A stretch of 64,000 nt of DNA from Corynebacterium doosanense CAU 212 = DSM 45436. GTDB taxonomy: Bacteria > Actinomycetota > Actinomycetes > Mycobacteriales > Mycobacteriaceae. Position numbers and translations under genes: made by a program. The notes under the pieces were generated by a model, which saw nothing but the letters and a program-made list of their open reading frames with translations, had not been told where the DNA came from and made no database searches. Below are positions 1-64,000 of the stretch, one piece after another (position 1 is the stretch's first letter; every line of letters starts with the position of its first letter). Location: positions 1,426,001 through 1,490,000 of the forward strand of contig NZ_CP006764.1 in assembly GCF_000767055.1 (NCBI RefSeq). Direction: 5' to 3'.

Positions 1-1
1 G

Positions 2-394
2 CGCCAGGGACACACCGTGGTGGGCACGGACGTCGACCCGGTGCTCATCGGGCACGCTGAGGCCGCCTTCCCGGAAGGCACCTGGTACGTGGGCGACCTG
101 TCGGAGGATCCCGTCGCAGAGTCGGGATTCGATCTCGCCGTGTCCGCGGGAAACGTCATGGGCTTTCTCGCCGAGGACGGCCGACTGTCCGCGCTGAAGA
201 ACATCCGGGAATCGCTCCGCAACGACGGGCGGTTCATCGTCGGGTTCGGGGCGGGACGTGGCTGGGGATTCGATAACTTCCTCGAGCTCGCCTTCGAGGC
301 GGGTTTTGCGGTGGACAACACCTTCGAGAGCTGGGATCTCCAACCCTTCGACGACGAGTCGACCTTCCTCGTGGCGTTCCTGCGCGCGGTCTGA
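2..394 (+). CDS. class I SAM-dependent methyltransferase, C-terminal part (5' end outside window)
   Basis: The open frame runs in from before the window: codons for RQGH precede the first possible GTG, which lies inside the fold, so the start is missing. The visible 131 residues show the second half of a Rossmann methyltransferase. An acidic GTDVDP strand end would bind the SAM ribose, a DLAVSAGNVMGF segment fits motif II/post-motif I, and there is a later GRFIVGFGAGR strand. Substrate cannot be deduced. The gene ends just before a hairpin and converges on ndh. The fold is clear; the specific function is unknown. Confidence 0.8.
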   Translation, partial: RQGHTVVGTDVDPVLIGHAEAAFPEGTWYVGDLSEDPVAESGFDLAVSAGNVMGFLAEDGRLSALKNIRESLRNDGRFIVGFGAGRGWGFDNFLELAFEAGFAVDNTFESWDLQPFDDESTFLVAFLRAV

Positions 395-403
395 TCCAGT
401 GAA

Positions 404-442
404 AACCCCGCCCGCGCCGGTGATCGGCGGGGACGGGGATTT
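404..442. terminator. bidirectional hairpin between convergent genes
   Basis: CCCCGCC (406-412) pairs with GGCGGGG (426-432) around a 13-base loop, and an outer AACCCCG/CGGGGATT pairing (404-410 with 434-441) is an alternative. ATTTT follows on the plus strand and an A-run lies on the other side. It sits between the stop codons of two convergent genes, which fits a shared terminator. Confidence 0.45.
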
Positions 443-457
443 TAAGGGGAGAGCCTG

Positions 458-1798
458 CTAGCGGGCGTCGTCCCCGAACGCACTCTTCCACTGCTTCGAG
501 GTGACCTCGAGGTTGGATCGGTCGGGAGAGAGAACGTTGATGCCCGTGTTGAGGACCGTGAACACGCGGTTGCGCACGCCCGGCAGGAACGCGAGGTGCA
601 CGCCGAGCCACATGACCCAGCCGGCGAACCCGGTGACCTCGACCTTGCCCATTTTCACCACGGCGGCGAAGCGGGAGACGATGGCCATGGAGCCCTTGTC
701 GAAGTAGTCGAACGCCTCGCGCTGCTCCGGCGACTGCTCGCCGGAAACTTCCTTGGCCAGGTTCTTGGCCACGTACGCGCCACCCTGGATGGCGGTCTGG
801 GCGACGCCCGGGAGGCGGTCCGGGTGGCCCATCATGTCACCGATGACAAAGACGTTCTTCAGCTCACCGACGGAGAGATCCGGGTTGACGGGGACACGAC
901 CGGCGCGGTCGGCCTCGACGCCGGCCTGGTCGGCGATCATCTTGCCCAGGGGAGAGGCGGCGACGCCGGCGGACCAGATCTTGAACGGCGCCTGGATGGT
1001 GTGCTCGGTGTCGTCCTTGGTGGACTTGTAGGTCACGGAATCGGCGTCGATGTTGGTGACCATGGCGTTGAGCTTGACGATGACGCCGTTCTTCTCCAGG
1101 TTGCGCTGGGCGTTGCGGCCCAGGCGCTTGCCGAAGGGCGGCAGGACCTGAGCCATGCCGTCGAGCAGGTAGATGCGCGCCGCGGAGGAGTTGAAGTGGG
1201 AGAACTCGTTCTTCAGGGTGCGGTTGGCCATCTCGGCGAGCTGGCCGGCGAGCTCGACGCCGGTCGGGCCTGCGCCCACGATGACGAAGGTGAGCAGGCG
1301 CTCGCGCTCGGCGGGATCCTCGGTGAGCTCGGCCTGCTCGAAGGCGTTGATGACCCGTGCGCGGATGTGCAGCGCGTCATCGATGGTCTTCATGCCGGGG
1401 GCGAACTCGGCGAAGTGGTCGTTGCCGAAGTAGGACTGGCCGGCACCGGCCGCGACGACGAGGGAGTCGTAGGAGAAGGTGCGGGACTTCTCGCCGAGCT
1501 CGGCGGTGACGGTCTGTGCGGAGACGTCGATGTCCGTCACGTTGCCCTGCACGATGTCCACGTTGTCCTGACGGCGCAGGTACTGACGGGTCTGGGGAGC
1601 AACTTCGCCGGGGGAGAGGATGCCGGTGGCCACCTGGTACAGCAGCGGCGGGAACAGGTGGTGGTTGGTGCGGTCGATAAGGGTGATGTCGACGTCGGCA
1701 CCGTGCAGTTCGCGGACCGCGGACATGCCGCCGATTCCGGAGCCGATGACGACCACGTGGTGTCGGTCGCCCGACGGACGGTACGGGGTTTCGGTCAT
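458..1798 (-). CDS. ndh: type II NADH dehydrogenase (non-proton-pumping)
   Basis: Oxidises NADH and reduces menaquinone at the cytoplasmic face of the membrane without pumping protons. The 446-residue product has an N-terminal FAD-binding GSGIGG (about 19-24), the HHLFPPLLYQVATG segment typical of NDH-2, a second dinucleotide fold FVIVGAGPTGVELAG (about 171-185), a late VFVIGD FAD motif and a C-terminal membrane-anchoring region. The ATG at 1798 was chosen because GAGGAA lies about 12 bases upstream; an in-frame GTG at 1810 would overlap that site. It is divergent from the next gene, with about 140 bp of shared upstream DNA. Confidence 0.95.
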   Translation of the reverse strand: MTETPYRPSGDRHHVVVIGSGIGGMSAVRELHGADVDITLIDRTNHHLFPPLLYQVATGILSPGEVAPQTRQYLRRQDNVDIVQGNVTDIDVSAQTVTAELGEKSRTFSYDSLVVAAGAGQSYFGNDHFAEFAPGMKTIDDALHIRARVINAFEQAELTEDPAERERLLTFVIVGAGPTGVELAGQLAEMANRTLKNEFSHFNSSAARIYLLDGMAQVLPPFGKRLGRNAQRNLEKNGVIVKLNAMVTNIDADSVTYKSTKDDTEHTIQAPFKIWSAGVAASPLGKMIADQAGVEADRAGRVPVNPDLSVGELKNVFVIGDMMGHPDRLPGVAQTAIQGGAYVAKNLAKEVSGEQSPEQREAFDYFDKGSMAIVSRFAAVVKMGKVEVTGFAGWVMWLGVHLAFLPGVRNRVFTVLNTGINVLSPDRSNLEVTSKQWKSAFGDDAR

Positions 1799-1937
1799 GG
1801 TGATTGGCACTTCCTCAAAAAAATTTGGTCACTGATGTTCTCAACCCTGGTCATACTAGTACCTTGTCGTGATATCGGCGGGGTCGCGTCGGAGAGCCTG
1901 GCCGGAAACGCCCGGACCACGCACTAACCTTGCCCGG

Positions 1938-3224
1938 GTGAGTGCGAATCATCTCGACGTCATCGACGGGAATGCCTGGCCCGCCGTGGCGGAGCTGCCC
2001 CGCCCGGTCCTGGGGGCCGTGCGTTCGCGCGCCGCGGAAGCACAGTTCGCCTCCGCGCTGAGCAAGGCCGGGCTCACCGCCTCCCGCGACGGCGACCTCA
2101 CCGTGATCCACGAGGGTCTGTTCGCCCGCCTGTCCGCTGCCGGGTGGACCGGTCTCGCCGAATCTTTCTTGGCCGGTGAATGGCGGTCCGCGGACCTCAC
2201 CGCGGTCCTGGCGGCCTTCATCGACAGTGGCTTCCGGCCCCGCACGCCGAAGATCAGCCCGGACTTCAGCGGCGTGGGGGAGTTGCCCCCGGACCTGGTC
2301 CGGCTCTTCGCCGGGGACGGCATGAGCGCGAACGCGGGGGTCTTCGCCTCGGCGGTGCCCACGACCGTGCGCGAGGCCGTGCCCAGTTATGTTCCGGGCG
2401 CTGGCCGGGGACGCGAGCCCGGGCATCATTTCGTGGATGTCTGCACGTTTGCGCCCCCCGTACTCGCCGAGCGGGCGGATCTGGGGGACGCACAGCACCG
2501 GGCGGCCGAGTTACTTCTCGACGCGGCCGGTGTGCGCACCGGGACGCATGTGCTCGAATTCCCCTCCAGCGGCGGCGCGGTCGCCGTGGCAGCGGCGCTG
2601 CGGAAGGCGGCCGTCGATACGCTCACCGGGGACGTGGACCTGGCCGCGGCCGTCAAGGAGCGGCTGACCCTGGCCGGGGTGGGGGATTCGGTGCAGACCG
2701 TGGTGCGCGACTCTGTGCTAACCGGGGCGAAGGACTGGCGCTCGCGCTACGACGCCGTCGTCTCCGTGGAGAAACTGGAGACCGTGTCCCCGGCGCAGCG
2801 CGTGGACATGATCCGGGGGATCGACCGCATGCTGGAGATCGGCGGGCGGGCCGCCATTCAGATCACAGTCGCGACGGAGAAGATGAGCCCGGCTGCCCGG
2901 GACGCGCTCAGGGTGCTCACGCACTACATCTGGCCCGGGCTGGATTACCCCACGATGACACAGCTGCACCAGCTGGTGGACCGGAATTCGGGGCTGCGGA
3001 TCGTTGCGCAGACGCACGTGGGAACGCATGCGCAGTTGAGCCTGGAGTTCCAGGCCTCACTGTTCGACGGCCACAAACGCGAGGCCGCCGCGGAGGGTTT
3101 CGATGCCGTCTACCGGCGCCTGTGGGACTACCAGTTCGCGCTGCGCCGCGCACTGTTCTCCCTGGGAATGCTCGACACCGTCCAGATCGAACTCACGCAC
3201 CGCAACCGGGGCGGGCGGCGCTAG
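1938..3224 (+). CDS. cyclopropane-fatty-acyl-phospholipid synthase-like protein with altered SAM motif
   Basis: The 428-residue product matches the overall plan of CFA synthases: an N-terminal domain with GLAESFLAGEW (72-82), then a C-terminal methyltransferase-like half with VSVEKLETV, a MLEIGGRAAIQI strand and HYIWPGLDYPT. The usual glycine-rich SAM motif (LEIGCGWG) is replaced by VLEFPSSGGA (205-214), so normal catalysis is doubtful. True CFA synthases methylenate unsaturated phospholipid acyl chains at the membrane. This copy may be catalytically changed or regulatory. The GTG at 1938 is the first good start after the divergent ndh promoter region. Confidence 0.75.
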   Translation: MSANHLDVIDGNAWPAVAELPRPVLGAVRSRAAEAQFASALSKAGLTASRDGDLTVIHEGLFARLSAAGWTGLAESFLAGEWRSADLTAVLAAFIDSGFRPRTPKISPDFSGVGELPPDLVRLFAGDGMSANAGVFASAVPTTVREAVPSYVPGAGRGREPGHHFVDVCTFAPPVLAERADLGDAQHRAAELLLDAAGVRTGTHVLEFPSSGGAVAVAAALRKAAVDTLTGDVDLAAAVKERLTLAGVGDSVQTVVRDSVLTGAKDWRSRYDAVVSVEKLETVSPAQRVDMIRGIDRMLEIGGRAAIQITVATEKMSPAARDALRVLTHYIWPGLDYPTMTQLHQLVDRNSGLRIVAQTHVGTHAQLSLEFQASLFDGHKREAAAEGFDAVYRRLWDYQFALRRALFSLGMLDTVQIELTHRNRGGRR

Positions 3225-3231
3225 AGCCGGC

Positions 3232-3648
3232 CTAGCCCTCGACGTTGAAGAACCAGTGCGTGCCGAACTTGTCCTGCAGCGCACCGAAGGACGCACCCCA
3301 TGGGGCGGTCTCGAAGGGCATCTCGATCTTTCCGCCCTCGGCCAGCGCGTCCCAGTAGCCGCGGGCCTCGTCCAGGGAGTCCGCTGCACCGGTGACGGCG
3401 ATCGGGGTGTCCTCGCCCGCGGTGATCTCCATGCCACCGATGAAGTCGGCCGCGTAGAGGAGGGGAGTGCCGTCGACGATGATGTGCGCGTGCATGACCT
3501 TGTCGCCGTTGTCGCCGATCTCCTCGGGCGAGTGCATGGCACCGAAGTTCATGATCTCGATGTCACCACCGAAAATGCCGTGGTAGAACTCCATGGCCTC
3601 GCGGGCGGTTCCGGGGAAACGACGGTAGGGGGTCACGTGTGTTTTCAT
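3232..3648 (-). CDS. VOC (glyoxalase/PhnB-like) family protein
   Basis: The 138-residue product has the PhnB-type vicinal-oxygen-chelate pattern: TPYRRFPGTAREAMEFYHGIFGGDIEIMNFG near the start, a central HAHIIVDGTPLLYAADF, and the terminal WGASFGALQDKFGTHWFFN. The family includes metal-dependent dioxygenases, isomerases and many proteins of unknown substrate. The start at 3648 (MKTHVTPY) follows GGAG closely. It ends just after the stop of the convergent CFA-like gene and is divergent from the SRPBCC gene. Confidence 0.85.
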   Translation of the reverse strand: MKTHVTPYRRFPGTAREAMEFYHGIFGGDIEIMNFGAMHSPEEIGDNGDKVMHAHIIVDGTPLLYAADFIGGMEITAGEDTPIAVTGAADSLDEARGYWDALAEGGKIEMPFETAPWGASFGALQDKFGTHWFFNVEG

Positions 3649-3693
3649 AACTCCGCAGCCTACCCGCGGGTGATACTCGATACTATGGGCCGC

Positions 3694-4197
3694 ATGACTG
3701 ATAAACAGCCCACCGGCCAATCACTCGCCACCACCGACGGCGCCCTCATCCAGCTCTCGCGCAGCATCGCGCATCCCGTGGACAGGGTCTGGGAGTTCCT
3801 CACCGACTCTGACCAGCTCGGACGTTGGTACGGAACGTACACCGGCGAGCCGGGCAGCGGGGAAGTGTCACTGACGTTCGTGGAATCGCCCGACCAGGAG
3901 GGAAAGGTGCGTATCGACGACTGTTCGCCCTCCGAGCGCCTCGCCGTGACCCTGCTGGATGCTCCCGGTGGCGACTGGACCCTGGCCGTGGCTCTGGAGG
4001 CGGACGGCGATGAGGCTACGTCGCTGACCTTCACCCAGACGCTGTCCGACTTCAGCGGTGCCGGTGACATCGGCCCCGGTTGGGAGTACTACCTGGATCG
4101 TCTCGAGGCCGTTCTCGACGACCGCGATGCGGATTCCGTGGAGTGGGCTTGGTTCCACCCGGCGATGGTGGAGCAATACTCGGTCAACCCGAGCTGA
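3694..4197 (+). CDS. SRPBCC (AHSA1/START-like) domain protein
   Basis: The 167-residue product has the AHSA1-type helix-grip pattern: an early LSRSIAHPVDRVWEFLTDSDQLGRWYG, internal strands, and a C-terminal GWEYYLDRLEAVLDD helix. Such proteins bind hydrophobic ligands or partner chaperones; the ligand is not evident here. ATG at 3694 is preferred, with ATG at 3685 in frame; neither has a strong ribosome binding site. It marks the last typical high-GC gene before the AT-richer cassette. Confidence 0.8.
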   Translation: MTDKQPTGQSLATTDGALIQLSRSIAHPVDRVWEFLTDSDQLGRWYGTYTGEPGSGEVSLTFVESPDQEGKVRIDDCSPSERLAVTLLDAPGGDWTLAVALEADGDEATSLTFTQTLSDFSGAGDIGPGWEYYLDRLEAVLDDRDADSVEWAWFHPAMVEQYSVNPS

Positions 4198-4279
4198 TTG
4201 TGACGGCCGGTTCTCTTTGAGAGGCGTGCGCCCGGGGCGCCGCCTTTTGGAGGGGAAGGGCCGGGGAGTCTGAAATGAC

Positions 4280-4293
4280 ATAATGTACATTAT
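4280..4293. promoter_or_regulatory. perfect 14-bp palindrome ATAATGTACATTAT
   Basis: This self-complementary AT-rich site lies in the 162-bp gap between the convergent SRPBCC and marR genes. Shape and length fit an operator for a dimeric regulator, but no promoter for a neighbouring gene is obvious at this place. The rest of the gap shows no gene. Confidence 0.4.
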
Positions 4294-4359
4294 CGGACAA
4301 CTGGGCGGATAGGGTTTTGCGTCATTCTCAATCAATTCTCAGGACCGTGTTGCCAGACT

Positions 4360-4872
4360 CTACTTCAGACGATCCGCCAGTTTGGTAACAAGCCTCAATA
4401 GCTCAGACTGCTCGTCAGCGCTCAGCGCTGCCATTAACTCGCGCTCCACACGAACGTGAGCAGGCAATGCAGCTTCGAGCGCTGACCGGCCGCTCTCAGT
4501 CAAAGCCAACAACTTCACCCGGGCATCAGATCCTGAAACCTCGGTGCGAACCAGGCCCCGATCCTCAAGGCTGGCCAAACGTGCGCTCATGCCACCCTTC
4601 GACATGAACATGGCGTCCCGCAAACGTGCCGCCGAGCACGGGATATCCATCCTGAAAAGGCTCGCGAGGATATCGAAGTCTCCTTTCTTGAGTGCACTTT
4701 GCCGATGCACCTCATCGAGTCGCCGCTCACCGGCAGCCGTAACGGAATTCAACCGCACGATCAATTCCATTCGGCACACGTCGGATTCGGGCAACACGTC
4801 AAGCCACCTACGCATCGACGGGTTGACCGGCGGTTTCGACGCGTTCGGAATGCTCCGTTCATTTTCAGACAT
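4360..4872 (-). CDS. MarR-family transcriptional regulator
   Basis: The 170-residue product has a winged helix-turn-helix: KKGDFDILASLFR, SAARLRDAMFMSKGGMSARLASLEDRGLV as the recognition region, then the wing SDARVKLLALTESG. The C-terminal dimerisation helix ends ELLRLVTKLADRL. MarR proteins usually repress themselves and a divergent gene and are released by small aromatic ligands. It is divergent from a cupin gene with a 92-bp gap holding a perfect palindrome, the obvious target. The start at 4872 (MSENER) has AGG-type purines upstream; in-frame upstream starts would run over the palindrome. Base composition is AT-richer than the flanks, suggesting transfer. Confidence 0.88.
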   Translation of the reverse strand: MSENERSIPNASKPPVNPSMRRWLDVLPESDVCRMELIVRLNSVTAAGERRLDEVHRQSALKKGDFDILASLFRMDIPCSAARLRDAMFMSKGGMSARLASLEDRGLVRTEVSGSDARVKLLALTESGRSALEAALPAHVRVERELMAALSADEQSELLRLVTKLADRLK

Positions 4873-4936
4873 GCGATTACCTAACCACCTATTGCGGGAA
4901 GAATCTAACTGTGCTTCAATCCTCATCACGGTGCTA

Positions 4937-4950
4937 GTTCGATATCGAAC
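4937..4950. promoter_or_regulatory. operator candidate for the MarR regulator
   Basis: GTTCGATATCGAAC is a perfect 14-bp palindrome. It lies between the divergent marR (start 4872) and cupin (start 4965) genes, 15 bp before the cupin start codon, where a bound MarR dimer would block the cupin transcript. Confidence 0.6.
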
Positions 4951-4964
4951 CATATGGAGGAAAC

Positions 4965-5441
4965 GTGATTTTTGCACAACCTGAAACCATCGGAGACCCC
5001 GACGACCCCCAAAGTTTGGCGGTGAGACTGATTGCCGATTCGTCCGACACTGGAGGGGTTGCCAGCGTCGAGCAAGTACAGCTTCCCGCAGGCGCGCCCG
5101 GTGCACCCCCACACCTCCACAAGCTGAGCTCCGAGATCTTCTATGTCCTGAATGGGAAACTCGACATGCTCATTCAAGACAAAATAGTCCGAATCTCCGC
5201 GGGCGAGCTGGCTGTTGTCCCCGAAATGACGACCCACGCGTTTGGCGCCGTAAAGGGCGTTCCTGCAGAAGTTCTCATCACGATCACACCAGGTGTGGAC
5301 CGGTTCGAATATTTCCGCGTCCTCGAACGGATCGAACGTGGCGATGTTGCCCCTACGAGCCTTTCGCAGCGCCAGGCAGAATTCGACACCTACTTTTGCT
5401 ACTCACCGAAGTGGAATGAATTTCGATCCCGCAATGAATAG
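4965..5441 (+). CDS. cupin-domain protein
   Basis: The 158-residue product has cupin motif 1-like residues GAPPHLHKLSSEIFYVLNGKLDMLI and a second GELAVVPEMTTHAFG, forming one small beta-barrel. HLH, the following Glu and the later His could bind a metal. Such single-domain cupins include dioxygenases, isomerases and ligand sensors; the substrate is unknown. The GTG at 4965 is preceded by GGAGGAA at ideal spacing. It is divergent from and probably controlled by the adjacent MarR protein. The C-terminal FDTYFCYSPKWNEF tail lies outside the barrel. Confidence 0.85.
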   Translation: MIFAQPETIGDPDDPQSLAVRLIADSSDTGGVASVEQVQLPAGAPGAPPHLHKLSSEIFYVLNGKLDMLIQDKIVRISAGELAVVPEMTTHAFGAVKGVPAEVLITITPGVDRFEYFRVLERIERGDVAPTSLSQRQAEFDTYFCYSPKWNEFRSRNE

Positions 5442-5520
5442 GAGCACAGGTTAGCGCCACCCGTGCCCCCTCTTTCTGGCCCTGGTCCGATAGGAATCAC
5501 GATCCTCGGAGGGGTTCTCC

Positions 5521-5561
5521 GTTAGGCCTATTAACGTCACCGTGATGTTAATAGGCCTAAC
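5521..5561. repeat. perfect 15-bp inverted repeat with 11-base loop
   Basis: GTTAGGCCTATTAAC (5521-5535) is exactly complementary to GTTAATAGGCCTAAC (5547-5561). No T-run follows on either strand, so it is not a standard intrinsic terminator. Each arm also holds the small palindrome TAGGCCTA. It lies in the 221-bp gap between the convergent cupin gene and the next gene; nothing else is visible in that gap. Confidence 0.75.
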
Positions 5562-5662
5562 CGGCGCATGCTGCTATCTCAGGACCCGGTGAAGTTTGTT
5601 CAGTATATAGAGATGCTCCTGCGCGTCTGCGGGACCACCCCGCCACCAGCCTCCGGCAGTGA

Positions 5663-6310
5663 CTAGGTCGCGAACAGACTGTCCGTATAGCTGAGGACCT
5701 CGTCCAGCCGATCCGCGTACTCGTCAATCTCCCCGAACCCTCGCGCCCGGTTCAGCGACACAGCACGATCCGCGACATCCCGCGCCAGCTGATGTCTGCC
5801 GTACAGGCGGAACTGAAGCATCGAGGTGGCGAGCATTCTCCCGCCCCGCATGTCCAGATAGTCCTCCAGGTGGGAGTCGACAAATTCCGGCAGGTCAAGT
5901 TCTTGGGCAAACCTATCGATGCGCGAACTCAGTTCCGTAAGGCCTGCAACATTGATGTGCGTGGGCGAGGTGAGTATCGGAAAGAATGTGCCTGAACCGT
6001 CGTTGAGGCCCAGCAGGAGCTCCTTCCAGATCTGGTTGGGGCTCCATATCGGGACGACATAACGTGAACTCTCACCGAGGTGCTGCTTTGTCCACTGTCC
6101 CAGCTGCTCATTACCGACCTTGATGTCGGGCATGACGGTGTAATCACCCGGGGTGTGGGCATAGCTGGCGTAGGTGACCGTCATCTCGACGAAAAACCGG
6201 GCATAACCTTTGGAGAAGGTGGCAGAATCCTTGCGTGGTTTCCGCCAGCCGAGCTCTTCCAGCAGCCCCCGATGGACCTCTCCCCGGTGCACATCCTGGT
6301 AAGAGATCAT
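5663..6310 (-). CDS. hypothetical protein (215 aa)
   Basis: Not recognised with confidence. The N-terminal half (LLEELGWRKPRKDSATFSKG, then FVEMTVTYASY and a later DIKVG strand) resembles the layout of DUF4304-type small alpha/beta domains. The C-terminal half is helical (LYGRHQLARDVADRAVSLNRA). No signal peptide or membrane segment. It is the last gene of a leftward group with the 52-residue membrane protein and yceI. ATG at 6310 has CAGG upstream. Confidence 0.7.
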   Translation of the reverse strand: MISYQDVHRGEVHRGLLEELGWRKPRKDSATFSKGYARFFVEMTVTYASYAHTPGDYTVMPDIKVGNEQLGQWTKQHLGESSRYVVPIWSPNQIWKELLLGLNDGSGTFFPILTSPTHINVAGLTELSSRIDRFAQELDLPEFVDSHLEDYLDMRGGRMLATSMLQFRLYGRHQLARDVADRAVSLNRARGFGEIDEYADRLDEVLSYTDSLFAT

Positions 6311-6326
6311 TGGGCAGACCTGTCGA

Positions 6327-6485
6327 TCAGGAGGCTTCCCCGTGCCGGTACGCCGCCACGAGTTGCCATGCGGTCAGCAGAACCAGCAGCGCGGCGATGC
6401 CGGCGATGAGCCACATCTTCTGCACCGCCACGAAGATTCCGAAGACGATGACGACGACCAGGCGCAGCCACAGGGCGATCTTCAT
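6327..6485 (-). CDS. small membrane protein, 52 aa
   Basis: Reading from ATG at 6485 gives MKIALWLRLVVVIVFGIFVA, then VQKMWLIAGIAALLVLLTAW, ending QLVAAYRHGEAS before TGA. It consists almost entirely of two hydrophobic helices (about 7-21 and 25-41) with basic ends. Its ATG overlaps the yceI stop as ATGA, implying translational coupling. Probably a two-pass membrane protein in the same operon as YceI. Function unknown. Confidence 0.7.
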   Translation of the reverse strand: MKIALWLRLVVVIVFGIFVAVQKMWLIAGIAALLVLLTAWQLVAAYRHGEAS

Positions 6486-7189
6486 CAGTGGTCCTTACGG
6501 AAGCTCAGCCGGAGGTCGATGGTTCCCTCATCGGCGATTTTCGCGGCGATCATCTCGGGTGATTCCACCCCATAGTCGTTGCGGTCGATGACGGGGCTTC
6601 CGGAGATCACGATGGAATCGCCGTCGCGAAGCGCGTCGAAGGTATGGGTGATCTCGTGGGTGTGGCCCTTGATGGTCAGATCACCCGTGAGTTCCACGGG
6701 GACGGCGGTGCCGTCGTCGGGCACGTGGGACACGTCGACGGGATCGGTGATGTGGAAGGCCGCGGTGGGAAACCTCGAGGTCTCGAAGAGTTTGTTGCGC
6801 ACGCTCTCGTCGCGCACGTCCCGGTCGGTGACGACGTTGGTCATGTCGACGATGATCTCGCCCGCGGTGATCTGGCCTTCCTCCACGACGACGGAACCGG
6901 AGACGCCCTGGGTGGAGCCCGAGGTGGAACGCTCCTCATTAGGCAGGATCTCGTCGAAGGTGAAACCCACGGACGAGGTGTTGGGCGGGGTGCCCGGGGT
7001 GACCTGCCAGGTGCCGTTGATGTCGGTGGTGGCGGGCTCTGCGTCCGAGGCGTCCAGCGGACCCGTCTTCACACCTGGTCCGGCGATGGCCGCCCAGAGA
7101 ACGGGCACCAGTGCGACCGCAGCCAGCAGCACGATGAGCACCACGCCGACGGTGATGACGATTTTCGGGTTGACTCGTGACTTCTTCAT
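6485..7189 (-). CDS. YceI-family lipid-binding protein, membrane-anchored
   Basis: The 234-residue product has an N-terminal membrane anchor (about 10-34) with no lipobox, then an exported YceI lipocalin-like barrel. Hallmarks are DINGTWQVT, SSVGFTFDEIL, the VRDESVRNKLFETSRFPTAAF segment, LTGDLTIKGHTHEITHTFD and a closing DRNDYGVESPEMIA. YceI proteins bind isoprenoids or other amphiphiles at the cell surface. ATG at 7189 follows AGAGGA. It leads the operon with the 52-residue membrane protein. Confidence 0.9.
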   Translation of the reverse strand: MKKSRVNPKIVITVGVVLIVLLAAVALVPVLWAAIAGPGVKTGPLDASDAEPATTDINGTWQVTPGTPPNTSSVGFTFDEILPNEERSTSGSTQGVSGSVVVEEGQITAGEIIVDMTNVVTDRDVRDESVRNKLFETSRFPTAAFHITDPVDVSHVPDDGTAVPVELTGDLTIKGHTHEITHTFDALRDGDSIVISGSPVIDRNDYGVESPEMIAAKIADEGTIDLRLSFRKDH

Positions 7190-7198
7190 CTGGATCCT

Positions 7199-7525
7199 CT
7201 AGGTCCTCAACTTCTCGATTTGCCTGGCCAGGGCCACCAGCTCCGTGCACAGCTCCCGGATCTCGTCCGCCCGGGCACCTTCCTCGGCCGCCGTGGCGAT
7301 GTCTTCGGCCGCGCAGCGCAGCTCGAAAAGATCGTCTCCCAGGGCTCTCACCTTGTCCGGCTTCATGATAACCGCGTCCGCCGAAATCCCCGTCCCCGTC
7401 AGCTGCCGACGCTGCTCATAGGCTCGCTGGCGGCACGAGGGGCGGCAGAATTTCCGCGGTCGGCCGCGTCCCCCCTGCGGAATTTCCCTGCCGCACCATG
7501 CGCAGGTCGCGTGTTTGTCGTCCAC
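7199..7525 (-). CDS. small zinc-finger-like protein
   Basis: The product begins VDDKHATCAWCGREIPQ and continues with KFCRPSCRQRAYEQRR. The CxxC and CxxxC pairs with basic residues suit a zinc ribbon binding nucleic acid. The rest is a helical, coiled-coil-like region (DDLFELRCAAEDIATAAEEG). A GTG at 7525 gives 108 residues; ATG at 7543 would add six. It is divergent from rbpA. Actinobacterial conserved type; function unknown. Confidence 0.75.
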   Translation of the reverse strand: MDDKHATCAWCGREIPQGGRGRPRKFCRPSCRQRAYEQRRQLTGTGISADAVIMKPDKVRALGDDLFELRCAAEDIATAAEEGARADEIRELCTELVALARQIEKLRT

Positions 7526-7548
7526 TCCCCCACCATAACCCATGGCGG

Positions 7549-7580
7549 GGGAACAAATTGGCGGCACCGGTCGTTATACT
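7549..7580 (+). promoter_or_regulatory. rbpA promoter: SigH-like and overlapping SigA-like elements
   Basis: GGGAACA (7549-7555), 16 bases, then CGTTA (7572-7576) agrees with the corynebacterial SigH pattern GGAA(T/C)A-N16-20-CGTT. TATACT (7575-7580) could serve as a housekeeping -10. The position, about 43 bp before the rbpA start, fits either. Oxidative or heat stress sigma control of rbpA is known for Streptomyces (SigR), so a parallel here is plausible. Confidence 0.5.
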
Positions 7581-7622
7581 GTGGCAGACATAAATACCCC
7601 CAATTGAAAGGGATGATCACGC

Positions 7623-8003
7623 ATGGCAGACCGCGTACTCCGTGGCAGCCGCATGGGTGCCGTCAGTTACGAGACGGATCGTGACCACGACCTCGCTCCG
7701 CGTCAGATGGTCAAGTACCGCACCCCGGACGGCGAGATCTTCGACGTCCCCTTCGCTGACGACGCCGAGATTCCCGTCGAATGGCTGTGCAAGAACGGCC
7801 AGGTAGGCACCCTCATCGAGGGCGAGGGGGTCGAGTCCAAGGCGGTCAAGCCGCCGCGCACCCACTGGGACATGCTCCGTGAGCGCCGCTCCCTCGAGGA
7901 GCTCGATGTCCTGCTCGAGGAGCGCCTGGACATCCTGCGCAAGCGTCGTCGCAGCGCGGCCCGTCTGCTCAAGGAGCAGCAGGAGGAGCAGGCGAACAGC
8001 TAG
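7623..8003 (+). CDS. rbpA: RNA polymerase-binding protein RbpA
   Basis: The 126-residue actinobacterial RbpA stabilises open complexes by contacting sigma and the beta subunit. Recognisable parts are the N-terminal tail MADRVLRGSRMGAVSYETD, the core KYRTPDGEIFDVPFADDAEIP with WLCKNG, the basic linker KPPRTHWDMLRERRS and the sigma-interaction helix LEELDVLLEERLDILRKRR. Length and order match the family. It is a single-gene unit with its own promoter and a strong terminator. Confidence 0.97.
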   Translation: MADRVLRGSRMGAVSYETDRDHDLAPRQMVKYRTPDGEIFDVPFADDAEIPVEWLCKNGQVGTLIEGEGVESKAVKPPRTHWDMLRERRSLEELDVLLEERLDILRKRRRSAARLLKEQQEEQANS

Positions 8004-8020
8004 TTCCCCGCTTATCAACG

Positions 8021-8062
8021 AAAAGACCGGCCCCCGCACATCGCTGGGGCCGGTCTCTTTGT
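8021..8062. terminator. rbpA terminator, bidirectional
   Basis: AAAGACCGGCCCC (8022-8034) pairs with GGGGCCGGTCTCTTT (8046-8060) around an 11-base loop, flanked by A and T runs. It serves rbpA and the convergent glycosyltransferase gene. Confidence 0.85.
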
Positions 8063-8070
8063 GTGCCCGG

Positions 8071-8964
8071 TTAGCGCTTAAGGCCCTCGAGCTCGTGCTT
8101 GCCCAGGGAGATCATCTCGCCAGCGAAGTCGCGGGCGTAGGCCGCGCGCTCGCGGATCCGCGCGGGCAGACGATCGAGTCCTGCGGTGTGCGCCTCGTGG
8201 GCGGCGAGCTTGCCCATCTCCTCGGCGAAGTTCTTGGCCTGGGTGGCGCGGTGCGCCACGCCCCACTTGGTCACCTCGAGGAGGGAATCCTTGACGAAGG
8301 ACCCGTCCAGCTTGGACTCCCCCAGCGTGCGCTCGGTGAAGGTGATCGGGACCTCACGCACGTCGAAGCTCTGCTCCCAGGCCTTGAACGCGAGATGGAC
8401 CTGGAAGATGTACCCGGCGGTGGACAGCTCGTTGAGGTCGAGAGCCTCGAGGACCTCGCGGCGGATCGCCCGGTAGCCGGCGGTCATGTCGGTGAGGCCG
8501 GTGCCCAGGGCGGCACCGATGTAGAGGTTGCCACCCCGGGAGAGCAGGAAACGGTTCTTCGGCCAGTTGACCACCTCGCCGCCGTCGACGTAACGCGAGC
8601 CGATGACCAGGTCGGCCCCATCGTCGATCTGGTCCAGCAGGCGCTGCAGCTGCTCCGGGGCGTGGGAGCCGTCGGCGTCCATCTGCACCAGCACGTCGTA
8701 GCCCTCGTCCAGGCCCCAGCGGAATCCCGCCAGGTACGCGCCGAGCAGCCCGTCCTTGGTGGTGCGGTGCAGGACATGGACGGTGTCGTGCTCGGCAGCC
8801 AGCTCGTCGGCCTTGTCGCCGGTGCCGTCGGGGCTGTTGTCGTCGACGACGAGGACGTGCGCCGACGGCGTCGATTCGAGGACCCGGCGCACAATGATGG
8901 GCAGGTTCTCGATCTCGTTGTACGTCGGGATGATCACCAGGGTGTTGTCGCTTGGGTTAGCCAT
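8071..8964 (-). CDS. ppm1: polyprenol monophosphomannose synthase (GT2)
   Basis: Transfers mannose from GDP-mannose to polyprenyl phosphate on the inner membrane face. The product feeds mannolipid, lipoglycan and protein mannosylation. The 297-residue protein shows the GT2 fold: VIIPTYNEIENL at the start, VVDDNSPDGT (39-48), the metal-binding DADGS (96-100) and GSRYVDGGEVVNWPKNR. The 50-residue Ala-rich C-terminal tail is not part of the catalytic fold. It sits just downstream of lnt; mycobacteria fuse these two proteins. ATG at 8964 follows GAGAG. Confidence 0.93.
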   Translation of the reverse strand: MANPSDNTLVIIPTYNEIENLPIIVRRVLESTPSAHVLVVDDNSPDGTGDKADELAAEHDTVHVLHRTTKDGLLGAYLAGFRWGLDEGYDVLVQMDADGSHAPEQLQRLLDQIDDGADLVIGSRYVDGGEVVNWPKNRFLLSRGGNLYIGAALGTGLTDMTAGYRAIRREVLEALDLNELSTAGYIFQVHLAFKAWEQSFDVREVPITFTERTLGESKLDGSFVKDSLLEVTKWGVAHRATQAKNFAEEMGKLAAHEAHTAGLDRLPARIRERAAYARDFAGEMISLGKHELEGLKR

Positions 8965-8975
8965 GCTCTCGTTTC

Positions 8976-10460
8976 CTATTTGCGGGACCGGGTGGTCGCC
9001 AGAGCGGCCACGGTGAAGACGACACCCATAATAGTCAGAGCCCACTGGATCATTGCGCCGAGCGTCGCCGCAGGCGTCACGGTGTCCTTGAGCGGGAGTG
9101 TCTCGGTCAGCGCGGCCGGCTCGAAGATCTCCGACTGCTGGGAGACGGAGCCGTCCGGATGCACGATCGCCGACACTCCGGACGTCGCCGCGATGACCAC
9201 GGCGCGGTCCGTCTCAATGGCGCGCATCCTGCTCATGGCGAGCTGCTGATAGGTCATGTCGCTGAAGCCGAAGGTGGCGTTGTTTGTCGGGGTGACCAGG
9301 ATCTGCGCGCCGTTGGCGATGGACGTGCGGTAGGCGTCGTCCTTGATCACCTCGAAGCAGGTGGCCACGCCGACCGTGACATCGTTCATGGTGACGGTGA
9401 AGTTCCCGTCCCCCGGACTGAAATCGCTGGCCAGGTCCACCATGTCGGTGAACTTGCGGAAGAAGTCTCGCATGGGCATGTACTCGCCAAAGGGCTGGAG
9501 GTAGACCTTACGGTGGTACTCCCCCGCGCCGTCCTCCGGGTCGAAGACCTGCATGGTGTTGTAGTAGCCGGCCTCATCGGTGGTGATCGTGCCCACGAGG
9601 ACCGGTGCCCCGACGGCCGCCACGGCCTCGTTGATGAGCTGTGCGGCCTGCCGATCCTGGAAGGGATTGACATCGGAGGAGTTCTCCGGCCAGATCACCA
9701 GGTCAGGACGTTCGCCACGAGCGGCCAGCTCTTCGGTCACCCGCACGTGGTTGGACAGCACCGCACGCCGCTGGGCGTTGAAGTCAAGGCCGAGGCGCGG
9801 CACATTGCCCTGGATCGCGGCGACATTGACCTCACCGGTGTTGGGAGAGCTCCCCAGGCCAGCGATGATGCCCAGCCCCAGCGGGGCGATGATTCCGAGG
9901 GCGCCGGCGACCCGCAGGCCCGCCGGCGTGGGGCGGTGAAGCAGGCTGAGAGCGAGCGCGCACAATGCCGTGCCTGCGAGGGCGGCGGCGAAGGTCACCA
10001 GGGCGGGACCGCCCCAGGAAGAGAGCTCGGCGAGTGGCCCGTTCACCTGACCCCACGCCAGGCGCACCCAGGCGAAACCGCCGAAGGGCACGGAGCTGCG
10101 CAGGTGTTCGACGGCGACATAGAGCAACGGGAAGGCGAGGAATCCCCACTTCCACCGGGCAATCGCTGCCCCGCCGACGCCGGTGAGGATGGCGTAGAGG
10201 GCACAACTGGCGGCCAGCGCCACGTAGGGGAAGGTGCCCACCAGCTCGCCGATCCAGGGCAGGGCGAACAGGTACATGACCAGGGCGTGCACGAAACCGA
10301 TGAGGGCGCCCCGGCGGAGAGAGGGGCGCCGGAACCCCAGAGTGAAATAGAGCAGCCCAATCCCGATGATGGCCGCGGGCCACCAGCCGATGGGTTCATA
10401 GGAGGCGTAGGCGAGCCAGCCCGAAGCGGCCGCCAACACTAGCTGGATGAGAAGGGTCAC
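8976..10460 (-). CDS. lnt: apolipoprotein N-acyltransferase
   Basis: N-acylates the terminal cysteine of lipoproteins at the outer face of the membrane. The 494-residue protein has about six N-terminal transmembrane helices, an exported nitrilase-like domain and one C-terminal helix. The catalytic triad is visible: E259 in VIWPENSS, K318 in YHRKVYLQPFGEYMP and C368 in GVATCFEV. It overlaps fxsA by 4 bp and is followed 11 bp later by ppm1, so the three form an envelope operon. In C. glutamicum the equivalent protein was called Ppm2. Confidence 0.95.
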   Translation of the reverse strand: MTLLIQLVLAAASGWLAYASYEPIGWWPAAIIGIGLLYFTLGFRRPSLRRGALIGFVHALVMYLFALPWIGELVGTFPYVALAASCALYAILTGVGGAAIARWKWGFLAFPLLYVAVEHLRSSVPFGGFAWVRLAWGQVNGPLAELSSWGGPALVTFAAALAGTALCALALSLLHRPTPAGLRVAGALGIIAPLGLGIIAGLGSSPNTGEVNVAAIQGNVPRLGLDFNAQRRAVLSNHVRVTEELAARGERPDLVIWPENSSDVNPFQDRQAAQLINEAVAAVGAPVLVGTITTDEAGYYNTMQVFDPEDGAGEYHRKVYLQPFGEYMPMRDFFRKFTDMVDLASDFSPGDGNFTVTMNDVTVGVATCFEVIKDDAYRTSIANGAQILVTPTNNATFGFSDMTYQQLAMSRMRAIETDRAVVIAATSGVSAIVHPDGSVSQQSEIFEPAALTETLPLKDTVTPAATLGAMIQWALTIMGVVFTVAALATTRSRK

Positions 10461-10948
10461 GGGCGGAGTTCCTCGGGATCCTCGTCAATGACGAAGTGGC
10501 CGTAGTTGGTGTGGTTCTGCGACATCGGCGACCGGGTGTACATCCGGGTGCCAAAGCTCTCCACCGACTTGGTCACCTGGGCAGCGACAAACTTCCGCAG
10601 CAGCGCGCGGGTCGGGGGGAAGATGAACAGCAGTCCGACGACGCCGGTGACAAATCCCGGCGTGGCGGCGAGCAGGGTGCCCACCATGATGAGCCCGAGC
10701 TCACCGGCGATCTTTCCGGCGCTGACCTGCCCGCTCCCAGCGGCACTGCTGCCTCCCTCCTGAGCCTCCTGAGCAGCCTGGGCCGCCTTTCCCGTCACCG
10801 AGCGCAACTGGCTCAATCCGAAGAGTCCACCGACGATCATGAGACCGAAGAAGGCGAGCAACGCCCAACCGACCCCGATCCAGGTGGCAACCAGGTAGAA
10901 CACGACGGCTTCGAGGGCGATATAGGCAACTACTAGAGCAAACGGCAT
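10457..10948 (-). CDS. FxsA-family membrane protein
   Basis: The 163-residue product begins MPFALVVAYIALEAVVFYLV and has the FxsA pattern: two helices near the start, a Gly/Ala/Ser-rich loop, then ELGLIMVGTLLAATPGFVTGVVGLLFIFPPTR. The C-terminal tail is polar. FxsA of E. coli modulates phage F exclusion; the general role is unknown. The stop overlaps the lnt start (4 bp), making it the first gene of the lnt-ppm1 operon. Confidence 0.88.
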   Translation of the reverse strand: MPFALVVAYIALEAVVFYLVATWIGVGWALLAFFGLMIVGGLFGLSQLRSVTGKAAQAAQEAQEGGSSAAGSGQVSAGKIAGELGLIMVGTLLAATPGFVTGVVGLLFIFPPTRALLRKFVAAQVTKSVESFGTRMYTRSPMSQNHTNYGHFVIDEDPEELRP

Positions 10949-10958
10949 GGCTGCCACC

Positions 10959-12140
10959 TTAGCGGAGGTGGCCAAGCAGCCAGGCGGAGTCGTCGGGAAG
11001 CCACTGGAAATACGGGGCGAAGTGGTTGAGCCCGGTCCGGCCTGGGATCCGGCGCAGTTCCCGCGCATGCCACTCAGCGCTGGGCCAGGCCTGGTGAAGC
11101 TTATCGATCATCGGGAAGGGAATGACGTCATCATGAATCGATCCCCACAGCCGAACCGGGACGTCGGGGTCGTGGGCTCCGAGACGGCGACGGCCTATTT
11201 CTGCGCTGGTGGCTGGGAGTTCGTCGATAAGCTCCCCCAGTGGCCTGCCCGAGGCGGTCCACGTCGAGGTGTGGTGCCAACCCGAGGTCAGCAGGGAGCC
11301 GCCGGAGCAGGTGGCCAGGTTGTCGTCGAGTTGCTTCAGCCCGCGAGGGGTAAGCTGTCCGGCGATTTCTGCGTGGATGTCCTCGTCAGAGACCATGAGG
11401 CCGGCGACGGTGTAGGCGATGACCCCGGAGACGAGGGAGCCGTCGACGTGGTCGACGACGTCGTCGAGACGCGCCGGCGGAGCACCGACCACGGCCGCCG
11501 CCGGCTTCTCTCCCGCCCCGTGTTCGAGGTAGGCGCCCACGGCCCCGCCGCCCTGTGAGAAGCCCCACAGCCCGAGCGTGCCACCCGCGCCGAGGCACCG
11601 GGCGACGGTGACGGCGTCGGCCAACGCGTTCGCGCCGGCGAGGTGGTCGCAGTAGAGCTGGACGTTATGCACGGGGTCACGTGGATAGTCGATGAGCACC
11701 ACGTCCGCGCCCGCGTCGAGGAACCAGTTGATGGAGGGCTGCTCGTAGGCGGCGATGAAGTCCGGCGGCCAGAAGCCGCGCAGTCCAACGGAACAGCTGT
11801 AGGAGGGATTGCAGTGCCGGGCCACGCCCTGTGTCGACGGCGCGAAACCGACCAACGGACCCGGGCGGCCGGAGCGAAAGAGCGCGCCGCTGGCCACGAG
11901 CCCCTGCCCGCGGGAGTCGGTGGTGACGTAATCGAAGCTGGTGGCCTGCTGCCGCCCGCGCAGCCCGACCGCGGGGATCGGCCAGGAGCGCAACAGTGTG
12001 CCCGCGTCGGCGCCGGGGGCGTAGGACTCCGGCGGGCGTTGCGGAAGGTAGCCGCGGAACAGGCCCGCAAAGGTGTCGGCCGCGATGGGGCCCAGGGTCG
12101 ACGCTAATCGACGCCCCGAACCCGCGTGGTAGGTAACCAT
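10959..12140 (-). CDS. alpha/beta hydrolase, secretory-lipase (LIP) family-like
   Basis: The 393-residue product carries the nucleophile elbow GFSQGGGAVG, an Asp in GSIHDDVIPF and a late His in GLNHFAPYFQW, the usual serine hydrolase triad. Layout (SFDYVTTDSRGQG early, then PLVGFAPSTQGVA and YPRDPVHN) resembles the LIP/secretory lipase family of mycolic-acid actinobacteria. No clear signal peptide in the chosen frame. ATG at 12140 is used; ATG at 12164 would lie only 6 bp from the divergent gene. Substrate unknown; lipid or ester hydrolysis is likely. Confidence 0.8.
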   Translation of the reverse strand: MVTYHAGSGRRLASTLGPIAADTFAGLFRGYLPQRPPESYAPGADAGTLLRSWPIPAVGLRGRQQATSFDYVTTDSRGQGLVASGALFRSGRPGPLVGFAPSTQGVARHCNPSYSCSVGLRGFWPPDFIAAYEQPSINWFLDAGADVVLIDYPRDPVHNVQLYCDHLAGANALADAVTVARCLGAGGTLGLWGFSQGGGAVGAYLEHGAGEKPAAAVVGAPPARLDDVVDHVDGSLVSGVIAYTVAGLMVSDEDIHAEIAGQLTPRGLKQLDDNLATCSGGSLLTSGWHHTSTWTASGRPLGELIDELPATSAEIGRRRLGAHDPDVPVRLWGSIHDDVIPFPMIDKLHQAWPSAEWHARELRRIPGRTGLNHFAPYFQWLPDDSAWLLGHLR

Positions 12141-12169
12141 GCGGGACAGCTTAACTAGAGTCATCGAGC

Positions 12170-12826
12170 ATGAGACTCATCTCGTCCGCTGACGGCACCA
12201 CCGTGCGAATCCACGTAGCGGGCCGGCGCCTGAGCGCGGCGGACTTCGCCGTGTTGGTTGAGGCGGCCTCGCGTGGCGACGGCGACCTGTACATCACATC
12301 CCGGGGCAACATCCAGATCCGGGGTCTGGCGGAGGTCCCGGACAAGCTGTCGGCACTGTCGGCAATGTCGGATTCGGCTGCGGGAGGCGTCGATAAGCCC
12401 GCCGAACTGGGATGGTTCGAACGCCCGGACGGCACGGTCGATCTGGGCGGGGCGCTCGCCTTCGGGGTGATCCGCGCGAAGGTGGCGAAGCTGCTGACGG
12501 TGCTGGAGGCGGAGGTCACGGTCACGGCGCGGCGCACATTTGTGCTGCACGGGCTCGAACCTCACGTGGCTGAGGCGGCCGTGCGGGTGCTCGCGCCCCT
12601 GGGGGTCAGCTTCGACGAGGCGACGGACCTGGTGCGCATCAGCGCGTGCGTGGGCGCGCCGGCGTGCCGCCATGGGCTGACCGATGTGCGCCAGGACGCG
12701 TTTCGCGCCGACACGCCCGGCAGAGTGCATTTTGTCGGATGCGCGAAGGCCTGCGGGCGGCCGACGGAGCCGCACACCGAGTTCATGGCCACCGGCGAGG
12801 GTGAGTACGAGGTGACCAAACGTTAG
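12170..12826 (+). CDS. CobG/nitrite-sulfite reductase-like siroheme/Fe-S protein, half-length
   Basis: The 218-residue product has the ferredoxin-like half domain (ADFAVLVEAASRGDGDLYITSRGNIQIRGL) followed by the Fe-S and siroheme motif: ISACVGAPACRHG and VHFVGCAKACGRP give C-x5-C plus C-x3-C. CobG (precorrin-3B synthase) and assimilatory reductases normally hold two such halves in 400 or more residues; here only one is present. No other cobalamin gene is visible around it. It could be a reduced remnant or a distinct small redox protein. An AT-rich island follows immediately. Confidence 0.75.
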   Translation: MRLISSADGTTVRIHVAGRRLSAADFAVLVEAASRGDGDLYITSRGNIQIRGLAEVPDKLSALSAMSDSAAGGVDKPAELGWFERPDGTVDLGGALAFGVIRAKVAKLLTVLEAEVTVTARRTFVLHGLEPHVAEAAVRVLAPLGVSFDEATDLVRISACVGAPACRHGLTDVRQDAFRADTPGRVHFVGCAKACGRPTEPHTEFMATGEGEYEVTKR

Positions 12827-13138
12827 CGGGGCCCAAAAACATTTCTCGCAAACTAACGATAATAGGACCTGCGATTCCAGATTACAGATAACTCAACATA
12901 TGAAGCCAGCAGGCACAACTTTGATAAGCGAGTCACGCTTGCTAAAGGCCATAGCATTTAAATAGCTCACCTCCCCAACCACGTGCCAACCGAAGTCAGA
13001 TGCAGTATCATCAAAACTCGGTTGAGCAAGTAAAAAGCTTCTGGTGATCAATAGCGATACAAGCTCCCACGCTTCAACATATACCTATGCAGTCGTCGTT
13101 CCCCAGTTCCAACACCAAACCTAGATGAAGGCGCAAAG
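12827..13138. other. AT-rich 312-bp region at the left edge of the OLD island
   Basis: Composition changes abruptly within about 15 bases of the cobG-like stop codon. The region holds the upstream DNA of the OLD nuclease gene and, on the minus strand, a possible gene remnant (12893-13084). No integrase, tRNA edge or clear direct repeat was seen. Confidence 0.6.
12893..13084 (-). pseudogene. possible remnant of a decayed gene
   Basis: A 63-codon open frame ends with TGA at 12893 and begins after an in-frame TAG. It reads like ordinary protein (segments WELVSLLITRSFLLAQ, DFGWHVVGEVSYLNAMAF and DSLIKVVPAGFIC) but has no good start or ribosome binding site. Its AT-rich codons match the neighbouring OLD gene. 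It may be the tail of a gene lost from the island; chance cannot be excluded. Confidence 0.3.
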
Positions 13139-15061
13139 ATGATCATCAAATCGATACGATACCTAGGGATCAAGGGTGCCTCGAAACCCGTTGAAATCTT
13201 CCTCGATCCGGCAACCACGGTGCTATGCGGAAAAAATGATGCTGGTAAGTCGACAGCACTCGAAGCGATGAACCTCTTTTTCAATGGGAAGCAGATCCCA
13301 GAACCTCTTGTAACTAAAATCAATGGGATTGCCATCGAATCATCCTGGGTTGAAATAGTATTCGACGACGTTCCGTCCGATATCGTTATCGATTCGACCG
13401 CAAAGACGACATTGGCCGACGAGTTACTCCTAACCCCTGAAGGAATGTTGAGGATAAAGAGAGATTTCACCGGAAGTAAACCAAAAACCACGATTATCGC
13501 ACCGCACCCAGTCTTGGCAGAGAATCAAACATCACTCTTGGAATTGAAAATAAAAGACCTTAAAAATCTGGTTAGTGAATGGGGAATAGGTGACAGGGTA
13601 GCCGACCACCGATCTTCCGGAGCTTATAGGCGCGCACTATATACCGAAATGGATAGATTTATCTTACTTGACGAGTATGAGCTGTCCAATCCGGACTCTG
13701 ATTTAAAGGACTTCGTCGCTAGACTCAACGACGTACTCCCCTCGTTTTCCCTCTTTAAAGCAGAACAAGTTTCCAACGAAGGGGAGTCGTTTATTCAAAG
13801 CCCAGCAACCGCCGTGGTCGAACGGGTGCTTAAATCGCACTCCGAATCACTCGGCAAAGTCACCAAAATGATCATTCGAGACATGGAGATTCAGTTCCGG
13901 GCAGTTGCCGATGAACTGGGTCGGATCGCACCCTCACTCGCTACTACTTTCCATCCGGATGATCTCAAGCCCGACTGGAAGAAGGCCTTTTCCAAGGCCT
14001 CCTTCGTGGACCACATGGGCGTTCCGCTGAGCATGCGAGGAAGCGGAATGCGCCGATTGGCATTATTAAGCTTCTTTCGAGCCCAGATCGGCTCGAACAT
14101 GAGTTCCAATCATATCTATGCGGTAGAAGAACCTGAAGTTTTCCTTCACCCCAAACTTCAAACCGAGATTTGGAGCACCCTTTTCGATTTATCGAGTGGA
14201 GGTGGACAGCAGATAATCCTTACCACCCATTCTCCAAACTTTGTGCGTCTGGCACCGGTCGATTCCATTCGATATATCACCGATGACTCAGTACATTGGT
14301 ATTCTCCTGGAGGCATGGGCACCGTGGCTTCGGCTAGTGATTTGCTTCCGTTAATTCAGTCCTCATTAGGAGTGCTTTCAGATCATAATGTCAAATGCTT
14401 CCTACTAGTCGAGGGTTCCAGAGACATTGAAAGCTTGACTCGGCTGTTTTCAACCGAAATCGCAGAGAAAGAATTTGGCCTTGGTTCGGCCGTTGATGAT
14501 GGACGGCTGATGATGCTTCCGATTGGCGGATGCGGTGCTACGAGTATTTGGTCTGGCCGTTTAGACTCATTGGATCGAACTGTAATACAGTTACTAGACG
14601 GGGATAAACCTCCCTACGAGCATAAATCAGAGTATTCTCTCGAGGAAGACGGTTTCTGCGTGACTGCTAAGTTGGACGTAAGGGAATTGGAGAATACACT
14701 TCCACGTAATCGCGTAATTGAGATCTTGACAGAAACTTGGGGGTACGCTGGCTCTGGGCTGGATCCACAGGCTCTGGAAGCCCAGCTCGAGGACTTTTTA
14801 CCCCAAGACGAAACTCATTATTCTATTTGCGATATTCCGACTTCTTGCGCTGAAGCTTTCTATATGGCGTCCGGGTCCCCCATCGACTCGAGATCCGGTA
14901 CTGTTTCAGATGACGATCGCATACGCATTAGGGATAAGGAAGCCAAGGTTAAATATATTCTTGCGCGGGCCTTCGGGCAATGTGATGCTAACGATTTGAA
15001 CTATATAAAAGCCACTAATTTAGGTAGCCTCCTCAAGCTGCTTCAGGGCCTAGTGGCGTAA
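13139..15061 (+). CDS. OLD-family ATPase with TOPRIM nuclease domain
   Basis: The 640-residue product combines a split SMC/RecF-type ATPase with a C-terminal TOPRIM domain. Walker A is GKNDAGKS (31-38), the signature-like stretch is LSMRGSGMRR (298-307), Walker B is HIYAVEEPEVFLHP (325-338) and the H-loop is TTHS (362-365). TOPRIM shows LLVEGSRD with E425 and LLDGD with D487 and D489, the expected metal ligands. OLD proteins cleave DNA and block phage (P2 Old; Gabija GajA works with a UvrD-type helicase). No helicase or partner gene is adjacent, so this is a stand-alone type. Low GC and codon use unlike both flanks indicate transfer. GAAGG lies 8 bases before the ATG. Confidence 0.88.
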   Translation: MIIKSIRYLGIKGASKPVEIFLDPATTVLCGKNDAGKSTALEAMNLFFNGKQIPEPLVTKINGIAIESSWVEIVFDDVPSDIVIDSTAKTTLADELLLTPEGMLRIKRDFTGSKPKTTIIAPHPVLAENQTSLLELKIKDLKNLVSEWGIGDRVADHRSSGAYRRALYTEMDRFILLDEYELSNPDSDLKDFVARLNDVLPSFSLFKAEQVSNEGESFIQSPATAVVERVLKSHSESLGKVTKMIIRDMEIQFRAVADELGRIAPSLATTFHPDDLKPDWKKAFSKASFVDHMGVPLSMRGSGMRRLALLSFFRAQIGSNMSSNHIYAVEEPEVFLHPKLQTEIWSTLFDLSSGGGQQIILTTHSPNFVRLAPVDSIRYITDDSVHWYSPGGMGTVASASDLLPLIQSSLGVLSDHNVKCFLLVEGSRDIESLTRLFSTEIAEKEFGLGSAVDDGRLMMLPIGGCGATSIWSGRLDSLDRTVIQLLDGDKPPYEHKSEYSLEEDGFCVTAKLDVRELENTLPRNRVIEILTETWGYAGSGLDPQALEAQLEDFLPQDETHYSICDIPTSCAEAFYMASGSPIDSRSGTVSDDDRIRIRDKEAKVKYILARAFGQCDANDLNYIKATNLGSLLKLLQGLVA

Positions 15062-15101
15062 AGCTATTTTTTTGATGCTGCATTCACCGCGCTCTTAAGA
15101 A

Positions 15102-15797
15102 TCACCGTGGCATGTGCCGCCAGATCGGGCGTGGCACCAGATTCATGATGGTGGCCAGGACGAGCAGCCCCGGTGGGATCCAGAAGGTGCCGGGGCGACC
15201 GAAGCGCTCGACCACCGCGCGGGCGACCTGCTCCGGGCGCACCGACATCACCGCGGGTGACATGCCCTCGGTCATCGAGCCGATGACAAACCCGGGACGC
15301 GCGATGTAGAGCTCCAGGTCGGTGCCGTGGAGGCGGTCGGCGAGTCCCTGGCAGAAGGCGTCGAGGCCGGCCTTGGTGGAGCCGTAGACGTAGTTGGCGC
15401 GCCGAGGCCTCCAGCCGGCGATGGAGGAAAACGCCACGATGCGCCCGGAGCTCATGTGGTCGGCGAGAACGGTGAGCATGGAGATCTGGGCGACATAATC
15501 CACCAGGGCTATCTCGGCGGCATGGTGTTCATCCGTCTCCGCGCGCTCCTGATCCCCGAGGATGCCGAAGGCCACGATGGCGGTGTCGATGGGCCCGGCA
15601 AGGCGTTCCGCCTCCTCGACGAGCGCCCGGTGAGAGTCGAGGTCGGTGGCCTCGAAGGCCAGCGTGTGGGTGGTTCCGGGCAGCTCCGGGATCTTCTCCG
15701 GGTCCCTGGCTGCGAGGACCACCTGCTCCCCCTCCCCGATCAGCTTGACGATTTCCGTGCCGATGTCGCTGGTCGCGCCGAGGAGGAGGATGCTCAT
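15102..15797 (-). CDS. short-chain dehydrogenase (DprE2-like SDR)
   Basis: The 231-residue SDR has the cofactor motif ILLLGATSDIGTEI (3-16), an AFGI strand end at the NNAG position, and the catalytic Ser-Tyr-Lys in SSIAGWRPRRANYVYGSTKAG. The C-terminal RPGFVIG and the IWRHMPR tail resemble DprE2, the reductase making decaprenylphosphoryl-arabinose for the cell wall. A second DprE2-type paralogue is common in corynebacteria, so the substrate is uncertain. It converges on the OLD island, which ends before its stop codon. About 160 bp upstream hold no visible gene. Confidence 0.85.
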   Translation of the reverse strand: MSILLLGATSDIGTEIVKLIGEGEQVVLAARDPEKIPELPGTTHTLAFEATDLDSHRALVEEAERLAGPIDTAIVAFGILGDQERAETDEHHAAEIALVDYVAQISMLTVLADHMSSGRIVAFSSIAGWRPRRANYVYGSTKAGLDAFCQGLADRLHGTDLELYIARPGFVIGSMTEGMSPAVMSVRPEQVARAVVERFGRPGTFWIPPGLLVLATIMNLVPRPIWRHMPR

Positions 15798-15956
15798 GAG
15801 CCGACAGTGTATCCGGTCAAGGACAACGAGCCGAGGGTGCGCTTCTCATTGAACGTGCCCACGGAAGAGCACTCCAGTCTGACCGCGGTAGGACGAGGTC
15901 GAGGGTGGGCACAACTGGGTGGTGGACGACGAATAGGGCGAGTTGTGGAATATCAC

Positions 15957-17000
15957 CTACCTTATCACTGTGGGTTGAACATTCAACCGTTCCAGCTCCT
16001 CGCCCAGCACCACGATGTCCTCGATCCGGATCCCCCACCGCCCCGGCACATACACCCCCGGTTCGATGGAAAACGCCATCCCGCGCTCCAGGACCCGCTC
16101 ACTGCCCGCGATGATGAACGGCTCCTCGTGCGTGGACAGCCCGATCCCGTGGCCCGTGCGGTGGGTGAAGTACTCGCCCCATCCGGCATCGCTTATCGAC
16201 GCCCTCGCAGCCCCATCGACCTCACCCGCCGTCACCCCGGGCCGAGCCTTCTCCAGCGCAGCTAGGTAGCCCGCGCGCACCGCCTCGTAGGCACGGCAGA
16301 AATCCTCCGGCGCCTGCGCGCCCGGAACCACGTAGGTGCGGGTGCAGTCCGAGTGATACCCGGAGTTCAACGTGCCGCCGAGATCGACCACCACCGGATC
16401 TCCCGGCTGCAGCACCCGGCCGGAAAAGGAGTGGTGCGGATTCGCGCCGTTCGGCCCGGAACCGACGATGACAAAGTCCACCACGTCGTGCTCAGCGAGG
16501 ATGAGGTGGTGCAGCTCCGCGGCAACGTCGGCCTCGGTGCGTCCGGGCAGCAGCAGGCCCGGGACCTGGGCGTGCACGCGGTCGATCGCCTGTCCCGCGC
16601 GGCGCAGCTCGGCGATCTCCGCGTCCTCCTTGACGTCGAAGAGCCCGGCGGGCAGGTGCGTGAGCGGGGCGTCGATAAGCTCTCCGAAACGCAGCACGTG
16701 GTGGGTAGTCAGGGACGAACCCAGTGCCACCGGGCCCGGGGGCAGGATCTCCACGGCGAGGGCGTGGGCGTCCTGCCCGTCGCGCCAGCCGATGGCGGAG
16801 TCGAAACCCGCGAGGTCGGTCATGGGCGCGACGATGCGGTGGGAGTCCGCCGTGATGACCAGGCAGGTCAGCCGCTCGTGCGAGCCCTCGCCGTGCCCGG
16901 TGAAGTACGCCATCTCGGGGCCGGTGCCGATGATCAGCCCGGCGAGGCCTTGCTGGGTGACCAAACGTTGTGCGCGTTCCATGCGGTGCTGCTCATTCAT
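15957..17000 (-). CDS. M24-family metallopeptidase (Xaa-Pro dipeptidase/aminopeptidase type)
   Basis: The 347-residue protein has an N-terminal creatinase-like domain and a C-terminal pita-bread domain. All five metal ligands are visible: Asp in VVVDLGG, Asp in HSDCTRTY, His in RTGHGIGLS, Glu in SIEPGVY and Glu in IRIEDIVVL. It removes or cleaves N-terminal residues next to proline in the cytoplasm. ATG at 17000 (MNEQHRM) is used; ATG at 16982 is also possible. It is divergent from the trypsin-like gene with a 25-bp gap, so promoters must overlap coding DNA or be very compact. Confidence 0.92.
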   Translation of the reverse strand: MNEQHRMERAQRLVTQQGLAGLIIGTGPEMAYFTGHGEGSHERLTCLVITADSHRIVAPMTDLAGFDSAIGWRDGQDAHALAVEILPPGPVALGSSLTTHHVLRFGELIDAPLTHLPAGLFDVKEDAEIAELRRAGQAIDRVHAQVPGLLLPGRTEADVAAELHHLILAEHDVVDFVIVGSGPNGANPHHSFSGRVLQPGDPVVVDLGGTLNSGYHSDCTRTYVVPGAQAPEDFCRAYEAVRAGYLAALEKARPGVTAGEVDGAARASISDAGWGEYFTHRTGHGIGLSTHEEPFIIAGSERVLERGMAFSIEPGVYVPGRWGIRIEDIVVLGEELERLNVQPTVIR

Positions 17001-17025
17001 GCGGCCCATCGTAGGCTGGGGCACC

Positions 17026-17583
17026 ATGCACCCGGTCCGACTCACCCGCCGCGGCTCCTTCTGTACCGGCACGCTCATCGCCGCCGACCTCACCCCGCGC
17101 GAGCAGCACCGCACCCGGTTCGTGCTCACCTGCGCGCACTTCTTCCGGGAGAGCGACGAGGCACACGTGCGCGGACGGGGATTCACCCGCCGGGTCGTGG
17201 CCGTGCACCGCGTGCCCGGCACGGACATCGCCGTGGCGGAGATGGACCGGCCCGCGCCGCCGACCACCGTCCCGCGGGTCGCCCGGACTCCCCTGCCCCT
17301 GGGCGCGCGTGTCCTCACCGACGCGGCCTCCGGCCTGCGGGAGGGACGGGCACTGCTGCCGCTGCCCTTCGCGCTGTCTCGCGTATCGACGCTCGTGCGC
17401 CCGGCCCACCTCCTGCGCAGCGGTGCGATTAAGGGGGACTCCGGCGCCGCCGTCCTCCACGAGGGCGCGGTCTATGCCACCCAGGCCCTGGTCTTCGACC
17501 CGGGCGGGCGCAACCTCGGGCTGGCGACGGTCGCTCCCGTCGCCCCGTACTGGCACACGCTGCGTTGTCTGCTCAGGCGCTGA
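17026..17583 (+). CDS. small trypsin-like serine protease domain protein
   Basis: The 185-residue product shows a chymotrypsin-fold triad: H38 in VLTCAHFF, D67 in GTDIAVAEM and S139 in GAIKGDSGAAVL. There is no signal peptide, so it appears to stay in the cytoplasm, unusual for the family, unless the start lies elsewhere. Target unknown. It is divergent from the M24 peptidase gene and its 3' end overlaps the convergent helY by 11 bp. Confidence 0.72.
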   Translation: MHPVRLTRRGSFCTGTLIAADLTPREQHRTRFVLTCAHFFRESDEAHVRGRGFTRRVVAVHRVPGTDIAVAEMDRPAPPTTVPRVARTPLPLGARVLTDAASGLREGRALLPLPFALSRVSTLVRPAHLLRSGAIKGDSGAAVLHEGAVYATQALVFDPGGRNLGLATVAPVAPYWHTLRCLLRR

Positions 17584-20215
17584 CCGCGACGACTCCCCTG
17601 CTCACGGCGCCGATTGCGCGCCTGGCGTTCTTGCGGATCGCCTCGGTGTAGCCGGTCTTGGCCACCTGCTCCAGCAGGTCGTTGACCTGCAGGCAGGAGC
17701 GCACGAAGTCACCCGGGGTGAGCTCCGCCCCGGAAGCGGCTGCGGCCTGCAGGCAGTACGCGAGCGGTGCCCCGGCGGCCCACTGGTGGCACGCGGCGGC
17801 GAACTGGCTCTCCGGCTCCCGGGTGACCTTGAGCTGGTGGCGCTGCTCGTCGGAGGCGAGTTCGGACCACACCCGGAACGTCGCGTCCAGCGCGTCGACC
17901 ATGGGGTCGGTGGGCACCTCAACCTCGCCCACCAGGGTGGCCTTGCGGTTCTCGAAGGCGCAGGCGGAGACCACGCCGGCGAGCTCCGCGGGGTCGAGGT
18001 CCTCCCAGATCCCGCGCTTGAGGCACTGGGCCACGAGCAGGTCGGAGCTGCTGTGGATCTGCGCGAGGCGCTCGCCCTCGTCGGTGACCTCGGGTTCGCC
18101 GTCCTGGATCTCCACGTAGTCCATCTCCGTGAGCAGGCCGAGGATGCGCTCGAAGTCGCGGCCGAGAGAGTCCTGGGCGGTGGCCACGCGGCGCCGCTTA
18201 GCCTCCAGACCCGACTTGACCTTGGCATAGTCCTCCGTCAAGCGGACGAGCGTTTCCCGGTCATCGGTGGGCCAGGAGTGCACCGGGTGCGCGTGCACGG
18301 CCTCGCGGAACTCCGGGGAGATCCGCGCGCGTGCCTTGAGGGACTTCGGACGGTCGAAGAAGTGACGCTTGAACTCCGCCTGCACAAAACGGGTGTTCTG
18401 CCGCGGCCGGGTGCGCACGTTCTTGGGCAGGCGCATCCGGCCGACCACGACGGGGGCGACGGACAGGCCGGAGGCGTCGATACGCCCCGACCAGCCCTTC
18501 TCCGTGGTCACCCAGGGGCGGGGGTCCTGGGTTTGGTTCGCCGGGGTCACCACCACGGCCAGGTCCGGGCGCTTGCGGCCCGGCAGCGCGATGACGTCGC
18601 CGAGCTGGAGCTTGCTCAGCACGGCCGTGACCTCGCGGCCGCGCTCGTCGGCGACGCGGCGTTTCGCCTCGCGCTCCTCGTGGGTGAGGCGCTGGCGTAG
18701 GCGCACGTACTCCAGCACGTCGTCGATGTCGCCGGGCACGTTCAGGCGGCGGAAGTCGGCCGTGAGCCGCTCCTGCAGCGAGACCAGTTTCTCCTCGTCG
18801 CGTTCCATGCTGCGCACGTCGCCCACCACGGAGCCGTCGGCCTGGAACTGGGCGAAGGACTTCTCGATCAGCCGGAGCGAGCCCTCCAGGCCGTTCATCT
18901 TCAGCATGTTGATGGCCATGTTGTAACCGGGCGTGAAGGTTGAGATGAGCGGGTAGGTGCGTGTCGACGCCAGCCCGGCCACCGCTCGCGGATCCATCGC
19001 CGGCGCCCACTGGACCACGGCGTTGCCGATGACGTCGATGCCGCGCCGTCCCGCGCGCCCGGTCAGCTGGGTGTACTGGCCCGGGGTGAGATCCACGTGG
19101 GCTTCGCCGTTGAACTTGACCAGCTTCTCCAGGATCACCGTGCGCGCCGGCATGTTGATGCCCAGGGCCAGGGTCTCGGTGGCGAAGACGGCCTTGACTA
19201 AGCCGCGGACGAAAAGCTCCTCCACGATGTGCCGGAAGGCCGGCAGCATGCCGGCGTGGTGGGCGGCGAAACCGCGGCTCAGCGCCGAGCGCCACTGCTT
19301 GAACTTGAGAATCTCCAGGTCCTCCTCGGGGATCCCCTCGACCCCGGCGTCGACGATCTCCCGGATCTCGTTCGCCTCCTCCTGCGTGGTGAGGATGAGC
19401 CGCGAGCGCTGGCACTGCATGAGCGCGCCGTCGCAGCCCGCGCGGGAGAAGATGAAGGTGATTGCCGGCAGCATGTTCTTGCCCTGGAGAATCTCCAGCA
19501 CCTCCGGCCTGCCGAGTGGGCGGTAGCGTTCCTCGGTGTTCTCCAGGCGGTCGATCTGCTGCATGAGCTGGCCGTTGACCCGGGCCGAGCCGGGTTCGAA
19601 GAGCGGGTGGACCTGATGGCTGACCATCATCCACTGATCCAGCGGGACCGGGCGGTGCTCGGAGACAATGACCTCGGTGTCTCCGCGCACCGTGCGCAAC
19701 CATTCACCGAACTCCTCCGAGTTGGACACCGTGGCGGAGAGACCGATGATGCTCACCGAATCGTCGAGGCCGAGGATGACCTCCTCCCACACCGCGCCGC
19801 GTTCGCGGTCGGCCAGGTAGTGGATCTCGTCCATCACCACGTGGGTGAGGCGGTCGAGAGCACTGGACTGCGCGTAGATCATGTTGCGCAGGACCTCGGT
19901 AGTCATGACGACGATCTCCGCCTGGGCGTTGATGGAGAGATCACCCGTGAGCAGGCCGACGGCGTCCGCGCCGTGCGCCTTGACCAGGTCGTGGAACTTC
20001 TGGTTGCTCAGCGCCTTGATCGGCGTGGTGTAGAAACACTTCGTGCCCCGCGACAGCGCGAGGGAAACGGCAAATTCGCCGACGATGGTCTTGCCCGCGC
20101 CGGTGGGTGCGCAGACGAGAACCCCGCGATCCAGTTCGACCACGCGGCAACCCTCGAGCTGGAAGTCATCGAGGGGAAAATTCAGGCGCGCGAGAAATTC
20201 GTCGAGATGTGACAT
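17573..20215 (-). CDS. helY: Ski2/Mtr4-like DEAD/DEAH-box RNA helicase
   Basis: The 880-residue protein matches actinobacterial HelY. Motif I is APTGAGKT (36-43), motif II DEIH (129-132), motif III SAT (160-162), then a late FATETLALGINMPARTV and QLTGRAGRRGID for motifs V and VI, followed by a winged-helix/ratchet region and a C-terminal DSHCT domain. It unwinds structured RNA with ATP, probably in RNA turnover. ATG at 20215 (MSHLDEF) is used. It ends the leftward Pup-Tat gene train, 37 bp after tatC. Confidence 0.93.
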   Translation of the reverse strand: MSHLDEFLARLNFPLDDFQLEGCRVVELDRGVLVCAPTGAGKTIVGEFAVSLALSRGTKCFYTTPIKALSNQKFHDLVKAHGADAVGLLTGDLSINAQAEIVVMTTEVLRNMIYAQSSALDRLTHVVMDEIHYLADRERGAVWEEVILGLDDSVSIIGLSATVSNSEEFGEWLRTVRGDTEVIVSEHRPVPLDQWMMVSHQVHPLFEPGSARVNGQLMQQIDRLENTEERYRPLGRPEVLEILQGKNMLPAITFIFSRAGCDGALMQCQRSRLILTTQEEANEIREIVDAGVEGIPEEDLEILKFKQWRSALSRGFAAHHAGMLPAFRHIVEELFVRGLVKAVFATETLALGINMPARTVILEKLVKFNGEAHVDLTPGQYTQLTGRAGRRGIDVIGNAVVQWAPAMDPRAVAGLASTRTYPLISTFTPGYNMAINMLKMNGLEGSLRLIEKSFAQFQADGSVVGDVRSMERDEEKLVSLQERLTADFRRLNVPGDIDDVLEYVRLRQRLTHEEREAKRRVADERGREVTAVLSKLQLGDVIALPGRKRPDLAVVVTPANQTQDPRPWVTTEKGWSGRIDASGLSVAPVVVGRMRLPKNVRTRPRQNTRFVQAEFKRHFFDRPKSLKARARISPEFREAVHAHPVHSWPTDDRETLVRLTEDYAKVKSGLEAKRRRVATAQDSLGRDFERILGLLTEMDYVEIQDGEPEVTDEGERLAQIHSSSDLLVAQCLKRGIWEDLDPAELAGVVSACAFENRKATLVGEVEVPTDPMVDALDATFRVWSELASDEQRHQLKVTREPESQFAAACHQWAAGAPLAYCLQAAAASGAELTPGDFVRSCLQVNDLLEQVAKTGYTEAIRKNARRAIGAVSRGVVAVSA

Positions 20216-20252
20216 GCCCACCAGGGTACGTGCTGGCCGGGGCGGGCTGCGC

Positions 20253-21251
20253 CTAGAGCACGTCGTCGAAGTAGCTGCCGCTGTTCGGCACGACTGAGGG
20301 GGCGGGCTTGTCCGGAACGGCGGCCGTGGACGAGCTGGCCGGGGCCACGGGCCGCACGGGTTCCGCGGGCATGATCGGGTCGGGGCGGTAGGCCAGCTCG
20401 GAGGCGTCGTCGTCGCCCAGCTCGGCGAACTCCTCGGAGTCGATGCCCCGGCGTTTGTCGTTCCACCGGCAGAACTGCAACGACAGCTCGATGAGCACGC
20501 CCACCGCGATGCCGAGGATGAGCATGGAGAACGGGTCCCCGCCCGGCGAGAGCAACGCGGCGAAGATGAAGGTGGCCACCCAGATGATGCGGCGTTTGCC
20601 CTTCATCTGGTTGTAGCCGAGGAGCCCGACGATGTTGAGCATGGCGATGATCAGGGGTACCTCGAAGCACACACCGAAGATCACCAGGAACGCGAGCAGG
20701 AAGTGGAAGTAGTCGCCACCGGTCAGCGCGGCCGTCTGTGTCTCGTCGCCGATGGTGATGAGGAAACCCAGGCCCACGGCGATGACGTAGTAGGCCAGGA
20801 TCGCGCCGGCGACAAAGAGGGACACGGCGAGGGTGACAAACGTGACCGTCCACCGGCGCTCCTGCTTGTGCAGGCCGGGCGTGATGAAGGCCCAGAGCTG
20901 GTACAGCCACACCGGGGAGGAGATCACCGCGCCCGCGAGCGCGCCGACCTTCAGCCGGAGCATGAACATCTCTGTTGGTCTGGTGGCCAGGAGGCGGCAT
21001 TCGTCGCCGTTGCCCAGGGCCACCCGGTTTTCCGCCGGCAGGGAGCAGTACGGTCCGCGGAGGATCTCGCCGAGTGTCTGCATCCCGGGCGGGGCGGACT
21101 GGTACCAGATGAAACCGACCACGGTGCCGAACACCAGCGCGACGAGCGAGATGATCACGCGGGTGCGCAGTTCCTTGAGGTGCTCGACGAGCTCCATCTC
21201 TCCCGTGGGGGATTTCTGCTTCTTCGGCTTCCTGGTGGGGCGAAGCTTCAT
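20253..21251 (-). CDS. tatC: Sec-independent translocase protein TatC
   Basis: Core receptor of the twin-arginine export machinery for folded proteins. The 332-residue protein starts with a basic tail, then MELVEHLKELRTRVIISLVAL, the conserved SPVWLYQLWAFITPGLHKQERR and FEVPLIIAML, with six transmembrane helices. A C-terminal extension of about 70 residues (acidic, Pro/Ala-rich) goes beyond the usual fold. tatA lies 11 bp upstream. No tatB is present here; actinobacteria encode it elsewhere. Confidence 0.96.
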   Translation of the reverse strand: MKLRPTRKPKKQKSPTGEMELVEHLKELRTRVIISLVALVFGTVVGFIWYQSAPPGMQTLGEILRGPYCSLPAENRVALGNGDECRLLATRPTEMFMLRLKVGALAGAVISSPVWLYQLWAFITPGLHKQERRWTVTFVTLAVSLFVAGAILAYYVIAVGLGFLITIGDETQTAALTGGDYFHFLLAFLVIFGVCFEVPLIIAMLNIVGLLGYNQMKGKRRIIWVATFIFAALLSPGGDPFSMLILGIAVGVLIELSLQFCRWNDKRRGIDSEEFAELGDDDASELAYRPDPIMPAEPVRPVAPASSSTAAVPDKPAPSVVPNSGSYFDDVL

Positions 21252-21262
21252 CGGGGCCGGCT

Positions 21263-21613
21263 CTACTGGTTGTTGTAGGGCTGGTTCAGGTCGCGGCGCG
21301 GTGCCTCCAGCGGGTCAACGTGGCGGAGGCGTTCCTGGGTGGGGTCGGGCCGCTCGATCTCGCGGGGTTTGTTCTCCGGGCGGTCCCAGAAATCCTGCTC
21401 CCCCTGCGCCGGCTGGGCAGTGGCGGCGGTGGCCGCCGTAGCCCCGGGAGCAGCTGCGGCAGCGTCCTCGTTCTTCATCTCCTTGACCTCGGACTTGAAG
21501 ATGCGCGCGGAACGGCCCACGGACCGGGCCAGCTCCGGCAGCTTCCGGGCGCCGAAGAGCACCAGGATGATGAGCAGGATGATGAGGATTTCGGTAGCAC
21601 CGAGGTTAGGCAT
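21263..21613 (-). CDS. tatA: Sec-independent translocase protein TatA
   Basis: Pore-forming component of Tat export. The 116-residue protein has the short N-terminal helix GATEILIILLIILVLFGARKLPELARSVGRS, the amphipathic helix with KSEVKEM, and an Ala-rich, then acidic, tail. It lies 26 bp after pafC and 11 bp before tatC. Confidence 0.95.
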   Translation of the reverse strand: MPNLGATEILIILLIILVLFGARKLPELARSVGRSARIFKSEVKEMKNEDAAAAAPGATAATAATAQPAQGEQDFWDRPENKPREIERPDPTQERLRHVDPLEAPRRDLNQPYNNQ

Positions 21614-21639
21614 GAGAACCTTTCAAAAATGAGCGGGGC

Positions 21640-22578
21640 CTACGAGTTGCGGGCCGTCGACTGATCGTAACCGGCCAGAGCGGAGGTGACGCGCTGCGCG
21701 ACACGCCGGGAGAGATCCTCCGGCTGCACGAGCCTGATCCGGTCGCCGTGTGACAGGCAGAACCTTATCAGCCACTCCTCGGACCCGAAAGGCATCGTGG
21801 CGCTTACCCAGCCGTCTGACCGGGCATTGCCAAGCTTCATCCGGTGATACTCCGAGAGCCAGGCCGCGTCCTCGCGGATGAGGATCTCCGCCTCCCGGGT
21901 GAAGGCGAAGGGATCCTCCGGCAGCTGCCGCAGGTGCGGGTCTGCAGGCTCTTCCAACACCCGGGCGTCGCGGATGCGGTCGATGCGGAAGTTCCGGTGC
22001 CCCGCGCGTTCCGGGTCCCACGCGGCGAGGTAGGAGGCCCCCTCGTGCAGGAACAGGCGCGCTGGATCCACCGTGCGCCGGGACACCTCGTCGCTGCTCG
22101 CGGCCCAGTATTCGAAGCTCAGTCGCCGGGCCCGGGCGAGCGCGTCGTTGACCGCTACCAGGTCGGGGTCCTCCACGTCCGGCTGTGCGTCGAAGATTCC
22201 CGCGGTGCGTTCCGCCATGTGCGCCCGGATCTTCGCCGCCGCGCTGACGGCCGCCTCCTTCTCCACCAGCTGCGATTCCAGGGACTCCAGCACGAGCAGC
22301 AGCGCCCCAGCCTCGGTGGCCGTCAGGCGCAGCGGCGTGGTCATCCCCTGGTCCTCGGTGATGGTCACCGAGGTGCGGTTGGCGTTGAACGTCAGGTCGA
22401 TGAGCTCCTCGGTGTGGGTGCCCACGCCGGAGGTATGCAGGCGCTGCAGGTCAGCGACGATCTGCCGGTGCTCGAGCCCGAGGTCCCTCGCGGCCTCGAA
22501 GAGACTGTGGTCCGGGTGCGCCCGGAAGTACGGGATGAGGTTCAGCGCCCGGACGAGGTCGGACATGCGGTCACTCAT
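21640..22578 (-). CDS. pafC: WYL-domain transcriptional regulator PafC
   Basis: The 312-residue protein has an N-terminal winged HTH (MSDLVRALNLIPYFRAHPDHSLFEAARDLG), a central WYL domain (RRLSFEYWAASSDEVSRRTVDPARLF, then ASYLAAWDPERAGHRNFRIDRI) and a C-terminal WCX region. With PafB it activates the LexA-independent DNA-damage response in mycobacteria. Its ATG overlaps the pafB stop as ATGA. ATG at 22578 is used; ATG at 22566 is possible. Confidence 0.92.
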   Translation of the reverse strand: MSDRMSDLVRALNLIPYFRAHPDHSLFEAARDLGLEHRQIVADLQRLHTSGVGTHTEELIDLTFNANRTSVTITEDQGMTTPLRLTATEAGALLLVLESLESQLVEKEAAVSAAAKIRAHMAERTAGIFDAQPDVEDPDLVAVNDALARARRLSFEYWAASSDEVSRRTVDPARLFLHEGASYLAAWDPERAGHRNFRIDRIRDARVLEEPADPHLRQLPEDPFAFTREAEILIREDAAWLSEYHRMKLGNARSDGWVSATMPFGSEEWLIRFCLSHGDRIRLVQPEDLSRRVAQRVTSALAGYDQSTARNS

Positions 22579-23483
22579 GAGGCGGCCTTTTCCAGCAGCT
22601 CGATCACGCGCCGCCTGATCTCGGCGGGCTTCTCGACGATCACTTCCGGCGCCGCCGCCGCGGCAGCGCGCACCAGCCAGTCGGCGTCGACGTTCGTCAG
22701 GGTGACCCGGCCGTCGACGGGCTCCCCGAATTCCCCGCCCCGACCGTCGGTGACGCTGAGTACGGCGTCGACAAGCTGGCTCCGGGCGCTGAGCGATCCC
22801 CGCACGATGTCCTGGAGGTTGCCCTCGGCCGGGTGCTCGGCGCTCTCCCCGGTGGTGTGCACGTCGCTGAGGCGCACGGCGCGGAAGCTGCGCGGGGCCT
22901 CGCGGTCGAGGTCGTATCCCACCAGGTAGACGCGGCCCGCCTCGGGCACCAGGCCCCAAGGGTCCATGGTGCGTTGCTGCGGCTCGTCGGTGGGGCTGGC
23001 GCGGTAGGTGAAGGAAATGCGGCGTTTCCGGGCGACGGCGGTGAGGATCGTGGACAGGACCGTGGGTTCCAGGCGGGTGGTGTCGTTGTACGGCGTGTAG
23101 GACGCTAGCTGGGGGCCGGAGAGGTCGCGGCGCGCGCCGGCGGCGGCGATCTTGGTCCAGCCGGAGCGGGCGAAGGCGCCGAGCGCGCCCGCCTTGCCCA
23201 GCTCACCCGCCATACCCACGGCGGTGGCCTCGGCCGGGGTGAAGTCGATGGCGGGCAGGTCCCGGGCGTCGGAGGCGACGGCGATCTCGTCGCCCGTGAT
23301 CACCAGCGGCACGCCGATGCTGCGCAGGATGCGCAGGTCACGCTGGAGAGTCTTCTCGGAGACCTTCTGATAGCCGTCGACGTTGCGGCGGATCCACTCG
23401 CGCGAGCGGCCCTTCGGCGCGCCGAGCAGGGCGAAGGTGAGGTTGGTGCGGCGGTAGAGAATGTCCTCGTCCGAGCTATTCAT
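22575..23483 (-). CDS. pafB: WYL-domain transcriptional regulator PafB
   Basis: The 302-residue partner of PafC has an HTH with YRRTNLTFALLGAPKGRSREWIRRNVDGYQ, a DeoR-like RDLRILRSIGVPL, the WYL core RRISFTYRASPTDEPQQRTMDPWGLVPEAGRVYLVGYD and a WCX-type end. PafBC bind as one activator and are thought to sense single-stranded DNA through WYL. Its start overlaps the pafA stop by 8 bp. Confidence 0.93.
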   Translation of the reverse strand: MNSSDEDILYRRTNLTFALLGAPKGRSREWIRRNVDGYQKVSEKTLQRDLRILRSIGVPLVITGDEIAVASDARDLPAIDFTPAEATAVGMAGELGKAGALGAFARSGWTKIAAAGARRDLSGPQLASYTPYNDTTRLEPTVLSTILTAVARKRRISFTYRASPTDEPQQRTMDPWGLVPEAGRVYLVGYDLDREAPRSFRAVRLSDVHTTGESAEHPAEGNLQDIVRGSLSARSQLVDAVLSVTDGRGGEFGEPVDGRVTLTNVDADWLVRAAAAAAPEVIVEKPAEIRRRVIELLEKAAS

Positions 23484-24807
23484 CCCCGGCCTCCAGGGCG
23501 GCGATGAGGGCGTCGACCCGCTCGTCGGCCGCGGCGAAGGGATCGAGCAGCTCCACCCGGTCCGCGCCGTAGCGGAAGTTCACCCAGTCCACGGTAACCT
23601 GTTTGCCCAGCTCCTCCGCGCGGGTGAGCAGCCGGCCGCGCAGCGCGGCGCGGGTGGTCTGCGGGGCGGTGTCCACGGCCGCGCGGATCTCCTCGTCGGT
23701 GCTCACGCGCCGGGCCAGGCCGCGCTTCTCCAGCACGGAGAACAGGCCACGGCCCGGGCGGATGTCGTGGTAGGTGAGATCGATCTGCGCGAGCTTCGCC
23801 TCGGACGCTTTGCCCTCGTAGCGTCGTAGGAGCTTCTGTTTGATCACCCAGTCGATCTCGGTGTCGACGACCGAGAAGTCCTGCGTCTCAACCGCCGTGA
23901 GCTGGCGTTCCCACAGGTCCACCACGTAGTCGAGGTCGGAGTCTTGTTCGCGCTCGGCAAGCCAGCGGCGCGCGGCCTCGCAGAACGCCTTCTGCACGGC
24001 CAGGGCGGAGACCTCTCCCCCGGCCTTGAGCCTCAGCGCGGTGGCGCCGGTGGCGTCGCGGGAGATGTCGCGGACGTGGCTGATGGCGTTGTCCAGCTCG
24101 AAGTCCGGCAGCTCGTAGCCGGCCTCGAGCATCTCCAGGGCCAGCAGCGTAGAACCGACCTTGAGCAGGAAGGTCGTCTCCGACATGTTGGAGTCGCCGA
24201 CGATGACATGCATGCGGCGGAAACGTTCGGAGTCCCCGTGCGGTTCGTCGCGGGTGTTGATGATCGGCCGGGCCCTAGTCGTCGCCGAGGAGATGCCCTC
24301 CCACACCTGGTCGGCGCGCTGGGAGAGCAGGAACTGGCCGTCGCGGTAGAGACCGGCGCCGCAGATGAGCTGGCGGGTGATCATGAAGGGCAGCAGCTGC
24401 TTGCCCAGCGCCTTGAGCACGGTGTCGCGCCCGACGAGGTAGTTCTCGTGGCAGCCGTAGGAGTTGCCCACGGAGTCGACGTTGTTCTTGAACAGGTAGA
24501 CCTGTCCGCCGATGTTGTCGTCGGCGAGCGCCTGCTCGGCCTGGACGGCGAGATCGGTGAGCATGAGGTCGCCGGCGCGCTCGTGGCACAGCAGCTGGTG
24601 CAGCGAGTCGCACTCGCCGGTGGCCACCTCGGGGTGCGCACCGACGTCGAGGTAGAGCCGGGAGGCGTTGCGGGTGAAGATGTTGGTCGAGGAATGCTGG
24701 GCCACGACGGGCCGGAACAGATACCGCGCGGTCTCCTCGGGGCTGAGCTTGCCGGAGATTCCGTACTCGGTCTCCACCCCCATGATCCGGCGGGTGAAGA
24801 CGGTCAC
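23476..24807 (-). CDS. pafA: Pup--protein ligase PafA
   Basis: Attaches the C-terminal glutamate of Pup to substrate lysines using ATP. The 443-residue glutamine-synthetase-like enzyme shows MGVETEYGI, the catalytic-base Asp of [10 protein letters not shown] (D54), [42 protein letters not shown] and the late [18 protein letters not shown] at 24807 overlaps the pup stop as GTGA, so the two are coupled. It is somewhat shorter than C. glutamicum PafA as I recall it. Confidence 0.96.
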
Positions 24808-24980
24808 TGGCCGCCCTTTTGCACGTAGGAGCGGACAAACTCCTCGGCGTTGGTCTCCAGCAGGCCATCGATCTCGTCGAGGAGATCGTCCGCGCCCTGG
24901 ATCTGCACCTGGCCCTGGTCGACGGCGTCCTCCGCGTCGTCTCCGCCGTTGCCTCCGGAATGGATCTGCTGCTGAGCCAT
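24804..24980 (-). CDS. pup: prokaryotic ubiquitin-like protein Pup
   Basis: The 58-residue protein begins [13 protein letters not shown] and ends [10 protein letters not shown]. It is acidic and disordered in the first half; the region [23 protein letters not shown] is the coiled-coil segment that binds the ATPase. The GGQ end means Dop must deamidate it to GGE before ligation. The single lysine sits next to the tail. It lies between dop and pafA and overlaps pafA by 4 bp. Confidence 0.97.
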
Positions 24981-25020
24981 GCGTGTTCTCCTTAACCTTC
25001 GCGAACTTTCTTAGGTAATC

Positions 25021-26532
25021 CTACGACGGATGGATGCCCGCAGTGCGCAGGCGGGCCACGAGATCGGCCGGATTCTCCGCGGCGTCGATGGCCGCACCCA
25101 CCTCCGCTTCGGTGAGCGCATCCACCTGCGGGGTGGCGTAACGCACGGTCACGCCGTCATACTCCAGCTCGACGATCTGCCAGGACGCGGACTTGATGTG
25201 CTCGGGGAACTTCTGCGTGATTCGCCCGCGGAAGTACGCTCGGGAATCCTTCGGCGGATTCTCCACCGCGGCGGCGATGATGTCGTCGCCGACCAGTGTC
25301 TTCATCCGACCCTTGCGCACCAGCGCGTGATAGAGCGACTTCGCCGGGTCGATGTCGGTGTACTGCAGGTCGATGAGTTTGAGCTTCGCGTCCCCGATGG
25401 GCACGCCGCGGTCGAGATAGCCCTTGATCAGCGAGTACTTGGCGGTCCAGTCGAGGCGGTCGGCGGTGCTCAGCGGGTCTCGGGCGAGGTCGGCCGCGAT
25501 TTCGTCCCACAGCTCCAGGACCTTCTCGTCCACCTCGTCCTCGGGCGTGACCCGGGCGCGGTACTCGGCCAGGATGCCCAGGGCGGTGAGCGAACGGGCG
25601 TCGATAAGCGTCGTCTCATGGGTAAGCGTGAGATCGTGGGAGATGTGCTTGAGCTCCGCCACCGGATCCTTCAGCCGCAGGTCGGAGAAGTCCACTCCGG
25701 CCTCGATGGCGTCGAGCACGAGCTTGGTCATGCCGAGCTTGAGGAAGTTCGCGTACTGCGACATGTTCGCGTCGCCGACGATGGTGTGCAGGCGGCGGAA
25801 CTCGTTGGCGTCGGCGTGCGGCTCGTCGCGGGTGTTGACGATGCCGCGGTTGAGCGTCGTCTCCAGCGAGATCTCCTGGAAGAAGTAGTCGGCACGCTGG
25901 GTGATCTGGAAGCCGTCCTCCTCCCCCGCCTCGCCGATTCCGAGACGTCCGGCGCCGATGATGACCTGGCGGGCGACGAAGAAGGGGATGAGGCCCGCGA
26001 CCACGGCGTCGAAGTCCGTGTGCCGGGAGTACTGGTAGTTCTCGTGCGAGCCGTAGGAGGCGCCCTTGCCGTCGACGTTGTTCTTGTAGATCTTCAGCGG
26101 CGGGCAGGGATCGTGGTTCTTCAGCAGGGAGATGCCCTGGTCGGAGAGCCGCTGGATGTCCGCGATGGACTGGCGCAGGACCAGGTCGCCGGCGGCGTCG
26201 TAGATCATCGCGTCCCAGGCGTTGGACACCTCCGGGCTGGAGTATTCGGGGTGCGCGTGGTCGACGTAGTAGCGGGCGCCGTTGGCGGTCATGACGTTGG
26301 CGATGCCCACCGCGTCCGAGTCCACCACGGGGACTGTGCGGTAACGCCGCAGGTCAAAGCCCCGAGCGTCGGACAGCGGGCGCTCGTCCTCGTAGTCCCA
26401 GCGCGAGCGCGCCCCGGTGCGCATCGCGGCGTAGGACACCACCGCGTGCGTGGAGGTGACGATCGGGCTCGCCTCCTGCTGCGACGGGGTGGAAATGCCG
26501 TACTCGGTCTCGGTGCCCATGTAACGCGTCAT
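25021..26532 (-). CDS. dop: deamidase/depupylase Dop
   Basis: Converts the terminal Gln of Pup to Glu and removes Pup from conjugates. The 503-residue PafA homologue has MGTETEYGIS at the start, the Dop-specific loop region (about 38-70, TGARSRWDYEDERPLSDARG), the catalytic Asp of YYVDHAHPEYSS (D91), KNNVDGKGASYGSHENYQ and NTRDEPHADANEFRRLHTIVGDANM. It lies 6 bp after arc and 40 bp before pup. Confidence 0.96.
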   Translation of the reverse strand: MTRYMGTETEYGISTPSQQEASPIVTSTHAVVSYAAMRTGARSRWDYEDERPLSDARGFDLRRYRTVPVVDSDAVGIANVMTANGARYYVDHAHPEYSSPEVSNAWDAMIYDAAGDLVLRQSIADIQRLSDQGISLLKNHDPCPPLKIYKNNVDGKGASYGSHENYQYSRHTDFDAVVAGLIPFFVARQVIIGAGRLGIGEAGEEDGFQITQRADYFFQEISLETTLNRGIVNTRDEPHADANEFRRLHTIVGDANMSQYANFLKLGMTKLVLDAIEAGVDFSDLRLKDPVAELKHISHDLTLTHETTLIDARSLTALGILAEYRARVTPEDEVDEKVLELWDEIAADLARDPLSTADRLDWTAKYSLIKGYLDRGVPIGDAKLKLIDLQYTDIDPAKSLYHALVRKGRMKTLVGDDIIAAAVENPPKDSRAYFRGRITQKFPEHIKSASWQIVELEYDGVTVRYATPQVDALTEAEVGAAIDAAENPADLVARLRTAGIHPS

Positions 26533-26538
26533 GGTGGA

Positions 26539-28014
26539 TCAGCCTAATACGCGCGCCGACACCACCCGCAGGCCGTGCCGCCCGGCGATGCGCGCCCACT
26601 CGTCGGGCGTGGCGGTGTTGGGCAGGTCCTCGCTCTCGTTCTGCTCCGCGGTCACGGCCGCGGCCATGTGCTCGGCCGTCACGCCCTGCTCGTTGACCCC
26701 GGACAGATGGTCCTTGATGGCGGCCTTCTTCGCGCGGTCGACGATGTTGGCGATCATCGCGCCGGAGACAAAGTCGCAATACCCGAGAGTCTCGGTGCTG
26801 CCGTCGATGAGCGTGAGTTCCACGTAGGGCCGCTCCGAAAAGAGCTTGTCGACGCCTGTGTCCACCAGATCCCCGATGGCACCCACATGCGGCACATCGT
26901 CCGTGAGATAACGCGCCAGGATGTCGCGGGCGTCGTCGCGGTCGGGGCGGTCGACACGCACCTTGATGTCCAGGCGGCCGGGGCGCAAGATGGCCGGGTC
27001 GATGAGTTCCTCGCGGTTGGTGGCGCCGATGATGATGACGTTGCGCAGGCCCTCCACGCCGTCCATCTCGGTGAGCAGCTGCGGGACGATGGTGGTCTCC
27101 ATGTCCGAGCTCACACCCGAACCGCGGGTGCGGAAGAGCGACTCCATCTCGTCGAAGAAGATGATCACCGGCTTGCCGTCGTAGGCCAGCTCGCGGGCAC
27201 GCTCGAAGATCATGCGGATGCGCCGCTCGGTCTCGCCGACGTACTTGTTCAACAGCTCCGGGCCCTTGACGTTGAGGAAGAACGAGCCTTCGTCGCCGAG
27301 TGAGTTGGCGATGGCCTTGGCGATCATCGTCTTGCCGCAGCCGGGAGGGCCGTAGAGCAGCACACCCTTCGGCGGGGCGAGCCGGTAGGTGCGGAAGAGC
27401 TCGGGCTGGGCGAAGGGCAGCTCCACGGAGTCGCGGATCTGCTCGATCTGGCGCTCCAGGCCGCCGATGTCGGCGAAGGTCACGTCGGGGACCTCCTCCA
27501 ACGCAAGCTGCATGACCTCGGTCTTGTCGATCTTCTCGAAAGCCACGCCGGCCTTCGCGTCGATGAGCACAGTATCGCCGGCACGGGCGGCGTCGATAAG
27601 CGGCTGTGCCAGGTGCACAACCGACTCGTTGCCCTGCGGGTCAGCGACCACGGCACGGACCCGCTCGATCTTCTCCACGAGGGTCGCGATGGAACCGGAG
27701 TCCTCGAAGCCACAGTCCTCGACGATGACGGCGCCCTCGCCGAGGCGCACGAGCGCGCCGACCCGGATCTCCTCGATGTAGGGGGTGATCTTCACCCGCA
27801 TGCGCCGCCCGGAGGTGAACACCTCGCCGTGGTGACCGGAATGCCCGGAATGACCCAGGAAGATGCCGTAGGTCGACGCCGGTTCCGCGATGGATTCCAG
27901 CTGCGCGTTGAGGTCGGTGAGCTTGTCGCGCGAGGCCTTGAGCATCTCCGCCATCTTGGCGTTGCGCGCCTTCAGCGCCCTGATTTCGCGAGTGAGGTCA
28001 GCCTCAGTAGTCAT
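26539..28014 (-). CDS. arc: AAA ATPase ARC (Mpa homologue)
   Basis: The hexameric ATPase that recognises Pup and unfolds conjugates. The 491-residue protein has an N-terminal coiled coil (about 4-42), tandem OB domains, Walker A GPPGCGKT (222-229) and Walker B IIFFDEME (285-291). The end reads [11 protein letters not shown], lacking the GQYL tail that lets mycobacterial Mpa open the 20S proteasome, consistent with corynebacteria having no proteasome. The first OB domain holds an odd His/Gly stretch, [11 protein letters not shown] (54-64). Confidence 0.95.
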
Positions 28015-28023
28015 ACCCTAAGA

Positions 28024-28860
28024 CTAGCGCCGGGCCTTTCGCTGCGGACGCGGGGGTTCCACTCCGTCGGCAAGCCGGCGGGTCCACACCAGGAACGCGG
28101 TGTGCGCGTTCATCCGGTGCTCGGGGCGGGTGGCCAGGCCCTCGACCTTCCACTCGCGCAGAAGCGTCTCCCACGCGCGGGGTTCGATGAAGGACTTCGT
28201 CTCGCGGATGCCCTCCATGATGTTCATCAGCTGCGGGACGGTGGCCACGTACGTCATGAACACACCGCCCGGGATGAGCACGTCCTTGACTGTGTCGAGA
28301 AAGTGCCAGGGCTCCACCATGTCGAGGATGACCCGGTCCACGGGACCGCCGAGATCCTCCTGGGTGATCTCGCCGAAGTCGCCCAGACGCGGAGTCCAGT
28401 GCTCGGGCTTCTCGCCGAAGTACTCGGTGACGTTGTCGACGGCGAAGTTGAGGTGGTCCTCGCGGATCTCGTAGGAGAAGACATGGCCCTTCTCCCCCAC
28501 GGCACGCAGCAGGGTCATGGACAGCGCACCCGAGCCGGCGCCGGCCTCGAGCACGCGGGCTCCGGCGAAGATGTCGCCCTCGACGAGGATCTGCGCGGAG
28601 TCCTTGGGGTAGATCACCGCGGCGCCACGCGGCATGGACAGCACGTGATCGACCATGAGGTGGCGGAACAGGAGAAAGTCCGTGCCCAGGGTCGAGGTGG
28701 CGATGCTGCCCTCGTCCGCACCGATGATGTCGTCGTGGGCGACCATGCCCTTGTGGGTGTGGAAGTTCGCGCCGGGCACGAGCGTGATGGTGAAGTGACG
28801 ACGCTTCGGGTCAGTCAACTGCACCTTGTCGCCGGGCTGAAACGGTCCGGAATATGGCAT
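28024..28860 (-). CDS. trmI: tRNA (adenine-58-N1)-methyltransferase TrmI
   Basis: Methylates A58 in the T loop of tRNAs. The 278-residue class I methyltransferase begins MPYSGPFQPGDKVQLTDPKRRH, has the N-terminal barrel with THKG, the SAM motif ARVLEAGAGSGALSMTLLRAVG, then SYEIREDH and DRVILDMVEPW for later motifs. ATG at 28860 follows AAGGAG. It is the gene immediately upstream of arc with a 9-bp gap, as in other actinobacterial Pup loci. Confidence 0.94.
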   Translation of the reverse strand: MPYSGPFQPGDKVQLTDPKRRHFTITLVPGANFHTHKGMVAHDDIIGADEGSIATSTLGTDFLLFRHLMVDHVLSMPRGAAVIYPKDSAQILVEGDIFAGARVLEAGAGSGALSMTLLRAVGEKGHVFSYEIREDHLNFAVDNVTEYFGEKPEHWTPRLGDFGEITQEDLGGPVDRVILDMVEPWHFLDTVKDVLIPGGVFMTYVATVPQLMNIMEGIRETKSFIEPRAWETLLREWKVEGLATRPEHRMNAHTAFLVWTRRLADGVEPPRPQRKARR

Positions 28861-28876
28861 GGGGCTCCTTGTAAAT

Positions 28877-30061
28877 CTATTGACCGACCAAGTATGCCTC
28901 AAGGGCATCGGCGAACCACATCTGATCCTTCACCCCGACCAGCTCGCGGGCGGAGTGCATGGAGAGCAATGGCACGCCGACATCGACAGTGGGAATGCCC
29001 AGGCGGGTGGCGGAGATCGGCCCGATGGTCGAACCACAGGGCGAGGCGTTGTTGGACACAAAACTCTGGTGCGGGATCCCGGCGCAGGCGCGTTCCCACA
29101 TCGCCACCGTGCGGGCGTCGGAGGCGTAACGCTGGTTGGCGTTGATTTTGGTCACCGGGCCCCGGCCGATGATGGGTCTGTGTGTGGGGTCATGTTTGCC
29201 CGGGTAGTTGGGGTGCACGGAATGCGCGGCGTCCGCGGAGACCATCGAGGAATTTGCAAACATCCGCCGCGGATCCTGCCCCAGCGCCTCGGCGGTGCGG
29301 GTGAGCACGTCGGCAAGCAGCGGACCGCCCGCGCCCTGGACCGACTGTGAGCCGACCTCCTCGTGGTTGAAGGCGGCCAGGACAATGATCTCTTCGGCAT
29401 CCTCCGCCGCGCGCTGGAACGCGGTGAGCGAGGCATGCACGGAACTGAGGTTGTCCAGACGACCGGCGGCCAGCAGATCCCCCATCACCGCGCCGGGCTG
29501 CGCGTCGGCGGTGATGAGCTCGTGGCCGGCGATGTCGCGGGCGTCCACGCCGAGGGTCTCCGCGACGACGGCCATGATGGGTTTCGGAGCAATCGGCTGC
29601 ACGTGCAGCTGCCGGTTGATGTCCTCCCGGCCGAGGTGGATCGCCAGGTTGGGAATGCGCAGTGCCGGGCCCGTGTCAACAAGGTGCTCAGTGCCGTCGA
29701 TAAGCACCACTCTGCCGGCGACGGTGAGTTCCCGGTCGAACCAGGACTCCAGGATCGGTCCGCCGTAGATCTCCACGGCGACCTGGTGAAACCCCTGGTT
29801 GTCGTAGTCCGGCTGCGGTTTGAGCAGGAATCCCGGCGAGTCCGTGTGCGAGCCGATGATGCGGAAGCCCGTGGGGTTGTCCGGGATGACATAGGAGATG
29901 ACGGCGCCGCCGCGGACGACGGTGTGACCGCCGGGGCTGGCGTCCCACTCCGCGGATTCGTCCTGAATCGGGTAGCCGAGCCGGCCCGCCACCTCGCGGG
30001 CGGCGTGGAAGGCGCTGGGCGAGTCGGCGACGAAACGGAGCAGATCCTGTGTCTGATTCAT
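28877..30061 (-). CDS. apeB: M18-family aminopeptidase
   Basis: A 394-residue cytoplasmic zinc aminopeptidase. Metal-binding and catalytic segments are visible: RIIGSHTDSPGF, LAAGRLDNLSSVHA, AFNHEEVGSQSVQGA, and the late VDVGVPLLSMHSARE. The family usually prefers acidic or small N-terminal residues. It is divergent from the RecB-like nuclease gene with a 32-bp gap and lies 16 bp before trmI, so it may be the first gene of the long leftward train. Confidence 0.94.
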   Translation of the reverse strand: MNQTQDLLRFVADSPSAFHAAREVAGRLGYPIQDESAEWDASPGGHTVVRGGAVISYVIPDNPTGFRIIGSHTDSPGFLLKPQPDYDNQGFHQVAVEIYGGPILESWFDRELTVAGRVVLIDGTEHLVDTGPALRIPNLAIHLGREDINRQLHVQPIAPKPIMAVVAETLGVDARDIAGHELITADAQPGAVMGDLLAAGRLDNLSSVHASLTAFQRAAEDAEEIIVLAAFNHEEVGSQSVQGAGGPLLADVLTRTAEALGQDPRRMFANSSMVSADAAHSVHPNYPGKHDPTHRPIIGRGPVTKINANQRYASDARTVAMWERACAGIPHQSFVSNNASPCGSTIGPISATRLGIPTVDVGVPLLSMHSARELVGVKDQMWFADALEAYLVGQ

Positions 30062-30093
30062 GGCGTCTACCTTGCCACGCTAAGGTGCGAACC

Positions 30094-30897
30094 ATGGCTG
30101 TCTCTCCCCTCGCCCTCTCCCCGTCGCGCGCCAGCGACTACCAGCAGTGCCCGCTGAAGTACCGCTTCCGGGCGATCGACAAGATCCCCGAGCCGTCAAC
30201 TGTCGCGCAGGTCAGGGGCACGCTGGTGCATGCGGTGCTGGAGGGAATCTACGGGTTGCCGCGCGAGGAGCGCACCTATCCGGTGGCGGTGAAGATGCTC
30301 AAACCCTCGTGGGAGGAGATGGTGGCCAAGGAACCGGAGATTGCGGAACTCGCGCCCGATCTCACGGCGTTCCTGGTCGAGTGCCGCACACTGCTGCGCG
30401 GATACTTCGAGATGGAGAACCCCCAGGGCTTCGACCCCGACTCCGTGGAGAAATACGTCAACACCGTGCTGCCCAACGGCGTGCCCGTGCGTGGCTTCAT
30501 CGACCGCGTCGACGTCGCCCCCAGCGGCGAAATCCGGGTCGTGGACTACAAGACCGGCAAAAAGCCCTCCCCGCGCTTCTCCTCCGAAGCCCAGTTCCAG
30601 ATGCGCTTCTACGCCCTGGTGTATTGGCGGCTTTTCGACGTCATCCCCCACCAACTCCGTCTCATGTACCTCAAGGTTCTCGACTCCATGTATCTCGCGC
30701 CCTCGCGAGAGGAACTCGAATACTTCGAGCGCGACCTCGCCGACCTGTGGGCGAAGATCGAGGCCGACGGTAAGTCTGGCGATTTCCGCCCGAAGAAGGG
30801 CAAGCTCTGCAACTGGTGCTCGTTCCAGCCCATCTGCCCGGCTTTCGGTGGCGTGGCGCCCGAGTACCCGGGGTGGCCGGGGTCGGCGGCAGACTAA
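30094..30897 (+). CDS. RecB/Cas4-like PD-(D/E)XK nuclease family protein
   Basis: The 267-residue protein begins LSPSRASDYQQCPLKYRFR, continues RGTLVHAVLEGIYG, then the nuclease core GFIDRVDVAPSGEIRVVDYKTGKKP with Asp and DYK catalytic residues, and QFQMRFYALVYWR. The C-terminal LCNWCSFQPICP with the early Cys can hold a 4Fe-4S cluster, as in AddB and Cas4. It is a stand-alone actinobacterial type, probably in DNA repair. ATG at 30094 is used. Confidence 0.88.
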   Translation: MAVSPLALSPSRASDYQQCPLKYRFRAIDKIPEPSTVAQVRGTLVHAVLEGIYGLPREERTYPVAVKMLKPSWEEMVAKEPEIAELAPDLTAFLVECRTLLRGYFEMENPQGFDPDSVEKYVNTVLPNGVPVRGFIDRVDVAPSGEIRVVDYKTGKKPSPRFSSEAQFQMRFYALVYWRLFDVIPHQLRLMYLKVLDSMYLAPSREELEYFERDLADLWAKIEADGKSGDFRPKKGKLCNWCSFQPICPAFGGVAPEYPGWPGSAAD

Positions 30898-30904
30898 GCC
30901 GTTT

Positions 30905-30962
30905 CTAACTCCACCCAATCTCGGTTAAAAACGCGGTTTCGGGCGACTTTGGGTGGAGTTAG
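30905..30962. repeat. 14-bp perfect inverted repeat around the end of the YhhN gene
   Basis: CTAACTCCACCCAA (30905-30918) is exactly complementary to TTGGGTGGAGTTAG (30949-30962) with a 30-base spacer. The stop codon and last codons of the YhhN-type gene lie inside it, so its C-terminal NSTQSRPKPRF is encoded by the repeat. It could act as a terminator for both convergent genes or be a small inserted repeat. Confidence 0.7.
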
Positions 30963-31590
30963 TAACACCGTCGACGAGCAGGAACTGCGCCGCCGTGTAG
31001 GTGGCCATGACGGCGGCGTCGGTGAGGGCGTCGATACGCGAGCCCTCCTTCAACAGGGTCAGTCGACCGAGGATCAGGGCGTCAGAGAGCACGAAGAGGT
31101 TGCCGCCGAGCGCCGCTTTCGAGCTGGAATCCTGCGCGAGGATGCTGGTCAGCGCCAGGGCGGAGCCGTAACCGCCGGCAGCGGGAAGCGCGGCCGGGTT
31201 CTTCATGGCAGCCAGCCCCACTCCACCGAGGATCATGGGCGCGCGCAGGGCAGCGTTTTTCCAGGTCGGTCGGGCCCCTGAGCGGAGCAGCAGCGCGTGG
31301 TAGGCCAGCTGGTTGACCAGGAATGCCGCGCTCCCCCGCTTGAGGTTTCGGGCCCTGACCCCGGGATCGGCGCTGCGGGAATCCTTCCCCATGAGGATGA
31401 TGTCCCCCACCCAGCCGCCGGCCAGGCCCGCGACGAGGAGGGCGGACTTCTGCGGGTTCGAAGCCAGCAGTAACGGCATGAGCGCGGGCTTGACCAGTCG
31501 GGTCGCACGGTCCGAGGGCACGGCGGCGGCAATGACTGATCCGGCTGCGGCGGCCAGGTAGAGGGCTCGGGGAAACTTCAAGGCGGGCAT
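30925..31590 (-). CDS. YhhN/TMEM86-family (lysoplasmalogenase-like) membrane protein
   Basis: The 221-residue protein has about seven hydrophobic helices. Family residues include KPALMPLLLA, GGWVGDIILM (the acidic pair region), GSAAFLVNQLAYHALL and LSDALILGRL. Relatives hydrolyse lysoplasmalogen vinyl ether bonds; activity here is not proven. ATG at 31590 follows AAGGAT. A GGTGACGTCACC palindrome lies 24 bp upstream. The hydrophilic C-terminus comes from the inverted repeat at its 3' end. Confidence 0.82.
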   Translation of the reverse strand: MPALKFPRALYLAAAAGSVIAAAVPSDRATRLVKPALMPLLLASNPQKSALLVAGLAGGWVGDIILMGKDSRSADPGVRARNLKRGSAAFLVNQLAYHALLLRSGARPTWKNAALRAPMILGGVGLAAMKNPAALPAAGGYGSALALTSILAQDSSSKAALGGNLFVLSDALILGRLTLLKEGSRIDALTDAAVMATYTAAQFLLVDGVTNSTQSRPKPRF

Positions 31591-31614
31591 GAGCGGGATC
31601 CTTCGGTACCAGTA

Positions 31615-31626
31615 GGTGACGTCACC
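31615..31626. promoter_or_regulatory. 12-bp palindrome GGTGACGTCACC upstream of the YhhN gene
   Basis: Perfect palindrome 24 bp before the start codon of the leftward YhhN-type gene, overlapping the likely 5' leader or promoter. It is a plausible operator; the binding protein is unknown. Confidence 0.4.
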
Positions 31627-31696
31627 CAACATCATGCCCTCAGCTTGGGCAGCCGGGGTGAAGTTTCGACAAGTAAGCAGGCCGAGGAGGCGCCTA

Positions 31697-31785
31697 ATAC
31701 CTGTCATCCGACAGTCCACACGTGTGGACTGTGGACGCCTCACATCGCCCGGATATCTATCATCCGACAGTCCACTCGTGTGGAC
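31697..31785. repeat. two 33-bp direct repeats, each with a GTCCAC(A/T)CGTGTGGAC palindrome
   Basis: Copies at 31697-31729 and 31753-31785 differ at three positions and begin 56 bp apart. Each has the core TCATCCGACAGTCCAC followed by CGTGTGGAC. In the first copy GTCCACACGTGTGGAC (31714-31729) is a perfect 16-bp palindrome. They lie between the YhhN start and the fhs stop, so they could be a double operator for YhhN or mobile intergenic repeats. Confidence 0.75.
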
Positions 31786-31803
31786 AAACGACCGTCGAGA
31801 AGC

Positions 31804-33462
31804 CTAGAACAGACCAGAGATCTTGCCGTTAGCGTCGACGTCGATGTTCTCCGACGACGGCTTCTTGGGCAGCCCCGGCATGGTCATGACGTCACCCGTG
31901 AGCACGACGATGAACCCGGCGCCGGTGCGCGGGAGCAGCTCGCGGACGTGGAGCACGTGACCGGTCGGCGCGCCGAGCTGCGCCGGGTCGTCCGAGAAGG
32001 AGTACTGGGTCTTGGAGATGCACACGGGCATGTCTCCCCAGCCGTTTGTCTCGATGTCCGCGAGGTCCTTGAGCGCCTTGACGGAGTACTCGACGCGGTC
32101 GGCGCGGTAGATCTCCATCGCGATGGTCTCGATCGACTCCCTGACACCGCCCTCAGTCGAGTAGAGCTGCTTCGACGTGCCCTCCGAAAAGTTGTCCAGC
32201 AGCAGCTCGGCCAGCTCCGTGGCGCCGTCGCCGCCCTTGGCCCACACTTCAGACTCGGCGAGCGCGACGCCAAAGTCACTGGCCCAGTCGCGCATGAACT
32301 CGCGCTCGGCCTCGGTGTCCCCGGTGAAGAGGTTGACGCACACGACCGGGGTGACACCGAATTTGCGCACGTTCTCCACGTGGCGTTCGAGGTTGGCCAC
32401 TCCCGCGCGCAGGGCGTCGACGTCTTCCGTGCCCAGGTCCGCACGCGCGACTCCGCCGTTGTATTTGGTGGAGCGGATCGTCGTCACCACGACGGCGCCG
32501 GCAACGTCGAGGTCGCCGAAGCGGGCCTTGACGTCGAAGAACTTCTCCGCGCCCAGATCCGAGCCGAAGCCGGCCTCGGTGAGCACGATGTCGCCGAGCT
32601 TCATGGCCGTGCGGGTGGCCAGCAGCGTGTTGCAGCCGTGGGCGATGTTGGCGAAGGGCCCACCGTGGACAAACGCGGGCGAGCCGCCGAGGGTCTGGAC
32701 GAGGTTGGGGTTGAGCGCGTCCTTCATCAGGGCGGTCAGGGCACCGGCCGCGTTGAGGTCGTCTGCCGTGACGGGTTTGCCGGCATAGGTGTAGCCGACG
32801 GTGATGGCGCCGAGGCGGGCCTTGAGGTCCTCCAGGGAGGTGGCCAGGCCGAGGATGGCCATGATCTCCGAGGCCGCGGTGATGGTGAAGCCGGTCTCGC
32901 GGGGGACGTCGTGCGCCTTGCCGCCCAGGCCGGTGACCACGCCGCGTAGGGCCCGGTCGTTGACGTCGAGGCAGCGCTGCCAGGTGATCCGACGGGGGTC
33001 GATGTCCAGGGTGTTGCCCTGCTGCAGGTGGTTGTCGACGATCGCAGCAAGTGTGTTGTTGGCCGCCGCAATGGCGTGGAAGTCACCGGTGAAGTGCAGG
33101 TTGATGTCCTCCATGGGCACAACCTGCGAGTAGCCGCCACCGGCCGCGCCGCCCTTGATGCCCATGACCGGGCCCTGGGAGGGCTCGCGCAGCGCGACCA
33201 CGGCACGCTGGCCCAGCTGCGTCAACGCATCGGTCAACCCGATGAGCGTGGTCGACTTGCCCTCCCCCGCCGGCGTCGGCGAGACGCCGGTGACCAGGAC
33301 GAGCTTGCCGTCCTTGCCGGACCAGTCGAGCTTGGTGATGTCCACCTTGGCCTTGGTCGAGCCGTACGGGATGAGCGCCTCGTCGGGCACGCCCGCCCGG
33401 CGGGCGATGTCGGCGATGGGCTCGGGGGTGTGGGCTTGGGCGATCTCGACGTCGGAAAGCAC
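31804..33462 (-). CDS. fhs: formate--tetrahydrofolate ligase
   Basis: Makes 10-formyl-THF from formate, THF and ATP in the cytoplasm. The 552-residue protein shows LVLVTGVSPTPAGEGKSTTLIGL (the nucleotide-binding loop), REPSQGPVMGIKGGAAGGGYSQV, NLHFTGDFHAI, FVHGGPFANIAHGCNT and GDVMTMPGLPKKP near the end. Full length for the family. It lies 15 bp after the Dcu transporter gene, so it may share that transcript. Confidence 0.97.
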   Translation of the reverse strand: MLSDVEIAQAHTPEPIADIARRAGVPDEALIPYGSTKAKVDITKLDWSGKDGKLVLVTGVSPTPAGEGKSTTLIGLTDALTQLGQRAVVALREPSQGPVMGIKGGAAGGGYSQVVPMEDINLHFTGDFHAIAAANNTLAAIVDNHLQQGNTLDIDPRRITWQRCLDVNDRALRGVVTGLGGKAHDVPRETGFTITAASEIMAILGLATSLEDLKARLGAITVGYTYAGKPVTADDLNAAGALTALMKDALNPNLVQTLGGSPAFVHGGPFANIAHGCNTLLATRTAMKLGDIVLTEAGFGSDLGAEKFFDVKARFGDLDVAGAVVVTTIRSTKYNGGVARADLGTEDVDALRAGVANLERHVENVRKFGVTPVVCVNLFTGDTEAEREFMRDWASDFGVALAESEVWAKGGDGATELAELLLDNFSEGTSKQLYSTEGGVRESIETIAMEIYRADRVEYSVKALKDLADIETNGWGDMPVCISKTQYSFSDDPAQLGAPTGHVLHVRELLPRTGAGFIVVLTGDVMTMPGLPKKPSSENIDVDANGKISGLF

Positions 33463-33477
33463 GTTTTCTCCTCAGGG

Positions 33478-34797
33478 TTAGATGAGCACGGAGCCGATTA
33501 GGTAGGCGAGCAAAACGGATACCACGATGTTTACCACTCCGGGGATGATGAAGGGGTGGTCGAAGACCAGCTTGCCGATCCGGGTGGAGCCGGTGTCGTC
33601 CATCTCCACGGCCGCGAGCAGCGTCGGGTAAGTGGGCAGAACGAACAGCGCGGACACCGCCGGGAAGGCCGCGACGGCCGTCAGTGGGCTGACCCCGATG
33701 GCGATGGCCGCAGGGATGAGCGCCTTGGCCGTGGCCGCCTGCGAGTAGAGCAGGCAGGCAGCGAAGAAGAGCACCACGGCGAGCAGCCACGGCTGCGCCC
33801 CCAGCACGTCGCCGGCCAGGCCCTGGATGTCCTCGAGGTAGTGGTTGATGAACGTGGTGCCCAGCCAGGCGACGCCGAGCACACACACCGCGGCCGACAT
33901 GCCGGAGCGGAACACCTGCGTGGTGACGATCTCCGCGGCGGGGATCCTGGTCACGGCCGTGATCGCTGCAGCAGTGGTGAGCATGATGGCCATGATGGCC
34001 TCGTTTCGCGGCACCGTCGGCTCGGCGATGAGCCCGACCTGGTCGGAGGTGATGGTGGCGTAGAAGACCACGAGCGCGATGGCGGCGAGGAAGATGCCCA
34101 CCGAGGCCTTGGCGCCCTTCTGCTCGGTGTAACCCGAGGCCGCCGGATGGCTGACCAGCCCGCGCTCGACGCGGTCGCGGTAGACGGGGTCATCCTCCAG
34201 TTCCTTGCCCATCCGGTTGGCCACCAGCGAGGACGGGATGATCGCCAGCGCCGTGGCGGGGATCATGATGGCCAGCAGCGTCAGGTAGCTGACCCCGAGC
34301 GGCTCAACTGCCGAGGCCATGAAGACCACCGCCGCGGAGATCGGCGAGGCGACAATGGCCATCTGCGACGCCACCACCGCGACCGACAGCGGGCGCGACG
34401 GCCGCACGCGGCCCTCCTTGGCCACCTCGACGATGACCGGTAGCGTGGAGTAGGCGGTGTGCCCGGTGCCAGCGGCCACGGTCATGAGATACGTGACGAC
34501 GGGCGCCCACAACGTGATCTGTTTCGGATTGCGCCGGAGGAACCTCTCCGCCAGGTGGACCAGGAAGTCCATTCCCCCGGCCCGCTGCATGGCGGCTATG
34601 GCGACGATGACACACATGATGATGCCGACGACGTCGAAGGGGATGTCGTCCTGGGTGACGGGAATTCCCGTGGCACCAAGAAGAAGGACCCCGAGGCCGC
34701 CGGCTGCGCCGATGGCCACGGAGCCCATGCGGGCGCCGATGACGATGGCGCCCAGCAGGATAAGGACGTGAATGAAGATCACGGTGAAAGCTCCCAC
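33478..34797 (-). CDS. anaerobic C4-dicarboxylate transporter, DcuA/DcuB type
   Basis: The 439-residue integral membrane protein of the Dcu family exchanges or takes up aspartate, fumarate, malate and succinate. Typical stretches are RMGSVAIGAAGGLGVLLLG, APVVTYLMTVAAGTGHTAYSTLPVI, SPISAAVVFMAS and a C-terminal DDTGSTRIGKLVFDHPFIIPG. About 11 to 12 helices. It lies just downstream of aspA, the classic aspartase-Dcu pairing of fumarate respiration or aspartate use. DcuA versus DcuB cannot be fixed by eye. Confidence 0.92.
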   Translation of the reverse strand: MGAFTVIFIHVLILLGAIVIGARMGSVAIGAAGGLGVLLLGATGIPVTQDDIPFDVVGIIMCVIVAIAAMQRAGGMDFLVHLAERFLRRNPKQITLWAPVVTYLMTVAAGTGHTAYSTLPVIVEVAKEGRVRPSRPLSVAVVASQMAIVASPISAAVVFMASAVEPLGVSYLTLLAIMIPATALAIIPSSLVANRMGKELEDDPVYRDRVERGLVSHPAASGYTEQKGAKASVGIFLAAIALVVFYATITSDQVGLIAEPTVPRNEAIMAIMLTTAAAITAVTRIPAAEIVTTQVFRSGMSAAVCVLGVAWLGTTFINHYLEDIQGLAGDVLGAQPWLLAVVLFFAACLLYSQAATAKALIPAAIAIGVSPLTAVAAFPAVSALFVLPTYPTLLAAVEMDDTGSTRIGKLVFDHPFIIPGVVNIVVSVLLAYLIGSVLI

Positions 34798-34874
34798 TCA
34801 AGAGGTGTTACTGGTACCCCTCAAGTGTGCTCCGCCCCGGCCGTCACGGCAGGGCGAACACCGTGTGTACTCGC

Positions 34875-36299
34875 TCACTCGCCGTCGACGAGGAGCTTGC
34901 CCTGGTAGCGCGGGTGCATGAGGTTTTCCTTGCTCAGCACACGGTCGAGGGTCTCTTCGTCGAGAAGCCCGTGCTCGAGCACGAGCTCGCGCGGGGTCTT
35001 GCCGGTGGCCAGAGACTCCTTGACGATGAGGTCGCCGTTGTGGTGGCCGATGAAGGGGTTGAGGTAGGTGACGATGCCGGCGGAGCGCTCGACGTAGGTG
35101 CGGCAGACGTCCTCGTTGGCGGTGATGCCCGTGACGCAGAACTTGCGCAGGGTGTCGGCGGCGTTGCGCAGGATGCGGATCGACTGGAACAGCGACTCGC
35201 CGATGACCGGCTCCATGACGTTGAGCTGGAGCTGTCCGGCCTCGGCGGCCATGGACACGGTCTGGTCGTTGCCGAATACCTTGAAGCAGACCTGGTTGAC
35301 CACCTCGGGGATGACGGGGTTGACCTTGCCCGGCATGATCGAGGAGCCGGCCTGGCGGGCGGGCAGGTTGATCTCGTTGAGGCCGGCGCGCGGGCCGGAG
35401 GACAGCAGACGCAGGTCGTTGCAGGTCTTGGAGATCTTCATCGCGGCGCGCTTCACGGCGGAGTGGGCGTTGACGTACGCGCCGGTGTCGCTGGTGGCCT
35501 CGATGAGGTTGGTCGAGGACGTGATGTCCAGTTTGGTGATGGAACGCAGGGCCTCCACCACGGTCACCCGGTACTCGGGCGGGGTGTTCACACCCGTGCC
35601 GATGGCGGTGGCGCCGATGTTGATCTCCAGGAGCTTCTCCGCGCTCCAGCGGAGGATGGACTGCTCCTCAGCGAGGTTCGCCGCGAAGGCGTTGAACTCC
35701 TGGCCGAGGGTCATGGGGACGGCGTCCTGCAGCTGGGTGCGGCCCATCTTGAGGATGTCGGCGAACTCGCCACCCTTGACGTGGAAGGATTCCTGCAGCT
35801 CGTCGAAGGAGGTGATCAGCGTCTGCATGGCCTCGTAGACGCCGAGGCGGAAGCCGGTGGGGTACGCGTCGTTGGTGGACTGCGACATGTTGACGTGGTC
35901 GTTGGGGTTGATGATGTCGTAGCGGCCCTTGTCGTACCCCAGGTGCTCGAGCGCGAGGTTGGCCAGCACCTCGTTGGTGTTCATGTTGGTCGAGGTGCCC
36001 GCGCCGCCCTGGAACACGTCGATGGGGAACTGGTCCATGCAACGACCGTGCTCGAGGATCTGGTCGCAGGCCCAGATGATGGCCTCGGCTTTGTCCTTTT
36101 CGAGGGCATGCACCCGTCGATTAGCCATCGCCGCAGCCTTCTTCACCGTGACCATGCCGCGGATGAATTCGGGCACGTGCGAGACGGTGGTGCGGGAGAT
36201 CTGGAAATTGTCGATGGCACGCTGGGTGTGAATGCCGTAGTACGCGTCGGCCGGAACCTCGAGGGTGCCGAGGAGGTCTTCTTCTGTACGAGTAGTCAT
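34875..36299 (-). CDS. aspA: aspartate ammonia-lyase (aspartase)
   Basis: Reversibly deaminates L-aspartate to fumarate and ammonia. The 474-residue fumarase/aspartase protein shows [38 protein letters not shown] and the superfamily signature [11 protein letters not shown]. Fumarase shares these, but context with a Dcu transporter and the overall sequence favour aspartase. It is 15 bp from hisG, with a 77-bp gap to the transporter gene. Confidence 0.93.
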
Positions 36300-36314
36300 G
36301 GCACCCTACATTAG

Positions 36315-37157
36315 CTAGATTCGCGCGATGCGTAGCTCGCTGGCGAGAATCGCCTCCGCACCGAGGGCCGAGAGCCGGTCCATGACCTCGTTCGCGGCCT
36401 TCCTGGGCACGAGAGACTGCACGGCAACCCAGTTTTCGTTGGACAGCGGCGACACCGTCGGCCCCGACAATCCGGGGGTAACCTCACTCGCCTGCGGGAG
36501 CGCATCCCGGGAGATGTTGTACGCGATCATGAGGTATTTCTGCGCCGTGAGGATACCCCGGATGCGGCTGACCAGAACCCGGTGCTCCTCCCCCAGCTCT
36601 CGGCCGCTGCGTTTGATGATCACGGCCTCCGAGGACACGATCGGCTCACCGAAGGGCTCCAGGCCCTGCTGCCGCAGCGTCGCGCCGGTGGACACCACGT
36701 CGGCGATGACGTCGGCGACACCCAGCTTGATGGAGATCTCCACCGCGCCGTCGAGGCGGATGACCTCGGCGCTGTGCCCGCGCGAGGCCAGATCCTCCCG
36801 CACCAGGTGCGGGTAGGAGGTGGCGATGCGCTTGCCGTCGAGCTTATCGACGTCCCATTGCTCACCGGCCGGAGCGGCGTAGCGGAACGTGGAGGAACCG
36901 AAGCCCAGGGAGTAGACCTCCTCGACGTCCGCGCCCGAGTCGCGGGCCAGGTCGCGCCCGGTGATGCCCAGGTCGAGGTGGCCGGCGGCGACGTAGATGG
37001 CGATGTCCTTGGGGCGCAGGAAGTAGAACTCCACGCCGTTGGCCTCGTCGATGACGTTGAGCGCCTTGTCGCGGCGGCCCTTGTACCCGGCCTCGGCGAG
37101 GATCTCGACGGCGGCCTCGGACAGCGATCCCTTGTTGGGGACGGCGATGGTGATCAT
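36315..37157 (-). CDS. hisG: ATP phosphoribosyltransferase, long form
   Basis: First step of histidine synthesis: joins ATP and PRPP. The 280-residue long-form enzyme has an early [42 protein letters not shown], the PRPP loop [14 protein letters not shown] and a C-terminal ACT-like regulatory domain ([21 protein letters not shown]) for histidine inhibition. hisE is 13 bp upstream, so they form a pair. Confidence 0.97.
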
Positions 37158-37170
37158 GTTCGGTGCGCTC

Positions 37171-37434
37171 CTAGAGGTACTTGTAGATGTCGTCGGGGCT
37201 CAGGCCCCGCTTGAGCATCATCACCTGGGTCCAGTACATGAGCTGCGCCATCTCCTCGGCCAGCTCCTCGCCGGACTGGTACTCGGCGGCGATCCACACC
37301 TCGCCGGCCTCCTCGATGATCTTCTTGCCGATCGTGTGGGCACCCGCGTCCAGCGCCGCCACGGTGGACGACCCTTCGGGCCGGGTGGCGGCGCGTTCCG
37401 TCAGTTCTGCGTACAGCTCATCGAAGTTCTTCAC
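37171..37434 (-). CDS. hisE: phosphoribosyl-ATP pyrophosphatase
   Basis: Second step of histidine synthesis, removing pyrophosphate from phosphoribosyl-ATP. The 87-residue all-helical MazG-like protein shows [35 protein letters not shown] (the EE metal motif) and [15 protein letters not shown] at 37434 matches the usual start of the family; no strong ribosome site is visible. It precedes hisG by 13 bp. Confidence 0.95.
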
Positions 37435-37445
37435 AGCACTAGAGA

Positions 37446-38111
37446 CTAGTGCAGGCGGGCGAACCACTGCTCAACGTGGTCTGCCGTGACCCCCTCCAGG
37501 CTCAGCGAGCCGTGAAGGTCAAACAGGGAGCTCACTCCCTCGGGCACCGCGCGGGCCAGGCCGAGGACGACACACCCCGCGGCGGCGGCCGCGCTCATGC
37601 CCGCCCAGGAGTCCTCGAACACGACACAGTCTCCCGGATCCGCGCCCACGCGGGCCGCGGCCTCGAGGTACATGTCCGGCGCCGGCTTGGGATCGCGCAC
37701 CTCGTCCCCGGTGATGGAATCCACGAAGTAGTCGCGGCCGACGGCGTCGATGCACGGATCGGCGAGAATGCGCTCGGTGTTGGTGGTCACCAGCATGGGC
37801 AGGGAAAGTTCGTCGAGAAGTGATCGAACCCCGGGGTTGGGTTCGATGTCCGCGATGAGCTCGCTCACCCGCGCGTACATGCGCTCGCGTTCGGCGTCGA
37901 CGTCGAGATCCGCCAGCGTGAGGCCCGCGTGGCGTGCGCAGATGTCGAGGGTGTTGATGAAGCTGCCGCCGACGGTGCGTTCGCGCAGCTCCGGGGTCAG
38001 CCGGTTGCCCAGGCGCTCGGACAGCTCGTAGGTGGCCACACCCCACTGGGGTTCGGAATCGACCAGCGTGCCGTCCATGTCCCAGAAGATGGCGGCCGGC
38101 TTAGTAGTCAA
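37446..38111 (-). CDS. HAD-family phosphatase (beta-phosphoglucomutase-like)
   Basis: The 221-residue protein has HAD motif [14 protein letters not shown], motif [10 protein letters not shown], motif III Lys in [13 protein letters not shown] and motif [15 protein letters not shown], with a helical cap inserted after motif I. Substrate unknown. In corynebacteria such a phosphatase next to his genes could supply the missing histidinol-phosphatase type steps, but this is only a guess. It overlaps the upstream hypothetical gene by 11 bp and ends 11 bp before hisE. Confidence 0.88.
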
Positions 38112-38493
38112 AGTCAGGCAGCTCCCCGAGTGCCTCGTCGTCGGCGCCGGTGGAGGCGGAGGCCTCGTACACCAGTTTGGCGATCTCCTCGCGCTCCTCC
38201 GGCTCGATCACCGCGTTCTCGTGCCTGCGGTTGAACTCGGTGAGCTCCTTGTACGAGGTGGACACCACGGCGGTGAGCGCCTCGGCGGGCGGATCCGCCG
38301 GCAGGACGTCGAGGGCGTCGAGCAGGCGCTCGAGGATGGACTTCAGTTCCGGGAGGGCCGTGGCGTCATAGGGCGCCTCCCAGAACTCCTTCTCGTCCTC
38401 ACCGAGGTAGGAACCGGTGGCGAACTGGGTGAGGTCGTCGATGAATTCGTCGACGGTCGGCTGATATTCCGAGCGGATGGTCATGTTGTCCAT
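38101..38493 (-). CDS. conserved hypothetical protein (about 130 aa)
   Basis: Acidic soluble protein starting MDNMTIRSEYQPTVDEFIDDLTQFATGSYLGEDEKEFW. It includes ALPELKSILERLLDALDVL and VVSTSYKELTEFNRRHENAVIEPEEREEIAKLVYEA, so it is mainly helical with no motif I recognise. ATG at 38493 or 38484 and GTG at 38499 are all possible starts. It lies 15 bp after mshC and overlaps the HAD gene, so it belongs to this operon. Confidence 0.75.
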   Translation of the reverse strand: MDNMTIRSEYQPTVDEFIDDLTQFATGSYLGEDEKEFWEAPYDATALPELKSILERLLDALDVLPADPPAEALTAVVSTSYKELTEFNRRHENAVIEPEEREEIAKLVYEASASTGADDEALGELPDFDY

Positions 38494-38508
38494 TGTCACC
38501 GAAAACCC

Positions 38509-39714
38509 CTAGAGCCGCACGCCGAGCAGCCCGTCAAGCGCGGTGCGCATGAGATCACGTCCGTCCTCGCCCGAACCCTGAGCCCAGCGGTCGACGACCT
38601 CGAGGGCGCCGATGGTGTCCAGGTCGTCCGCGAGGCACTCGCGCAGCTCCTGCACGGCCGCCTTCGTCTCGGCCAGGGAGCCGCCTCCCGCGCGCCACGC
38701 CGCGAGGCGCTGCTCTGCGCGGGCGAGGACCTCGTCCGACCAGTCGCGGTCGCTGCGGTAGTGGCTGGCGTAGATGCCCAGGCGGATCGCCGAGGGGTCG
38801 TGGCCGGCGGCGGTGAGTTTGTGCACGAAGACGAGGTTGCCCAGCGACTTGGACATCTTGGTGCCCTCGAGGGCGATCATGCCCGCGTGCACGTAGTGCC
38901 CGGCCATGCGCTCGACCCCGGTGGCGGCCTCGGCGTGCGCGGCGGAGAACTCGTGGTGCGGGAAGGCCAAGTCGGAGCCGCCGCCCTGGACGGCGAACGG
39001 CGCGCCGAGGCGGTTGGTGGCGATCGCCGAGCACTCGACGTGCCAACCCGGACGGCCCGGGCCGAAGGGCGAGTCCCACGCTGGTTCGCCGTCGCGTTCG
39101 GCCTTCCACACCAGGGCGTCCAGCGGGTCGCGTTTGCCGGGGCGGTCCGGGTCGCCGCCGCGCTCGGCGAAGGCCTCGCGCATCTGCTCCCCGGTGTAGT
39201 TGGATTCATATCCAAAATGAGAAGTGGCGTGCACGGACGCGTAGACGTCGGGGAACTCGGGGTCGTCGACGATGTAGGCCGCGCCTCTGTCCAACAGGGT
39301 CTGCACCATCTCGATGACCTCGTCCACTGATTCCATCGCCCCGATGTAGTCGCGCGGCGGGATCACCGAGAGCTGCTCCATGTCGGTGCGGAAGAGTTCG
39401 ATCTGGCTCTGGCCGAGATCGCGCCAGTCCACGCCGTCGCGCTCGGCGCGTTCGAACAACGGATCGTCGACGTCGGTGATGTTCTGCACGTAATTCACGT
39501 CGGAACCGGCGTCGATAAGCAGCCGATGAATGAGGTCGAATGTGACGTACGTGGCGGCGTGGCCCAGGTGCGTGGAGTCGTAGGGGGTGATGCCGCAGAC
39601 GTACATCCCGGACCCCTCCACCGGGCGGATCTGCTGGTCGGCAGTGTCGTACAGCGTGAGCTGCACGGACTCGCCGTCGACGGTGGGGACTTCAGGTATG
39701 GGCCACGAACGCAT
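38509..39714 (-). CDS. mshC: L-cysteine:1D-myo-inositol 2-amino-2-deoxy-glucopyranoside ligase
   Basis: Joins cysteine to GlcN-inositol with ATP in mycothiol synthesis. The 401-residue protein is a CysRS paralogue: [19 protein letters not shown] holds the HIGH-like motif and the zinc Cys, [10 protein letters not shown] and [13 protein letters not shown] complete the site, and [14 protein letters not shown] is the KMSKS loop. It lacks the C-terminal anticodon domain of true CysRS. Diagnostic for mycothiol-making actinobacteria. Confidence 0.97.
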
Positions 39715-39748
39715 GGCCCCACCCTAGTACGTCCGCGAGTTGGTACGA

Positions 39749-40630
39749 CTAGTACGGCTGGATGACACCCAGGGCGAGCAGGAGCATGAGCAGCAGGCCG
39801 GCCGGGATGCGGTAGGCGGCGAACCAGGCGAAGGAGTGGTTGGCCACGAAACGCAGCAGCCAGGCGATGGAGATGTAACCCAGCACAAAGCAGATGAGTG
39901 AGCCGACGATGAGCATCGGGCCGGTGGCCGCCTGGCCGGCTTCGGGGCTGAAGGCGTCGGGAAGCGAGAACAGGCCCGAGGCCAGCACCGCCGGGATCGC
40001 CAGGAAGAAGCTGAAGCGGGTGGCCACCTCGCGGTCGATGTTGCGCAGCAGGCCGCCGGAGATGGTCGAGCCAGAGCGGGAGACGCCCGGGATGAGCGAG
40101 AGGCACTGCCACAGGCCCATGATGATGGCGTCCTTCATGGTCAGATCCTCCACCGGGCGGTCCTTCCTGCCGAACTTCTCCGCGGCGATGAAGACGAAGG
40201 AGAACAGCACGAGCACGGTCGCGGTGACCCAGAGGTTGCGCAGCTGGTCGCGGATGAGGTCCTGGAGGAAGAAGCCGGCCAAGCCGACGGGGAGGGTGCC
40301 GACGATGACCATCCAGCCCATCCGGTAGTTCAGCCCGCGCTCGTCCTTGTTGGCCAGCCCGCGGAACCAGCCGACGATGATCTGCCAGATGTCCTTGGCA
40401 AAAAAGACCAGCACCGCGGCCTCCGTGCCCAGCTGGACCACGGCCGTGAACGACGCGCCGGCGTCCTGCCCCCAGAAGAGCTGCGAGACGATGCGCAGGT
40501 GCCCCGAGGAGCTGACGGGGAGGAACTCGGTGAGCCCCTGGACGATGGAGAGGACGATGACCTGGGTCCAGGTCATGGCGTCTGCAGCGGCCTCGGGAGC
40601 CGCCGGCGCCGCGCTTGCGAGTGTGATCAT
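39749..40630 (-). CDS. uppP: undecaprenyl-diphosphate phosphatase
   Basis: Recycles the lipid carrier for peptidoglycan and arabinogalactan and gives bacitracin tolerance. The 293-residue membrane protein has [17 protein letters not shown] (first catalytic motif, Glu-rich), then [20 protein letters not shown] (second motif with Arg/Ser) and multiple helices. ATG at 40630 is used; an in-frame ATG at 40576 (MTWTQ) is also reasonable. Divergent from the aldo/keto reductase-like gene. Confidence 0.96.
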
Positions 40631-40661
40631 GCGGCCACACCTTACAACTAGGGTGGGCGAA

Positions 40662-41474
40662 GTGAAGCAACGAAACGTGGGCCGCAGCGGACTCCGGGTC
40701 TCGGAGATAGGCGTATCGACGACAAACCCCGACGCGGTCACCCGCTTCCTCGAAGAGGGAGGAACGCTTCTCGACGTCTCCCCTGCCTCCGCTCCGGCCC
40801 TGGCCCCCGTGAACCCGCGCGATCTGGTGATCTCCGCCCAGATCGGTGTCGACCCCTCCCAACCGGTCGGCCAGCGGGTGGACTGCTCGCGGCGCGCCCT
40901 GCTGGGCCAGCTGGATGACCTGCTCCGCGGCCTGGGTCTGGAGCACGTCGACCTGCTCAGCGCCGGGCACTTCGACCCGCGCACTCCCCCGGAGGAGGTC
41001 GCCGACACGCTGCGGTGGGCCGTGGAGACCGGCCGGGCGCGCTACGCCGGGGTGCGGGGCTACCGCGGGTGGCAACTTGCCGTCACCCCGGGCATGACCG
41101 CCGTGCACCACGAATACTCCCTGCTCAAGCGCGGCGCGGAGGAGGAGCTGTTTCCGGCCGCCGGACACCTGGGCACGGGTGTCATCGCCGAGAACCCCTC
41201 CGCCCACGGCCTGCTCACGGGAGACAGCTCCCCGGAGGCGCAGGCGTACACGGGTTCCACCGCCCGCACGGTGGTCGATGCCGTGGACACCGCCGGCGAG
41301 GGCCTGGGGGTCTCCCCGGCGTCGGTGGCCCTGGCCTGGGTGCTGGGCCGAGTCGACGCCGTCATGGTCGAGGCCGCCGAGCCCGCGGACGTCGCCCGGG
41401 CGGTGGCGGCCGCGGCCACCCGGGTTCCCCGTGCGATCGATCGGGCTCTCGATGATGTGTCGCGGGTAGGGTGA
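40662..41474 (+). CDS. aldo/keto reductase-like protein lacking the catalytic Tyr/Lys
   Basis: The 270-residue product begins [21 protein letters not shown] like AKRs. The later [37 protein letters not shown] and [13 protein letters not shown] keep the barrel layout. The usual DTAxxYG motif reads DVSPASAPA (D38 kept, Tyr absent), and the catalytic Lys position in LVISAQIG is not Lys. Ordinary NADPH-dependent reduction is doubtful. GTG at 40662 follows GGGTGG. The 6-bp gap to the lipoprotein gene suggests an operon with it and pyrD. Confidence 0.82.
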
Positions 41475-41480
41475 CCTAGC

Positions 41481-42455
41481 GTGAACCGTCGACTTTCCGC
41501 CCTCGTACTCGCTTCTACCCTCCCGCTCGCGGCCTGCCAGCAGCAGTCGCCGTCGGAGCACGGCCCCGAGCAGGTCATGGGCAACGCCACTCCCGCGGCC
41601 TCCCCCGCCGAGATGGACCCGGAGGGTGAGGTCATCGAGATCGGCGAGGTGACGGACCTGGTGCGCGCCGGGGACACCTTGGCGGCGAGGGTGGGCGACG
41701 AGCTGCTCACCGGCACGCTCGCGCAGTTCCGGTCGGGGTCCGTTGACTCCGTCGACGCGGCGGGGTGCACCGACGTCACCGCCACGGGCGAGAACATCGT
41801 CCTGACCTGCGGATCGGAGGCACGAGTGCTCGGTGGCGAGACGGTCTCGCTCACCGCGCCCGCCCAGACCGCCGTGCTCACCTCGTCCGGGGAGATCATC
41901 GCCGCGCCGCAGGGCACCGAGGACGTGCAGGTCTACCGCGACGGCGAGCTCGCCGAGGAATTCGCCGTCGCCGGCACCACCGATGAGCTACTCGCCCTGC
42001 CCCGCGAGGGACGAGAGGACGCCGTCGTGCGCCTCAACCGCTCGGAGACCCGCGTCCAGGACCTCAGGTGGCAGGACGGTGAGCAGGGCGGCACCCTGCG
42101 AGCCGGGCTCGGCGCGGGCAGCATGGGCGGCATGGGCGCTGGCTCTGAGGGCATCGCGGTGGTCTCGGACACCATCGGCCACCAGATCATGATCTACACG
42201 CTCGACGACGTCATCCGCCTCCAGCAGACCGCGCCGACCCCGGAATCGCCCTGGGCCGCGGCCTGGGACGGGCACCTTGCCTGGGTCGCGTCGACCGCGA
42301 CCAACACGGCCACGGGGTATGACATCTCCGGCGGCGTTCCCGTGGAAGAATCTCACGTGGCCACCATCGCCGACGTGCGGCAGATGGTCGCCACCGACGA
42401 CGGGCTGGTCCTCGGCGGAGCCCGCGGACTGCAGATCATTCCAACTGAGAGGTAA
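41481..42455 (+). CDS. putative lipoprotein
   Basis: The 324-residue product starts at GTG with a basic end, a hydrophobic stretch and lipobox LPLAAC, so it should be acylated and anchored outside the membrane. The mature part has repeated beta-strand-like segments ([47 protein letters not shown]), suggesting a beta-propeller. A Gly/Met-rich stretch [14 protein letters not shown] sits in the middle. Function unknown. It lies between the AKR-like gene and pyrD, 8 bp before the latter. Confidence 0.85.
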
Positions 42456-42463
42456 CCCCCACC

Positions 42464-43543
42464 ATGGGTGTCTACGACCTGGCGTTGAAAGCCATGTTCC
42501 GCATCGAGCCGGAGCGCATCCACGAGCTCATCATGAACGCCCTCACGCTCACGCAGGCGGTCCCTCCGGCGCGGTTTGTCCTCTCCCGGGTGCTGCCGGT
42601 CCGCGACCCGGTCCTGTCCCAGGAGCTCTTCGGGGTCACCTTCCCGCGCCCGCTGGGCCTGGCGGCGGGATTCGACAAGAACGCCGCCGCCCCCGACGTG
42701 TGGACCGCCGTGGGGTTCGGCCACGCGGAGCTGGGCACGGTCACGGCCTCGCCCCAGCCGGGCAACCCCGCCCCGAGGCTGTTTCGTCTGCCCGAGGACA
42801 AGGCCCTGCTCAACCGCATGGGGTTCAACAACCTCGGTGCGGCGCAGGCTCGGCGCAACATGGGCCGGCGCAACTACCGCAACGTGGTGGGCATCAACAT
42901 CGGCAAGACGAAGCTGGCCGAGGACGCCGTCGCCGACTACCGCACCTCCGCGACGCTGTTCAGCGACATCGCAGACTACATCATCGTCAACGTCTCCTCC
43001 CCCAACACCCCGGGCCTGCGCGACTTGCAGGCCGTGGAGTTACTTCGCCCGATCCTCACCACGGTGCAGGAGTGCGCGAGCATCCCGGTGCTGGTGAAGA
43101 TCGCCCCGGACCTCTCCGACGAGGACGTCGACGCGGTGGCGGATCTCGCCGTCGAGCTGGGACTCGCCGGCATCGTGGCCACCAACACCACGATCTCCCG
43201 CGCGGGTCTGCGCACCCCGGACGTCGAGTCGCTCGGCGCGGGCGGCATCTCGGGCGCCCCGGTCGCCGATCGTTCCCTGGAGGTGCTCCGTCGCCTGCAC
43301 TCGCGTGTCGACGGCCGTCTGGCTCTCATCAGCGTCGGCGGAATCTTCACGCCCGAGCAGGCCTGGGAGCGCATCACCGCCGGAGCGGATCTGCTGGAGG
43401 GTTTCACCCCCATGATCTACGGCGGGCCGGGTTGGATCCGGGACATCCACCGCGGCATCGCCGCGCAGATCCGGGCCCACGGCCTGTCGAACATCTCCGA
43501 GGCCGTGGGCTCCGGTCTCACATGGCGGAGCGACGCAGAATAA
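42464..43543 (+). CDS. pyrD: dihydroorotate dehydrogenase (quinone), class 2
   Basis: Oxidises dihydroorotate to orotate with menaquinone as acceptor in pyrimidine synthesis. The 359-residue protein has the N-terminal membrane-associated helices of class 2, [60 protein letters not shown] (active-site Ser) and [13 protein letters not shown] for FMN phosphate. Its last 26 bases overlap a convergent gene. Confidence 0.97.
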
Positions 43544-43874
43544 GCGCGCACAGCAGGGCGGCGACCGCGTAGAGCGCGAGCCAGTACTGCTGCATGACAT
43601 ACACGGTCGTGGCCGGCACGAGCATGGACACGGCCACGAGGCCGACGCCGACCGCCAGGGCCACCACCTGCGTCCTGCTCGCGGCCTGATCTCGACGCAC
43701 GGTGGCGAACGCCCCGAGGATGATCGCGGACGCGAGGATGAGCAGCGTGCGGGTGGTGACCTCAAAATTGGCCATCCAGCCGTCGGAAAATACCGAGACG
43801 ACCAGGAAAATGACGAGCACCAGCGTGAGAGCCATGAACGCTCCGCCGGCGCGGATGGGCAGCGGGATCTGCAT
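43518..43874 (-). CDS. small four-helix membrane protein
   Basis: The 118-residue protein has four hydrophobic segments (about 12-30, 41-58, 68-86 and 93-112) separated by short polar loops, with a basic loop [11 protein letters not shown]. No enzyme motif. Its start touches the stop of the PEBP-family gene, so the two are probably co-transcribed and coupled. Function unknown. Confidence 0.78.
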
Positions 43875-44407
43875 TACTCGGTTTCTGCCCAGCCCCAGAT
43901 GATGGTCCGGCCGATCGAGTGGAAGTACAGGTTGAATCCGAGCACGGTTGCCGGGGAATCCTCGTCGATGTCCAGCTTCTCCACGTCAACGGCGTGCACG
44001 GCGTAGAGGTAGCGGTGCGGGCCGTGGCCCTCCGGCGGGGCGGCGCCGTAGTACTCGGGGGCGCCGGAGTCGTTGCGCAGGGAGACCGCACCCACGCCCA
44101 GGTCCGCCTTCGAACCCGCACCGGACGGCAGCTCGGTGGTGTCGACGGGAATGTTGAACGCCGACCAGTGCCAGAATCCGGCACCCGTGGGGGCGTCGGG
44201 GTCGAGGCACGTCACGGCGAGGGACTTGGTGCCCTCCGGAAGGTCCGCCCAGGACAGCTGCGGGGAGATCGACTTGTCCGCGAGCTGATCCTCCTGCAGT
44301 TGCTCGCCGTCGCGGATGTCCGTCGACGTGAGGGTGAAGGTGGGCAGGTCCTTGAGGGGTGCGTAGGGGTCGGGTCCGGGGAATCGGGACTGGTTGTAAT
44401 TGGTCAT
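43874..44407 (-). CDS. YbhB/YbcL-type Raf kinase inhibitor-like (PEBP) protein
   Basis: The 177-residue protein shows the PEBP ligand pocket: QLSWADLPEGTKSLAVTCLDPDAPTGAGFWHWSAFNIP with DPDAP and HW, then GVGAVSLRNDSGAPEYYGAAPPEGHGPHRYLYAVHAVD. It binds phosphorylated or anionic small ligands; the role is unknown. Cytoplasmic. It begins about 118 bp before the tRNA-Leu gene on the other strand. Confidence 0.93.
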   Translation of the reverse strand: MTNYNQSRFPGPDPYAPLKDLPTFTLTSTDIRDGEQLQEDQLADKSISPQLSWADLPEGTKSLAVTCLDPDAPTGAGFWHWSAFNIPVDTTELPSGAGSKADLGVGAVSLRNDSGAPEYYGAAPPEGHGPHRYLYAVHAVDVEKLDIDEDSPATVLGFNLYFHSIGRTIIWGWAETE

Positions 44408-44467
44408 GTCTCAGTTCTACCAAATACCATCGATGTGGTTTGCAGAAATGCGGCGTGAACTGGCGAT

Positions 44468-44497
44468 TTGTCGAATCAATCCGGCGCGGGCTAGATT
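44468..44497 (+). promoter_or_regulatory. promoter candidate for tRNA-Leu
   Basis: TTGTCG (44468-44473), 18 bases, then TAGATT (44492-44497). Initiation would fall about 20 bases before the mature tRNA. Spacing and hexamers suit SigA. Confidence 0.55.
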
Positions 44498-44524
44498 AGT
44501 TCACGTTGCACAGACAACTACTCA

Positions 44525-44610
44525 GCCCGAGTGGCGGAATGGCAGACGCGCTAGCTTGAGGTGCTAGTGTCCTACTAACGGACGTGGGGGTTCAAGTCCC
44601 CCCTCGGGCA
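44525..44610 (+). tRNA. tRNA-Leu (anticodon GAG)
   Basis: Acceptor stem GCCCGAG (44525-44531) pairs with CTCGGGC (44603-44609), discriminator A. The anticodon stem CTAGC/GCTAG encloses TTGAGGT, giving GAG at 44558-44560. The long variable arm is a class II leucine trait, and the T arm has GGTTCAAGTCC. CCA is not encoded. Confidence 0.96.
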
Positions 44611-44615
44611 CAGAT

Positions 44616-44650
44616 TCTCCCCCAGCCAACCAGGCTGGGGGAGATTTTTC
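44616..44650 (+). terminator. intrinsic terminator after tRNA-Leu
   Basis: CTCCCCCAGCC (44617-44627) pairs with GGCTGGGGGAG (44633-44643) around AACCA, followed by ATTTTT. Confidence 0.9.
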
Positions 44651-44681
44651 TTTCACCCTCCCTCCGACGAGAAAGGCCGCC

Positions 44682-45338
44682 GTGGCATCCCCCAGCAGAT
44701 CCACACTGACGCGTCTTCTCCTCCTGGCCCTCTTCGCGGCCGCCGGGGTCGCCGTGATGACGCTGTTCGACGTGCCCCCGCTCTCCACCCTGCGGGACTG
44801 GGCCGACGCGCTGGGCCCGTGGTTCGTCGTGGCCTTCTGGTTCGCCTACGTGGGCGTCACGCAGTTTCCCGTGCCCCGGACGATCCTCACGCTGCTGTCG
44901 GGCATTCTCCTCGGGCCCGGGACGGGCATCCTCGTGGCGCTGACGGCCACGGCCGTCTCCGCCGCGGTGTCGCTGGTGGTGGTCCGTGGCCTGCTGGCCG
45001 ACTGGATCCGACCCCGACTGACCCACCCGGCCATCGGCCGGATCAACTCTCGCCTGCGGCAGCGCGGGTGGGCGCCGGTGATTTCCCTGCGCATGATCGC
45101 GGGTGTGCCGTTCTCGGTGATGAACTACGCCGCGGCGATGACGGACGTGCGCGTCTCGACGTTCGCCGCCGCCACCTTCCTCGGCTCCGCCCCCGGTACC
45201 ATCGCCACCGTGCTCTTCGGCGACACCCTGACCGGTGAGGCGGACCCCCTCATTGTCGCCATCACCGTCGCCCTCGCTGTGGCGGGAATCATCGGACTCG
45301 CGGTCGACAGTCGCCTCCCAGTCAAGCCCGAGGCGTAG
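44682..45338 (+). CDS. TVP38/TMEM64 (DedA-like) membrane protein
   Basis: The 218-residue protein has an N-terminal helix, then the SNARE-associated/VTT domain: GPWFVVAFWFAYVG, FPVPRTILTLLSGILLGPGTGILVALTATAVSA, and LRQRGWAPVISLRMIAGVPFSVMNYAAAMTDV. The re-entrant loop helices and Arg residues fit the family, proposed to move lipids across the membrane. GTG at 44682 follows GAAAGG. Twelve bases precede the HTH gene. Confidence 0.88.
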   Translation: MASPSRSTLTRLLLLALFAAAGVAVMTLFDVPPLSTLRDWADALGPWFVVAFWFAYVGVTQFPVPRTILTLLSGILLGPGTGILVALTATAVSAAVSLVVVRGLLADWIRPRLTHPAIGRINSRLRQRGWAPVISLRMIAGVPFSVMNYAAAMTDVRVSTFAAATFLGSAPGTIATVLFGDTLTGEADPLIVAITVALAVAGIIGLAVDSRLPVKPEA

Positions 45339-45349
45339 ACTTCCCCCCT

Positions 45350-45964
45350 ATGTTGGCTATTCACGCACGTTACCGGGGTCGGGAGATCAAGCGTTCGAGC
45401 ATCGTGCGCCGCTCCGCCGAGGCTCTCTCGAGCCTTCCCGGGGTGGCGGGTTTCGAGAACGTCGGGGTGGAGGACATCCGTTCGCGGGTGGACACGGCGG
45501 AGGCGCTCACCAACGTGGTCATGGCGCTGCTCTCCGACGGCGACTGGGCCATCGGCATCGGCGTGGACTCCCCCGCCGGGGCCGAGGACAGGGCGACTGC
45601 TGCCGTGGGCACCCGGGCCGGATCGGTGAAGGTGCGCTCCAGTGCGCCGGGCACCGGCGGCGAGGACATCCAGGCCGCCTTCACGCTTCTGGCCCACGTG
45701 CTGGCAAAGCGCACCATCGAGGGCCGTGAGGCCACCTCGCTGGTGCGCAGCGGGATGAATCAGAACGAAGCGGCCGAGCAGCTGGGCATCTCCAAACAGG
45801 CGATGTCCCAGCGGCTCGGCGCGGCGGGGTGGGCGGCGGAGGCCGCCGGGTGGAAGCTAGCGGTCCACCTCATCGACTTCGCCGACGGGGTAACCCGTGA
45901 CGGGGCCGAACGAGTCGCCGGTCGTCCCGGTTTCGAGGGCCCGGGCAGCGGTCGTCGCGCCTGA
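45350..45964 (+). CDS. HTH DNA-binding protein
   Basis: The 204-residue product begins MLAIHARYRGREIKRSSIVRRSAEAL. An N-terminal alpha/beta region includes VVMALLSDGDWAIGIGVDSP, followed by a helical stretch and a clear helix-turn-helix MNQNEAAEQLGISKQAMSQRLGAAGW (about 135-160). It resembles actinobacterial proteins of unknown role that may bind DNA. The last 108 bp overlap the convergent SPFH gene; the C-terminal tail FEGPGSGRRA may therefore be poorly constrained. Confidence 0.8.
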   Translation: MLAIHARYRGREIKRSSIVRRSAEALSSLPGVAGFENVGVEDIRSRVDTAEALTNVVMALLSDGDWAIGIGVDSPAGAEDRATAAVGTRAGSVKVRSSAPGTGGEDIQAAFTLLAHVLAKRTIEGREATSLVRSGMNQNEAAEQLGISKQAMSQRLGAAGWAAEAAGWKLAVHLIDFADGVTRDGAERVAGRPGFEGPGSGRRA

Positions 45965-47116
45965 CTGCGGCTCGCGATCGACGCGGGTGCCGGGCCGGGG
46001 GCTGGCCTCGGGGCGGTCCGCGCGTGGCACCGGCTTCTGCGCCACGGCGTTGGCCTCGGCCAGAGCGCGGGCGATCTCCGGAGAGGACTCGGTGTTGAAC
46101 CAGTCGTCGATGTTCTCCGTCTCGGCCATGTCCTTGGTTTCTTCGTCGACGTGGGGTGCCTCGTAGCGGAAGACGCCGTCCTCGCCCTTGCTGGCGAAGG
46201 ACCTGGCGAACTGCTCCAGGGTGTCGCCGAACTGGGCGGGGATCATCCACATGGTGGAGGCTTGTCCCTCGGCCATCTCCGGCAGCTTCTCCAGGTACTG
46301 GTAGGCAAGCACCTCCGGGGTCAGCTTGGCCGACTTGATGGCGGCGTTGACCTTCTGGATCGCCCGGGCCTCACCCTGGGCGTTGAGGTACTTGGAGGCA
46401 CGCTCACCCTCGGCGGCGAGGATGGCGGCCTGGCGGTCGGCCTCGGCCTTGAGGATCGCGGCGTGCTTCTCGCCCTCGGCGGTGAGGATGCGGGCCTGCT
46501 TCTGGCCCTCAGCGGTCTTGATGTCTGACTCGCGCTTACCCTCGGAGGTGAGGATCATGGCGCGCTTCTCGCGGTCCGCCTTCATCTGCATCTCCATGGA
46601 CTGCTGGATGGACGGCGGCGGGTCGATGGCCTTGAGCTCGACGCGGCTGATACGCAGGCCCCACTTGGCGGTGGCCGCGTCCAGCTCGCCGCGCAGGCGG
46701 CGGTTGATGGTGTCGCGCGAGGTCAGGGACTCCTCCAGGGTCATGCCGCCGACGACGTCACGCAGCGTGGCCACGGAGATCTGCTCCACGCCGTTGATGT
46801 AGTTGTCCACGCCGTAGATCGCGCGGGCGGGGTCGGTGATCTGGAAGGTCACCACGATATCGATGGCGACGGTGAGGTTGTCCCGGGTGATCACGGCCTG
46901 GGGCGGGAACGAGACCACACGCTCACGTGTGTCGACGCGCTCTCGCACCGAGTCGATGAAGGGCACCAGCACGGTGATCCCGCCCGCGACGGTGCGGGTG
47001 TACCGGCCGAGCCGTTCGATGACGGCCGCCTCACCCTGCGGGATGATGGCGATGGACTTCACCACCACGAGGATGACGAAGACCACCAGGAGTGCAAAAA
47101 TTATCGTTCCGGTCAT
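45857..47116 (-). CDS. SPFH/Band 7 (stomatin/flotillin-type) membrane protein
   Basis: The 419-residue protein has one N-terminal membrane helix, the SPFH core (IPQGEAAVIERLGRYTRTVAGG, VPFIDSVRERVDTRERVV, GVEQISVATLRDVVGGMTLEE), then a coiled coil with repeated AEGE-type units (EGKRESDIKTAEGQKQARI, TAEGEKHAAILKAEADRQA) and an unstructured tail. It is thought to organise membrane microdomains with NfeD. GGAAGGAAAC precedes ATG at 47116. It overlaps the NfeD stop by 4 bp and, at its 3' end, 108 bp of the convergent HTH gene. Confidence 0.94.
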   Translation of the reverse strand: MTGTIIFALLVVFVILVVVKSIAIIPQGEAAVIERLGRYTRTVAGGITVLVPFIDSVRERVDTRERVVSFPPQAVITRDNLTVAIDIVVTFQITDPARAIYGVDNYINGVEQISVATLRDVVGGMTLEESLTSRDTINRRLRGELDAATAKWGLRISRVELKAIDPPPSIQQSMEMQMKADREKRAMILTSEGKRESDIKTAEGQKQARILTAEGEKHAAILKAEADRQAAILAAEGERASKYLNAQGEARAIQKVNAAIKSAKLTPEVLAYQYLEKLPEMAEGQASTMWMIPAQFGDTLEQFARSFASKGEDGVFRYEAPHVDEETKDMAETENIDDWFNTESSPEIARALAEANAVAQKPVPRADRPEASPRPGTRVDREPQSGATTAARALETGTTGDSFGPVTGYPVGEVDEVDR

Positions 47117-47541
47117 GTTTCCTTCCACACGACGGCGACGGGGCCGTCGATATCTGCGACGCGCACTCGTTCGCCTTCGGCGAAGGTGACGTCAGGGTCT
47201 AGAGAACGGGCGCTCCAGATGGAGCCGTCGAGACGGATCTGGCCGCCCTCGGCGCCGATGTCCTCGAGGACCTCAGCGCTCGTGCCGACCAGCTCGCGCG
47301 GGTGGTTGTCCGCCTGGAGCGGCTTGGCCAGGCGCCGTTTGAGCACCGGGCGGAGGAACAGGAGCAGGAGCGCTGCCGCGGCGGAGAAGGTGGCCAGCTC
47401 CGCCCACAGTGGGACGTCCGCCAGGGCCACCCCGGCGGTGGCCAGGGCCGCGCCCCCGAGCATGAGCAGCGTGAATTCCCCCGCCGCCAATTCGAGCAGG
47501 CCGAAGGCCACGGCCGTGATAAACCAGATCAGTGCTCCCAC
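47113..47541 (-). CDS. NfeD-like membrane protein
   Basis: The 142-residue protein has three or so N-terminal helices (LIWFITAVAFGLLELAAGEFTLLMLGGAALA) and a C-terminal OB-fold domain (LVGTSAEVLEDIGAEGGQIRLDGSIWSARS, RVRVADIDGPVAVV). Partner of the SPFH protein; the stop overlaps that gene's ATG as ATGA, a conserved coupling. Confidence 0.93.
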   Translation of the reverse strand: MGALIWFITAVAFGLLELAAGEFTLLMLGGAALATAGVALADVPLWAELATFSAAAALLLLFLRPVLKRRLAKPLQADNHPRELVGTSAEVLEDIGAEGGQIRLDGSIWSARSLDPDVTFAEGERVRVADIDGPVAVVWKET

Positions 47542-47550
47542 GCCCCCAAG

Positions 47551-48375
47551 CTACATGAGGTCGCGTTTGTTGACCTCCGGGTCGGTGACGAAGTCCACCA
47601 GCCGCTCCACCGCACCGATGAGCGTGGGGTCCAGGTCGCGGAAGGACTTCACCGAGCTGGAGACCCGGTGCCAGCCCTCCCGCGGGTCGGACCAGCCGAG
47701 CCGCCGGCAGACCCCGGTCTTCCAGTCCTCCCCGCGCGGAACCTCGGGCCACGCCGTGATGCCCACACTCGCCGGGCGCACGGCGGCCCAGATGTCGATG
47801 AACGGGTGACCCGTCACCAGCACGTGTTCCCCGACGGTCTGCGTCATCCGCGTCTCCTTGGAGCCCTTGACCAGATGGTCGGCGAGCACCCCGACACGCC
47901 GGCCCGGCTCGGGTTGAAACTCCCGCAGCCGCTGCTCCAGATTGTCCAGACCCTCGAGGTACTCGACCACAACCCCCTCAACCCGCAGGTCATGGCCCCA
48001 GACCTGTTCCACGATGGCGGCGTCGTGGATGCCCTCCACCCAGATGCGTGACGGGGCGGCCACCTTGGCCTGCACCCCCTCGACCCGCCGCGAGCCGGAG
48101 TTGGACTTCCTGGGTTCCTGCTTCTTCACGGGCCGGCGCAGGCTCACGCGCTCTCCCTCGTGGAGGAACCCTCCCCGCAGGGTCTGGAACAGCCGCTGCC
48201 TTCCCCGGCGGTCCTCGAGGCGGACGAACTCGCCGTCGTAGGTCTTCTCCCACCCCACGATTGCACCCACGAACTCGTCCCCGTGCACCTCGACGACGAT
48301 GCCGGGCGTGGCGTCGACGATGGGGTATTCCCTGGGGCGGTTCCTTCGGTGTCCGGAAAAAATGTCCTCGTACAT
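47551..48375 (-). CDS. DUF3097-family protein
   Basis: The 274-residue actinobacterial protein starts MYEDIFSGHRRNRPREYPIVDATPGIVVEVHGDEFVGAIVG and continues with IWVEGIHDAAIVEQVWGHDLRVEGVVVEYLEG and a later VLVTGHPFIDIWAAV. The middle resembles a TOPRIM-like or nuclease-type alpha/beta fold (VEGIHDA), but this is inference. It lies 9 bp from the NfeD gene, likely the first gene of that operon. Confidence 0.85.
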   Translation of the reverse strand: MYEDIFSGHRRNRPREYPIVDATPGIVVEVHGDEFVGAIVGWEKTYDGEFVRLEDRRGRQRLFQTLRGGFLHEGERVSLRRPVKKQEPRKSNSGSRRVEGVQAKVAAPSRIWVEGIHDAAIVEQVWGHDLRVEGVVVEYLEGLDNLEQRLREFQPEPGRRVGVLADHLVKGSKETRMTQTVGEHVLVTGHPFIDIWAAVRPASVGITAWPEVPRGEDWKTGVCRRLGWSDPREGWHRVSSSVKSFRDLDPTLIGAVERLVDFVTDPEVNKRDLM

Positions 48376-48408
48376 GGGCTGACACTGTATCTATTACAGT
48401 GCCTGAAC

Positions 48409-49077
48409 ATGGATATGCGCGCCGAGGTCTGGTCCCCCCTGCAGAACGCGTCGGTCTGGCTGGCCGCCTGGCTGCACGGACTGGAGTCCGCGGACGATCT
48501 CATCGACGCGTGGCGCGATCTCGGTTTCTCCGCCTCCCTGGACGTGCTGTCCCAGGCGAGGTCGGGGCAGTTCACCGACGGCGAGCCGCGGGTGCGGCTG
48601 GTGCTGTCGGGCCCGGGTGAGGCGTCGGGGCTTCCCGACGGCGAGCGCGAGGCCATCGCCGTGGGCTCGGAACATGTTCTGCTTGGCGACGGCCGGTGGC
48701 TCGCTCTCCCCGCACCCCTGCCGGCACCCCAGTGGTTGTCCCCCGGGGATGCCGACGCGCTGCTCACCCGCGCCACGTCGGAGGCGGCGAATCTGGTCGA
48801 GGCCAGCGGCTACCGCACGGATGCGCTGCACAGCCCGCGGCTGACGGTGGGCACGCTCGCGGACTTCTACGACACCCCCGGCCTGCCCGGGGCCACGCCG
48901 CCCAGGGCCGCCCAGCTGTTCGCCCGCGCGGACCGGGTCGCCGCGATCGTGGAAACGGTGACCGACCGGATGGGTGATCACAGCCTCGACCCGCACCTGC
49001 TCAGCCTGTGGCGGCACATCCGCGCGGCCCGCATGGCGGGAGTGAGCTACGCGGCGGGCGAATTCGCGCGGGTTTAG
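48409..49077 (+). CDS. conserved hypothetical protein (222 aa)
   Basis: Soluble, begins MDMRAEVWSPLQNASVWLAAWLHGLESADDLIDAWRDLGF. The middle is beta-rich (RVRLVLSGPGEASGL) and the end is helical (HLLSLWRHIRAARMAGVSYAAGEFARV). Composition is typical for the genome. Corynebacterial relatives of this layout are known to me only as hypothetical. It converges on hemH with a 9-bp gap. Confidence 0.75.
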   Translation: MDMRAEVWSPLQNASVWLAAWLHGLESADDLIDAWRDLGFSASLDVLSQARSGQFTDGEPRVRLVLSGPGEASGLPDGEREAIAVGSEHVLLGDGRWLALPAPLPAPQWLSPGDADALLTRATSEAANLVEASGYRTDALHSPRLTVGTLADFYDTPGLPGATPPRAAQLFARADRVAAIVETVTDRMGDHSLDPHLLSLWRHIRAARMAGVSYAAGEFARV

Positions 49078-49086
49078 AGCTCCGGT

Positions 49087-50124
49087 TTAGAGCTCGGAGC
49101 AGCAGCCCGGCCGGCAGGCGGCGCCGTTGACGGTGCAGCCCTGGACGCTGAGCTGACCGATGCCCTGGGCAGGCTTGTCGTCGGTCATCTCGGCGATGAG
49201 GTCGGCCACCATCGTCGAGAAGCGTTGCGACGGTCCCGCCGTGCGGGTGCGGTGCACGGTGACGTCGAGATCGTCCGCCGCCTCCTGCAGCTCCGTGTCC
49301 AGGTCCCACACGACCTCCATGTGGTCGGAGATGAAGCCCACCGGGCAGACCACCACAGAACGCACTCCGTCAGACTGCGCGATGGCCTCGGTGTGGTCGA
49401 CCACGTCCGGCTCCAGCCAGGGGGTGGCCGGGTTGCCGGAGCGGGACTGCCAGACGAGGTCGTAGTCGGCGACGCCGACTTCCGCGGCGATGAGGCGGGA
49501 GGCCTCCGCGACCTGGCGGGAGTAGAGGTTCTTGCCGCCCTCGCCGCCGGCGCGGTTGTCGGCATCGGTGGGCACCGAGTGCGCAGTGAACAGCAGTCGG
49601 GTGTGGTCCCGGCGATCCTCGGGAACCTCGGCGTAGGCCTCGCGCACGGCGTCGGCCATTTCCGCGATGAAGAGCGGGTGGTCGTAGAACTGCCGCAGCT
49701 TGGTCAGCCGCAGCTCGGGGTGGGATTCGCGGATCCGACGGATGTCCTCGTTGTACTGCAGGCACGCGGAGAAACCCGCCCATGCGGAGGTGGCGAACAC
49801 CAAGGCGTTGCGCACACCGTCCTTGACCATCTGCGCGGCGGCATCCTCGGCAAACGGGTGCCAGTTGCGGTTGCCGAAATACACCGGCAGCTCCGTGCCG
49901 CGGCGGGTCAGCTCCGCCTCGAGGTTGGAGATGATCTCGCGGTTGAGAGCGTTGAGCGGGCTGACGCCGTCGAAGTGGTAGTAGTGCTTGCCCACCTCGA
50001 CCAGGCGCTCGTCCGGGATGCCCCGGCCCCGGGTCACATTCTGCAGGAACGGAAGGACTTCGTCGTTGCCTTCCGGCCCGCCGAAGGAGAGGACCAGCAG
50101 CGCATCATATTCGTTGTAAGGCAT
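49087..50124 (-). CDS. cpfC: ferrochelatase (coproporphyrin III type), [2Fe-2S]
   Basis: Inserts Fe2+ into coproporphyrin III in the actinobacterial haem pathway. The 345-residue protein shows [40 protein letters not shown], the catalytic-His region [29 protein letters not shown] and [18 protein letters not shown]. The C-terminal [19 protein letters not shown] supplies Cys ligands for a 2Fe-2S cluster, as in mycobacterial homologues. Older annotation would call it hemH. Confidence 0.95.
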
Positions 50125-50133
50125 ACCTTGATC

Positions 50134-50703
50134 TTAGAGCAGGCGGACCGCATTCGCGGAAAGATTGGTCCACCGGACGGGTGACTTCTTCACCACATCC
50201 CCTGATCCGGGGGCCTCGATCATCATGCCGTCGCCCAGGTACAGGGCCACGTGCGAGCCGCCGTCGGTGCCGTAGAAGATGAGGTCGCCGCGCTGCATGT
50301 CCGAGACGGGGACCGGGGTGCCTCGCAGGTACTGGTATCCCGTGTAGTGCGGGAGCTCGACCCCGGCGCCGGCGAAGGCGTACTTCACCAGTCCGGAGCA
50401 GTCGAAGCCGGCGAGCTGGTAGTCGCCGTAGGAGTCGGCGATGCCGCCGTCACGGGTGCCCTGCGTGGGTCCGGAGGCGTCGCCGCCTCCCCAGGCGTAG
50501 GGCGTGCCGATCTGCGACTCTGCCCGGGCGATGACACCCTCGATGCCGCTTTTCGACGGCTGTTCATACGCCACCGCCGAGGCAAAAAGTTCGGAGGACA
50601 GGTTGGTCTGGGCGATCGCCGGGCTGACGCCGGCGAAAAGGGACACGACTGAGACTGCGGCGAGGGTCGCCGAAATCCGCCGCATGCGGAATGTGGGGGC
50701 CAC
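50134..50703 (-). CDS. secreted NlpC/P60 peptidoglycan endopeptidase
   Basis: The 189-residue product has a signal peptide (MRRISATLAAVSVVSLFAGVSPAIAQ), a short linker, then an NlpC/P60 domain: IGTPYAWGG, the catalytic Cys in GFDCSGLVKYAFAGAG, and His in GGSHVALYLGDG. It cleaves peptide stems in peptidoglycan. GTG at 50703 is preferred because GAGGAG sits 7 bases upstream; the TTG at 50718 would overlap that site. A long structured leader precedes it. Confidence 0.93.
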   Translation of the reverse strand: MAPTFRMRRISATLAAVSVVSLFAGVSPAIAQTNLSSELFASAVAYEQPSKSGIEGVIARAESQIGTPYAWGGGDASGPTQGTRDGGIADSYGDYQLAGFDCSGLVKYAFAGAGVELPHYTGYQYLRGTPVPVSDMQRGDLIFYGTDGGSHVALYLGDGMMIEAPGSGDVVKKSPVRWTNLSANAVRLL

Positions 50704-50779
50704 GAGAAAACTCCTCAAAAATGCCCGAGGTCAAGGTGGCAGACCTGACCGGGCGTACATTGGTGGGTACGTCAATAAC

Positions 50780-50935
50780 GCGGCCCACGGCAGGTGCCGT
50801 TGGTCCCGGCAGGCCCCTCTCACGCGCGGCGTGCTTCCCCACATGCCTGAGTAAGAGCGACGACGACAGTCAAGTCGTCGAGCCTGACGGTTCCGGGACA
50901 TCCTGTGCCCCGCGAGCCAACACGAGAACCATAAG
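50780..50935 (-). ncRNA. structured leader, possible ydaO-type c-di-AMP riboswitch
   Basis: On the minus strand the leader has stem CGGGGCA/TGTCCCG (50906-50912 with 50894-50900), then GGAACCGTCAGGCTCG (about 50880-50895), a 7-bp stem (50861-50867 with 50874-50880), CTCAGGC (50845-50851), and hairpins at 50821-50833 and 50787-50800. The ACCGTCAG and CAGGC pieces resemble conserved ydaO segments, and that class controls NlpC/P60 genes in actinobacteria. The match is partial. Confidence 0.5.
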
Positions 50936-50990
50936 TCACAAAATGGTCAAGGGACACTCCTTTAACTTGAGTCCATGGCAGCACAGTCAG

Positions 50991-51013
50991 CCCCGCCCTT
51001 AACAAAGGCGGGG
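50991..51013. terminator. GC-rich hairpin between hydrolase leader and upstream gene
   Basis: CCCCGCC (50991-50997) pairs with GGCGGGG (51007-51013), extended by TT/AA inside. It lies between the stop of the leftward membrane-protein gene and the NlpC/P60 leader. No long T-run, so termination is likely but weak. Confidence 0.45.
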
Positions 51014-51045
51014 TGGCCTGCAGTTTTAGGACACGTCCATACGAG

Positions 51046-51061
51046 GGTGACCTTGGTCACA
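51046..51061. promoter_or_regulatory. GlxR (CRP-like) binding-site candidate
   Basis: GTGACCTTGGTCACA (51047-51061) follows GTGA-N6-TCAC, the core of the GlxR consensus TGTGA-N6-TCACA. It lies upstream of the NlpC/P60 leader. GlxR controls many cell-wall and carbon genes in C. glutamicum. Confidence 0.45.
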
Positions 51062-51083
51062 CTGTAACCAAATCGTGTCTTTC

Positions 51084-51536
51084 CTATTGGGTCAAGCCTG
51101 TGGACCTGACGGAAACGGCGGTCCACGCCACCACCGCCAGCAGAGCCAGCGCGGCGACCGCCGCGAGGGCCAGCCACGGCATGTCGAAGGAGCCCACCTC
51201 CCCGAGGAACTCCCGGACCCCCACGACATAGTCGGGCTGCGCGACGAGGTGCTCCTGCGCGCTCTCCAGCGAGGATCGGGAATGCACATGGCTGACCGCG
51301 GCCAGGGCGTCGGGACTGCGCACGATGACGGTGTCCAGCTCGGAGGCGTCCAGCACGTCCTGCGCGAGATCACGTAGCCCGGCAGGGGTCTCGCCGCCCG
51401 GCGGGGTGATCACGATCCCGGTCCCCTCGTCCAGCGCCTCGACGAGCTGATCCTGTAGGGCCGGGTCGTCCGGGAGGTCGGCGAAGGCGACCTGGTCGAC
51501 ACTCAACTGGTGGGCGAGCTCCGCAGGATCAGTCAT
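51084..51536 (-). CDS. Rv1476-like membrane protein
   Basis: The 150-residue product begins MTDPAELAHQLSVDQVAFADLPDD, has an alpha/beta region with GTGIVITPPGGETPAGLRDLAQDVLDASELDTVIVRSPDALAAVSH, and one C-terminal membrane helix (MPWLALAAVAALALLAVVAW). This TPM-domain-like layout matches Rv1476-type proteins located beside aconitase in mycolic-acid bacteria. Role unknown. It is divergent from acn with about 180 bp between starts. Confidence 0.8.
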   Translation of the reverse strand: MTDPAELAHQLSVDQVAFADLPDDPALQDQLVEALDEGTGIVITPPGGETPAGLRDLAQDVLDASELDTVIVRSPDALAAVSHVHSRSSLESAQEHLVAQPDYVVGVREFLGEVGSFDMPWLALAAVAALALLAVVAWTAVSVRSTGLTQ

Positions 51537-51597
51537 GGCGTCCACGCTAGCGGTCGCGGAGAACTTTTCGGGGGTGGTGGAGCGTGTCGAATTCAAA

Positions 51598-51620
51598 CAG
51601 AACGCTCGTACCGTTAGAAT
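51598..51620 (+). promoter_or_regulatory. acn promoter with AcnR operator candidate
   Basis: CAGAACGCTCGTACCG (51598-51613) matches the published AcnR operator form CAGNAC-NNN-CGTACTG with one change. TAGAAT (51615-51620) directly after it is a good -10, so bound AcnR would cover the promoter. Confidence 0.7.
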
Positions 51621-51714
51621 CTCCGGCAGACGCGAGTCTAGGACCGTAAAGTAGAACGTTGAACCGCCCGCACTAACACCCAATGCCCGGGGTTCGACCG
51701 TGAAAGTCAAAGAA

Positions 51715-54546
<2,832 letters not shown>

Positions 54547-54570
54547 CTGACTTCGCCCTCCGGTTGACCT

Positions 54571-54614
54571 GAAAGGGGGTCCGCGCCGCTCGTCGGTGTC
54601 CGGGCCCCCTTTCT
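54571..54614 (+). terminator. acn terminator or attenuator
   Basis: AAAGGGGGTCCG (54572-54583) pairs with CGGGCCCCCTTT (54601-54612) with one wobble. It separates acn from acnR by structure, though some readthrough to acnR is likely. Confidence 0.75.
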
Positions 54615-54641
54615 TCGTATCCAAGAAAGGCCTGCCTCGCC

Positions 54642-55205
54642 ATGCCCATAGTGAGTGAGTCCGAGCTCGAACGTCGCCGACAGGAGATTCTCGAGGCCGC
54701 CCGGACCTGTTTCGCCAGGTACGGCTACGAGGGTGCCACCGTCCGCCGGCTGGAGGAGGCCAGCGGCAAGTCCCGCGGCGCCATCTTCCACCACTTCGGC
54801 GACAAGGAGAACCTCTTCCTGGAGATTGCCCGCGCCGACGCGGACCGGCAGGCCGACGTCGTGGCGAGGGACGGCCTCATTGAGGTCATGCGGGGCATCC
54901 TCCGCGACCCCAGTCACCACGAGTGGCTGGTCACGCGGCTGGAGATCGCCTCGATGCTGCGCACCGACACCACGTTCCGCGCCAAGTGGCAGCAGCACCA
55001 GGAGAGCCTCGATGCCGCGGTCCGGGAGAGGCTACGGAGCAACCTGGCCAGGGACTCCATGCGCACCGACGTCTCCGTGGACGTGCTCCAGGCCTTCCTG
55101 GAGACGCTGATGGACGGTTTCATCACCCGGCTCTCCTCCGGCCAGGATTTCGCGGAGATGGAGAAGGTCCTCGACCTCGCCGAGGGTGCGATCCGCGGAA
55201 ACTAA
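54642..55205 (+). CDS. acnR: TetR-family repressor of aconitase, AcnR
   Basis: The 187-residue protein has an N-terminal TetR HTH (EILEAARTCFARYGYEGATVRRLEEASGKSRGAIFHHFGDKENLFLEI) and a helical ligand domain ending MEKVLDLAEGAIRGN. In C. glutamicum AcnR represses acn and itself binds citrate and Mg. Position right after acn is conserved. The 4-bp overlap of its stop with a convergent gene is notable but not unusual. Confidence 0.96.
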   Translation: MPIVSESELERRRQEILEAARTCFARYGYEGATVRRLEEASGKSRGAIFHHFGDKENLFLEIARADADRQADVVARDGLIEVMRGILRDPSHHEWLVTRLEIASMLRTDTTFRAKWQQHQESLDAAVRERLRSNLARDSMRTDVSVDVLQAFLETLMDGFITRLSSGQDFAEMEKVLDLAEGAIRGN

Positions 55206-55642
55206 CCCGCGGGGGTCATCCCGGCGAGATACCTGCGCGCCGCGAGACGCTGCAGGAATCGCACGGGGGCGAGGTCCGGGCGCGAGATCGCCGTGACAAA
55301 ACCGGTGACGGTGCCCGAGGCGTCGATACGCACGACAAAACTCTCCTCGCCCTCCTCCGGGTGCTGTTGTTTGGCGACGTACGTGAACACGTATTCGTCG
55401 GCGCTGAGCTCCTCGTACGCGACGCGGCAGTGAAAGTTCAGCCCGAGCAGCGTCATCCGCACGTCCTCGCCCTCGCGGTGGAGGCGGATTCCGGCGGCAC
55501 GGTGCGCGCGGCCGGAGCGGAATCGTTCGACCGCCTCCTCAAAGTCGGCTCGGCCGCGGCCGAGGACCCGGCTCTCCCGCAGGACGGCCCAGCCGGGGAC
55601 GGCTCGGGGGGCGTCGATAAGCCAGTAGCTGCCCGTGGTCAC
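55202..55642 (-). CDS. DUF1990-family protein
   Basis: The 146-residue product (VTTGSYWLIDAPRAVPGWAVLRESRVLGRGRADFEEAVERFRSG, then LLGLNFHCRVAYEELSADEYVFTYVAKQQHPEEGEESFVVR) fits DUF1990, a START-like small domain of unknown function. GTG at 55642 overlaps the stop of the upstream small gene as GTGA. Confidence 0.82.
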   Translation of the reverse strand: MTTGSYWLIDAPRAVPGWAVLRESRVLGRGRADFEEAVERFRSGRAHRAAGIRLHREGEDVRMTLLGLNFHCRVAYEELSADEYVFTYVAKQQHPEEGEESFVVRIDASGTVTGFVTAISRPDLAPVRFLQRLAARRYLAGMTPAG

Positions 55643-55869
55643 CGTCGCGCGACCAGCCAGTACGCCGCCGGGCCGACGCCGTTGACCGCCTGGGCGAGGA
55701 CCCAGAGCCACTTCGGTCCGCGCAGCGAGGCGGCCGGACGGCGGAGAATGTCCGCCAGCGCGGCGGACTTCGCCGCGAGGTCGAGCGCGGCCACACTCAC
55801 CGCGGCCACCCGCACGCCGGTGGGGAGGTCGCTGATTTCGGCACGGATCTGATCTCTGGTGATGCCCAT
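55639..55869 (-). CDS. small PLDc_N-like membrane protein (76 aa)
   Basis: MGITRDQIRAEISDLPTG leads into a hydrophobic helix (VRVAAVSVAALDLAAKSAALADILRR), a polar LRGPKWLWVL, and a second helix ending GPAAYWLVARR. This two-helix pattern is the PLDc_N domain found at cardiolipin synthase N-termini and as small free proteins. Coupled to the DUF1990 gene by a 4-bp overlap. Confidence 0.78.
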   Translation of the reverse strand: MGITRDQIRAEISDLPTGVRVAAVSVAALDLAAKSAALADILRRPAASLRGPKWLWVLAQAVNGVGPAAYWLVARR

Positions 55870-55908
55870 GCGACCCGAGCCTAGCCGCGCCGCGTTAGGA
55901 TCGAGCCC

Positions 55909-56172
55909 ATGTTTGCCATCACCACGGTCACCGGAGCCGATCACACGGGAATCATCGCCGCCGTCACCACGGAGCTCGCCCACAGCGGCGTCAACATTCT
56001 CGACGTCTCCCAGACGATCATGGACCAGTGGTTCACCATGATCCTGCGGGTGGAGCTGCCCGACGACAACGTCTCGGCACTGCAGTCACGGCTGGATGAG
56101 GTGGGTCAGCGGGAGAAACTGGTCATCCGGGTCCAGTCGGAGAACCTCTTCACCGCCGTCAACGAGATCTAG
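55909..56172 (+). CDS. ACT-domain protein (UPF0237)
   Basis: The 87-residue single ACT domain ([49 protein letters not shown]) probably binds a small ligand such as an amino acid. It lies 8 bp before the PFL-like gene, a pairing kept in many bacteria. Homologue of the protein YjhC/UPF0237 type; cytoplasmic. Confidence 0.92.
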
Positions 56173-56180
56173 GAACACCC

Positions 56181-57545
56181 ATGTCTCTCGAGTTCCAGTC
56201 CCGCGGCATTCTCGACACGATCGAGATGATCGAGAAGTACCGCCTGGACATCCGCACCGTCACCATGGGCATCTCACTGCTCGAATGCTCCCGCTCCACC
56301 ATGACCGAGACCGCGCAGGCCGTCTACGACCGGGTCACCACCCAGGCCAGCCGCCTGGTCGAGGTGTGCCGCGGCATCGAGGGAGAGTTGGGCATCCCCA
56401 TCGTCAACAAACGCATCTCCGTCACCCCGGTGTCGCTCATCACCGCGGCCGACGGCGGCGATCCGGTCGAGGTCGCCCGCGCGTTGGACCGCGCCGCCCG
56501 GGAGGTCGGGGTCAACTTCATCGGCGGTTACTCCGCGCTGGTGGAGAAGGGTGCGACCACGGCGGAGAAGCGGCTGATCCGCTCCCTGCCCGAGGCCCTG
56601 TCCACCACCGACGTCGTCTGCGGATCGGTGAACATCGCGTCGTCACGCGCCGGCATCAACATGAACGCCGCCGCCGAGATGGGACGGGTGATCAAGGAGG
56701 CCGCCGAGGCGACCAAGGACAACAACGCCATCGCCTGTGCCAAGCTCGTCGTCTTCGCCAACGCCGTCGGTGACAACCCGTTCATGGCCGGCGCCTTCCA
56801 CGGCGTAGAGGAGCCGGACTGCGTCGTCTCCGTCGGTGTCTCCGGACCGGGCGTGGTCAACCGCGCGCTGGGCAACCTCCGGGGAGCCTCGCTCAACGAG
56901 GTCGCCGAGGAGATCAAAAAGGCCGCCTTCAAGATCACCCGCGCCGGCCAGCTCGTGGGCAACCTCGCTGCCGGGCGCCTCGGGGTGCCGTTCGGCATCG
57001 TCGACCTGTCGCTCGCACCCACCGCCGAGGTGGGTGACTCCGTGGCCAACATCCTGGAGAACATGGGCCTGGACCAGGTGGGCACCCACGGCACCACGGC
57101 CGCGTTGGCGCTGCTCAACGACGCGGTGAAGAAGGGCGGCATGATGGCCTCCGCCAGAGTCGGCGGGCTCTCCGGGTCCTTCATCCCCGTCTCCGAGGAC
57201 GAGGGCATGATCAACGCGGTGCGCTCCGGCGCGATCTCCGTGGACAAACTCGAGGCCATGACGGCCATCTGCTCGGTCGGCCTGGACATGGTGGCCATCC
57301 CCGGCGACACCCCGGCCGAGATCATCTCAGGCATGATCGCCGACGAGGCCGCCATCGGCGTGATGAACCACAAGACCACCGCCGTGCGGGTCATCCCCGC
57401 CCCCGGCACGAGCGCCGGCGACGAGGTCAACTTCGGCGGGCTGCTGGGTTACGCGCCCGTCATTCCGGTCAACGAGGTGGGCAACGCCGCCTTCATCAAC
57501 CGGGGTGGATTCATCCCCGCGCCGGTGCACGGTTTCCGTAACTAA
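56181..57545 (+). CDS. PFL-like/DUF711 (UPF0210) family protein
   Basis: The 454-residue cytoplasmic protein begins [36 protein letters not shown] and shows [50 protein letters not shown] and FSRNP-type end FRN. The family adopts a glycyl-radical-enzyme-like barrel but has no known reaction. The conserved ACT partner upstream suggests amino-acid sensing. Strongly conserved, ordinary codon use. Confidence 0.92.
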
Positions 57546-57613
57546 GGTTTCGCCTGCTAAAACTAGTGGATTAGCTTTCACCCCGTTGTCCAGCAGGCAA
57601 GCAGGATTCCCCC

Positions 57614-59068
57614 ATGTCGGTTAACGCCACCCACGACCCAGGTCTGAAACGATCGCTGTCGATGCGCCACCTCACCATGATCGCCATCGGCGGATCCATC
57701 GGCACCGGGCTCTTCGTAGCCTCCGGTGCCACGGTCTCCGAGGCCGGGCCCGGCGGCGCGCTCGTCGCCTACGCCCTCGTGGGTTTCATGGTGTGGCTGG
57801 TCATGCAGTCACTCGGTGAAATGGCGGCGTACCTGCCGGTCGCGGGCTCCTTCCAGGAGTACGGCTCCCGGTTCGTCTCCCCCTCCTTCGGTTTCGCCAT
57901 CGGCTGGAACTACTGGTTCAACTGGGCCATCACCCTCGCCGCCGAGCTCGTCGCCGCGGCCCTGGTGATGAAGTTCTGGTTCCCCGACACGCCCGCGGTC
58001 GTGTGGTCGGCGCTCTTTCTCCTGCTGGTCTTCGGCCTGAACGCGCTATCGACGAAGGCCTTCGGCGAGAGCGAATTCTGGTTCGCCTCCATCAAGGTCA
58101 TCACCGTCCTGGTGTTCCTCGCGCTCGGGCTGGCCATGATCCTGGGCATCCTCGGCGACGACTCCCCCGGGTTCGCCAACTGGGTCACCGAGGACGCCCC
58201 CTTCGTCAACGGCGGGCTCGGCGTGCTCGCCGTGGTCATCGCCGCCGGCTACTCCTTCCAGGGCACCGAGCTCGTCGGTGTCGCCGCCGGCGAGGCGGAG
58301 GACCCGGAGCGCACCCTGCCGCGGGCGATCCGCACGATCTTCTGGCGCATCCTGCTCTTCTACATCGGCGCCATCGCCGTCATCGGTTTCCTCATCCCCT
58401 ACACGGATCCCCGGCTTCTCGACGCCTCCGAGGACAACATTTCCGTCTCCCCCTTCACGCTCGTCTTCGACAACGCCGGCATCGCCATCGCCGCGGGTGT
58501 CATGAACGCGGTGATCCTCACCTCAGTGCTCTCCGCGGGCAACTCCGGCCTCTACGCCTCCACCCGCATGCTCTACTCCATGGCACACGAGGGGCTGGCC
58601 CCGAAGTTCTTCGGCAAACTCTCCGGGCACCGCGTCCCCATGCGCGCGCTCGTGGTCACCGCGTCGGTGGGCATGGTCGGCTTCATCACCTCGCTCATCG
58701 GCGAGGGCACGGCGTATGTCTTCCTGCTCACCATCAGCGCCCTGGCCGGGTTCATCACCTGGATCGGCATCGCCTACTGCCACGTGAAGTTCCGCGCGGC
58801 GCTCAAGGCGCAGGGCATTCCGCTCTCCGCGCTGCCCTACCGCGCGACCTTCGGCGCCACCGGCTCTCTCGTGGCGCTCATCCTCTGCATCCTGGTGGTC
58901 CTCGGGCAGGCCTACTCCCCGATCATCAACCACGAGAACCTCGTGGCCATCCTCAGCCCCTACCTGGGCATCCCAGCCTTCCTCGCGCTCTGGCTGGGCC
59001 ACAAACTGATCACCCGTTCCGTCCCCGTCGATCCCGCGCACGCCGACCTCACCCGCGCAGACAGGTAA
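57614..59068 (+). CDS. lysP: amino acid permease, LysP-like
   Basis: The 484-residue APC transporter has 12 helices and is close to E. coli LysP in several stretches: RHLTMIAIGGSIGTGLFVASGATVSEAGPGG, GWNYWFNWAITLAAELVAAALVMKFWFPDTP, GYSFQGTELVGVAAGEAEDP and NAVILTSVLSAGNSGLYASTRMLYS. Lysine:H+ symport is therefore the best guess, but other cationic or aromatic amino acids are possible. It is followed 8 bp later by a glutamine amidotransferase-like gene. Confidence 0.9.
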   Translation: MSVNATHDPGLKRSLSMRHLTMIAIGGSIGTGLFVASGATVSEAGPGGALVAYALVGFMVWLVMQSLGEMAAYLPVAGSFQEYGSRFVSPSFGFAIGWNYWFNWAITLAAELVAAALVMKFWFPDTPAVVWSALFLLLVFGLNALSTKAFGESEFWFASIKVITVLVFLALGLAMILGILGDDSPGFANWVTEDAPFVNGGLGVLAVVIAAGYSFQGTELVGVAAGEAEDPERTLPRAIRTIFWRILLFYIGAIAVIGFLIPYTDPRLLDASEDNISVSPFTLVFDNAGIAIAAGVMNAVILTSVLSAGNSGLYASTRMLYSMAHEGLAPKFFGKLSGHRVPMRALVVTASVGMVGFITSLIGEGTAYVFLLTISALAGFITWIGIAYCHVKFRAALKAQGIPLSALPYRATFGATGSLVALILCILVVLGQAYSPIINHENLVAILSPYLGIPAFLALWLGHKLITRSVPVDPAHADLTRADR

Positions 59069-59076
59069 TCGCCCCC

Positions 59077-59832
59077 ATGGCCGCAGAATTCAAACCTTTC
59101 CTCCTCATCAGCACCCGGCCCGAGGACGATGCCTCGGCCGCAGAACTGGTGAGTTTCCGCGAGAAGATGGGGCTTATCGACGACGAGATCATCCAGATTC
59201 GCCTGGAATCCCGCCCCCTGGGTGACTTCCGCATCGACGACTACTCGGGAATCGTCCTCGGCGGCTCGCCCTTCAACAACTCCGACGAGGTCAAGTCCGA
59301 GCTGCAGCAGCGGGTCGAGGCCGACATCGCGCGGATCATGGACGAGGTCCTCGCGCGGGACTTCCCGCTGTTCGGCGCGTGTTACGGCATCGGCGCGGTG
59401 GGCACCTCCATCGGTGCCCTGGTGGATCCGACGTACGGGGAAACCGCGTCCGTCGTCGCCATCTCTCTCACCGACGAGGGCAAGGTCGACCCCGTGCTCG
59501 AGGGCATGCCGCCGACCTTCCGGTCCATGGTGGGCCATAAGGACGCCATCACCTCCCTGCCCGACCGGGCCGTCCTCCTCGCCTCGGGCGAAGCGTGCCC
59601 GGTGCAGATGTTCCGGGTGGGCAAGAACGTCTACGCCACGCAGTTCCACCCCGAGCTCGACCCGGAGGCCTTCGCCTACCGGCTGCGTGTCTACGAAGGC
59701 CGGGGCTACTACGCACCCGGCGAGCTGGACAGCATCATCGCCACCACCGTCAACGTCGACCTCACCGTGGACGATCTGCTGCTGCGCAACTTCGCCCGGC
59801 TCCACCGCCAGCCGCTCGCGAGCACCGACTAA
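59077..59832 (+). CDS. class I glutamine amidotransferase-like protein
   Basis: The 251-residue protein has the catalytic nucleophile in LFGACYGIGAVG and the His/Glu pair in YATQFHPELDPEA, a complete GATase1 triad. VLGGSPFNNSD and MVGHKDAI are further family marks. It looks like a stand-alone glutaminase domain (GuaA-N type) that may act on gamma-glutamyl compounds or partner a synthase. It follows the permease by 8 bp and is probably co-transcribed. Confidence 0.9.
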   Translation: MAAEFKPFLLISTRPEDDASAAELVSFREKMGLIDDEIIQIRLESRPLGDFRIDDYSGIVLGGSPFNNSDEVKSELQQRVEADIARIMDEVLARDFPLFGACYGIGAVGTSIGALVDPTYGETASVVAISLTDEGKVDPVLEGMPPTFRSMVGHKDAITSLPDRAVLLASGEACPVQMFRVGKNVYATQFHPELDPEAFAYRLRVYEGRGYYAPGELDSIIATTVNVDLTVDDLLLRNFARLHRQPLASTD

Positions 59833-59896
59833 CCCGCGTTTTTAAAAGGTCACACTTCTGCGTCAATATCAGCGTTTATGACCGGGAGCATTCCAC

Positions 59897-59924
59897 AGTC
59901 GGCCGGGAAACTACGGGGCCGACT
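59897..59924. terminator. hairpin between amidotransferase and acyltransferase genes
   Basis: AGTCGGCC (59897-59904) pairs with GGCCGACT (59917-59924); a second small hairpin GGGGA/TCCCC lies at 59943-59956. No T-run. The rest of the 168-bp gap probably holds the acyltransferase promoter. Confidence 0.4.
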
Positions 59925-60000
59925 AGGGGGTGAATAAACCGCGGGGAATCATCCCCTGAGTTACGCATATTTCCGCCCCCGGGCGCTATGGTTATCCCTC

Positions 60001-61869
60001 GTGTCCGAAAACGTTCAGCTACTCCGGAAAAACAGCCGCATCCGCTCGATAGAGGGCCTCGACGGGGTGCGCGGCCTCGCCGTCACCGCCGTGCTCATCT
60101 ATCACTTCTTCGGTGACTGGCTACCAGGTGGTTTCCTCGGGGTCGACGTGTTCTTCGTCCTCTCCGGCTTTCTCATTACCTCGCTTCTTCTCCGGGAATT
60201 TGTCTTCACAGGCGGAATTGACCTGGTGGGATTCTGGCGTCGCCGGGTGCGCCGAATTCTCCCTCTCGCGGTGCTGGTGCTTGTCGCCACAACCGTGGCC
60301 GTCGGACTCATCGGCGGCGACGTCGCCGTGCAACTGCGTTCGCAGTTCTTCTCCACTTTATTTTTTGTCAACAACTGGGTGCAGATCGCGCAGGGCCAGA
60401 GTTACTTCTCCGATTCCGCCGTCCAGGTCACGGCGCACTACTGGTCGCTGGCCATCGAGGAGCAGTACTACGTCTTCTGGCCGCTGATCGTCGCCGGCCT
60501 GCTCTGGCCGCTGCGCAACCGGGTGCGCCAGCGCACGCTGCTGCTCACGGTCTCCCTCGTGCTGCTCGTCGCCTCCGTCGCGCTGATGGCCCTGCTGTAC
60601 ACCCCGGGCGAGGACGCCTCCCGCGTCTACTACGGCACGGACACCCACATGTTCGGCCTGCTCTTCGGCTCGGTGCTGGCCATGCTGCTCACCAGCGACA
60701 ACCCCGGTTCCGCCAACTACTCCTTCCCCTCCGGCCGGGCGCTCTTCCGGCGCCAGTGGGCCGCGGACTGGATTCCCGGTCTCGCCCTGCTGGGCCTGCT
60801 CATCCTGCTCGTCACCGTCGACGCCACCACGCCGTGGCCGTACTACGGCGGCATCGCCCTGTCGACCCTGCTGACCACCATCGTCATCGCGGGCGTGGTG
60901 CAGGGAGGCAACGTCGTCGACGAATGGTTCTCGGTCTCGACGCTGCGGTGGATCGGCAAACGTTCCTTCTCCATCTACCTGTGGCACTGGCCCGTCGTCA
61001 CGATCCTTCGCGCCGTCCTCCCCCCGGACAATGCCTGGCTGCCCGGCGTCCTCGCGGTGCTGATCACCCTGGTGCTCTCAGAGCTGTCCTACCGTTTCGT
61101 GGAGAACCCCTTCCGTCGCCGCGGCTGGCGTGCCACGATGCGCTCGCTGTTCGGCCGGCCCTTCTGGCGGGCGCTTGTCGCGGGCCTGGTGTCCCTCGCC
61201 CTGCTCGCCGGGGTGGTGTACGCCCTGATCACCGCGCCCTCGAAGACCCAGCTCGAGCTCGACCTGGAGGAGATGCAGCAGAGAGCCGCGCCGCAGGGTG
61301 CCCCGCCGGTGCAGCAGGCTCCGCCGAAGCCCGACCGCGAGGTTCCCGAGGGCACACAGATCACCGCCATCGGCGACTCCGTCATGCTGGCCAGCCAGGC
61401 CGCCCTGCAGGAGGAGTTCCCCGGCATCTGGGTCGACGGCGCGGTCAGCCGCCACTACACGGAGGGCCTGGCCATCCTCCAGCAGATGGACGCGGCGGGC
61501 ACGCTCGGCCAGGTGGTCATCATGGGCTTCGGCACCAACGGCCCATCCTTCGGCGCGGGTAACGAGGAGATGCTCGACGAGATTCGCGAGACCGTCGGCC
61601 CCGACCGCCTGCTCATCTACATGCTTCCCTACGGCGATCGCTGGTACATGGCCGACGCCGAGTCGGAGCTGCTGGAAGAGGCCGCGGAACAGGACAACGT
61701 CTACATTGCGGACTGGTGCCACGCCGCGCGCGACAACACCACGCTGCTTCGCGACGATCTCATCCACCCCACCGCCGAGGGCGCCTACGCCTACTCCGGC
61801 GCGATCGCCGAGGCCATTGACCAGTGGGTCAACGACGAGAAGGTCGACCCAGGCTATTGCGGGGTGTAA
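60001..61869 (+). CDS. AT3-SGNH membrane O-acyltransferase
   Basis: The 622-residue protein joins an N-terminal acyltransferase-3 membrane domain (about 10 helices) to an exported SGNH domain. AT3 marks are GLDGVRGLAVTAVLIYHFF (R24 and H35, the R-x10-H motif) and GVDVFFVLSGFLITSLL. The SGNH part has GDS (S460), GFGTNGP and DLIHP (D586, H589). Such proteins acetylate cell-surface sugars, for example OatA on peptidoglycan or trehalose mycolates in corynebacteria; the target is unknown. GTG start at 60001. Confidence 0.92.
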   Translation: MSENVQLLRKNSRIRSIEGLDGVRGLAVTAVLIYHFFGDWLPGGFLGVDVFFVLSGFLITSLLLREFVFTGGIDLVGFWRRRVRRILPLAVLVLVATTVAVGLIGGDVAVQLRSQFFSTLFFVNNWVQIAQGQSYFSDSAVQVTAHYWSLAIEEQYYVFWPLIVAGLLWPLRNRVRQRTLLLTVSLVLLVASVALMALLYTPGEDASRVYYGTDTHMFGLLFGSVLAMLLTSDNPGSANYSFPSGRALFRRQWAADWIPGLALLGLLILLVTVDATTPWPYYGGIALSTLLTTIVIAGVVQGGNVVDEWFSVSTLRWIGKRSFSIYLWHWPVVTILRAVLPPDNAWLPGVLAVLITLVLSELSYRFVENPFRRRGWRATMRSLFGRPFWRALVAGLVSLALLAGVVYALITAPSKTQLELDLEEMQQRAAPQGAPPVQQAPPKPDREVPEGTQITAIGDSVMLASQAALQEEFPGIWVDGAVSRHYTEGLAILQQMDAAGTLGQVVIMGFGTNGPSFGAGNEEMLDEIRETVGPDRLLIYMLPYGDRWYMADAESELLEEAAEQDNVYIADWCHAARDNTTLLRDDLIHPTAEGAYAYSGAIAEAIDQWVNDEKVDPGYCGV

Positions 61870-61875
61870 ACCCGG

Positions 61876-63504
61876 CTAGGCCAGCTCGACGATCTCCATG
61901 TACTCGTCGTTCCAGAGGTCCTCGTCGCCGTCGGGCATGATGATCACACGCTCGGGCTCCAGGGCGCGCACGGCGCCCGGGTCGTGGGTGACCAGCACGA
62001 CGGCGCCCTTGTAGGTCTTCAGCGCATCGAGGACCTGCTCACGCGAGATGGGGTCGAGGTTGTTGGTGGGCTCGTCGAGAAGCAGCACGTTCGCGCGCGA
62101 GGACACCAGGGTGGCCAGCGCGAGGCGGGTCTTCTCACCACCGGAGAGGGTGCCGGCGGGTTGCTCGAGTTTGTCGCCCTGGAACATGAACGCGCCGAGA
62201 AGGGAACGCAGGTCCTGCTCGTTGGCGTCGGGACAGGCCTCGATGGTGTTGCGCCAGACGGACTTGTCGCCGTCGATGGTGTCGTGCTCCTGGGCGAAGT
62301 AACCCACCTTGAGGCCGTGGCCGGAGACGATTCCGCCCTCGCCGTCGGTGCGCTCCACGCCGGCGAGTAGCTTGAGCAGGGTGGTCTTGCCGGCGCCGTT
62401 GGTGCCCAGGACGACGACGCGGGAGCCCTTGTCGATGGCCAGGTCCACACCCGCGAACACCTCGAGCGAGCCGTACATCTTGGTCAGGCCCTTGGCGTGC
62501 ATGGGCGTCTTGCCGCAGGGGGCGGGGTCCGGGAAGGAGATGTTGGCGACCTTGTCGTCGACACGCACGTCGTCGAGCTGGTTCATCATCCGGTCCGCAC
62601 GGGCGAGCATCTGCTTGGCGGCGGCGGCCTTGGTGGCCTTGGCGCCGAGCTTGGCGGCCTGCTTGTGCAGGGCCGCGGACTTCTTCTCGGCGTTGGCACG
62701 CTCGCGGCGGCGACGGGTCTCGTCGAGGGCGCGGGCGTCCTTGTACTTCTGGAAACCCATGTTGTACACGTCGGCCTCGGCGCGCACGGCGTCGAGGTAC
62801 CAGATCTTGTTGCACACGTCCGAGAGCAGGTCCACGTCGTGCGAGATGATGATGAGCCCGCCCTCGTGCTTGGACAGGAATCCGCGCAGCCAGGTGATGG
62901 AGTCGGCGTCCAGGTGGTTGGTGGGCTCGTCGAGAAGCAACGTCGTCGCTGACTTGCCGGAGCCGTTCGAGGCGGCGAAGAGGATCTGTGCCAGCTCCAC
63001 GCGGCGGCGCTGACCGCCGGAGAGGGTCTTCAGCTGCTGGTCGAGCACCCGGGGCTCGAGGCCCAGGTTGTCGCAGATCTGAGAGAGTTCGGACTCAGCC
63101 TCGTACCCGCCGAGCGACTGGTAACGCTCCTCCAGGTTGGAGAACTTGCGGATGGCCTTGTCTAGCTTGTCGCCCTCCGAGTTGGACATGAGGTCCTGCT
63201 GCTTCGACATCGCGCGGCCGATTTCGTCGAGGCCACGCGCGGAGAGCACCCGCTCGCGGGCGGTCTGCTCGACGTTGCCCTCCTTGGAGTCCTGCGGGAG
63301 GTAGCCGATCTCGCCGGTGCGGGTGACACTGCCGCCGTAGGGCTGCGTCTCCCCCGCGAGGATGCGCATCGTGGTGGTCTTGCCCGCGCCGTTGCGCCCC
63401 ACGAGTCCGACCCGGTCGCCCGCCTGCACACGCAGATGGGCGCCCGGAGCATTGAGCAGGGTCCGGGCGCCGACACGTACTTCAAGATCTTTGGTGGCAA
63501 TCAC
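61876..63504 (-). CDS. ABC-F family ATPase
   Basis: The 542-residue soluble protein has two ABC domains without membrane parts: Walker A GRNGAGKT (36-43) and GTNGAGKT, signatures LSGGQRRRVELAQ and LSGGEKTRLALA, and Walker B LLLDEPTNHLD and LLLDEPTNNLD. The charged linker (RRRRERANAEKKSAALHKQA) is the ribosome-reaching arm. ABC-F proteins act on stalled ribosomes; which subtype is unclear. GTG at 63504 (VIATKDLEV) is used. Confidence 0.93.
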   Translation of the reverse strand: MIATKDLEVRVGARTLLNAPGAHLRVQAGDRVGLVGRNGAGKTTTMRILAGETQPYGGSVTRTGEIGYLPQDSKEGNVEQTARERVLSARGLDEIGRAMSKQQDLMSNSEGDKLDKAIRKFSNLEERYQSLGGYEAESELSQICDNLGLEPRVLDQQLKTLSGGQRRRVELAQILFAASNGSGKSATTLLLDEPTNHLDADSITWLRGFLSKHEGGLIIISHDVDLLSDVCNKIWYLDAVRAEADVYNMGFQKYKDARALDETRRRRERANAEKKSAALHKQAAKLGAKATKAAAAKQMLARADRMMNQLDDVRVDDKVANISFPDPAPCGKTPMHAKGLTKMYGSLEVFAGVDLAIDKGSRVVVLGTNGAGKTTLLKLLAGVERTDGEGGIVSGHGLKVGYFAQEHDTIDGDKSVWRNTIEACPDANEQDLRSLLGAFMFQGDKLEQPAGTLSGGEKTRLALATLVSSRANVLLLDEPTNNLDPISREQVLDALKTYKGAVVLVTHDPGAVRALEPERVIIMPDGDEDLWNDEYMEIVELA

Positions 63505-63576
63505 AAGGTGCCACCCTATCAGCCCTGTCAAACAGGATTAAACCAGCTTATCGACGCTGTTTGCCCAGCGTCCGGC

Positions 63577-63978
63577 TTAGACAGCGAAGCCGAGTGCGCG
63601 CAGCTGTTCGCGGCCTTCCTCGGTGATCATGTGCGGGCCCCACGGCGGCATCCACACCCAGTTGAGCAGAAGCTCTTCGGCGGTGGTGTTGCCGAGGACC
63701 GCGGCGGTGGCCTGGTCCTCGATGACGTCCGTGAGCGGGCAGGCCGGTGAGGTGAGGGTCATGTTGACCACGGCGGTGTCGCGGCCGTTCTCGTCGGTCT
63801 CGATCCAGATGTCGTAGACGAGTCCGAGGTCGACGACGTTGATGCCGAGCTCCGGGTCGATGACGTCGCGGAGGTACTCCTCCACCTCTCCGGCGAGCTT
63901 GAGCTGCTCGTCGGACTGCTCCGGGCGCTCGCGGGCGCCGTCGAAGCTGGAGTTCGGGCTGGGGCTGGGTTCGGTCAT
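63577..63978 (-). CDS. sufT: iron-sulfur assembly factor SufT (DUF59/MIP18-like)
   Basis: The 133-residue protein has a disordered N-terminus then the MIP18 domain: LRDVIDPELGINVVDLGLVYDIWIE and the reactive Cys in LTSPACPLTDVIED. It helps mature Fe-S proteins. AAGGAG precedes ATG at 63978. Closely following codons on the same strand suggest it is the last gene of a suf operon that continues outside the window. Confidence 0.93.
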   Translation of the reverse strand: MTEPSPSPNSSFDGARERPEQSDEQLKLAGEVEEYLRDVIDPELGINVVDLGLVYDIWIETDENGRDTAVVNMTLTSPACPLTDVIEDQATAAVLGNTTAEELLLNWVWMPPWGPHMITEEGREQLRALGFAV

Positions 63979-63980
63979 GG

Positions 63981-64000
63981 TTACTGCTCCTTGTTGTTGA
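63981..64000 (-). CDS. C-terminal end of an upstream gene (probably sufU)
   Basis: Minus-strand codons AAC AAC AAG GAG CAG then TAA (63983-63981) form the end of an open frame entering from beyond the window, ending 2 bp before the sufT start codon. sufU usually lies there. Six codons are too few to identify it. Confidence 0.3.

Follow-up and report, generated by a model that had tools for sequence, protein, structure and literature searches.

Within the window analysed here, a 64,000-nucleotide stretch of the genome of Corynebacterium doosanense, a 2,275-bp AT-rich insert (positions 12827–15101) is bordered by the stop codons of a cobG-like gene and a short-chain dehydrogenase (SDR) gene, and it raises the question of where this DNA came from and whether the single gene that it carries could act by itself in defence against phages. 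The segment is best read as a horizontally acquired, stand-alone OLD-family gene, for which we infer anti-phage defence as the most likely role, a reading that we hold with reasonable though not full confidence.

The island begins at the base after the stop codon of the cobG-like gene (12826) and ends at the base before that of the SDR gene (15102). Its GC content is 0.476 versus 0.669 for the remaining window, its ORF shows a GC3 of 0.50 versus 0.85–0.89 for the flanking genes, and none of the 1-kb bins outside the island fell below 0.56 GC along the 64 kb scanned. These values, together with the stop-codon borders, bear out the first-pass annotation, which had described an AT-richer segment of 2.3 kb exactly filling the gap between two convergent genes, and which had also placed one complete OLD protein there. 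In fact, the only sense-strand ORF of at least 60 aa in the segment is that of the OLD gene (13139–15061, plus strand, 640 codons, 640 aa), the remaining listed ORFs (13048–13491 and 13891–14109) being antisense. No integrase or recombinase was present in the island ORF list, and neither a target-site duplication, nor terminal inverted repeats, nor a tRNA could be convincingly recognised at its ends. Likewise, the leader of the island matched no Rfam family, folding of this 312-nt leader was no better than that of shuffled sequences (z −0.67), and no DNA-level relatives of the island were found on plasmids.

The same annotation had taken both flanking genes as core genes, and this held for only one of them. 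The SDR gene on the right (15102–15797, minus strand; adh_short, 6.6e-21) is widespread (135 of 151 Corynebacterium genomes), but the cobG-like gene on the left (12170–12826, plus strand; Pfam 4e-12) appeared in 43 of 151 and is not core. The latter encodes 218 aa with a single NIR_SIR half domain, where fuller cobalamin loci have a product of about 390 aa, and is probably a remnant or a shortened form.

Eight related species, each represented by one genome, keep cobG and the SDR gene within about 2 kb of each other. The gap between them is empty (0–10 bp) in four, holds cobK in two and small ORFs in the other two. In the four empty cases (G132, G136, G075, and G102), the cobG-like and SDR genes stand tail to tail without any insert, with a 4-bp overlap or a 10-bp gap, and this junction shows the island to be a clean acquisition. 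The cobK gene was assigned by Pfam in G138 and by resemblance in G131, and the small gap ORFs of G018 and G061, which are closely related species, are common to both and without Pfam match. Loci L070 (6072–6545) and L071 (6216–6650), from two related species, show a conserved small gene without Pfam match, of about 144–157 aa, between cobG and SDR. In fuller loci (L076, L085), cobG and SDR are separated by cobalamin genes. Among the eight related species, the gap showed no second defence cargo, so the proposal of a recurrent integration site was not supported, and the site resembles a cobalamin locus that is shrinking and has taken up one insertion.

The distribution of the protein agrees with this origin. 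Relatives were found in 2 of 201 Corynebacterium genomes, the own genome counted (E up to 1e-20), so that the gene, far from occupying this place in all relatives, is almost absent from them. In a family-wide sample of 251 genomes, the own genome alone was matched, and in a phylum-wide sample of 246 genomes the profile search, at a strict cut-off of 1e-60, again gave a single match, corresponding to the own genome. The second Corynebacterium copy, from strain NML140438 (L002/L088), is the nearest relative, with 37–38% identity; it is encoded at a different locus, adjoining an Mrr restriction nuclease, a DUF6996/6997/7226 protein and a D12 adenine methyltransferase. Both Corynebacterium proteins group together, with 99% SH-aLRT support, in a tree that also included P2 Old and YbjD. 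We conclude that the OLD gene was acquired horizontally and recently.

Back-translated patterns of the single protein detected no close relatives in genome contigs or viral contigs, and homologues were recovered once the alignment was used as query, those from the genome collection being the best 80 of more than 565. The resulting set of 83 homologues covers many bacterial phyla, an archaeal MAG and viral contigs, and homologues are also found on conjugative plasmids.

By sequence profile and predicted fold, the island protein is an OLD-family ABC ATPase joined to a Toprim nuclease. Pfam AAA_15 matches residues 1–369 at 4e-40, and the profile of the 83 homologues matched, among solved structures of the PDB, Thermus scotoductus OLD best (2.9e-26), followed by GajA (2.4e-19), with further matches to PtuA, AriA and the retron Eco8 OLD, that of AriA being well below those of Thermus OLD and GajA. 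P2 Old and YbjD were matched by hhalign at 97.5% and 96.6%, respectively. The full-length AlphaFold2 model (mean pLDDT 87, pTM 0.69) had Thermus OLD, GajA and then retron Eco8 as its top Foldseek matches. None of the Pfam Toprim models matched the island protein itself, and the OLD-like_TOPRIM model was reached by 19 of the 83 homologues.

The motifs that had been listed on first reading (Walker A, Walker B, the H-loop, E425, D487 and D489) were all found intact at the positions then given. Walker A (GKNDAGKS, residues 31–38; 13229–13252, plus strand, as for all the following) contains K37 and S38, invariant in the 83 homologues. An invariant RGSG segment (residues 300–303; 14036–14047) would correspond to an ABC signature-like motif. 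The Walker B region (residues 325–338, HIYAVEEPEVFLHP; 14111–14152) includes EEPE and H337, with E330, E331, P332, E333 and H337 invariant, and the H-loop histidine H364 (14228–14230) is equally invariant. In the Toprim part, motif 1 runs from E425 to D429 (14411–14425), followed by the DxD of D487 and D489 (14597–14605) and by E516 and E518 in the sequence RELEN (14684–14692), which are probable second-metal ligands by comparison with T506/E508 of Bp OLD. E425, D429, D487, D489 and E518 are invariant in 83/83 sequences, E516 is present in 82/83, and printed profile alignments place E425, D487 and D489 onto E377, D431 and D433 of Thermus OLD, whose catalytic residues are defined in PMC7049728. 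Finally, a predicted C-terminal helical domain (residues 543–640; 14765–15058), seen in the model of residues 395–640 and in the fit of the nuclease half, carries K605, present in all of the 71 homologues with a residue at that position.

The assignment of this protein to a described OLD class is less straightforward. Class 1 proteins (P2 Old, Thermus scotoductus OLD, E. coli YbjD and V. cholerae OLD) are likewise encoded by isolated single genes and combine an ABC ATPase with a Toprim domain, with the E and DxD residues aligned; one of them, Thermus OLD, gave the best match among solved structures for the whole island protein. However, the latter is about 90–110 residues longer than Thermus OLD and YbjD, its predicted C-terminal helical domain is absent from Thermus OLD, and it differs from Class 1 in that its candidate catalytic lysine sits in that domain. 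A Toprim domain followed by a C-terminal helical domain is the arrangement of Class 2 OLD and GajA, where the best structural match of the nuclease half was found. Residues 395–640 modelled alone (pLDDT 88) matched Class 2 OLD 6nk8 with Z 11.5, rmsd 3.3 over 169 residues, PARIS AriB 8ux9 with Z 11.0, rmsd 4.3 over 184 residues, thus tied with Class 2 within error, and Class 1 Thermus OLD 6p74 with Z 8.2, rmsd 3.1 over 129 residues. On the basis of the predicted domain, the invariant K605 would be comparable to K562 of Bp OLD. A class placement from a tree including P2 Old and YbjD was dropped, as the branches of both were saturated. According to these comparisons, the island protein is Class 1 by gene context and nearer to Class 2 by the modelled shape of its nuclease end, so that no described OLD class fits it cleanly, and it shows an unusual combination of gene context and C-terminal architecture. 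At least 11 uncharacterised OLD clades have been reported (PMC12796447), and the homologue family may be one of them; for this reason, we do not claim a new class.

Known multi-component systems were also compared with the island. The first-pass annotation had found no UvrD helicase, retron, AriB or toxin partner beside the gene, and this was upheld: there is no other sense gene, and thus no partner of a described two-gene system, in the segment, and the flanks are the cobG-like and SDR genes. Gabija includes the UvrD-like GajB, but no UvrD/PcrA/Rep-like helicase was found in the island or its flanks, nor was a UvrD helicase among the 25 families listed for 68 downstream neighbours of homologues, the sampled neighbours of which likewise showed no reverse transcriptase or DUF4435 gene, and GajA stands below Thermus OLD in the whole-protein profile score; identity with Gabija was rejected for lack of the helicase. 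A GajA family search across the phylum gave no matches, but the controls likewise gave none. The OLD effector of retron-Eco8 (Class 3) shares the same domain order and was found by Foldseek, but that system has a reverse transcriptase and a structured non-coding RNA, neither of which is in the island, no ORF of which encodes a reverse transcriptase, and a retron effector identity was rejected accordingly.

The gene neighbourhoods of the homologues bear on whether the island gene acts alone. Among the best homologues listed, HsdS was found upstream in 8 of 70 immediate neighbours, an N6/N4 methyltransferase downstream in 6 of 68 and Mrr downstream in 3 of 68, and these counts, which carry no background rate, suggest that the homologue family is linked with restriction. 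The order OLD-mod-res recurs across unrelated phyla, with cases from Planctomycetota, Bacteroidota, Nitrospirota, Comamonadaceae and others, sometimes with gaps of 4–13 bp. In seven loci (L097, L104, L122, L128, L145, L150, and L152), the OLD gene is closely followed on its 3' side by type III mod and res, apparently in one operon, and in eight others, mostly from Pseudomonas (L110, L116, L125, L127, L131, L132, L154, and L157), hsdM and hsdS lie directly upstream of the OLD homologue. In several of the hsdM-hsdS-OLD loci, the OLD homologue is followed by a second AAA_15 ATPase gene. An RmuC-family gene, identified as such in L110, lies further upstream. In addition, the OLD homologue adjoins an nSTAND3 NTPase gene in three viral contigs (L169, L171, and L172), a possible mobile defence pair. 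The second contig of the own genome (about 27 kb, perhaps a plasmid) encodes an N6 adenine methyltransferase at G000:C2:10330-11259 (L190) in a 664-codon frame, which could be a plasmid-borne restriction-modification gene.

Such neighbourhoods allow a different, possible reading, to which we give a minor share of the weight, in which the family evolved as an accessory of restriction-modification that would be set off by phage blockage of restriction, in the way that Ocr sets off PARIS, the island copy being an orphan that watches restriction systems elsewhere in the genome. The position of OLD directly before type III mod-res in several phyla, the eight hsdM-hsdS loci, the Mrr genes downstream of three homologues and, with the D12 methyltransferase, beside the Corynebacterium relative all speak for it, as do the two N6 methyltransferase genes of the own genome and a nuclease half that resembles AriB and Class 2 equally well. 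However, many homologues have no restriction gene as immediate neighbour, the island copy adjoins none, and the association comes from counts that lack a background rate. A broader proposal, which we regard as rather doubtful, is that the family constitutes a widespread undescribed OLD class of single polypeptides that lack a helicase but whose nuclease end is of the Class 2 type, and which would have entered type I/III restriction operons time and again as guards against anti-restriction while being able to move solo.

PARIS (AriA plus AriB, with single-gene fusions) also combines an AAA_15 ATPase with a Toprim nuclease, and the island protein might be a natural fusion of an AriA-type ATPase and an AriB-type nuclease that cleaves host tRNA. 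Such fusions exist (PMC9122126), AriA was the best PADLOC model and AriB the near-tied match of residues 395–640; yet the PADLOC match covers the generic ATPase part only, in the profile search AriA ranks well behind both Thermus OLD and GajA, and DUF4435, required by the published rule, was matched by none of the 83 C-terminal halves (E up to 0.01) versus 19 for OLD-like_TOPRIM. The island protein, one polypeptide of OLD type, has no DUF4435 match either. PARIS as defined by that rule was thus rejected, DUF4435 and a second gene both being absent, and we consider the fusion unlikely.

Returning to anti-phage defence by the acquired OLD gene, this reading rests on the OLD architecture supported by profile and fold, on the near-invariant two-metal residues in 83 sequences, on the acquisition, and on the mobile and defence contexts of the homologues (conjugative plasmids, viral contigs, and HsdS, Mod, Mrr and nSTAND3 neighbours). 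From these comparisons, one-gene defence is plausible. In the mechanism that we propose, the ABC ATPase head (residues 1–390), with an inserted helical segment at about 217–268 that would probably serve for dimerisation, would sense a putative infection cue, and its nucleotide state would control the C-terminal Toprim nuclease (420–540), which the helical domain of residues 543–640 would complete by supplying K605. Once released, the nuclease would use two metal ions to cut nucleic acid, presumably halting either the growth of the phage or the infected cell. The substrate could be DNA; alternatively, it could be tRNA, the reported target of P2 Old and AriB. In this respect, the precedents differ: P2 Old, as cited in PMC13261556, responds to inhibition of RecBC and is reported to cleave tRNA, GajA cuts DNA (PMC8136825), AriB cuts tRNA (PMC12409363), the anti-phage phenotype of YbjD is independent of its Toprim domain (PMC13261556), and the archaeal OLD protein Cran1 is a cell-cycle protein without a defence role (PMC12796447), so that the substrate is not predictable from the fold. 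Several points count against defence: the role attributed to the family comes from more distant relatives, Cran1 acts in the cell cycle, YbjD can do without its Toprim domain, and the island protein itself matched no Pfam Toprim model. In addition, the frequent restriction operons of the homologues suggest that some members need partners, so that strict one-gene action of the OLD gene is less certain.

That the gene is instead a decaying passenger without function seems improbable: it is the sole gene of an AT-rich insert that carries no mobility genes, and no strong promoter signal was found for it above chance, but its full-length ORF has no stops or frameshifts and keeps all the catalytic residues at only 37% identity to the nearest relative. 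A housekeeping role in DNA repair or the cell cycle, for which Cran1 and the likeness of the ATPase head to Rad50 and SMC could be invoked, is about as improbable, given that a scattered distribution, a foreign base composition and occurrence on plasmids and in viral contigs are atypical of a housekeeping gene.

Stand-alone OLD genes are rare, present in 0.45% of genomes according to a cited estimate (PMC13261556), and little has been established about what triggers them and what they target. The links of the homologues with restriction operons provide a testable idea for the trigger, and a compact one-gene OLD whose nuclease end resembles that of Gabija, but which has no helicase, would help to tell the action of the nuclease itself from the contribution of the partner.
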